This document shows, piece by piece, positions 1 to 32,957 of a DNA stretch of 32,957 nt. Each line of letters begins with the position of its first letter. The stretch's first letter is position 1. Location: NCBI GenBank assembly GCA_024222455.1, contig JAAEPD010000652.1, positions 1-32,957 on the forward strand, in the 5' to 3' direction. Below the pieces are notes generated by a model. The model did not search any database and was not told the origin of the DNA. It saw only the letters and a program-made list of their open reading frames with translations. Made by a program: the position numbers and the translations under genes. Source of the DNA: Aureispira sp. GTDB taxonomy: Bacteria > Bacteroidota > Bacteroidia > Chitinophagales > Saprospiraceae.

Positions 1-29
1 AGGACAAGTCATTATATATGGCTTGTCCT
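1..29. terminator. Hairpin at window edge, possible terminator
   Basis: AGGACAAG (1-8) pairs with CTTGTCCT (22-29). A T·G and a C-G pair extend this inward to a 10-bp stem with an AT loop. It could end a gene lying to the left. There is no strong T-run after it on the plus strand, and its left flank is outside the window, so orientation is unknown. Confidence 0.4.
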
Positions 30-199
30 ATTCTATATACTAAACCCTCGATGTTTGCACAGTCCTAGTAATTTTTCTATAATCTAACCTCTTGGCTAAA
101 TACCATATTTACTAGCTTACAGAAAATTCGGGATGACTTATATTTTTTGCTCCCTACTCATCCAAAACATATTTTCTTATGAATCCTTAGTATATTATA

Positions 200-207
200 T
201 ATCTTTG
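200..207 (+). promoter_or_regulatory. Candidate -7 element upstream of folB
   Basis: TATCTTTG is an exact match to the Bacteroidota -7 consensus TAnnTTTG and lies 45 bases before the folB GTG. No good TTTG is found about 19 bases further upstream (only a TTTC-like stretch at 173-176), so the -33 part is weak. The rest of 1-252 holds no gene that I can see. Confidence 0.3.
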
Positions 208-252
208 GATAAAAGAATATAATATACACTTACCTAAACTAAAACATAGCAA

Positions 253-783
253 GTGGGACTAATAGCAATAGAAGGCATGCATTTTTATGCCTATCATGGT
301 TTTTATCAGGAGGAACAACTTATTGGAGGCAACTATATCGTAGATGTCCTCATAGAAACTGACTTTGATGATGCAGCTTACGAAGACAACCTAGACCACA
401 CCGTCAACTACGAAACCATCTACCGTATAACTAAGGTAGAAATGCAAAAAAATTCTAAACTTATAGAATCTATAGGGCAGCGAATCATTGATCGAATCAA
501 ATCAATATTCGACACCGTAGAAGGTATTACGGTTAAGATTACAAAGAAAAATCCTCCTCTAGGTGCTCGGGTAGATCAAGCTTATATAGAGTTGAGCGAA
601 AGCTATGTGGTAGAATGTAATAAATGTGGTCGTGCATTTTTGTCCCATGCTCCAGGAGACTGTTGGACACGTCACGGACAAGTTTATCCAGAGACTAAAT
701 CCACCTTGATGCGTACACATGGTCGAAATATCTGTAGGAACTGTCTAAGTCCATATTTTATAAAAGCTAGAGAGCTCGATTAA
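253..783 (+). CDS. folB: Dihydroneopterin aldolase with Cys-rich C-terminal extension
   Basis: FolB splits 7,8-dihydroneopterin into 6-hydroxymethyl-dihydropterin and glycolaldehyde in cytosolic folate synthesis. Residues 1-118 carry the family pattern: GMHFYAYHG at 8-16, acidic pair Glu20-Glu21 before the GG, and ITKKNPP at 96-102 holding the expected catalytic lysine (Lys98). The family is normally about 120 residues, but this protein is 176. The extra tail (119-176) has Cys122-X2-Cys125, Cys137 and Cys161-X2-Cys164 plus His132, His141 and His156, which looks like a zinc-ribbon or treble-clef. The start is GTG at 253: an in-frame stop lies at 247, and the ATG at 277 would remove the conserved first strand. 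FolB identity is firm; the role of the tail is unknown. Confidence 0.9.
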   Translation: MGLIAIEGMHFYAYHGFYQEEQLIGGNYIVDVLIETDFDDAAYEDNLDHTVNYETIYRITKVEMQKNSKLIESIGQRIIDRIKSIFDTVEGITVKITKKNPPLGARVDQAYIELSESYVVECNKCGRAFLSHAPGDCWTRHGQVYPETKSTLMRTHGRNICRNCLSPYFIKARELD

Positions 784-819
784 ACAAAAAAAAGTGTGTA
801 CCAATAAGGCACACACTTT
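784..819. terminator. Bidirectional terminator between folB and sulP
   Basis: A perfect 9-bp stem, AAAGTGTGT (791-799) with ACACACTTT (811-819), has an 11-base loop. An A-run to its left gives a T-run on the minus strand, so it mainly serves the sulP transcript. It may also stop folB transcripts. Confidence 0.75.
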
Positions 820-851
820 ATCTCATATCCTATATTTGCTATGGAATCTGT

Positions 852-2771
852 CTATAGATTAGCATTCAAATCATTATCTGTAGCACCTTTATTCGTGTCT
901 AGACTAAGATCTTTCATAGTTTCTTGTAACCAAACAGTACAATCCTCAAAGTTTTTGAACGTATGATCCTCCGGAACTAAACCAGGCACCAAATTAATAT
1001 TTCTAACCATATCTAAAGGCTGACCATGCAGCCCAACAAACACCACTTTTATATCCTTAGTTTGCAACTCCATAATTGCATCTTCCAAAGCATATTGGCC
1101 AGACTGATCTATATATGGCACTCTTCCCATCCGTATCACCACAACTTCTATAGAAGGCAAAGCCTTGACCATATCCTGAAACCTAGATGCAAATCCAAAA
1201 AACAGTGGCCCAATTAAGTGCTTGATATACACACGATCACCAATACGCTCTATAATATCACCCTCATCATCCCAAGGCATCTCAGGAGAAAACTCAGTAA
1301 GCTCATCAGAATAAGAATTGTGCTCTACTACATCTGAAATCTTCTTCATAAACGACATGGCGGCTAAAACCATTCCTATACCCACAGCTACCAAAAGATC
1401 AACAAATACAGTCAATCCTAATACCGTAAACATAATAAACACATCTGATTTAGGTACACTTTTCAAGTGTCTAAAGGCTTTGTAATCTATAATCCCGATA
1501 CCTACCGTGATCAAAATACCAGCCAATACACCTTTAGGAATATAGGCTACAACCCCTCCTAATCCTAACAATACTATTAATAAAAATAATCCAGCAAAAA
1601 CACCAGATATCTTAGTTTTTCCACCAGAATTTGCATTAATAACAGTACGCATAGTTGCACCTGCACCAGGTAAACCTCCCAACATAGCAGCCCCCATATT
1701 ACCAATACCTTGTCCTATCAACTCTTGGTTACTATCGTGTTTTGTCTTTGTAATATTATCTGCAACTACAGATGTCAGCAAAGAATCTATAGCCCCTAAA
1801 GCTGCTAATGTAATTGCGAATTCAAACATCAAAGTTAAGCGTCCTAAATCCAGAAAAGAGGAAAAGAACCCTATATGTATTTCGGGCAAACCGCTTTCTA
1901 CAGCCCCAATAACATCAACCATTCCTGGTTCTAGCAAAAAATAAGCACCTAAGGTGACAACCACCAGAGCCACCAAAGAACTAGGTACAGCTTTGGTTAT
2001 CATCTTAAATCCATATACTATAAAAATCGTAATTAACCCTAACAAGACATTCCACCAATTGATAAATTGGATTGCACGCCCAAAATATTTAAAAGTCCCT
2101 ACAACTCCTCTAGCATCTGACTTAGCTAAAGTTGCAGCCTCTGACATAATACGTTCTTCCGTAATCTCATGCGCTCGATCTTCTGTTGCTTGTAGATTCT
2201 CTAACACCAAAATTCCTTCTTCCGCCTCTTCTTTTAGAATGTGTTCTAATATAACCTCCTCTGCTTGTAACTTAAACTGCTGTGCCAACTCTGCGTCATT
2301 TGCGGCATTATAGCCCATCATAGGAAAGAGTTGTGTGATCACAATAATAACCCCAATCCCTGACATAAACCCAGAAACTACAGGGTATGGAATATATTTT
2401 ATATACTTTCCAATCTGAAAAAACCCTAGCAGCATCTCCAAAAAACCTGCAAGAAAGAAAGTTGCAATAATCACTGCAAATACTTCAGGATCATAGGCAC
2501 TAGTTGCCCCCATATGTTGCACAGCATCTGCTATCACTAAAGCAGAAACTACTGTCATAGGAGCAGTAGGTCCACTAATCTGAGTTGGAGTACCTCCAAA
2601 CAAAGCAGCCAAAATACCAATAGCAATAGCTCCATACAAACCAGCCATTGCGCCTAACTCGGTTTGAGCACCAAAAGCTAATGCAAGAGGTAAAGCTACA
2701 ATCCCAGCGGTTAGTCCACCAAAAAAATCGCCTCGTAGATTAGAAAAATCAAATTTTAATATATTGCGCAT
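852..2771 (-). CDS. SulP-family anion transporter with STAS domain
   Basis: This is an inner-membrane SLC26/SulP permease, the family that moves sulfate, bicarbonate or other anions. The N-terminal half has the typical first helix (GIVALPLALAFG, about 23-34) and the QISGPTAPMT motif (about 64-73). Many further hydrophobic segments follow, and then a cytoplasmic STAS domain (about 515-620) with a DQSG motif where anti-sigma-antagonist-type domains carry their regulatory serine. At 639 residues it is somewhat long. The excess is an acidic, helix-prone, non-membrane insert at about 155-235 between two membrane segments. Substrate cannot be told from sequence; the BicA-like bicarbonate role and sulfate are both possible. 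It is transcribed alone, divergent from the gene at 2917. Confidence 0.88.
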   Translation of the reverse strand: MRNILKFDFSNLRGDFFGGLTAGIVALPLALAFGAQTELGAMAGLYGAIAIGILAALFGGTPTQISGPTAPMTVVSALVIADAVQHMGATSAYDPEVFAVIIATFFLAGFLEMLLGFFQIGKYIKYIPYPVVSGFMSGIGVIIVITQLFPMMGYNAANDAELAQQFKLQAEEVILEHILKEEAEEGILVLENLQATEDRAHEITEERIMSEAATLAKSDARGVVGTFKYFGRAIQFINWWNVLLGLITIFIVYGFKMITKAVPSSLVALVVVTLGAYFLLEPGMVDVIGAVESGLPEIHIGFFSSFLDLGRLTLMFEFAITLAALGAIDSLLTSVVADNITKTKHDSNQELIGQGIGNMGAAMLGGLPGAGATMRTVINANSGGKTKISGVFAGLFLLIVLLGLGGVVAYIPKGVLAGILITVGIGIIDYKAFRHLKSVPKSDVFIMFTVLGLTVFVDLLVAVGIGMVLAAMSFMKKISDVVEHNSYSDELTEFSPEMPWDDEGDIIERIGDRVYIKHLIGPLFFGFASRFQDMVKALPSIEVVVIRMGRVPYIDQSGQYALEDAIMELQTKDIKVVFVGLHGQPLDMVRNINLVPGLVPEDHTFKNFEDCTVWLQETMKDLSLDTNKGATDNDLNANL

Positions 2772-2916
2772 GATTCGTCAACTTTTTTTGTAGGTTTAAA
2801 CATAATTAAGGTAAAAATAGTCTATCTCTCTTATAGAGTATGACCATAAAAAATAAAGATAGTATTACTTTTTGTTTATCAGATATTTACTAACATAATT
2901 TATTATTATAAATACA

Positions 2917-3984
2917 TTGCTAGATTACATTATAGTCGGTCAGGGAATTGCAGGTACACTAGTTAGTCATTATTTGCTCAAAGCAAATAAAAATATAGTT
3001 GTAGTGGATAACAACTTCCACCAATCCTCCTCCAAACTCGCAGCAGGCCTAGTCAATCCAATCACAGGACGTAGATTTGTCAAAAGTTGGCGAATAGATC
3101 AACTTATTCCCTTTGCTCAATCTGCTTATCAAGAACTTGAACAAGAACTAGGGATCAAGATCATGTTACAAAAAAATGTAACATGGATTCTATCTAGCCC
3201 AAAAATGGAAAATGATTGGATGCAACGCTCTAGCGAACTGGAATTAGCCCCCTATATAGTTCTCAAAGAAGAACGATTGCAAAATACAGAGGCCTTTCAG
3301 AATGCTCGAAGTGTTATAGAATTCAAACAAGCAGGACAAGTCCAGCTCTTAGGTTTAATGAAAGCTTATCGCCAAAAACTACAAAACCAAGATGCCTATT
3401 TACAAGAAAACTTTGACTATAGTCAACTACAAATAGATCAAGATGGTGTAAAATACAAGCACCTAAAAGCAAAACGAATAATCTTTTGCGAAGGCTACCA
3501 AGCTATGGAAAATCCTTTTTTCAACTACCTCCCTTTTTGGCCTGCCAAAGGTGAAGTAATTTTAGTACGCATTCCAAACTATCCCCATCAAAATAAACTG
3601 ATCAAACACGACGTTTTTATTATACATTTGTATGATGATATTTATTGGGTTGGCAGTTCTTATATCCGAAAATATGAGACTACAGAACCCACAGATATAG
3701 AACAACAACAACTAGCGAAACGCCTTGCGTCCGGTCTAAACCTTCCTTTCGAAATAGTAGATCATCAAGCAGCAGTTCGTCCAACTGTACGTGATCGTCG
3801 CCCATTTCTAGGACAACACCCAATACATCAATCTATGTATATTTTTAATGGTTTAGGCGCCAAAGGTTCTTATTTGGCACCATTTTTTGCCAATTATTTT
3901 GTAAATTATCTCGAACAAGGGCAACCTCTTGACAAAGAGGTTGATATTCAACGTAATTTGAATTTTTTTAATCAGAACAAATAG
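2917..3984 (+). CDS. FAD-dependent oxidoreductase, DAO family
   Basis: This is a flavoprotein of the D-amino-acid oxidase/glycine oxidase fold. The FAD-binding GxGxxG (VGQGIAG, residues 7-13) opens the protein. The C-terminal part has the RPTVRDRRPFLG and GLGAKGSYLAPF motifs seen in DAO proteins and in the oxidase half of MnmC. There is no methyltransferase half and no signal peptide, so it is probably a cytosolic amine/amino-acid oxidase of unknown substrate. The start is TTG at 2917: an in-frame stop is at 2896, no ATG or GTG lies between, and the Rossmann strand begins immediately after it. The DUF1573 gene follows 7 bases later, suggesting one transcript. Confidence 0.8.
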   Translation: MLDYIIVGQGIAGTLVSHYLLKANKNIVVVDNNFHQSSSKLAAGLVNPITGRRFVKSWRIDQLIPFAQSAYQELEQELGIKIMLQKNVTWILSSPKMENDWMQRSSELELAPYIVLKEERLQNTEAFQNARSVIEFKQAGQVQLLGLMKAYRQKLQNQDAYLQENFDYSQLQIDQDGVKYKHLKAKRIIFCEGYQAMENPFFNYLPFWPAKGEVILVRIPNYPHQNKLIKHDVFIIHLYDDIYWVGSSYIRKYETTEPTDIEQQQLAKRLASGLNLPFEIVDHQAAVRPTVRDRRPFLGQHPIHQSMYIFNGLGAKGSYLAPFFANYFVNYLEQGQPLDKEVDIQRNLNFFNQNK

Positions 3985-3991
3985 TATTATT

Positions 3992-4591
3992 ATGACACAA
4001 CACTGGATAAAAGGGCTTTGCCTTAGCCTAGTACTGCTGATAGGTATAAGTAGTCAAACTCAAGCTCAAAAAGTAAAACTAAGCAAGAAAGCTCTAAATG
4101 AGCGTATCACTAAACTAGAACAGGAAAATGAGCAGTTAAAAACAGAACTAGCTCAAATGAAATCAGCTATGGGGCAACTTGAACAAATCATCAAAAAGCT
4201 ACCTACTCAAGGCATTTCAAATCTTAAAACCCCAGGAAAAATACCTAGCCCAAACGAAGCATCTAAGCACAACTCTCCAATCACTACTATGAAATTTGAG
4301 GCAACAGAGCATGATTTTGGTAAAATCAAACATGGTGATGCCGTTAGTCATGTATTCAAATTTACTAATAATGGTAAATTCCCACTAAAAATAACAAATG
4401 CGAAAGGTAGCTGTGGATGTACAGTCCCTCAATGGCCTAAAGAGGCTATTGCACCAGGAGCTCAAGGAGAAATAAAAGTAACCTTCAACTCTAAAGGAAA
4501 AAGTAATCAGCAAGCAAAATCAGTAACACTTACTGCCAATACTAATCCTGCTAATACACGTTTAATTATTAGAGCATTTGTGGAAAAATAG
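3992..4591 (+). CDS. Secreted DUF1573 protein with coiled coil
   Basis: An exported protein of 199 residues. A signal peptide (about 1-25, ending TQAQ) is followed by a charged heptad-rich coiled coil (about 35-70) and a polar linker. A DUF1573 domain (about 100-199) follows, with the hallmark HDFGKIKHGD and the GSCGCTVPQWP cysteine motif. DUF1573 is an Ig-like/ASH-type beta-sandwich common in Bacteroidota envelopes; its biochemical role is not established. The coiled coil suggests oligomerisation. It follows the flavoprotein gene by 7 bases, but no functional link is evident. Confidence 0.82.
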   Translation: MTQHWIKGLCLSLVLLIGISSQTQAQKVKLSKKALNERITKLEQENEQLKTELAQMKSAMGQLEQIIKKLPTQGISNLKTPGKIPSPNEASKHNSPITTMKFEATEHDFGKIKHGDAVSHVFKFTNNGKFPLKITNAKGSCGCTVPQWPKEAIAPGAQGEIKVTFNSKGKSNQQAKSVTLTANTNPANTRLIIRAFVEK

Positions 4592-4621
4592 TCAAGGAAA
4601 ATAGAATCACATATAGGGTTT

Positions 4622-4664
4622 AATTCCCCTAGCCCCTTTTATAATAAGGAGCTAGGGGAATTTT
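4622..4664 (+). terminator. Rho-independent terminator after the DUF1573 gene
   Basis: A 12-bp perfect stem, AATTCCCCTAGC (4622-4633) with GCTAGGGGAATT (4651-4662), is extended inward by CCTT/AAGG and followed by TT. Its strong GC core and position 30 bases after the DUF1573 stop make it a terminator. Confidence 0.75.
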
Positions 4665-4719
4665 CCTACAATTTGCACATCAATAACTATAGTAACTTCT
4701 CTCCCATTCAAAATAGTTT

Positions 4720-5949
4720 ATGAGTCATTTTTTCTACAGTTTAGGTGTAAAAATCTACACTTTTTCCATCCATTTAGCCGCCTTATTCAGCCCAAAAGCA
4801 AAACTTTGGGTCAATGGTCGAAAAAACATTTGGGCTAAACTAAAAACAAGCTTAAATGAAAATACAGCACCTATCATTTGGATGCATGCCGCATCTTTAG
4901 GAGAGTTTGAACAAGGAAGACCATTATTAGAAAAGATTAGACAGCAACACCCTAAATACAAAATACTACTCACTTTTTTTTCGCCATCTGGCTATGAAGT
5001 TCGCAAGAATTACAAGGGAGCCGATTGGATATATTATCTACCTGCCGATAGTTCTAAAAATGCTAAACAATTTCTAAATATAGTACAACCAAAACTAGCC
5101 ATATTTGTCAAATATGAATTTTGGTATCACTATCTCAACAATCTACACCAACTCAATATTCAAACTGTTTTAATCTCTGCTCATTTTCGAGCAAACCAAG
5201 TGTTTTTTAAATGGTACGGAGGACTTTTTAGGCAAATTTTAACCTATTTTGAGCATATATTTGTACAGAATGAAGCCTCCCAAAAGCTCTTAGAACCTTT
5301 TGCATTATCCTCTGTAATAGTAGCTGGAGACACACGGCTTGACCGAGTTTTGGAGATAAAACAAGCTGCTAAATCTTTTCCCATTATCGAGCAGTTTTGT
5401 GGCAACGCTCCTACTTTAGTTTGTGGCAGTAGTTGGCCTGAGGATGAAGCCATATTACAAGAACTAATCAATCAACAATTGCTCCCTAAAGGTTGGAAAA
5501 TAATTATAGCTCCGCATAACATTGACAAAGGACATATTCAGCAACTCGAAAGCACCTTAAGCTCTCTTAACTACAGCAAATACTCTAGTAGTCCTAATAT
5601 CAATTCAGCTATTCTAATCATTGATAATATAGGCATGTTGAGCAGTTTGTACAGGTATGCAACAGTGGCTTATATTGGAGGAGGTTTTGGTGCAGGCATC
5701 CACAATACACTAGAAGCAATGGTCTATGAGATTCCGGTTTTTTTTGGTCCCAAACATCAAAAATTTGCAGAAGCTATAGATCTCAAAAAACAAGGAATTG
5801 GTATTGCTATAGAAAATCAAGCAGCTCTTTTACAAAAGTTTGAAAAGTTGAATAACTCTGTGCAATTAAAACAAATAGCCTCAGCAGCAAAAAACTATAT
5901 TGAAGCCAATAAGGGAGCCACCCAAACTATCTTAAAAACCATTTTTTGA
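4720..5949 (+). CDS. waaA: 3-deoxy-D-manno-octulosonic acid (Kdo) transferase
   Basis: WaaA/KdtA transfers Kdo from CMP-Kdo to lipid A precursor at the cytoplasmic face of the inner membrane, so the cell makes LPS. The 409-residue length fits the family. Residues 1-25 form the membrane-associating hydrophobic segment. HAASLGEFEQ (about 56-65) contains the Glu (Glu62) that aligns with the catalytic base. The C-terminal GT-B half has GGGFGAGIHNTLEA followed by PVFFGP, the nucleotide-sugar binding signature. The start is ATG at 4720, directly before the hydrophobic helix. One base separates it from the next gene, so the two are surely cotranscribed. Confidence 0.92.
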   Translation: MSHFFYSLGVKIYTFSIHLAALFSPKAKLWVNGRKNIWAKLKTSLNENTAPIIWMHAASLGEFEQGRPLLEKIRQQHPKYKILLTFFSPSGYEVRKNYKGADWIYYLPADSSKNAKQFLNIVQPKLAIFVKYEFWYHYLNNLHQLNIQTVLISAHFRANQVFFKWYGGLFRQILTYFEHIFVQNEASQKLLEPFALSSVIVAGDTRLDRVLEIKQAAKSFPIIEQFCGNAPTLVCGSSWPEDEAILQELINQQLLPKGWKIIIAPHNIDKGHIQQLESTLSSLNYSKYSSSPNINSAILIIDNIGMLSSLYRYATVAYIGGGFGAGIHNTLEAMVYEIPVFFGPKHQKFAEAIDLKKQGIGIAIENQAALLQKFEKLNNSVQLKQIASAAKNYIEANKGATQTILKTIF

Positions 5950-5950
5950 T

Positions 5951-6505
5951 ATGAGTGATAATACAATCCCCTCTGATTATGCACAACTCCTCCTCAAAGA
6001 TAGACAAGAACTCTTCAAAGGTCACAGATTGACGGAATCCAAAGATTTTGAGCAGCTAATGGATTGGACCAAAGAGTTACTTTTACATGACAGTTTAGAA
6101 CTTATCATACCTTTTTTCCCTAAAAAAAACAATTCTCCAATACAAACTCCAATTTCTAAAAGTAGAAGGTTTACAAAATATACTGGTGGGTTAGGCATTT
6201 TTTCTTATGTAGAACTTAGTTTTACGCCTTTTCAAGAAGAACAACTAATTTTGAAAGATATACTGCCTTTAGAGCTAATAGATGGATATAGACGAGAACG
6301 TCCCAAACATAAACATTTTGAACTACTTCAAACTATCCCATTTATATTCAAAGCAATAGTAGATTATTGTTTGCAGTATGATTGTACAGGATTACAAATA
6401 AGTTTAGCTAACATTCGTTTTCACCCTATAGACTATAGACCGTTTGCGTATTTCCAGTGTGCTCATTTATGTATGAACGATGCATTCCAACTCAAAAAAC
6501 AATAA
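5951..6505 (+). CDS. Hypothetical protein coupled to waaA
   Basis: I do not recognise this 184-residue protein. It has no signal peptide or membrane helix and is rich in aromatic residues and Leu. It contains a basic stretch (about 61-71, KSRRFTK) and a C-terminal part with two cysteines (about 169-173). The start is ATG at 5951, one base after the waaA TGA, so translational coupling is likely. Codon use looks like that of its neighbours. It ends 5 bases from the convergent queE stop, leaving almost no space for a separate terminator. The position hints at an envelope or LPS-related role, but that is inference only. Confidence 0.7.
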   Translation: MSDNTIPSDYAQLLLKDRQELFKGHRLTESKDFEQLMDWTKELLLHDSLELIIPFFPKKNNSPIQTPISKSRRFTKYTGGLGIFSYVELSFTPFQEEQLILKDILPLELIDGYRRERPKHKHFELLQTIPFIFKAIVDYCLQYDCTGLQISLANIRFHPIDYRPFAYFQCAHLCMNDAFQLKKQ

Positions 6506-6510
6506 CAAAT

Positions 6511-7272
6511 CTAAACACCTGTCAACTGATTCCAAATTTCTACATGCATTCGGGTACACATTCTTAATTGATGTTGAATACACAAATCAGCTACTAACTG
6601 GTTTTTGGCCAAAAGTTCCTCTATACTATCAGCACTTGGCATTAATACTATTTGTTTAGGATCAATATAACCTTTAGCTATAAAATCTTGTTCTAATTCA
6701 TCATAATCACTCTCCTCTGCAATTACAATTTTAGACATAGTATTAGGGTTTTGGGCAAACCATTTTAATACATCTGGGACAATTCGTTCTGGCTTAGGCA
6801 TACCTGAATTACTTAGTTTTGGAGAAGTATTCCAATACTGAACCCGAACATCCAAAGTATCTAAAGGTTGTATCGTTGCATTGGTTTCTATCTCTATAAT
6901 AGGTCTACAGCCATGTTCTTGCTCTATATATTCCAAAAAGGCAACAATTCGTTCTTGTTGTAAGAGTGGTTCACCTCCTGTTATGACCAAATGTACTCCA
7001 TTTTGGAGTCGCTGAATAAAGTCTATATCCTTGTTTAACAGCTCTACAAGACTAGCAAAACCATAGGTTGTCCCCTTCATCCAAACCTTGATAGTGTCAC
7101 AGAGCCAAGTAGCTCCATCCCTAAGCTTCCCATCTTTTTCAACACCATAACCTCCACACATCAAGTTACAACCTGTCAAACGCAGAAAGATAGCAGGAAT
7201 CCCCATTGTTTTCCCCTCTCCTTGTAAGCTATAAAAATACTCACTTACTGCTATTTTTTGATTTCGGCTCAT
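6511..7272 (-). CDS. queE: 7-carboxy-7-deazaguanine synthase-like radical SAM protein
   Basis: This is a radical SAM enzyme of the QueE type, which contracts 6-carboxy-tetrahydropterin to 7-carboxy-7-deazaguanine on the way to queuosine. Visible marks are SEYFYSLQGEG (10-20), the TGCNLMC start of the cluster motif, VITGGEPLLQ for SAM binding, ETNAT, and YWNTSPKLS. The cluster cysteines are Cys35, Cys39 and Cys58, spaced CX3CX18C instead of CX3CX2C, and the third is followed by Asp-Thr as in QueE. No queC, queD or queF is in the window. The start is ATG at 7272. Function is likely but the spacing variant should be noted. Confidence 0.82.
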   Translation of the reverse strand: MSRNQKIAVSEYFYSLQGEGKTMGIPAIFLRLTGCNLMCGGYGVEKDGKLRDGATWLCDTIKVWMKGTTYGFASLVELLNKDIDFIQRLQNGVHLVITGGEPLLQQERIVAFLEYIEQEHGCRPIIEIETNATIQPLDTLDVRVQYWNTSPKLSNSGMPKPERIVPDVLKWFAQNPNTMSKIVIAEESDYDELEQDFIAKGYIDPKQIVLMPSADSIEELLAKNQLVADLCIQHQLRMCTRMHVEIWNQLTGV

Positions 7273-7301
7273 TTCTTTTTTGTTCTACATTACCAATACC
7301 T

Positions 7302-7309
7302 CAAAAATA
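7302..7309 (-). promoter_or_regulatory. Candidate -7 element for queE
   Basis: CAAAAATA on the plus strand reads TATTTTTG on the minus strand, an exact TAnnTTTG match 29 bases before the queE ATG. A CAAA lies at 7322-7325, which is only 12 bases away, so the -33 spacing is poor. Confidence 0.3.
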
Positions 7310-7339
7310 CAGGAATTCTAGCAAATAATTGAGATATTC

Positions 7340-8023
7340 TTAGTTCTTTGGCAATAATTGCTTTACTCTACCTGTGATATCATCAACCCACAAGCCATAC
7401 ATTTTCCCACTAGGGTGTAATCCATCTTCAGCTACTAAATCAACTTCTGTCGCTCCTTTTCTAGATATTTCAGTAATAAAGTAAAAAGGCACTCCATAGT
7501 CCTTACAAATAGCCTCACAGGCAGCATTCCATTCATCAATAGCTTTTCCAATCTCAGCAGCTCTAGATTCTCCATAAGGTGTAGCTCCATAATCTGGTAT
7601 ACTGAGCACAAACATTCCCTTTTTGCCTTGATTACAATGTTTTTTAGCCTTATCTAATAAGGCCTTTAACTCTTTTTTATAAACCCCTATTGACTTACCT
7701 TGAAACTGATTATTAACACCAATCAACAAAGAAACAATGTCATAAGATTCATTTCCACTTAGTTCTTTCTCTATAGCATTCAACAAATTATCTGTGCGCC
7801 AACCCGTTTTAGCTATAATCTTAGGCGTTTGTATGGTACAATTTAAGTTTTTTAGTTTAGCCACCAACTGCATAGGCCACCGTTGGGCTACAGCAACACT
7901 CTCCCCTATTGTATAAGAATCTCCCAAAGCTAAATAACTATACTCTTTTGTCACTATTTGAGGTTGCGCAATACAACTCATCAGAAACAAACTAAGCCCT
8001 ATAAACCAATAGTATTTCTTCAT
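7340..8023 (-). CDS. SGNH/GDSL-type esterase lipoprotein
   Basis: A lipid-anchored hydrolase of the SGNH fold. Starting at the ATG at 8023 the protein has 227 residues: Met-Lys-Lys, a hydrophobic stretch, and lipobox LMSC with Cys17. Block I is LALGDSYTIG with nucleophile Ser36. A GVNNQ block (the family's Asn) and DGLHPSG with the Asp-His pair complete the catalytic set. It would act on esters in the periplasm or at the outer membrane; substrate unknown. A TTG at 8047 in the same frame would overlap the upstream stop and spoil the signal peptide, so it was not chosen. The upstream membrane-protein gene ends 17 bases away, suggesting one operon. Confidence 0.85.
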   Translation of the reverse strand: MKKYYWFIGLSLFLMSCIAQPQIVTKEYSYLALGDSYTIGESVAVAQRWPMQLVAKLKNLNCTIQTPKIIAKTGWRTDNLLNAIEKELSGNESYDIVSLLIGVNNQFQGKSIGVYKKELKALLDKAKKHCNQGKKGMFVLSIPDYGATPYGESRAAEIGKAIDEWNAACEAICKDYGVPFYFITEISRKGATEVDLVAEDGLHPSGKMYGLWVDDITGRVKQLLPKN

Positions 8024-8040
8024 TTTTTTATTCTTGTAAT

Positions 8041-8490
8041 TTACCAATCATCCAAAATATCATCATTAGTCCAATTAGCTCTAGCTTTTTCTGGATTAGG
8101 ATCCCTGAGTATCCAAGCACCAACGATAAAAACCAAAGAAGCCGCAAAACTTAAATAAATCCCCCATCCCATTCTTACATCTGCAGGGCCTGACATAGAT
8201 TGAAGCTCATCAATAGTAACAGATAAGTTATATAAGTTATAACCTGAAAACAGTGCAAAAACGCCCATGCAAATAGAAGCCAACAGCAATTGTATATAAC
8301 CTAAAGATTGTTCTCTATTATCTATGGCTGCTAACCCCATAGCGACTACAATCATAGCCACTACCAAAAACCCCATAGCTCCCATATCCCAACCACTAAA
8401 ACTTATTCCAATAGTCTCAATCCATAGCAAAAATAATCCTATCAATGCTAATACGCCAAAACACCACATCCAGATTCTTTGCTTGTGCAT
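8041..8490 (-). CDS. Four-helix integral membrane protein, MHKQR paralog B
   Basis: A 149-residue inner-membrane protein of unknown function. There are four hydrophobic segments (about 7-27, 35-55, 65-85 and 108-127), then an acidic, Trp-containing tail (about 128-149). It begins with Met-His-Lys-Gln-Arg, as does the gene at 8626-9006. Both share the same size class and helix layout, so they are probably tandem duplicates that have diverged. The acidic tail is absent from the other copy. The SGNH lipoprotein gene follows by 17 bases. Two hairpins separate it from the upstream paralog, so it probably has its own promoter, though I found no convincing one. Confidence 0.7.
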   Translation of the reverse strand: MHKQRIWMWCFGVLALIGLFLLWIETIGISFSGWDMGAMGFLVVAMIVVAMGLAAIDNREQSLGYIQLLLASICMGVFALFSGYNLYNLSVTIDELQSMSGPADVRMGWGIYLSFAASLVFIVGAWILRDPNPEKARANWTNDDILDDW

Positions 8491-8508
8491 TTTTTCATTT
8501 TTTTATAA

Positions 8509-8543
8509 AAAAAGCAACCACTTGCTTGAAGTAGTTGCTTTTT
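8509..8543 (-). terminator. Second terminator-like hairpin between the MHKQR paralogs
   Basis: Arms at 8509-8523 and 8529-8543 pair over 14 of 15 positions around a 5-base loop, with an AGCAAC/GTTGCT core. Both flanks are A- or T-runs, so it can end transcription on either strand. On the minus strand it lies only 19 bases before the ATG at 8490. Confidence 0.6.
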
Positions 8544-8571
8544 CATTTCGTCTTAAGCCAACAGCTTAAAA

Positions 8572-8599
8572 ACAAAAAACAACAGCTTTAGGGCTGTTG
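8572..8599 (-). terminator. Terminator of the 8626-9006 gene
   Basis: CAACAGC (8580-8586) pairs with GCTGTTG (8593-8599) around a 6-base loop. On the minus strand it is followed by a T-rich run (complement of 8571-8579). It lies 27 bases after the upstream paralog's stop. Confidence 0.6.
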
Positions 8600-8625
8600 C
8601 TCTTATAATATGTTTTTCTGATTGT

Positions 8626-9006
8626 TTACACAGTTTCTGCACCATCACCTTTCATGATGAAAGCTACTACAGCTCCAGCAACACCAGCAATTGCAATCAA
8701 GTAAAGCCCAAAACCAGTAGTTACCATAGACTCACCCATAAGGCTTACTACTTTGTATACACCCAACAACCCTGCAAGAGCAAAGCAAGTTAAGGCACCA
8801 TACATCATTCCACCACCTTGAGGTACATTTCTATCTCCTAAAAGGGCAAGAGCCAATGCTCCACCAAATAAAATAATATTGAGATATCCATCAGCACCAT
8901 CAATTCCTTTTACAGTCATTAGACCCATAACAGAAGCCCATGGTAAAAACGTAGCTATAATTCCAATAGCTGCGCAAACAGTCATGATTAATCGTTGTTT
9001 ATGCAT
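8626..9006 (-). CDS. Four-helix integral membrane protein, MHKQR paralog A
   Basis: A 126-residue, Gly/Ala-rich membrane protein of unknown function. Four hydrophobic segments lie at about 6-25, 43-60, 66-87 and 97-118, followed by a short acidic tail. It starts Met-His-Lys-Gln-Arg like the next gene downstream and shares its helix layout, so I infer a tandem duplication. Asp-Gly loops (GIDGADG, about 34-40) lie between helices 1 and 2. A possible promoter is the minus-strand TATTCTTG at 9068-9075, one mismatch from TAnnTTTG. The gene is monocistronic judging by the hairpin after it. Confidence 0.7.
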   Translation of the reverse strand: MHKQRLIMTVCAAIGIIATFLPWASVMGLMTVKGIDGADGYLNIILFGGALALALLGDRNVPQGGGMMYGALTCFALAGLLGVYKVVSLMGESMVTTGFGLYLIAIAGVAGAVVAFIMKGDGAETV

Positions 9007-9153
9007 AATAATAAAGGTTTAAAAAAGAGTTATTAAATATAGGATTTGTCGATCCAATGTTCCTTACAAGAATACCATTTTTTTGATGCAAAAACCAATT
9101 TTCTATTATTTTTTTTATACATTCCTTAATCTTAATAATAAATCTTTAAAAAA

Positions 9154-9759
9154 ATGCTAAAAATAGGTATTACAGGCGGTATAGGTAGCGGAAAAACAAC
9201 TGTTTGCAAACAATTTGCAACTTTAGGTATTCCTGTTTATTATGCAGATGATCGAGCAAAATGGTTAATGAATAATGATACAGAACTCAAAACTGCTTTA
9301 ATTGAGCAATTTGGAGAAGAAACTTATCTTGATGATCAACTAAACAGAGCCTACTTAGCCAATATTGTGTTCAAGGATAAAGCTAAGCTAGATATTCTCA
9401 ATGGCTTAGTACACCCAGCAGTATTTAAAGATGGTATGCAATGGCAAATAGATCAAGAAGCTAATGGAAGTCTGTATAGTCTAAAAGAAGCAGCTCTTCT
9501 ATTTGAGACAGGTTCTTACCTTGGTTTAGATAAAATTATTGTAGTAACTGCTCCTTTAGACTTGCGGATAGCTCGTGTCATGAAAAGAGATAATACAACT
9601 AGAGAAGCTGTTTTGGATAGAATTAATAAACAAATCTCGGATGAAGAAAAAGTAGCTAAGGCTGATTTTGTCATTCAAAATATTGAGCTAGAAGATATTT
9701 CTACTCAGGTGCAAAATATACACTTACAACTTCTTAAACTCAATAAATCTAAAGCATAA
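9154..9759 (+). CDS. coaE: Dephospho-CoA kinase
   Basis: CoaE phosphorylates the 3'-hydroxyl of dephospho-CoA with ATP, the last step of coenzyme A synthesis in the cytosol. The P-loop GGIGSGKT spans 8-15, followed by the family's YADDRAKWL (about 30-38) and HPAVF (about 88-92). LLFETG (about 111-116) and KRDNTTREAVLDRI (about 148-161) are lid and core elements of this kinase. The length of 201 residues is standard. The start is ATG at 9154, three codons before the first beta-strand. The upstream region is AT-rich with no clear promoter. Confidence 0.93.
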   Translation: MLKIGITGGIGSGKTTVCKQFATLGIPVYYADDRAKWLMNNDTELKTALIEQFGEETYLDDQLNRAYLANIVFKDKAKLDILNGLVHPAVFKDGMQWQIDQEANGSLYSLKEAALLFETGSYLGLDKIIVVTAPLDLRIARVMKRDNTTREAVLDRINKQISDEEKVAKADFVIQNIELEDISTQVQNIHLQLLKLNKSKA

Positions 9760-9883
9760 AAGCTAGATCAAACTTTAAACGCAAAACAAACACAACACAC
9801 TATTAGCAAACGCTTTACAAACAATCAAACTACTCAAAACGGATCTTCGTCTTTTAAGTATTAAAAAAAATACACCTGCAAAA

Positions 9884-9931
9884 TATTTGTATATGTTCCA
9901 TATTTGTATCAAATAATTATTCATACAAATA
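9884..9931. promoter_or_regulatory. Repeat cluster in leader: two direct and one inverted 9-mer
   Basis: TATTTGTAT occurs at 9884-9892 and 9901-9909, a 17-base period. Its exact reverse complement ATACAAATA is at 9923-9931, 12 bases before the ATG at 9943. The second and third copies can form a 9-bp hairpin with a 13-base loop. It may be an operator or an mRNA structure; function unknown. Confidence 0.5.
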
Positions 9932-9942
9932 CACATACAATT

Positions 9943-10746
9943 ATGTCCAAGAACCTATCTTTCGTAATCTGGTCTACAGACGCAAGCCAAGCACCTAAAT
10001 TTATAGCAGCAGGAACACCTGGAAGTTTTTTGGATGGTGATACTATCGAACTTATGTCTGCAGTAGCAGCTCATATAAAAGACAATAACTTAAGTTTTGG
10101 AGATGTTACCTTTGAACTGAGTGTAACTATCAATAACGAACAAACAATCACCCACAGTTTCCAAATGGAGAGCATAACAGGTAACAATATCTGGTTAATT
10201 GCTGACCCAACAAAAACTAATCCTAATGGTAGTTTTTCTAAACTATTTGTAGATGCCTTTATCGCACTTCCGGAAGGTAATTATACTATAGATGTTCAAC
10301 TTAATGCAAGTCATGCAGGTAATAAATCTCTTATAAATACAGGACAACTAACATTTGAAAGAGCAGCTAACATTAATGAACATTTCAAAATTTCAGCATA
10401 TCTAGATGATCCAGAAGGTGCTAGAAACATGGCTTCAGATGAATTCATGAAACAATATGCAGCAAAACGAGAAGCTTATGCCGCAAAGAAACACGCATCT
10501 AAAAAATTCTCTATCAATCTAAAAAATAACAACGATGGGCAATCAGTCTATTTAATTTGGAAGGATATAAAAACACTATCAGAAAATATATTATTGATAG
10601 AACCTAGCAAAGAAAAATCATTAGAGTTAAGCAATAACCTAGAATACGAACTACTTGTTTATGGTCAAAACCAGTCTAAAGATCATGCTAGACATCTAGC
10701 AACTATTGATAAGGGGGCTGCAGGCTCTACATTCTCACTAAACTAA
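9943..10746 (+). CDS. Hypothetical cytosolic protein, two beta-rich parts
   Basis: I do not recognise this 267-residue protein. From the ATG at 9943 it begins Met-Ser-Lys-Asn with no signal peptide or membrane helix. An upstream in-frame TTG at 9904 is less likely because it falls inside the repeat cluster. Residues about 1-150 are strand-like with many Thr, Asn and Asp residues. About 155-190 is a charged, Ala/Lys-rich helical linker (EFMKQYAAKREAYAAKKH region), and about 190-267 is a second strand-rich part. The layout suggests two small beta-sandwiches joined by a helix. The Ala-Gly-rich, well-biased codon use suggests fair expression. A strong terminator follows. Nothing here indicates a specific function. 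Confidence 0.7.
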   Translation: MSKNLSFVIWSTDASQAPKFIAAGTPGSFLDGDTIELMSAVAAHIKDNNLSFGDVTFELSVTINNEQTITHSFQMESITGNNIWLIADPTKTNPNGSFSKLFVDAFIALPEGNYTIDVQLNASHAGNKSLINTGQLTFERAANINEHFKISAYLDDPEGARNMASDEFMKQYAAKREAYAAKKHASKKFSINLKNNNDGQSVYLIWKDIKTLSENILLIEPSKEKSLELSNNLEYELLVYGQNQSKDHARHLATIDKGAAGSTFSLN

Positions 10747-10761
10747 TCTCTAATTAAAAGT

Positions 10762-10800
10762 AATAGGCCATTCCTTATCTAAAAGGATGGCCTATTTTAT
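10762..10800 (+). terminator. Strong rho-independent terminator
   Basis: AATAGGCCATTCCTT (10762-10776) pairs with AAGGATGGCCTATT (10783-10796) with a single bulged T. It is followed by TTATATTTCT. It lies 16 bases after the stop at 10746. Confidence 0.85.
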
Positions 10801-10826
10801 ATTTCTCTACTAGGTTCTAAATAACC

Positions 10827-11315
10827 TTAATATTTTAGTCCTACTTTTTTGTATAAAAAATGTAATAACCAAGCAGGGCCAATTAGCAAGAACTGCAAAT
10901 CTTCTAAAAAAGAAGGTTTAGCCCCTTCTATCTTATGTCCAATAAATTGGAATACCCAAGCCACAAAGAAAATACCTATAGAAACCCATAGGAGCAACAT
11001 ATTGTCGCCTAATGCTAACCCTAAATAATGGTTACCAATAGCCATTGCCCCTCCTACCACTACAAATCCTAAAAAGATAGGAATAGACAATACTAGATAA
11101 TAAACTAAGGTTAAGCCCAAAAACACCATTGCCCAATTAGCAAATAAGGATTTTGTTATAGGAAAAGGGATTGTATAAAGCATTCCTAGCAATGAAAACA
11201 TGATCAATGGAATACAAATCCAATGAATTGCTTTGTTGGTTGGATTCACATGACTCTCACCATATTTACTTAGTAGGACATCAATTTTTCGGGGAGTTGA
11301 GGCGTTGGTGCTCAT
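10827..11315 (-). CDS. Mpo1/DUF962 family membrane protein
   Basis: A 162-residue protein of the DUF962 (Mpo1-like, yeast YGL010w) family. The characterised yeast member is an iron-dependent dioxygenase acting on 2-hydroxy fatty acids. Conserved family pieces are visible: SHVNPTNKAIHWICIP (about 22-37) with two histidines, and QFIGHKIEGAKP (about 123-134) with a third. Four to five hydrophobic segments cover most of the rest. The ATG at 11315 gives an N-terminus starting MSTNAS; an upstream in-frame start at 11354 would overlap the candidate promoter, so the shorter form is chosen. The enzymatic role is inferred from the family only. Confidence 0.8.
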   Translation of the reverse strand: MSTNASTPRKIDVLLSKYGESHVNPTNKAIHWICIPLIMFSLLGMLYTIPFPITKSLFANWAMVFLGLTLVYYLVLSIPIFLGFVVVGGAMAIGNHYLGLALGDNMLLLWVSIGIFFVAWVFQFIGHKIEGAKPSFLEDLQFLLIGPAWLLHFLYKKVGLKY

Positions 11316-11351
11316 TTTTATTGTTTTATAAATTAGTAGATTTTTATTTTT

Positions 11352-11399
11352 CAAAAATAACTCTTTTTATCCATTCTATCCAACTATTTTAAATAGTTG
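11352..11399 (-). promoter_or_regulatory. Candidate promoter with overlapping 19-bp palindrome
   Basis: On the minus strand TATTTTTG (11352-11359) matches TAnnTTTG exactly, with TTG at 11381-11383 upstream at 21-base spacing. The -33 part lies inside CAACTATTT-T-AAATAGTTG (11381-11399), a perfect 9+1+9 palindrome. The arrangement is typical of a repressor operator for the DUF962 gene, whose ATG lies about 40 bases downstream. Confidence 0.4.
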
Positions 11400-11431
11400 T
11401 TTAATAAAAAAATAACTAAACTAAGCTCCTA

Positions 11432-11468
11432 TAAATAAAAAAACCCTTCCTCTCCTCAGAGGAAGGGT
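11432..11468 (-). terminator. Terminator of the nrtR-FadL-pncA operon
   Basis: ACCCTTCCTCT (11443-11453) pairs perfectly with AGAGGAAGGGT (11458-11468) around a 4-base loop. The A-run on its left is a T-run for minus-strand transcripts leaving pncA, about 110 bases after the pncA stop. Confidence 0.8.
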
Positions 11469-11580
11469 ACTAAAAACCCAAACAAATAAACACAAAGATT
11501 TCATAAAGATAAAAATTTTCATTAAACCACAAGCGATTTAACCAAATTTTTATTATATTTTTTTCTTTAACTGCGAAATT

Positions 11581-12201
11581 TTATATCAACTCTTTAGAGT
11601 TTAATAAAATAACCCCCTGTTCTTTCATAGTATCTAATGCCTTCTCTACATCTCCCTCATTCAAATTCACTCCTCTACAAGCATCTTCTAACAAAAAGGT
11701 CTTAAACCCTAGTTCTACAGCATCTAATGCTGTAAATTTGACGCAATAGTCAGTAGCCAAACCCAATACATAGACTTCTTTTACTCCTTTTTCTGATAAG
11801 AATGCTCCTAAACCTGTTGCCTTCCGCTTTCCATTATCAAAAAAGCCACTATAACTATCGATTTCTACATCTGTTCCTTTTTGAAAGACGAAATCAATCG
11901 CTGAATGGTTTAAATCGTTAACAAATAAAGCCCCAAAACTATCTTGCACACAATGTATAGGCCATAATATTTGCTCTAAACCACCCAAATCAATTAAATC
12001 ACCAGGTTTTCGCCAAGGATGATTAGCTGCAAAACTCTTATGGTTGGCAGGATGCCAGTCTTGTGTCGCAATGACTAAATCAAAGGTTCCTTTTTCTATC
12101 AAATCATTTGCAATAGGAATTACAGCATTAGCATCTGGCACCTCTAAAGCACCATTAGCACAAAAATCATTTTGAAGATCAACAAGAATTAAGACTTTCA
12201 T
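11581..12201 (-). CDS. pncA: Nicotinamidase
   Basis: PncA hydrolyses nicotinamide to nicotinate and ammonia, feeding the Preiss-Handler NAD salvage route in the cytosol. The isochorismatase-like fold is evident: LVDLQNDF with Asp8, metal-site TQDWHPANH with Asp48, His50 and His54, Lys108 in FQKGT, and GLATDYCV with nucleophile Cys153. Asp8/Lys108/Cys153 is the full catalytic triad. Length from the ATG at 12201 is 206 residues. An in-frame upstream start at 12261 would add a non-family N-terminus overlapping the previous gene and was rejected. The FadL-like gene ends 28 bases upstream, so it is probably the last gene of an nrtR operon. Confidence 0.93.
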   Translation of the reverse strand: MKVLILVDLQNDFCANGALEVPDANAVIPIANDLIEKGTFDLVIATQDWHPANHKSFAANHPWRKPGDLIDLGGLEQILWPIHCVQDSFGALFVNDLNHSAIDFVFQKGTDVEIDSYSGFFDNGKRKATGLGAFLSEKGVKEVYVLGLATDYCVKFTALDAVELGFKTFLLEDACRGVNLNEGDVEKALDTMKEQGVILLNSKELI

Positions 12202-12229
12202 TATAGGTAGTAAATATTTTTTATGTGAA

Positions 12230-13657
12230 TTATTGCAAAGCAAAAAAGTAAGTATAGCCAATCAATAAGGTTAGAGTGTGCCCACTGTATTTTGCAGAAG
12301 CATCTCTAGTCCCCAACAAGCGTTGTTCTATAGTAGGAGAAGTAAGATTAATCAATTGCTGTATTCTAGGTTCTATAGTTAAGGCATAGTCCACTCCAAA
12401 ACTAAAAAAGCTAGCTCTTCTTCTCCACGAAACACCTGAAGAAACATGGTATAAATCAATTGGAGCACTATTGATAGCCAATCTGTTTTGCGAAAAACTA
12501 GATCGTCTATAGCTCATATCTGACCGAACACCCGCATGCAAGGTAAATACATCCGTCAGCTTATGCTCCCAACCTACCCCCAGATTAATAACTTGATCAG
12601 CTTTATTATACATACTTACAAAATCTTCTCCCTCATAACCATTTGGAGGTGATGGATATGCAACCTTACTAATTGTTCCTTTAATCATTTGATACTCCGC
12701 TATTGGCCCAAAGTACTCAGCAGATACAGTAATCAATCCTTTTTTATACTCATAGGCAACACCTAATCCTGCCGACAGGGGTTGCTTAAAATTAGTTTTA
12801 AGCTGCCTTTGTTGGTCTAGTTTGCTAATATCTTGATCAGGTTGAATATTATTTTGCGTTGATTCTCGCTGAACTCTAGATTCGCCCCAGATATTAAGCG
12901 ATGGTGTTGTAAATGTAGCCCCTAGCCTCCAAGCGCCAAACCGAGCATGGACACCAACCTTAAATAAGGCTTTAATGTTATTTAGCCTCATCTCCAAATC
13001 GTAGGTATGGGAAGCTAAAAAAGGTGATGAATTGGGAGTAACTTTGTCATAAGAGGCTCTAGCCGAAAAAGCATTCACATGCTTCTGATTTCGGTAAGAT
13101 ACAATCCCTGTAATACCTGCTGATAAATAGTCTGTAATCTGATAGCCCATTCCCAAACAAGCCCAAGTCTCATTGATATGGTTTTGTAGCTCTACAGAGC
13201 CCAAATAAACCTCATCACCTCCATGTGAGGGAATTACATCATACTCCGCAACATGTTGCTGGTTAATATCAAAATTTGCATGATATCGAGTTAGGACGGC
13301 AAAACCCATTCGCCAACGTTTTCCAGGGTTTTTAGTTATCAGACCTGAGAGCATTTGAGGATGTAAACTAAATCGCTGTGAACGCAGGTCAAGGCTATCT
13401 CCAGCTCCATTTTTGATAGAAATATCTTCATATTTATAGACATTTGTATTCAGAGAAACCGTTGACTCCCTGATAAATGCAATGTTAGCAGGATTGTAAA
13501 AAATAGAACTATTATTATCTAATCCAGCAATAGCTGCACCTCCCAAAAAAGCTGCACGTGCGCCATATTGTTGTGTCCAATAATGGGTATCTTGAGCTGT
13601 ACTATAGTTAGCACAAAAGCACAATAAGATCATTAGCAGTAATGGCGCCGTTTTCAT
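12230..13657 (-). CDS. FadL/OmpP1-like outer-membrane beta-barrel protein
   Basis: An exported 475-residue outer-membrane protein. A signal peptide (1-21, ending STAQ) leads into YGARAAFLGGAAIAGLDNNS (31-50) and FYNPANIAF with Asn-Pro-Ala at 55-57. That is the N-terminal hatch motif of the FadL/OmpP1/TodX hydrophobic-compound transporters. The remainder is alternating strands ending in an aromatic-rich C-terminus (YTYFFALQ). FadL proteins pass hydrophobic or aromatic molecules across the outer membrane. The gene starts 3 bases after nrtR and ends 28 bases before pncA, so it sits inside the NAD-salvage operon. Uptake of an NAD precursor is a tempting but unproven role. Confidence 0.78.
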   Translation of the reverse strand: MKTAPLLLMILLCFCANYSTAQDTHYWTQQYGARAAFLGGAAIAGLDNNSSIFYNPANIAFIRESTVSLNTNVYKYEDISIKNGAGDSLDLRSQRFSLHPQMLSGLITKNPGKRWRMGFAVLTRYHANFDINQQHVAEYDVIPSHGGDEVYLGSVELQNHINETWACLGMGYQITDYLSAGITGIVSYRNQKHVNAFSARASYDKVTPNSSPFLASHTYDLEMRLNNIKALFKVGVHARFGAWRLGATFTTPSLNIWGESRVQRESTQNNIQPDQDISKLDQQRQLKTNFKQPLSAGLGVAYEYKKGLITVSAEYFGPIAEYQMIKGTISKVAYPSPPNGYEGEDFVSMYNKADQVINLGVGWEHKLTDVFTLHAGVRSDMSYRRSSFSQNRLAINSAPIDLYHVSSGVSWRRRASFFSFGVDYALTIEPRIQQLINLTSPTIEQRLLGTRDASAKYSGHTLTLLIGYTYFFALQ

Positions 13658-13660
13658 CTC

Positions 13661-14374
13661 CTAATCTTTTTTGTCACGAGGCTCCGAAATTGCAAATTCA
13701 AAACCTTCTTTAGTTAGCTGTTCGTATTTTTCTTTATTAAACTCGTATAAATGAGCAGGTCGGTGAGGAACATCCTTTTGGCGTCCTGTCTGTTCTAATA
13801 TACCCATTTTTAGGATTTTTGAGCGAAAATTGCGACGATTTAATGACTTGCCTAATATTTTCTCATACAACTCCTGCAACTGAGTCAAGGTAAATTGTTC
13901 TGGCAATAACTCAAAACCAATAGGCTGATAACGCACCTTTGCATTCAATCGTTTAATGGCAATATCCATAATTTTATCATGATCAAAAGCCAACTTAGGC
14001 AACTCCGAAAGCTTAAACCATTTTACATTTTTGGCGTCAGAAGCAGCTTGTGCAGGATGTTCTTCTAGGTTAACTAAGGCATAATATGCAATACTAATGA
14101 CACGCCCTCTAGGGTCCCTACCAGGAGTTCCGAATGTATACAATTGTTCTATAAACACATTAACAACTCCTGTTTCTTCCTCCAGTTCTCGTCTTGCAGC
14201 AGTGTCCAAATCTTCATTCATATCTACAAAACCTCCAGGCAAAGCCCAATGATCTTTAAAAGGGTCGTCTGCTCGTTCTATCAACAACACACGTATATCT
14301 TGACTGTTGTCTAATCCAAAAATAACACAATCTACAGTTGCCGCAGGGCGTGGATATTCGTAGGTATAAGCCAT
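13661..14374 (-). CDS. nrtR: NrtR-type Nudix transcriptional regulator
   Basis: A 237-residue protein with an N-terminal Nudix domain and a C-terminal winged helix (about 150-220), the architecture of NrtR, the ADP-ribose-responsive repressor of NAD synthesis genes. The Nudix box at 48-70 (GFVDMNE, then RRELEEETGV) fits GX5EX7REUXEEXGU with all acidic residues present, so hydrolase activity may be retained. NrtR members vary in this. The C-terminal LNRRNFRSKILK is a plausible recognition helix. It lies next to pncB (186 bases upstream) and is followed directly by the FadL-like gene and pncA, strongly supporting the NAD role. A plain Nudix hydrolase is the less likely alternative. Confidence 0.85.
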   Translation of the reverse strand: MAYTYEYPRPAATVDCVIFGLDNSQDIRVLLIERADDPFKDHWALPGGFVDMNEDLDTAARRELEEETGVVNVFIEQLYTFGTPGRDPRGRVISIAYYALVNLEEHPAQAASDAKNVKWFKLSELPKLAFDHDKIMDIAIKRLNAKVRYQPIGFELLPEQFTLTQLQELYEKILGKSLNRRNFRSKILKMGILEQTGRQKDVPHRPAHLYEFNKEKYEQLTKEGFEFAISEPRDKKD

Positions 14375-14394
14375 GGTTTGTTTTCTAATTAAAA

Positions 14395-14405
14395 TGAATA
14401 ATTTG
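14395..14405. promoter_or_regulatory. 11-mer shared with pncB upstream region (copy 1)
   Basis: TGAATAATTTG lies 21-31 bases before the nrtR ATG and recurs exactly at 16054-16064 before pncB. It is a candidate NrtR-related site. The region is AT-rich, so chance is not excluded. Confidence 0.3.
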
Positions 14406-14522
14406 TTAAAAAAATGTTTAATTATGAACTTGAATCCTTTACTAAGTATTTTAACACATCTTTATTTTGAATGTCATTCTATTCTAAAGAAGTGTCAAGC
14501 GATCAATCTATTTTTCCCAAGA

Positions 14523-14554
14523 ATTCAACATTCAAACATTTAGCATTCAACATT
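14523..14554. repeat. Short direct repeats after pncB
   Basis: ATTCAACATT occurs at 14523-14532 and 14545-14554, with a near copy (ATTCAAACATT) at 14530-14540 between. It sits just after the pncB stop on the minus strand. It resembles short low-complexity repeats and has no clear role. Confidence 0.5.
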
Positions 14555-14560
14555 ATAAAT

Positions 14561-16003
14561 TTACTGTTGTCTGAGTGTTTTGATAAGTGTAAGTTTACGC
14601 TCGTTGAGCTGCTCTTCTAGTCCAACAGGATAAAATCCAAAATTCACATTATGGAACAATTGTATTTGATCTATAGTTCGCTGTCGAATATCATGAATAG
14701 AGGGTAACGAATACACCTTCTCCCCTTTTTGAAAAATCGGTTGCAATAAATCTTCGTAAATTCGTTCATCAGCAACCACCTTTCTGCCATCAAAACTTTG
14801 GATTTTAGAACTGGGAACTTCTGTTTCCGTATTCCAAATCATATCTCCAAATGGTTTATCATCAGACTGATAATAACGTCGAACTTGTAGAATTCCAGGA
14901 TTAGATACTTTTATAGGGTTTTCAGAAAGTTTTACACGATACTCCCAATCACTATTTGGTTTGCGTAGGGCTGCCAATTTATAGACACCTCCCAAAGCAG
15001 GTTGGTCATAAGCAGAAACTAATCTTGTGCCTACTCCCCAAATCGTTATCTTAGCCCCTCTATCTTTCAACTCTGCAATTCTATACTCATCCAAACTATC
15101 ACTAGCAATAATAGCAGCATCCTCAAAACCAGCAGCATCCAACAACTTTCGAGCTTCAATACTCAATGCTGCTAAATTGCCACTATCTAAGCGAATACCC
15201 ATCATTTTATAACCATTCTCCCTAAGCCCATTTCCTACTTTTATAGCCTTTTTCACCCCTTCTACAGTATCATAGGTATCTACCAAAAAGACACAGTTAT
15301 TCGGCATCACCTCAGCATAAGTTTTAAATGCTTCATCCTCTGAATCAAAGCTCATTACCCAACTGTGTGCATGTGTACCTTTGACAGGAATATCAAATAA
15401 CTTACCAGCCAATACATTGCTAGTAGCATGACAACCACCAATATAAGCTGCTCTGCTTGCTGACAAACCACCATCGATCCCTTGTGCTCGTCTCAACCCA
15501 AACTCCAATATAGTATCGTTACCTGCTGCATCTACTATACGAGCGGCCTTAGAAGCTATTAAGGTCTGGAAATTCATGATAGTCAACAAAGGTGTTTCGA
15601 TCAACTGTGCTTGAATCAATGGCCCTTTTATCCGAATCAATGGTTCGTGAGGAAAAACAATAGTCCCTTCTGGCACAGCATCTACATCACAGGTAAATTC
15701 CATTTGATACAGATAGTCCAAAAAACCTTGCTCAAATAATGGTTTATCATCAGACCCAGTCAAGCTCCCTAAATAAGCTATATCACTATCCGAAAACTTT
15801 AGGTTTTCTAAATATTCTACCGCATCTTGCAAACCACAAGCTATTGCAAAATCACCTTTAAATGGATTTTTTCGATAAAACCAATGAAAAACTGCCTCAT
15901 CATCTTGGCGGCCAGACTTCCAGTAGCCATAAGCCATCGTAATCTGGTAAAGATCAGTCAGTAAGGATAAACTTGTTTGATATCGTTGAGAAAGTGTATT
16001 CAT
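14561..16003 (-). CDS. pncB: Nicotinate phosphoribosyltransferase
   Basis: PncB joins nicotinate to PRPP to give nicotinate mononucleotide, the committed step of Preiss-Handler salvage. The 480-residue protein has the NAPRT opening LLTDLYQITMAYGYW (about 14-28) and FHWFYRKNPF. The FGLRRAQG segment and GTHAHSWVMSF, with the autophosphorylated-type His, follow. GIRLDSGNL and ASDSLDE form the PRPP/type II PRTase barrel. The start is ATG at 16003, followed directly by family sequence. It is transcribed towards nrtR, with 186 bases between them, and pncA lies three genes downstream. Control by NrtR is expected. Confidence 0.94.
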   Translation of the reverse strand: MNTLSQRYQTSLSLLTDLYQITMAYGYWKSGRQDDEAVFHWFYRKNPFKGDFAIACGLQDAVEYLENLKFSDSDIAYLGSLTGSDDKPLFEQGFLDYLYQMEFTCDVDAVPEGTIVFPHEPLIRIKGPLIQAQLIETPLLTIMNFQTLIASKAARIVDAAGNDTILEFGLRRAQGIDGGLSASRAAYIGGCHATSNVLAGKLFDIPVKGTHAHSWVMSFDSEDEAFKTYAEVMPNNCVFLVDTYDTVEGVKKAIKVGNGLRENGYKMMGIRLDSGNLAALSIEARKLLDAAGFEDAAIIASDSLDEYRIAELKDRGAKITIWGVGTRLVSAYDQPALGGVYKLAALRKPNSDWEYRVKLSENPIKVSNPGILQVRRYYQSDDKPFGDMIWNTETEVPSSKIQSFDGRKVVADERIYEDLLQPIFQKGEKVYSLPSIHDIRQRTIDQIQLFHNVNFGFYPVGLEEQLNERKLTLIKTLRQQ

Positions 16004-16053
16004 AAGATTAGATTATTGATAATTTGCTTAGAACTTATTTAATATTATAATTT

Positions 16054-16064
16054 TGAATAATTTG
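16054..16064. promoter_or_regulatory. 11-mer shared with nrtR upstream region (copy 2)
   Basis: TGAATAATTTG lies 51-61 bases before the pncB ATG and is identical to 14395-14405. A partial copy (on the minus strand CAAATTATCA) lies nearer the gene at 16016-16025. It is a candidate binding site; unproven. Confidence 0.3.
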
Positions 16065-16086
16065 AGTATGTAATTTTTAGAGATTG

Positions 16087-16119
16087 AGGCTATTTTTTAG
16101 AGAAATAGCCTTAGCTATT
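16087..16119. promoter_or_regulatory. Overlapping alternative hairpins
   Basis: AGGCTATTT (16087-16095) pairs with AAATAGCCT (16103-16111). AATAGC (16104-16109) can instead pair with GCTATT (16114-16119) around loop CTTA. The two stems share an arm and exclude each other. ATAGCCTTAGCTAT (16105-16118) also occurs on the minus strand at 23072-23085. Confidence 0.45.
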
Positions 16120-16196
16120 GTGATGAAAAAAGCTGATTAGATCTATAAATTGGCATTTCATATTAACAATTAGTATAAAATTAAATAGGCTCTTAT

Positions 16197-16204
16197 TATC
16201 TTTG
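16197..16204 (+). promoter_or_regulatory. Candidate -7 element for the pseudouridine synthase gene
   Basis: TATCTTTG is an exact TAnnTTTG match and the same octamer as upstream of folB. No TTTG is seen about 19 bases upstream. It would give a leader of about 120 bases. Confidence 0.25.
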
Positions 16205-16331
16205 AGTGTTTATTTAAAAATAAATAGTACTTTTCTATTTGCAATATACAACACTTAGTTTAAAAAACAAACTAAGTAACGACATATACAATATTTTTTT
16301 AGCTAAAAAGGTTCAATCCTATACAAAAAGA

Positions 16332-17057
16332 ATGAAAAAAAACTACGATATTTTATTCGAAGATGACCATATACTGGTAGTTAACAAGCATTATAATTTT
16401 TTAACCATTCCTGATCGCTTTCGCCCAGACCTACCCAATTTGTATAATGAATTGGAAAAGAAATATGGGAAAATTTTTGTAGTTCATCGCTTAGATAAAG
16501 GGACGAGTGGCACTATCTGTTTTGCAAAAACAGCAGAAGCACACAAACATATTAGCCAACAGTTTGAATCACGCAGTACTAAGAAATTGTATTGGGCGGT
16601 AGTTGATGGTTGTCCTATGGAGAAGGAAGGTCGTATAGAGGCTACTATTGCTCGACACCCTACTAAGGCAGGAATAATGACCATTCACAGAAAAGGAAAA
16701 CCTTCTATCACAGACTATAAAGTTTTGGATACCTTCAAGGAATGTAGCCTAGTAGAAGCTAGCATCTTAACTGGTCGTACACACCAAATAAGAATACACC
16801 TAAAGCATATAGGTCATCCATTGGTTGTTGACAAAGACTATGGTAAACGGGACAAGCTATTCCTTTCCGAAATAAAGAAGCGCAAATTCAATTTAGGAAA
16901 GTATGAGGAAGAACGTCCTCTCCTATCTAGGGCAGCCTTACATGCTGCCAACTTGACTATAAAACATCCTAGCACAGGCAAAAAAATGACTTTTGAGGCT
17001 CCTATGCCTAAGGATTTAAAGGCCCTGCTCAATCAACTGAGTAAGTGGAGCAAGTAA
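16332..17057 (+). CDS. RluA-family RNA pseudouridine synthase
   Basis: A 241-residue pseudouridine synthase of the RluA/RluC/RluD family, which isomerises uridine in rRNA or tRNA. Catalytic motif HRLDKGTSG holds Asp55. Other family pieces are YDILFEDDHILVVNKH (5-20), KLYWAVVDG, and LTGRTHQIRIHLKHIGHP near the C-terminal half. There is no N-terminal S4 domain, so it resembles RluA or the short RsuA-unlike members. The target uridine cannot be read from sequence. The start is ATG at 16332, just before the first family strand; a longer form from TTG at 16239 lacks family support. The next gene follows 21 bases later. Confidence 0.88.
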   Translation: MKKNYDILFEDDHILVVNKHYNFLTIPDRFRPDLPNLYNELEKKYGKIFVVHRLDKGTSGTICFAKTAEAHKHISQQFESRSTKKLYWAVVDGCPMEKEGRIEATIARHPTKAGIMTIHRKGKPSITDYKVLDTFKECSLVEASILTGRTHQIRIHLKHIGHPLVVDKDYGKRDKLFLSEIKKRKFNLGKYEEERPLLSRAALHAANLTIKHPSTGKKMTFEAPMPKDLKALLNQLSKWSK

Positions 17058-17078
17058 AACTTTAAATCCAATAACCCC

Positions 17079-18018
17079 ATGAAATCAACACCAATAAACA
17101 AAGCAAAATTAAGAACTGGCAATACTTTACAGCAAAAAGCTTTAGAGGCTATCGAGCAAAATAATCCTGATATACTAATCAAAGCAATAGAAACTTTTTT
17201 CAATCTAAAAAAGGGTTTGCACAAAACCACTATAGCCTACATAAAAGAAAGCTTAGAATGGGATACTCTTGCCAGTCCATTCAATGGATTCAAAGGAATT
17301 TCTAGTGCTTTAAGTTTATTGCTTAAATATGAGGACTTATTTGGAGATATTACACTAAAAAACTGTGCAAGTGACTATTTTCCAGGTCTTTTATTTGCTA
17401 CATTGCCTAGTGGACTTGAGTTTTACCTTATGCTAGAATCTGGTGCAGTATGGTATAAACACCATGATGAACTAATCGAATGGGCAGATTTAGAAGTTAA
17501 TTATAATAAGAATCAAACAGAGAAAAAGCTCTTCAAAAGAATGGGCCTTTCTTGGAGGAAGCGTATAGATCTTTATCTAAACTTACAAACTACACTCCAT
17601 CAATCTAGCATAAAAGACTTTAGTCAAATAAAACCTGAACAAGTCAAAGATTTTGTGGAGGCTATTCGAGTAGTCTATATTCCACAGACTAAAAAACGAG
17701 ATAATTACCAATATAACACTACTAAAGGGCTCATAGAACATATGCAGAACAATAACTGGTTTACGCTTACAGAACCAGCCCTAAAAGTATTTAAACAAGT
17801 CATTCAATATGGTTATCAGATTGATGCTACACATAGAAATATAATGCGTATTAAATGGGATGATTTTAATATATTTTCAAAGGCCTCTTGATACTGCACA
17901 AGTTCAACTCTTGACACCAAAATATGACGAATTAGCTAAACTCTACAAAAGCACAAAAACTCGACCTGAAGCTATCGAAAAATTTATTCATTTTTTCACA
18001 CCTCACATGAAGGGTTAA
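17079..18018 (+). pseudogene. Hypothetical protein, probably frameshifted near its 3' end
   Basis: Unrecognised protein. The ATG frame from 17079 encodes 270 residues and stops at 17889-17891. In the +1 frame, coding-like sequence continues without a stop to a TAA at 18016-18018, giving residues such as LDTAQVQLLTPKYDELAKLY. Removing one T from the TTTT run at 17874-17877 would join the frames into a 312-residue protein. The visible part is mostly alpha-helical, Lys/Leu-rich, with no signal peptide or membrane segment; an N-terminal half (about 15-120) has repeat-like helices. It lies 21 bases after the pseudouridine synthase gene. It may be a real mutation, a sequencing error, or a short second gene (possible ATG at 17860). 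No function assigned. Confidence 0.6.
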
Positions 18019-18026
18019 AAACGTAA

Positions 18027-18083
18027 GGGGTAATAAGTTTTGTAACTTAAAAGCTGTAAACCTTCTACAGAAATTCTTGCCCC
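18027..18083 (+). promoter_or_regulatory. Candidate three-way-junction RNA leader of the CHAT gene
   Basis: Three nested helices fit: P1 GGGGTAA (18027-18033) with TTGCCCC (18077-18083), 7 pairs including one U·G; P2 TAAGTT (18034-18039) with AACTTA (18044-18049), loop TTGT; P3 CTGTA (18054-18058) with TACAG (18066-18070), 7-base loop. There is no T-run after it, so it is not a terminator. It ends 31 bases before the CHAT ATG. Confidence 0.4.
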
Positions 18084-18114
18084 ACATATCCATTAAATAA
18101 TATCCTAACCCTAT

Positions 18115-21100
18115 ATGAAAACTAACAAAAAGCTCTTATCCTATTTATTTATCATAATAGGATTTTTTTTAGTGCAAAATACAGTTGCACAAATAGAGGA
18201 CCTTCAATTAAAAAAACTCTTAGATCAAAAGCAATACAACCAAGCTATTGGTCAAACGCTCTTAGCATTTCAAGAATGTGATACTTGTACTGATGCTACA
18301 AAACATCTACAATTTACATTTATGACCATCTTTAAGGATGAAGATGTAGAAATTCAAGATTTCTTAGACAAATTTCTAACTCCCCCTATCATTAAAGAAA
18401 TTCTCCCATTACAAAATCATCTATTAAGTGATTATGATGTAACCTCTAAATGGTCACAAATCTTATATAAATTTAAAGCATATACACAGCAACAAAATGA
18501 CTTGGCTCTAGAAGCTAGAGTTAATCTTTGTTTAGGCAATTTTTGCTATTATAGTCATCAAACAGATAGTGTAGGTTACTTTTATAATTTAGCTATAGGC
18601 CAAGCAAAAAAAGCTCTTGCCTCTACTCCCTCCCAGCTAATTCCTTTTTATCAAAAATATATCAACTTTCATATAGGACATACACAAGATTTTGAAACGG
18701 CCTTAATTTATGCTTTTGAACTACTCCAAATATTGAAAAACAATCCTAATTATAAAATTTCAAAAGTAGCATTACAAATCACCTATGCACAAATAGCTGA
18801 TATTTATTTTACCAAAGGAGATATTGATCGAGCTATAGATTATGCTCAACAAACCTTACTACTATCTGCAACACTCTCCACTGTCAAAAAAATAAACTCC
18901 TTACAATTATTGTATAAATGCCATGTCCAAGCAGGTAATTTGAAAGAGGCAAGTCGTTTACTCCAAGAAGTATCTAAGTTGATGGAATTGATACAAGTTC
19001 AAGATACCAACAGTAGTCTACAAGGCTTTATTCTAAAAATCTATATAGACCATAACTTGAATATTATGCAAGATCAATCCTCTAGTCCTAAGGAAGCTTC
19101 TGAGGCTTTTGATCTACTATTAAATGCCTCTCGTAACATTGAATCTGTAATAATGCTTGCTGATTTTAGTCTATCTCAGAATGATAGTATACTTTCATTT
19201 GAAATTTTAGAAAGCCTAGAAATAACTCTAGAAAAGTTGAATGCCACAAATTTGCCTAGAGTGGCAAAAGCCTTCTTAGTTTTTGGTAATTTTCAGCTTA
19301 AGCATCGAACCCCCAAGCAAGCACTTCAAAAGTATCAAAAAGCCATTGCTACTTTAATGGCGGGGGCAGAACTAGAAGAAGGACAAGATATTATAGCAGC
19401 AACAAATGATCATAAAACATTACTAAAGGTTCTTATCCAAAAAGATAAGGCTTACCAGCAGCTAACCATTCAAGATTTGGACCTACAACTTGAACGCTAC
19501 CAAAATCTAAAATTAGCAATCGAGGTCATTGACCAACTTAGGCAAGACTATAGTACCAAAGGAGCAAAAATGTTGTTGCTCAACAATGTTCCCCAAATTT
19601 ATAACGAAGCTATTGATTTGCTGCATAACTTATATACTCAAGACCAAAATTCAGCTTGGCTAGAAGAGGCTTTTGCCCTTTCCGAAAAAAGTAAGGCTAT
19701 GCTCCTAATGGATGCGCTGAAAGAAGACAAAGCACACCACTTTGGCAATGTTCCAGATAGCTTACGGAAACAAGAACAGAGTTTGCAAAAAGATATAAGT
19801 TTTTATAAGGCAGAGCTTTTTAAAGCAAAACAGATTGCTGATAGCACAAAGGCAAAACGATCTCAACAGTATATTTTTGAAAAAAGGGCTCAGCTTGACC
19901 AACTCAAAAAACATTTAGAAAAAAATTATCCTAAATATTACCAACTCAAGCACAATGAACAAATTGCATCTATAGCGACGCTACAAAAGCGGTTAAACTC
20001 TACTAAACAAGCAGTAGTGGAATATATGGTCAGCGAAAATTTTGTGCATATTTTCGCTATTACTGCTCAAAATGCTAGTTGGCATAAGTTTTCGAAACAA
20101 CAGCTTACAGAACCTATAGATAAGCTATATCAAACGCTAATAAATCCTTCTTTGGTGCAAAAAAAACCTGAAGCAGCCTACACACAATTCACTAAAAATG
20201 CTCATCAACTTTATCAGTTGTTGATAGCTCCTTTGCAAGGGAAACTGGAAGAAGCTCAAATAGAAGAACTTATCATCATTCCTGATGGCACCATAGCCTA
20301 TATTCCATTTGAAGTATTACTCAGTGCTCCTGTATCTGAATCTATAGACTATAAATACTTAGCTTACTTGCTCCAAACCTATCAAACAAGTTATAGCTAT
20401 TCTGCAAGTTTATGGTTAGAATGTGTCCAAAAAGCAACTCAAGGTATTTATAACTCAAAGATTTTAGGACTTGCGCCAAACTATGATAAAACATTAAACT
20501 ATAGCCATAGATCAAGCTCAATTCAAGTCATCCGCAAAGGCCTAGAGGAACTCAAAGGCACTCAAAAAGAGTTATCTTTCTTACAAGATAATTTTGAAGG
20601 TTCTTTTTATAAAAACGTTCAAGCTAATGAAGCTATTTTCAAGAAAAATGCTAGTCAATATGGATTAATCCACTTAGCCATGCATGGTATTATCAATGTC
20701 AAACAACCTAATTATTCTGCACTTGCCTTTGCTGAAAACTCAGATACTCTAAACGACAACCTCCTCTATGCTTACGAACTTCCTAGCCTAATGCTTAATG
20801 CACAATTGGTAGTCTTGAGTGCCTGCCAAACAGGTTATGGCAAATATCAAAATGGAGAAGGCGTTATGAGTCTTGGTAGAGGTTTTATGTATGCTGGTAC
20901 ACCTAGTTTAGTCATGACTCTTTGGCCAATCAATGATCAAGCAAGTGCAAATATCATGGAGTATTTTTATCTGAACCTAAAAGATGGTCTACCTAAAAAC
21001 AAAGCACTTCAACAGGCAAAACTAACTTATATCGAAAACAGCCAAGGGATAGCAGCACATCCTGCATTTTGGGCTCCATTTATATTGCATGGAGATACTT

Positions 21101-21204
21101 CAGCTTTAACTTTTGAATCAAATACTCAATGGTATTATTGGTTAATAGGTTTGGCTATTTTGCTACTTCTATTTACCTTTATCCGATCAAAATCAAAGAA
21201 CTAG
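18115..21204 (+). CDS. TPR-CHAT protease-like protein, secreted and membrane-anchored
   Basis: A 1029-residue protein. A signal peptide (1-25, ending TVAQ) is followed by a long helical TPR-type region (about 30-560) and a coiled-coil-like charged stretch (about 545-610). A CHAT (caspase HetF-associated with TPRs) domain occupies about 680-990. The caspase-like dyad is intact: His857 in AMHG and Cys904 in SACQTG. The family GEGVMSLGRGF and PAFWAPFILHG motifs follow. A C-terminal membrane helix (about 1005-1022) with a basic tail would anchor it, leaving the body outside the cytoplasm. CHAT proteins are peptidases or signalling modules, but the substrate here is unknown. gatB starts 2 bases after its stop. 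The start is ATG at 18115. Confidence 0.88.
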   Translation: MKTNKKLLSYLFIIIGFFLVQNTVAQIEDLQLKKLLDQKQYNQAIGQTLLAFQECDTCTDATKHLQFTFMTIFKDEDVEIQDFLDKFLTPPIIKEILPLQNHLLSDYDVTSKWSQILYKFKAYTQQQNDLALEARVNLCLGNFCYYSHQTDSVGYFYNLAIGQAKKALASTPSQLIPFYQKYINFHIGHTQDFETALIYAFELLQILKNNPNYKISKVALQITYAQIADIYFTKGDIDRAIDYAQQTLLLSATLSTVKKINSLQLLYKCHVQAGNLKEASRLLQEVSKLMELIQVQDTNSSLQGFILKIYIDHNLNIMQDQSSSPKEASEAFDLLLNASRNIESVIMLADFSLSQNDSILSFEILESLEITLEKLNATNLPRVAKAFLVFGNFQLKHRTPKQALQKYQKAIATLMAGAELEEGQDIIAATNDHKTLLKVLIQKDKAYQQLTIQDLDLQLERYQNLKLAIEVIDQLRQDYSTKGAKMLLLNNVPQIYNEAIDLLHNLYTQDQNSAWLEEAFALSEKSKAMLLMDALKEDKAHHFGNVPDSLRKQEQSLQKDISFYKAELFKAKQIADSTKAKRSQQYIFEKRAQLDQLKKHLEKNYPKYYQLKHNEQIASIATLQKRLNSTKQAVVEYMVSENFVHIFAITAQNASWHKFSKQQLTEPIDKLYQTLINPSLVQKKPEAAYTQFTKNAHQLYQLLIAPLQGKLEEAQIEELIIIPDGTIAYIPFEVLLSAPVSESIDYKYLAYLLQTYQTSYSYSASLWLECVQKATQGIYNSKILGLAPNYDKTLNYSHRSSSIQVIRKGLEELKGTQKELSFLQDNFEGSFYKNVQANEAIFKKNASQYGLIHLAMHGIINVKQPNYSALAFAENSDTLNDNLLYAYELPSLMLNAQLVVLSACQTGYGKYQNGEGVMSLGRGFMYAGTPSLVMTLWPINDQASANIMEYFYLNLKDGLPKNKALQQAKLTYIENSQGIAAHPAFWAPFILHGDTSALTFESNTQWYYWLIGLAILLLLFTFIRSKSKN

Positions 21205-21206
21205 AA

Positions 21207-22664
21207 ATGTCTATTTACGATCAATACGAAACAACTATAGGATTAGAAATCCATGTGCAACTCAACACCAAAAGCAAAGCCTTTTGTGGAGATGCCAACA
21301 ATTTTGGAGCTGCCCCAAATACACAAGTTAGCCCTGTGACTATAGCTCATCCTGGCACCTTGCCTAGGCTCAATAAAAAACAGGTAGCAGCAGCGGCTAA
21401 ACTCGGATTAGCACTCAATTGTGAGGTTCATCAGGTAAGTTATTTTGATCGTAAAAATTACTTCTATGCAGACTTGCCTAAAGGCTATCAAATATCCCAA
21501 GATCATCAAGCTATCTGCACAGATGGTTATATTGATATTCGACTAAAAAATGGTGAGACTAAACGGATTCGAATACATCAAATCCATATGGAAGAGGATG
21601 CTGGTAAATCTATACATGACCAAGATCCTAACTATTCTTTGGTTGACCTCAATAGAGCTGGTGTGCCTCTTTTGGAGATCGTGAGCGAACCAGACCTATC
21701 TAGCCCTGAAGAAGCACATGTTTTCATAGCAGCTATCCGACAATTGGTTCGCTACTTAGAAATCAGTGATGGCAATATGGAAGAAGGCTCTTTGCGTTGT
21801 GATTGCAATGTCTCAGTACGTAAAAAAGGAACTACAGAATTAGGTACTCGAAGAGAAGTGAAAAATGTGAACTCTATGCGCAATGTAAAACGAGCAATAG
21901 AGTTTGAACGAAAATCTCAAATAGATTTATTAGAATCAGGAAAAACAGTTGATCAAGAAACTCGAAGTTTTGATGCTCAAAAAGGAACTACCTCCTCTCT
22001 ACGAAGCAAAGAAGATGCCCATGATTATCGTTATTTCCTAGACCCAGACTTGCCACCTGTAATGTTGAGTACAGACTATTTTGCTCAACTTCGGGCAGAA
22101 ATGCCAGCATTACCTCAAGAGCTTTTTCAGCAATTCACTCAAGAGTTCAAGCTCTCTGACTATGATGCTAATGTACTAATAGAAGATAAGCATTTAGCCC
22201 TATACTTTTTGGATTTAGTAGCTCAAAAAATTAGCCCAAAATCAGCTGCTAACTGGATGAGCAACGTCATAAAATCACACTTAAATCAAAGTCAACTAGC
22301 TATACAGGATTTTATGGTATCACCAAGTCAACTGGCTGCTTTAATCCAGTTGGTAGAATCCGATCAGGTCAATCAATTGGTGGCTAAGCAGCAATTATTT
22401 CCAGCATTGGTAGCTGCCCCAAATCGTAAACCTCTAGAGTTGGCAAAAAAACTTGATATTTTGCAAGCAGCTAGCAATGAGGAGGATTTAGAAGCATTGG
22501 TTTTAGAAATATTGCAACAACATCCAGACAAAATTGCTAAGTATAAAAAAGGGAAAAAGGGGCTTTTAGGCTTCTTTGTAGGTCAAGTTATGCGCCAAAC
22601 TAAGGGAAAAGTAAACCCTAAGGAGGTGAATCCTATGGTCGCTAAATTATTGGACTCTATATAG
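21207..22664 (+). CDS. gatB: Asp-tRNA(Asn)/Glu-tRNA(Gln) amidotransferase subunit B
   Basis: GatB is the kinase/tRNA-binding subunit of GatCAB, which converts Glu-tRNA(Gln) (and often Asp-tRNA(Asn)) to the amide form. The 485 residues cover the full family: TTIGLEIHVQLNTKSKAFC at the N-terminus, YFDRKNYFYADLPKGYQIS, QIHMEEDAGKS, and DLNRAGVPLLEIVSEPD. A YRYFLDPDLPP hinge precedes the C-terminal YqeY-like helical tail. The start is the ATG at 21207, two bases after the CHAT stop. A longer in-frame form from 21129 would overlap the CHAT gene and lacks family support. gatA and gatC are not in the window; the amidase at 25273 is not GatA. Its stop overlaps the convergent LRR fragment by 8 bases. 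Confidence 0.94.
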   Translation: MSIYDQYETTIGLEIHVQLNTKSKAFCGDANNFGAAPNTQVSPVTIAHPGTLPRLNKKQVAAAAKLGLALNCEVHQVSYFDRKNYFYADLPKGYQISQDHQAICTDGYIDIRLKNGETKRIRIHQIHMEEDAGKSIHDQDPNYSLVDLNRAGVPLLEIVSEPDLSSPEEAHVFIAAIRQLVRYLEISDGNMEEGSLRCDCNVSVRKKGTTELGTRREVKNVNSMRNVKRAIEFERKSQIDLLESGKTVDQETRSFDAQKGTTSSLRSKEDAHDYRYFLDPDLPPVMLSTDYFAQLRAEMPALPQELFQQFTQEFKLSDYDANVLIEDKHLALYFLDLVAQKISPKSAANWMSNVIKSHLNQSQLAIQDFMVSPSQLAALIQLVESDQVNQLVAKQQLFPALVAAPNRKPLELAKKLDILQAASNEEDLEALVLEILQQHPDKIAKYKKGKKGLLGFFVGQVMRQTKGKVNPKEVNPMVAKLLDSI

Positions 22665-23001
22665 TAATTTCACAGCCATTTTGCTCTAAGGCTAGCACTG
22701 ATTTAGGTAAGTTTCTTCTACGCAAACGATCGCCTCCAAATATTTGATAATACAATTGGGTTGTCCATTTAGGAGGATTCAAATCTATACCATTATTGGA
22801 TAAATTGAGCCATCTCAAGTTGCTTAAATCGCCTAAATAACTAGACACTTCCATCAATAGGTTATCTTTCAGATTTAAAGTAGACAATTCCCTCAAGTTG
22901 CTTATAGCAATAGGTAACTCTTTTAATTTATTTTTGCTCAAATCTAAGCTATTCAATTTTTTAAGCTGCCCTATAGTTGAAGGTATGCTTGTTAATAAAG
23001 G
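22657..23001 (-). pseudogene. 5'-truncated LRR protein fragment
   Basis: This frame encodes about three leucine-rich repeats of the IPSTIGQLKKLNSLDL type, then a C-terminal tail ending LPKSVLALEQNGCEITI. The intact LRR gene at 24047 ends in the same kind of tail (PKEVLALRENGCKILI). There is no proper start: the only near-cognate codon is a TTG inside a repeat (22956), and the repeat frame continues upstream until a TAA at 23002-23004. It lacks the shared N-terminal domain of its neighbours. It is the remnant of a third family member, or of the missing C-terminus of the gene at 23150. It overlaps the end of convergent gatB by 8 bases. Confidence 0.75.
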
Positions 23002-23004
23002 TTA

Positions 23005-23149
23005 TGCAAGTATTATTTGTAAGAGTTAAATTGTTCTTTTAAAAGAAATCATCGTTAAAGAACCTGATCCCATAGCTAAGGCTATGACACAGAACCTTCG
23101 CCTTGATTTTTTTTTAAAACTCCTAATTCCCTTTCTATACAAAAATTAC
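23005..23149. repeat. Non-LRR scar with palindrome between LRR pieces
   Basis: These 145 bases interrupt the LRR array. They contain CATAGC (23071-23076) pairing with GCTATG (23081-23086), loop TAAG, bracketed by direct repeats AGAACCT at 23059-23065 and 23091-23097. A T9 run at 23107-23115 follows on the plus strand. The core 14-mer recurs at 16105-16118. It is possibly a small repetitive element; no open frame of note. Confidence 0.45.
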
Positions 23150-24043
23150 TTACATAGCCTTTAATTTATTGCCTTTTATAGAAATGTATTCTACCACCGC
23201 CAAACCTCCTATAGTTGATGGCAAAGTTGTTATTTGAGTATTGCCAATATAAAGGTGTTTTAGCTTACCTAAATTGCCTATACTTGAGGGTAGATTTTTT
23301 ATCTTAGTAGAATAAATAAACAATTCCTCTAAACTTGACAAATTACCTATAGTTTCAGGTAATTCTTTAAGATTCCATAGAGATAAACTAAGTTTTTTAA
23401 GCCTTTTAAGCTTAGAAATATCGTCTGGGATATTTTCTATACCTGCGCCTTGAAAGCTTATTTCTTTAAGCCTTTTGCAATTAAATAAACTAGTAGGCAG
23501 TTCTTTTAAGTGATTATTCTCTATCACTAGCTCTTCTAAATTTGAGAGTTTCCCAATTGAGTCTGGCAATGCCTCATAACTACATTTTTTGATCGTTATT
23601 TTTTGAAGATATTTGCAATCACCAAGTTGTTCAGATAGTTTTGGTTCATCAAGACCAATTAGTTTTAGTTCTTTTAATTTTGTTAATAATCCTATATTAC
23701 TAGGTAGTGCTAACTTCCTTTTTTTAGTAAGCTCTAGTGTATCAACATTGAACACCATTTCCCAACGTTTAATAAAGTCTTCGTTAAAATCTCTATAGCG
23801 ATTACTATATGCTTCTTCAAAAATTTTATAAAAAAAATCTGCATTTTTAATGTTTAACCGAGGTCTATTTTTGTTAGGAGCATCGGCCCAATAGATTCTA
23901 AAAAATGCTACTAAATCCTCCAACTCCAAATTGAAAGCCATTCTTATATGCTCCTCCTTAGACAATAAGGCGGCCTCTTCTAGATCTTTTGCTGTCCCAG
24001 ACTGAAAAAGGGCAATTAGTTTTTCTATTTTTTGAGTTAGCAT
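23150..24043 (-). CDS. Leucine-rich repeat protein, lacks family C-terminal tail
   Basis: A 297-residue LRR protein without signal peptide or membrane helix, so probably cytosolic. Residues 1-110 form a helical domain starting LTQKIEKLIALFQSGTAKDL, which matches the start of the neighbouring 406-residue LRR protein. About eight 23-residue repeats (LPxxIGxLxxLxxLxLxxNxLxx) follow from about 110. It stops abruptly after a repeat (GNKLKAM) and lacks the VLALxxNGCxI tail present in the neighbour and in the fragment at 22657, so it may be truncated by the rearrangement downstream. LRR arcs bind proteins; the partner is unknown. It starts at 24043, 3 bases after the preceding gene's stop. Confidence 0.8.
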   Translation of the reverse strand: MLTQKIEKLIALFQSGTAKDLEEAALLSKEEHIRMAFNLELEDLVAFFRIYWADAPNKNRPRLNIKNADFFYKIFEEAYSNRYRDFNEDFIKRWEMVFNVDTLELTKKRKLALPSNIGLLTKLKELKLIGLDEPKLSEQLGDCKYLQKITIKKCSYEALPDSIGKLSNLEELVIENNHLKELPTSLFNCKRLKEISFQGAGIENIPDDISKLKRLKKLSLSLWNLKELPETIGNLSSLEELFIYSTKIKNLPSSIGNLGKLKHLYIGNTQITTLPSTIGGLAVVEYISIKGNKLKAM

Positions 24044-24046
24044 AGC

Positions 24047-25267
24047 CTATATCAATATTTTACAGCCATTCTCCCTTAAGGCTAGCACCTCTTTGGGGAT
24101 ATCATCCTCATAAAGTTTATTGTTCTCTACAAAAAAATAGTAAGCTTTTTTTAAGAATCCTTGAGGTTTAGGGTCTGCTCCATTTCTATATAGGTTCAAC
24201 TCTTTTAGTTTTTTAAGTTGTCCTAATTCTACAGGAATACTCATTAGCTTATTTTGAGATAGATCTAATGTTTTTAATCGTTTTAACTTTCCTATGGAAG
24301 TTGGTAGATTAGCAATTCTATTTTTGGATAATTTTAATACTCTTAAGAATGTTGCCCCTCCTATTTCCATTGGAATTTGGGTTAGCTCATTCCCTTCTAA
24401 ATAAAGTTCTTCCAATTTTTTAAGTTCTCCTATAGACTTTGGTAAAACCATTAGATTAGTTCTATTTAAATTGAGTATTCTTAACTTTTTTAAGTTACCT
24501 ATGCTATCGGGCAATTCTTCCAATTTATTACTATTGAGTTCTAGCTCCTGTAATTGTTCTAAACTGCCTATAGAATTGGGTAATTCTGTTAAAAAAGAAC
24601 TACCTAAATATAATCTTTTTAGTTGTTTCAGTTCACCTATCTCATCTGGCAATCGTCCAACCCCACTTGAGCTTAGATTAAGTTCTCTCAGCCATGCAAG
24701 GCTACCAATAGCTTTAGGCAAAACTGTTTTCCTTCTAGCAGAGAGATTAAGTTTTTGTACTCGTCCCAAATATTCAATTGAGTCATCTAATACAAAGCCT
24801 TGGTTTCCTTGAACATCTACTTCTTTTAGTTTCTTTAATAAGATGAGCTGTTTAGGTAAAGAACCTTTGTACATCTGCAAATCAAGATATTCAAGACTAA
24901 AAATAGTCTCCCATCTAACTCTAAAACTTGCATTAAATAATATCCAATATTTTCTAGCATGATCAGCTATTCCTTGCACACTTACTTGTTTAGCCGTATG
25001 ATCACGCCTTATACTTTTCTGGATAGCTTGAATTTCCTTAGATACATTAGGATTCGAACCAGATTTGGTTGACAAAAGTGGTAATACTCTTGCTTTAGCA
25101 GTAGACTTCCAAAGGTTCTCAAAAAAAGACTTAAGCTCTCCTAAATAATCCTCAAATTGCTCAATCAAGCCCAATTGTTCAGCCATAATAGCAGCTTTTT
25201 CAGCGTCCTTGGTTTTTCCAGTCTGAAAAAGCTCTATTAGTTCTTGTATTTCATTAGTCAGGTCCAT
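24047..25267 (-). CDS. Leucine-rich repeat protein, full-length family member
   Basis: A 406-residue LRR protein, probably cytosolic. The N-terminal helical domain (about 1-125) begins LTNEIQELIELFQTGKTKDA, similar to the next gene, and is not itself repetitive. About ten 23-residue repeats of the LPxSIGxLxxL class occupy about 135-360. A C-terminal tail ends VLALRENGCKILI. The start was set at the ATG at 25267, because it aligns with the paralog's start and lies 5 bases after the amidase stop; an earlier in-frame start at 25297 would overlap the amidase gene. It appears cotranscribed with the amidase and the second LRR gene. A role in protein binding is inferred. Confidence 0.83.
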   Translation of the reverse strand: MDLTNEIQELIELFQTGKTKDAEKAAIMAEQLGLIEQFEDYLGELKSFFENLWKSTAKARVLPLLSTKSGSNPNVSKEIQAIQKSIRRDHTAKQVSVQGIADHARKYWILFNASFRVRWETIFSLEYLDLQMYKGSLPKQLILLKKLKEVDVQGNQGFVLDDSIEYLGRVQKLNLSARRKTVLPKAIGSLAWLRELNLSSSGVGRLPDEIGELKQLKRLYLGSSFLTELPNSIGSLEQLQELELNSNKLEELPDSIGNLKKLRILNLNRTNLMVLPKSIGELKKLEELYLEGNELTQIPMEIGGATFLRVLKLSKNRIANLPTSIGKLKRLKTLDLSQNKLMSIPVELGQLKKLKELNLYRNGADPKPQGFLKKAYYFFVENNKLYEDDIPKEVLALRENGCKILI

Positions 25268-25272
25268 AAGAC

Positions 25273-26703
25273 TTAAGCCTCTGTAATCTTCTTCCAAGGA
25301 CTAGCCTCTTCTAGCTGATAAGCTAACTCCAACAACAGTCGTTCTTCTCCATGGTTGGCCCAAAACAGCATTCCTAGAGGTAAATCAGTTACCTTGTCAT
25401 GCCCCAAAGGCAAAGACAAAGATGGTCCACCAGAAGAGTTAGAATAAGGTGTAAAACAGGCCCACTCTATCATACGAGGAAAGACCTCATCATATTCTAA
25501 ATCTCCCGCCATATATCCTATTTCTGGAGGAGCTGCAGCTACTGTAGGAGTCAAGACAATGTCCAAATTTAGACTAGAAAAAATCTTTTTGTAGTCACGA
25601 TAAGATTTACGCAAACGATAAACAAAACTAGGTGTTTTGAGTATATTTTTAGCATGATATTTAGCCAAGTCATTTGTCAGCTTAGTCAGTTTAGATTTGT
25701 CATAGGCTTTTCCAAAAAGCTGTTTACCAAAAGTCTTGCAATAAAAAGCTGGCAAGGCCCAATAATTAGTAAAATCAGCTAAAAACTGATCTGAAATAGG
25801 TAGTTTAACTTCCTCCACTTCATGTCCCAAATCCTCTAGCAACTTAGCTACTCTATGCAATTCAGCAGTTGTTGTTGCATCAGCGGTTAAACCACTTACA
25901 GAATCACTTGTAAACCCAATTCTAAGCTTCTGTTTGGTAGGGCCATCAATTTCCCCAATAGGTTTCAACTTAGAATTTTTGTAATATTTTTCAGCCTCTG
26001 AATAAAAAAATGCTGTATCTCGCACACTACGAGTAATAACACCATCTATGGCAATATCTACCAATTGTTTTTGGAGCATGCTTGATTTAAGAATACGTCC
26101 TCTACTAGGTTTCAATCCAACCAAACCACAACAAGATGCAGGTATACGTGTAGAACCACCTCCATCTGCAGAATGAGCCAAAGGCACTACACCTGCAGCA
26201 ACCAATGCAGCTGAACCACCTGAAGAGCCACCTGCGGTATGCCCAATATTCCAAGGGTTTCGAGTATCCTCTTGATGTGTAAATTCGGTAGAACAAGTGA
26301 ACCCAAATTCAGGCATTGTACTTGTTCCTATATTCACAAAACCTTGTGCTAAAATCTGTTTAGCAATAGGATCTGTTTTCTTGGCAGGTTTAGCATTGAG
26401 AAAAGCAGCAGAACCAAAATAAGTTGGAACACCTTCCACCAAAGTCATATCTTTAAAAAAGGTTGGAACACCTCCAAAAGGTCCTTCTTCATGTTTATGA
26501 GCATTGGCCAAACCATGCTCAAAATGCTTGGTCATTATTGCATGTATTCGAGGGTTAACTTTTTCGGCCCTTGTAATCGAAGCTTCTACGACTTCTTCAG
26601 CTTTCAATTCCTTATTTTTAATAAGTTTAGCCAAAGCTATTCCATCCAAATCCCCCAATATATCATCACTAAAACTGTGAACTCTCTTATTTGTATCTTT
26701 CAT
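25273..26703 (-). CDS. Amidase signature family hydrolase
   Basis: A 476-residue amidase-signature enzyme that hydrolyses an amide bond through a Ser-cisSer-Lys triad. Here this is Lys84 (VPTFFKDM), Ser160 (HTAGGSSGGSAA) and Ser184 (GGGSTRIPASC). It is not GatA: the partner genes are absent, and the middle region and C-terminus (SLPLGHDKVTDLPLGMLFWA) look like the stand-alone amidases. There is no signal peptide; it is cytosolic and the substrate is unknown. The start is ATG at 26703. It lies between a membrane-protein gene (10 bases upstream) and the LRR gene (5 bases downstream), suggesting a minus-strand operon from rlmH. Confidence 0.87.
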   Translation of the reverse strand: MKDTNKRVHSFSDDILGDLDGIALAKLIKNKELKAEEVVEASITRAEKVNPRIHAIMTKHFEHGLANAHKHEEGPFGGVPTFFKDMTLVEGVPTYFGSAAFLNAKPAKKTDPIAKQILAQGFVNIGTSTMPEFGFTCSTEFTHQEDTRNPWNIGHTAGGSSGGSAALVAAGVVPLAHSADGGGSTRIPASCCGLVGLKPSRGRILKSSMLQKQLVDIAIDGVITRSVRDTAFFYSEAEKYYKNSKLKPIGEIDGPTKQKLRIGFTSDSVSGLTADATTTAELHRVAKLLEDLGHEVEEVKLPISDQFLADFTNYWALPAFYCKTFGKQLFGKAYDKSKLTKLTNDLAKYHAKNILKTPSFVYRLRKSYRDYKKIFSSLNLDIVLTPTVAAAPPEIGYMAGDLEYDEVFPRMIEWACFTPYSNSSGGPSLSLPLGHDKVTDLPLGMLFWANHGEERLLLELAYQLEEASPWKKITEA

Positions 26704-26713
26704 TGTTTGTGTT

Positions 26714-27730
26714 TTAAAAACTGAAGTCTATTCTGATAGAATCTCCTAAAGCCCATTGAAAACTATTTGATGTCCAATAATGTTCTTGATCTATAAAATA
26801 AGTGCAACTGCACTCTTCTGTTATTCGTTCTGCTCGAAATAAGTCTAAGTGCATTTTCCATCGATCTCCAAGCTCTAAATCAGCCAAAACCTTAGGATAA
26901 TTGCCATTTCTATAAAAAAGCACTAGCCAAGGATCATGTATAGGAGGTCTTCTACCATCATAAACACAAGCTTGGGTATGGTATTTCATATGAACTCCCA
27001 AAAGCTTTTCGAAATAAGGTTCTTTCTCAAGTTTTTCAGCAATGGCTATCGTCTCTATTTCTACATCCGGGTAATCCTCTATAATTCTTGCAATTCGTTG
27101 ATATTGTTGATATTTCCAGGCTGTTATACTCCCTAATATAGCAATTCCTATCCAAAAGGCTATTCTATTAGTCCTAGTTCCCTTTAAGTATAAACTTATG
27201 CTATCCCAAGTTAATATAACAGGCATAAAAGGAACTAAGGAAATACTCAGCGGAATAGTCATTAAAGGTTGTAGCCATATTTTTTTTCGTTGTTCTACTT
27301 GCCAAATAACTAGCGTTGGTAAAACAAAACCCATTGCACTCAATATTGCATTTCCTGTTTGCTGATAAAGATATAATCCCAACAATAGCGTCCAACTTGT
27401 GCTCCCTAAAACCAATAACATTATAAATAATGCTATCCAAGGTATTATCCATATGATGCCCCAAAGTAGGGTTTCCCCCCAAAGCATCATCAAATATATA
27501 TTAACTAACAAACCTATGCCTAAACCTATAAAAACAAAAAACTCTAGTACTTTTTGTTTAACTAGAGTACTCATTAACACACTAATAGCTACTATTGAAA
27601 GCACTATTTTGGCATCTCGACTAGGTGTACAATAAACTTGAAAATAACCATTAAGGATAATCCCTGTTGTAAATAAACTGGCAAAAAAGAAGAGTTTAGC
27701 AATAGGATCTTTGGTGCTAGGAAAGGGCAT
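26714..27730 (-). CDS. Polytopic membrane protein of unknown function
   Basis: A 338-residue protein I do not recognise. About seven to nine hydrophobic segments fill residues 10-215. A hydrophilic C-terminal domain follows (about 220-338) with Cys in ACVYDG and in ECSCTYF, and many aromatic and acidic residues. The tail is probably on one side of the inner membrane. The start is ATG at 27730, 13 bases after the rlmH stop, and the amidase gene follows by 10 bases, so all three are likely cotranscribed. Nothing links it to the amidase beyond position. Confidence 0.7.
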   Translation of the reverse strand: MPFPSTKDPIAKLFFFASLFTTGIILNGYFQVYCTPSRDAKIVLSIVAISVLMSTLVKQKVLEFFVFIGLGIGLLVNIYLMMLWGETLLWGIIWIIPWIALFIMLLVLGSTSWTLLLGLYLYQQTGNAILSAMGFVLPTLVIWQVEQRKKIWLQPLMTIPLSISLVPFMPVILTWDSISLYLKGTRTNRIAFWIGIAILGSITAWKYQQYQRIARIIEDYPDVEIETIAIAEKLEKEPYFEKLLGVHMKYHTQACVYDGRRPPIHDPWLVLFYRNGNYPKVLADLELGDRWKMHLDLFRAERITEECSCTYFIDQEHYWTSNSFQWALGDSIRIDFSF

Positions 27731-27743
27731 TCAAGTTGTTTAT

Positions 27744-28217
27744 TTATTCATGATGATAAGGCTCATTACGCAAGATGGTCATTGCTCTGTAGAGCTGTTC
27801 TATAAAAAATAAACGTACCATTTGATGAGAGAATGTCATTTTAGATAACGATATCTTCCCATTAGATCGTTGGTAAACTGCATCCGAAAAGCCATAAGCC
27901 CCTCCTATCAGAAAGATAATCTTCTTATAGCTCTGCTGTAGCTGTTGATCCATAAAGCTGGCAAATTGCACAGATGAATAGCTCTTGCCTCGTTCGTCTA
28001 ACAAAATAAGATGATCTCCTTTATCTAAGCGTTTTAAAATCTGTTCTCCTTCTTTGGTTTTGACCTGTTTTTGGGTCATTTTTTTAGCATTTTTGATATC
28101 TGCTATTACCTCCATTTTGAAAGGGATATAATGCTTCAAACGTTTTTCATATATGCCCACACCATCCTTTAGGTAAGAAAAACTAGTGTTGCCTACTGAC
28201 CAAAATTCTACTTTCAT
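27744..28217 (-). CDS. rlmH: 23S rRNA pseudouridine-1915 N3-methyltransferase
   Basis: RlmH methylates pseudouridine 1915 in helix 69 of 23S rRNA using SAM, acting on assembled 70S ribosomes. The 157-residue SPOUT protein shows the family marks: KVEFWSVGNT at the start, LILLDERGKSYSS, the knot motif FLIGGAYGFSDAV, SLSKMTFSHQMVRLFFIEQLYRA, and the invariant PYHHE C-terminus. Length and start (ATG at 28217) are standard. It is the first gene of the minus-strand run through the amidase and LRR genes. Confidence 0.95.
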   Translation of the reverse strand: MKVEFWSVGNTSFSYLKDGVGIYEKRLKHYIPFKMEVIADIKNAKKMTQKQVKTKEGEQILKRLDKGDHLILLDERGKSYSSVQFASFMDQQLQQSYKKIIFLIGGAYGFSDAVYQRSNGKISLSKMTFSHQMVRLFFIEQLYRAMTILRNEPYHHE

Positions 28218-28232
28218 ATAGATTCAATTACG

Positions 28233-28259
28233 AATTACAAATTATTTAATTACAAATTA
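28233..28259. repeat. Short direct repeat upstream of rlmH
   Basis: AATTACAAATTA occurs at 28233-28244 and 28248-28259 (15-base period), with a related AATTACGAATTA at 28226-28237. It lies just upstream of the rlmH start. It resembles short tandem direct repeats; role unknown. Confidence 0.5.
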
Positions 28260-28320
28260 GCAGACTGCTTAAACCACATAATAACAAATCAATCCAGATA
28301 ATAGAAAGCAAAACGACAAT

Positions 28321-28351
28321 TTTGTAAGCTGCTTGAAATACTGTATTATTG
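28321..28351 (+). promoter_or_regulatory. Candidate promoter of the kinase-lipoprotein operon
   Basis: TTTG (28321-28324), exactly 19 bases, then TATTATTG (28344-28351), one mismatch from TAnnTTTG. This is the best -33/-7 pair found in the window. A start of transcription near 28358 would leave a leader of about 40 bases to the ATC codon at 28398, supporting the long form of the kinase. Confidence 0.45.
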
Positions 28352-28397
28352 GTAATGTTATATTCTTTTTGTTAAAGTTGTTAAAAATTAACTTCCT

Positions 28398-30362
28398 ATC
28401 AGAATTTTAATACTTATAATATCTCTACTCACTGTATTAAGTGCTAAAGGGCAATATATTCGAGCAATTGATAAGCTCGAACAGGTTGTACGAACAACTA
28501 AGGTAGATACCCTAAAAACACAAGCACTCAACCAACTTACTTTAGCCTATTATTATATAGACCTAAAGAAAGCAAAAGTTCGATTGTTTGCGGCCAAAAC
28601 ATTGGCCGATTCTATCCAACACTCCAAAGGGATCTGTGATGCTTTTAATAATGCTGCACTAATCTACTATGCAGAGGGGTTATACGAAAAAGGGATTGAA
28701 TCTTCTATTCGAGCTATACAATTGGCCAAACAAATAAACAATTCTTCTTGCTTGGCTACAGCTTACACTCATTTAGGCTTGGCTTATAGTGCTAAAGGGT
28801 ACATGAGTAAGGCTATGGAGTACAATATAAAAGCCTTAGAAATTGCAGAGCAGATACAAGATAGTACTCAAACTGCTACCTGTTTTCGCTATATTGGCAG
28901 TTCTTATTTCAACCTAAAGGATTACAAAAATGCACTATTTTATTTTAATAAAGCCACCAATGTATTTGAGGATGTGAATGACCAGTTAGCTCTAGCCTCT
29001 GTTTATATTGATGTTGGCAAAATCTATTTGCAAGATGAATTACTTGAAGAAGCTCAGCTAGCTATGGAAAAAGGGCTAACACTCAGTAAAAAGTTAGGCA
29101 ACAAAAGGGGTGTAGCTTATGGATATAGTGCATTATCTGAAGTATTTATACTACAAGATGAATTGGATAAAGCTGAAGACTACCTAAAAGATGCTGCTAG
29201 TATCTATCTCAAATTAGGTGACAAATCTGGGCAAGCATTAGCCCTAAAAGGGTTGGCTCGTGTCAATATCAAACAAGAGCACTTCAAGTTGGCTGTGATG
29301 AACTTAGAGCGGGCTGTAATTATGGCTAAAATAGCTAGAGCAAAGGTCCTAGCCAAAGAACTTTATTTAGATCTCTCAGATGCTTATGCTGCTCAAAAAG
29401 ATTATAGAAATGCGCTGATTGCTTATAGCAAATACAGTGTCGTGAAAGATTCTATATTCAGTCGAGACAAAAGCCGACAATTAGCCGAAATTCAGACTAA
29501 ATACGAAACTGAACGTCTTGCACGTGAGAAACTAGAACTCTCCGAAAAAAACCAACAACAGTCCTATGCAATGGAGCTCCAAAACAAGGAACAAGAGTTG
29601 GTCAATAATCGTAACTTCTTGATTATTATTGTGCTTATTTTTGCGATACTGTTAGGTATAATTGTAGCTGTATTGATGCTTCGTCAAAACCGCTTAAAGG
29701 CACAGGTAAGAGAGTCAGAACTGGAGCAAAGAGCTTTACATGCTCAAATGAATCCACACTTCATGTTCAATTCACTCAACTCTATACAAAGCCTAATTGC
29801 TACAGGTGATAATTCTGCTGCGAGCATCTATTTAGCTCGATTTTCTCGCTTAATGCGGACTATCTTGCAGCACTCTAGAGAAACCTTTGTACCTATCCAA
29901 AAAGAGATAGAATTTATTAGCAACTATGTAGAATTAGAAAAACGTCGATTCAATGAGGCTTTTGATATAGAAATAGATGATGAAGATGTGGAGGATACCC
30001 ATTTCACTATGATTCCAACCTTTGTAATACAACCTTTCATTGAGAATGCGATCATACATGGCCTGCTTCGTAAACCAGAAAAGGGTCATCTCAAAATTAT
30101 GTTTGAACATTACAATAAAAACTTCCTAAAATGTATAGTGGAAGATGATGGTATAGGTAGGGAAAAAGCGAGTGAATTCAAATCTGATAAAAAACACCAA
30201 TCTTTGGGTGTAGGAATTACGGAGCAACGCTTACAATATCTGTCTATGAACTATGGAATCAAAGAAGATTTTGTTAAATTCATTGACTTAAAAAATGATA
30301 CGGGAGAAGCTTGTGGAACTCGTGTAGAGCTTTTGCTGCCTATTAAATACAAAACTGCATAA
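28398..30362 (+). CDS. TPR sensor histidine kinase, LytS-type, non-canonical start
   Basis: A membrane sensor kinase. The frame is open from a stop at 28389, and from an ATC at 28398 it reads a convincing signal peptide (RILILIISLLTVLSAKGQ). TPR-type repeats follow (about 25-340), then a charged coiled coil (about 350-400) and a membrane helix (about 405-428). A His_kinase/HATPase region comes last. The phospho-acceptor is His454 in NPHFMFNSLNSIQ; the N-box is FIENAIIHG and the G-box is EDDGIGREKA. No ATG, GTG or TTG precedes the TTG at 28584, which would remove the signal and first repeat. The start is therefore either ATC or a mutated ATG. It likely phosphorylates the LytTR regulator at 31775. 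The next gene's ATG abuts its stop. Confidence 0.85.
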   Translation: MRILILIISLLTVLSAKGQYIRAIDKLEQVVRTTKVDTLKTQALNQLTLAYYYIDLKKAKVRLFAAKTLADSIQHSKGICDAFNNAALIYYAEGLYEKGIESSIRAIQLAKQINNSSCLATAYTHLGLAYSAKGYMSKAMEYNIKALEIAEQIQDSTQTATCFRYIGSSYFNLKDYKNALFYFNKATNVFEDVNDQLALASVYIDVGKIYLQDELLEEAQLAMEKGLTLSKKLGNKRGVAYGYSALSEVFILQDELDKAEDYLKDAASIYLKLGDKSGQALALKGLARVNIKQEHFKLAVMNLERAVIMAKIARAKVLAKELYLDLSDAYAAQKDYRNALIAYSKYSVVKDSIFSRDKSRQLAEIQTKYETERLAREKLELSEKNQQQSYAMELQNKEQELVNNRNFLIIIVLIFAILLGIIVAVLMLRQNRLKAQVRESELEQRALHAQMNPHFMFNSLNSIQSLIATGDNSAASIYLARFSRLMRTILQHSRETFVPIQKEIEFISNYVELEKRRFNEAFDIEIDDEDVEDTHFTMIPTFVIQPFIENAIIHGLLRKPEKGHLKIMFEHYNKNFLKCIVEDDGIGREKASEFKSDKKHQSLGVGITEQRLQYLSMNYGIKEDFVKFIDLKNDTGEACGTRVELLLPIKYKTA

Positions 30363-31208
30363 ATGAAGGTTTATATATATATTATGGCTACTATCCTTTT
30401 TTTGGGGCTAGTGGCCTGCTCTGAGCAACAAACGACAACAGTATCCCAACCTATGGCTAGCGATACTACTATAGTAGATACACCTACTCCTCCTATCACG
30501 CCAATAAATATAGATACTCCTTCAAACTCTACTATTCTTAAGGCTTTAAATCCAAGAGATTTAATAGAAACTTACTTTGAAGATGCCCAATTTAAAAATG
30601 ATAAATCTGCTACTTATAAATACGAAGAGGAGCCTATGCAAGTCAACTATGTTGGAGAACAAAGCTACCAAGAAAATGGGATTGACTATGTCTTAACATT
30701 TTTTGAAAGTTTTAACTTGGATAAAAATGGTGAGCGAGACTGGGGCTGCCATGCTTGCTCTGGGAAATTGAGTATAGCTCAATTCCAAAAAGGAGAAAAG
30801 GGACTTACTCCTATTGATTTCACTTATGATTGCCCTTGTGGAACTGCAAATATGGGTGGTGTTTCGATTCCTAAAGTAGTTTTGATTGGCAATCGTCACT
30901 TTTTGGAGAAAAATGTAGGCGACATGGGCCAACGAATTAGTATAGAGTTATTGTATTATTATGATATAAAAGATTATAAAGAACTCCTAAAACTAACTGT
31001 AGCAGAAAGTAATGAAGGGGATGCACCAAGTAAAGAAGAAATGTATGCTTATGATGCTACAATAACTCACTATAAAGATGATTCTAAAAATATGATTACA
31101 GTACAATATACTGGAACTACTTATACTGATGATATGAGCATTATACCTCATAATAAAACGGAAACTTACACCTATAATTTAGAGAAACAAAAATTCATAA
31201 AAAAATGA
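30363..31208 (+). CDS. Lipoprotein within the two-component operon
   Basis: A 281-residue lipoprotein of unknown function. The signal ends in lipobox LVAC with Cys19, followed by a Thr/Pro-rich spacer (about 25-60). The folded part has a cysteine cluster, CHAC (about 126-129) and CPC (about 155-157), then beta-strand-rich sequence. The ATG directly abuts the kinase stop and its own TGA overlaps the next ATG (ATGA at 31205-31208), so translation is likely coupled throughout. Its placement suggests a partner or ligand-binding protein for the kinase's external TPR domain. That is inference. Confidence 0.75.
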   Translation: MKVYIYIMATILFLGLVACSEQQTTTVSQPMASDTTIVDTPTPPITPINIDTPSNSTILKALNPRDLIETYFEDAQFKNDKSATYKYEEEPMQVNYVGEQSYQENGIDYVLTFFESFNLDKNGERDWGCHACSGKLSIAQFQKGEKGLTPIDFTYDCPCGTANMGGVSIPKVVLIGNRHFLEKNVGDMGQRISIELLYYYDIKDYKELLKLTVAESNEGDAPSKEEMYAYDATITHYKDDSKNMITVQYTGTTYTDDMSIIPHNKTETYTYNLEKQKFIKK

Positions 31209-31735
31209 TTCAAAACTACTTGAAAATAATACTAGCAATCTTAGTAATGAGCTTTATGGCTTGCTCTGAGCCAAATGCTAGCAATACAGCAACAACAAAT
31301 CAACCAACAGAACAACCTCAAAACGAACCTGAAGCGACTAGTGATCAGCCAATGTACGAGGTTGCCATAACTCCCATAAAAACCAAAGAAGATTTGGAGG
31401 TTGTCTATGGTGAATACTGGAATAGAATGAATATGAAAGAGGTAAAAGATGGTGATGAGTATATCGAAATTTCGGCAAGCACTGAAAAAGAAGCTTGGGC
31501 TAATTTGTACTTTGAAGGTTATGTTGCCTCTGTAAATAATGCTGATGAAGTAGAAGTTAATGCTAGAATTAGCTGCTCTGGAGATTTGTTATTTCAAAAA
31601 GAAGGTTTTTTTAACCTAAGTACAGAGGATGACTTTTGTTTAAATGGGAATAAAACTAAGATTTATTTTATTCAAGAAGGAGATGCTCAAGGACTTTCTT
31701 TTGATGGAAAAACATTTGACTTTTATAAAAAATAA
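31205..31735 (+). CDS. Second lipoprotein within the two-component operon
   Basis: A 176-residue lipoprotein. Signal and lipobox FMAC with Cys20 are followed by a low-complexity Asn/Thr/Gln/Pro stretch (about 21-50). A small acidic domain (about 55-176) follows with predicted strands and one later Cys pair (about 119 and 143). The N-terminal pattern (CSE plus Thr/Gln-rich spacer) resembles the previous lipoprotein, but the bodies do not obviously match. The start ATG overlaps the previous TGA by four bases. The regulator gene follows after 39 bases. Function unknown. Confidence 0.72.
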   Translation: MIQNYLKIILAILVMSFMACSEPNASNTATTNQPTEQPQNEPEATSDQPMYEVAITPIKTKEDLEVVYGEYWNRMNMKEVKDGDEYIEISASTEKEAWANLYFEGYVASVNNADEVEVNARISCSGDLLFQKEGFFNLSTEDDFCLNGNKTKIYFIQEGDAQGLSFDGKTFDFYKK

Positions 31736-31774
31736 ACAGAAACTAACTAGACGAAGAAAGGAAAACACAGAATT

Positions 31775-32518
31775 ATGATAAATGCAGTAATAATAGATGA
31801 CGAGCAAGATGCTCAGATTACGCTCATGCGTTTTGTACAAATGCATTGCCCCAATGTCAATGTTGTAGGAGTGGCAGGTGGTGTACAAGAAGGCCTAAAA
31901 TTATTGAGCAGCAAGGATGTTGATTTGGTCTTTTTGGATATAAAAATGAATGATGGGACTGGCTTTGACTTGCTCAAAAAGCTGCCTGAAATCAATTTTA
32001 ATCTGATCTTTACCACTGCCTATGATGAGTTTGCGCTCAAAGCGTTTAAATATAGTGCAATAGACTACTTGCTAAAACCTATAGATCCTATAGAATTGCA
32101 AGAGGCAACTCAACGTCTAGAAAAGAAAAAAGATAAAACTACTGCCTCTAGTGTAGATGGCTTATTTGAAATCTACAAAGAAAATAAGTTTGATAAAATA
32201 GCTATTCCATCTGTAGATGAGTTTCATTTTGTCCGAATGACAGATATTATACGCTGTGAAGCGAGCAGTAATTATACTATTATATATCTTAATACAGGCA
32301 AAAAAATAGTTGCTCCCAAAACCCTAAAAGAGTTTGAGGAGCTTTTGGCTCCAGAGGGCTTCTTCAGAGTGCATCAATCACATTTGATCAACCTAAAACA
32401 TACCAACCAATTCTTAAAAACTAAAAATCTGATTCGTATGTCAGATGGTTCGGAGGTAGAGGTTTCTAGACGTAAAAAGACCTTATTTATGGATTTAATC
32501 AATATGCGCAAGCTGTAG
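31775..32518 (+). CDS. LytTR-family response regulator
   Basis: A 247-residue cytosolic response regulator. The receiver domain (1-118) has the acidic pair Asp8-Asp9, phospho-acceptor Asp55 in VFLDIKM, Thr in FTTAYD and Lys in LLKPID. The LytTR DNA-binding domain (about 145-247) shows EASSNYTIIYLNTGK, the FFRVHQSHLINL motif and the terminal SRRKK. LytTR proteins bind imperfect direct repeats upstream of target genes; no target was identified by eye. It is the cognate partner of the kinase at 28398, from which it is separated by two lipoprotein genes. Confidence 0.92.
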   Translation: MINAVIIDDEQDAQITLMRFVQMHCPNVNVVGVAGGVQEGLKLLSSKDVDLVFLDIKMNDGTGFDLLKKLPEINFNLIFTTAYDEFALKAFKYSAIDYLLKPIDPIELQEATQRLEKKKDKTTASSVDGLFEIYKENKFDKIAIPSVDEFHFVRMTDIIRCEASSNYTIIYLNTGKKIVAPKTLKEFEELLAPEGFFRVHQSHLINLKHTNQFLKTKNLIRMSDGSEVEVSRRKKTLFMDLINMRKL

Positions 32519-32536
32519 TGCTTACCAAATACTACT

Positions 32537-32596
32537 CATAGGTATAGAAGTATAGATATACTATTTAATACAAATCTTAATACTTCTATATCTATG
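32537..32596 (+). promoter_or_regulatory. Long hairpin sequestering a start codon
   Basis: 32537-32553 pairs with 32580-32596 over 17 positions (one G·U). AGAT/ATCT (32554-32557 with 32574-32577) extends it inward past a two-base bulge. The right arm ends exactly with the ATG (32594-32596) of the lipoprotein gene. There is no T-run, so it is not a terminator. It lies 18 bases after the regulator stop and may control translation of the following gene. Confidence 0.55.
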
Positions 32597-32866
32597 AAAT
32601 ACTTAAGCTCTTTGGGATTGTTAGCCTCCTTATTTTATTATACTAGTTGTGCTTCTATAGAGACTGGTCAATTAGTTGGGGTTGCTCATAAAAATCTGAC
32701 TTGGTATCATACAGAAACAGTAGACACCAATCTAGCTGTACTTGACTATCACAATACCGTTTTCAGATATTATATACCTATACATTTGGTCAACCTAAGC
32801 ACCCCAGAAGATACACTTACCACCAATTCTGACCAAAAACTATATTACCTTCCTCCTGCTACTTAG
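32594..32866 (+). CDS. Small lipoprotein downstream of the response regulator
   Basis: A 90-residue lipoprotein: Met-Lys, hydrophobic segment, lipobox YTSC with Cys19. The remaining 70 residues are strand-rich and Tyr/Thr-rich, with no family I recognise. The only ATG is buried in a 17-bp hairpin (see 32537). It lies 75 bases after the regulator gene and may be its target or a further member of the same operon. A Pro-Pro-Ala-Thr end seems natural and the frame stops at TAG 32864-32866. Confidence 0.65.
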   Translation: MKYLSSLGLLASLFYYTSCASIETGQLVGVAHKNLTWYHTETVDTNLAVLDYHNTVFRYYIPIHLVNLSTPEDTLTTNSDQKLYYLPPAT

Positions 32867-32957
32867 GGATATTCAGAAGTAGTCTAAAGTATTGATATGT
32901 AGACAAATAGTGTTATATTTATAAAAACAAAACACCCCGCAAAGAGCGATAGGAAGC
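32867..32957. other. Right-end noncoding stretch
   Basis: An AT-rich tail with a weak GTCTA/TAGAC stem. The last bases (CACCCCGCAAAGAGCG) turn GC-rich and may be the left half of a terminator or RNA element cut by the window edge. Nothing more can be said. Confidence 0.3.

Follow-up and report, generated by a model that had tools for sequence, protein, structure and literature searches.

A long hairpin after a LytTR response regulator gene overlaps the start codon of a lipoprotein-like reading frame in Aureispira sp.

Introduction

Why does the start codon of a lipoprotein-like reading frame lie inside one arm of a long hairpin, just downstream of a response regulator gene? A preliminary description of this locus proposed a translational switch, for example a thermosensor, or a promoter inside the loop so that only short transcripts are translated. 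The window, that is, the whole stretch of DNA that was analyzed, is the entire contig C652 (32,957 bases) of a 7.76 Mb genome in 683 contigs. At the 3' end of the contig, the LytTR response regulator gene (31775-32518), a gap of 17 nt, the inverted repeat (32536-32597), and the open reading frame (ORF) (32594-32866) follow each other in this order. The features are as follows.

31775..32518, + strand: LytTR response regulator gene, 247 aa; Pfam Response_reg and LytTR above curated cut-offs; relatives L046-L051 at 72-81% identity
32536..32553, + strand: hairpin left arm, 18 nt; inverted-repeat pairing
32554..32579, + strand: hairpin loop, 26 nt, A+T-rich; four inner pairs possible across a bulge; without the exact Bacteroidota -7 motif
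32580..32597, + strand: hairpin right arm, 18 nt, including the ATG at 32594-32596; inverted-repeat pairing and RNA fold
32594..32866, + strand: lipoprotein-like ORF, 90 codons; stop TAG at the junction with an insertion sequence (IS); no Pfam match at E <= 0.1
32864..32957, + strand: IS left end, running off the contig end; same sequence closing contigs C590 and C92; 70% identity to the left end of the L201 element

Results

Structure and statistics of the hairpin

The hairpin had been described as a 17-bp inverted repeat containing a start codon, with four further inward pairs, directly after the response regulator gene. Pairing analysis, RNA folding, and shuffles confirmed the repeat. Seventeen pairs, including one G·U, join 32537-32553 to 32580-32596, and an outward pair, 32536/32597, extends the stem to 18 contiguous pairs (32536-32597; 1 G·U) around a loop of 26 nt. 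The four additional inner pairs were present in the RNA fold of 32537-32596, beyond a 2-nt bulge. The right arm was said to end precisely with the ATG; the ATG does lie inside this arm, but pairing continues one base past it (32597). The placement after the regulator gene also held, as the TAG stop codon at 32516-32518 is 17 nt before the stem.

The folding energy of 32537-32596 was -20.6 kcal/mol, compared to a shuffle mean of -6.94 (z -5.69), and was equalled by none of 200 shuffles. A wider fold of 122 nt (32519-32640) gave z -3.27 and was likewise equalled by 0 of 200 shuffles. When stems of at least 17 bp with at most 1 G·U and loops of 3-40 were searched for, they appeared in 1 of 150 dinucleotide shuffles of the entire window and in 2 of 20,000 shuffles of 32519-32660. 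The 18-bp stem is thus far beyond composition-matched chance.

Membership in a repeat or MITE family was rejected: the 102-nt hairpin region is single-copy, and apart from the region itself and its own inverted arm the best match in the own genome had E 0.37. A known RNA family was also rejected, since an Rfam search of the window gave nothing that reached the gathering scores.

Regarding the surroundings, the regulator gene and the lipoprotein-like ORF form one reading frame, parted by the TAG stop, then 25 sense codons, and then the ATG (32516-32596). Between the regulator stop and ATG 32594, no other in-frame ATG, GTG, or TTG was present. Further upstream, gene 30363-31208 sits between a TPR histidine kinase gene and the regulator gene; a search of 79 other genomes at E <= 0.001 gave no relative of it, and its own genome has a single distant paralogue (C56, 28%, E 6e-10).

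Post-stop hairpins in the genome

Long stems were counted in a genome sample of 432,957 bases, made up of the window and 20 further stretches of 20 kb each, with the longest non-overlapping ATG ORFs, uncurated, taken as genes. Perfect stems of at least 14 bp with at most 3 G·U and a loop of up to 40 were accepted. They were classed as post-stop at -6 to 60 nt after a stop codon and as start stems at -10 to 30 nt from a start. The sample contained 42 such stems, with 32 in the post-stop class, 5 within genes, and 2 by a start. Hairpins after stop codons are common here, a point that the preliminary description did not make. Hairpin 32536-32597 belongs both to the 32 post-stop and to the 2 start stems. 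In the only other start-overlapping stem (L192), the ORF start lies, as judged by eye, within a T-tailed terminator-like hairpin, and this start was probably misassigned.

Counting the present hairpin, the 32 post-stop stems had a median distance of 22.5 nt from the stop (IQR 8-32). At 17 nt, hairpin 32536-32597 lies shortly after the stop codon, as a terminator or other 3' hairpin would. Its 4 G-C pairs were ordinary, since 15 of the 32 have 4 or fewer. The loop of 26 nt was long against a median of 5, and loops of at least 20 nt occurred in 2 of the 32, this hairpin included. No T-tract of the kind expected of a terminator was found at the stem end or immediately past it. The T-tract score, a maximum of 3 T per 8 nt around the stem end, was the lowest among the 32, equal with one other. 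The length and position therefore fit the post-stop class, and the tail and loop do not. With a T-tract as poor as any in the post-stop class, the hairpin is doubtful as an intrinsic terminator. The separate terminator scan was limited to loops of 3-8 and hence blind to a stem with a 26-nt loop.

Related regulator loci

Six loci carried a regulator at 72-81% identity, and the next kept locus had 45%. Four are titled Aureispira (L046, L047, L048, and L051) and two Saprospiraceae (L049 and L050), and they span 5,976 to 10,741 bases each, with L046 offering only 232 nt after the stop. Within these limits, neither a relative of the lipoprotein (tblastn, E <= 1) nor a copy of the hairpin region (blastn, E <= 0.1) was detected. 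T-tailed stems followed the regulator stop at 82 nt in L046, 200 nt in L047, and 129 nt in L048, and their sequences were unrelated to the 32536-32597 hairpin. An additional stem of 20 bp with a 33-nt loop was present in L047, 42 nt after the stop. No perfect stem of at least 10 bp was found within 300 nt after the stop in L049-L051. The gene after the L048 regulator had its sole own-genome match on another contig (C192, 50% identity). On these observations, the 3' flank of the regulator gene turns over quickly.

As a separate observation, the T-tailed hairpins found 82-200 nt past the regulator stop in L046, L047, and L048 share a common AAGTCGTAAGTCGTA-type sequence.

Predicted burial of the start codon

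The accessibility of the ATG (32594-32596) was compared by folding prediction with gene starts of the same genome, covering 322 of 327 sampled genes (5 lacked sufficient flank). It was below that of all 322 starts, and the total energy was equal or lower at 3 of them. On a read-through RNA, the predicted probability of an unpaired ATG was 8e-4 at 37 C. When folding began instead at one of five start points chosen within the loop, this probability was 0.30-0.65.

The temperature dependence was predicted at ten temperatures. The probability of an unpaired ATG rose from 4e-4 at 30 C to 0.011 at 65 C, and it ranged from 3e-5 to 0.011 over 4-65 C. Therefore, the suggested thermosensor was rejected, as the start site is predicted to stay closed throughout. 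Of the proposed translational switch, the burial of the ATG on read-through RNA is supported by prediction and an opening by warming is not. Translational coupling was considered and likewise rejected: given the size of a ribosome footprint, a distance of 17 nt between the stop and the stem should leave hardly any contact with a ribosome that terminates there.

Bacteroidota are described as lacking Shine-Dalgarno sequences and as tuning translation by open start regions, and in F. johnsoniae the structure of the start region tunes initiation, which A at -3 favours (PMC6847099). The base at -3 of the lipoprotein-like ORF is T. Taken with its start-region structure, the facts reported there for F. 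johnsoniae suggest that a read-through RNA would be poorly translated.

Promoter motifs

If the arrangement acted through short transcripts, a promoter would be expected in or near the loop. The Bacteroidota promoter consensus is given as TTG-N18-22-TAnnTTTG (PMC7366714). Upstream of genes of this genome, the motif occurred 14 times in the sense direction and 11 times on the opposite strand, compared to 2.4 in base shuffles. In 32519-32593, the exact TAnnTTTG was absent from both strands, and the + strand contained no TTG. Sites with one mismatch do occur; the closest + strand -7 match of this kind is at 32589-32596 and overlaps the ATG. No sigma-70-like site was present on the + strand from 32519 to 32596. 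By motif search, the loop thus held no consensus match for a promoter that would yield RNA without the 5' arm, and the promoter proposed inside the loop found no motif support. The accompanying proposal that only short, loop-started transcripts are translated was supported in part: the five chosen loop starts are predicted to free the ATG largely, but the loop has no consensus promoter motif.

The lipoprotein-like frame and the insertion sequence

The ORF begins with MKYLSSLGLLASLFYYTSC, in which a signal peptide and a lipobox cysteine were recognized by eye. Its codon usage, 0.164 bits/codon, was ambiguous: scores as low were found in 7.7% of 168 accepted genes shorter than 900 nt, and scores as high in 7.8% of 90 shadow ORFs. 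Relatives were sought in three overlapping genome sets, each including the own genome. None was found at E <= 0.001 in 60 relatives (listed to E <= 1) or in 396 genomes of the order. The 398 family genomes (searched at E <= 0.05) gave one non-self match at E <= 0.001, in G292 (E 4.7e-4, 31% over 55 aa), with four internal stops. No relative was found in 72,556 plasmid records (E 0.1). Several weaker matches in the family set were leaders of long lipoproteins, for example in G095 (E 0.002, 52% over residues 3-33).

The leader SCASIETGQLVGV (32594-32692) resembles leaders of long lipoproteins in several relatives, and the likeness ends at about residue 33-37. Two of these long lipoproteins, when translated (416 and 423 aa), were GldK-like. 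The member of this family in the own genome begins with a comparable leader, and past about residue 33-37 the resemblance is lost.

The stop TAG of the ORF (32864-32866) is formed by the first three bases of the IS end. The sequence from 32864 is common to the ends of contigs C590 and C92, and its first 18 bases are also on C198. In another genome, L201 carries a 70% identical left end followed by a 452-aa transposase (Pfam DDE_Tnp_1_2 above cut-off), and at its far side this element carries the terminus again in inverted orientation, with 1 mismatch to the query. Given the transposase and inverted termini of L201 and the copies on C590 and C92, 32864-32957 was assigned as an IS left end. As C590 and C92 close with the same IS end, the contig probably breaks at this repeated element (32864-32957).

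Since the stop codon coincides with the first three bases of the IS, the lipoprotein frame is probably the 5' fragment of a gene interrupted by this element. As the native end of the lipoprotein gene is not in the window, the IS may, less probably, have inserted right at the end of the gene. Thus, of the lipoprotein gene announced in the preliminary description, the signal-peptide and lipobox leader is recognizable by eye, but the frame ends at the IS junction (32864) and is probably a fragment.

Two further observations concern this element. On C198 (L045), near position 2537, the same 18-base terminus is followed by a different sequence in which a T-tailed hairpin is possible by eye, which suggests that the genome contains another type of element, related to the first. 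In a related genome, 270 bp of L205 (1501-1770) lie between the IS terminus (0 mismatches) and its inverted copy (3 mismatches), with no listed ORF of at least 80 aa inside. This stretch resembles a MITE belonging to that IS family.

Discussion

The reading that we favour, and to which we give about an even chance, is that the hairpin is a 3'-end hairpin of the response regulator transcript that also keeps the next frame untranslated on read-through RNA. It would serve as the RNA end, a stabilizer, or a weak terminator of this transcript, being of a type that the genome seems often to place within about 60 nt of stop codons. As the next frame starts inside the right arm, translation of that frame would be blocked on an operon read-through RNA, if such RNA is made. 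This block would be passive insulation and not a sensed switch.

Like known post-stop terminators and 3' stem-loops, the hairpin is long, nearly perfect, and 17 nt after a stop; 32 of the 42 long stems in the sample (itself counted) are likewise post-stop. T-tailed hairpins at three of the six related regulator loci, with the additional 20-bp stem in L047, also speak for the favoured reading, as does a downstream frame that ends at the IS and has only one weak, stop-bearing match in the genomes searched. The hairpin is unlike the known post-stop structures in its 26-nt loop, its poor T-tract, and the start of another frame in its right arm. The T-tract (poorest, tied with one), the loop, and the lack of a perfect stem of at least 10 bp within 300 nt in L049-L051 all argue against this reading, and the exact overlap with a frame of good signal peptide is unusual, with one other overlap in the sample (L192).

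It is possible, though we consider it unlikely, that the stem was selected as a translational insulator comparable to that of the T4 lysozyme gene e, with the long RNA silent and translation confined to RNA that begins in the loop or right arm. In T4, a helix hides the gene e start codon on the longer transcripts that come from upstream, those from late promoters lack the 5' portion of this structure, and comparable structures have been predicted for related phages (PMC3014915). The present locus is alike in that, by prediction, the start codon lies in a stable helix on long RNA and RNA without the 5' arm would open. An ATG of lower predicted accessibility than all 322 sampled starts, a stem that covers the start exactly, and the predicted release of the ATG from the five chosen loop starts (0.30-0.65) all favour such an insulator, and with so poor a T-tract the stem need not be a terminator. 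However, T4 has a late promoter and the related-phage structures described in that source, whereas no promoter motif was found in the loop of hairpin 32536-32597: exact TAnnTTTG is missing from 32519-32593 and a sigma-70-like site from the + strand of 32519-32596. At E <= 0.001 the genomes searched gave no relative of the ORF other than the stop-bearing match in G292, and the ORF is seemingly cut by the IS. Its -3 base is T, whereas A favours initiation in F. johnsoniae (PMC6847099).

It is rather improbable that the hairpin is a neutral quasi-palindrome without function, lying in decaying, A+T-rich DNA next to an interrupted gene. The hairpin is single-copy in its genome and has no match in the 5,976 to 10,741 bases of each of the six related regulator loci, its arms are A+T-rich, and the adjoining frame ends at an IS, all of which would suit such an origin. 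Nevertheless, 18 bp is far beyond composition-matched chance, and the location matches the post-stop habit.

A combined version, in which the transcript-ending hairpin also locks the next lipoprotein gene and only RNA starting inside the hairpin is translated, as a counterpart of T4 gene e on a Bacteroidota chromosome, is decidedly improbable.

We consider it very improbable that the inverted arms, with centres about 44 bp apart, would form a DNA operator for a regulator, perhaps the LytTR protein encoded next to it. A near-perfect inverted repeat does adjoin a gene for a DNA-binding regulator. LytTR binding sites, however, are direct repeats, and the genome lacks the further good copies of the region that a regulon might be expected to have.

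An RNA thermosensor opening the start codon on warming is scarcely credible: the start codon in an A-U-rich stem resembles that of RNA thermometers, but the hairpin shows no predicted opening over 4-65 C (3e-5 to 0.011) and the window has no Rfam match at gathering scores.

A narrow search of open-access literature returned no published Bacteroidota case of this arrangement, from which absence is not claimed. The downstream frame is probably truncated by the IS, which calls for caution. If the stem is a selected lock, it would represent a start-codon insulator in a phylum without Shine-Dalgarno sequences, in which translation is tuned by open start regions (PMC6847099). More likely, it is an example of an ordinary post-stop hairpin overlapping the next frame.
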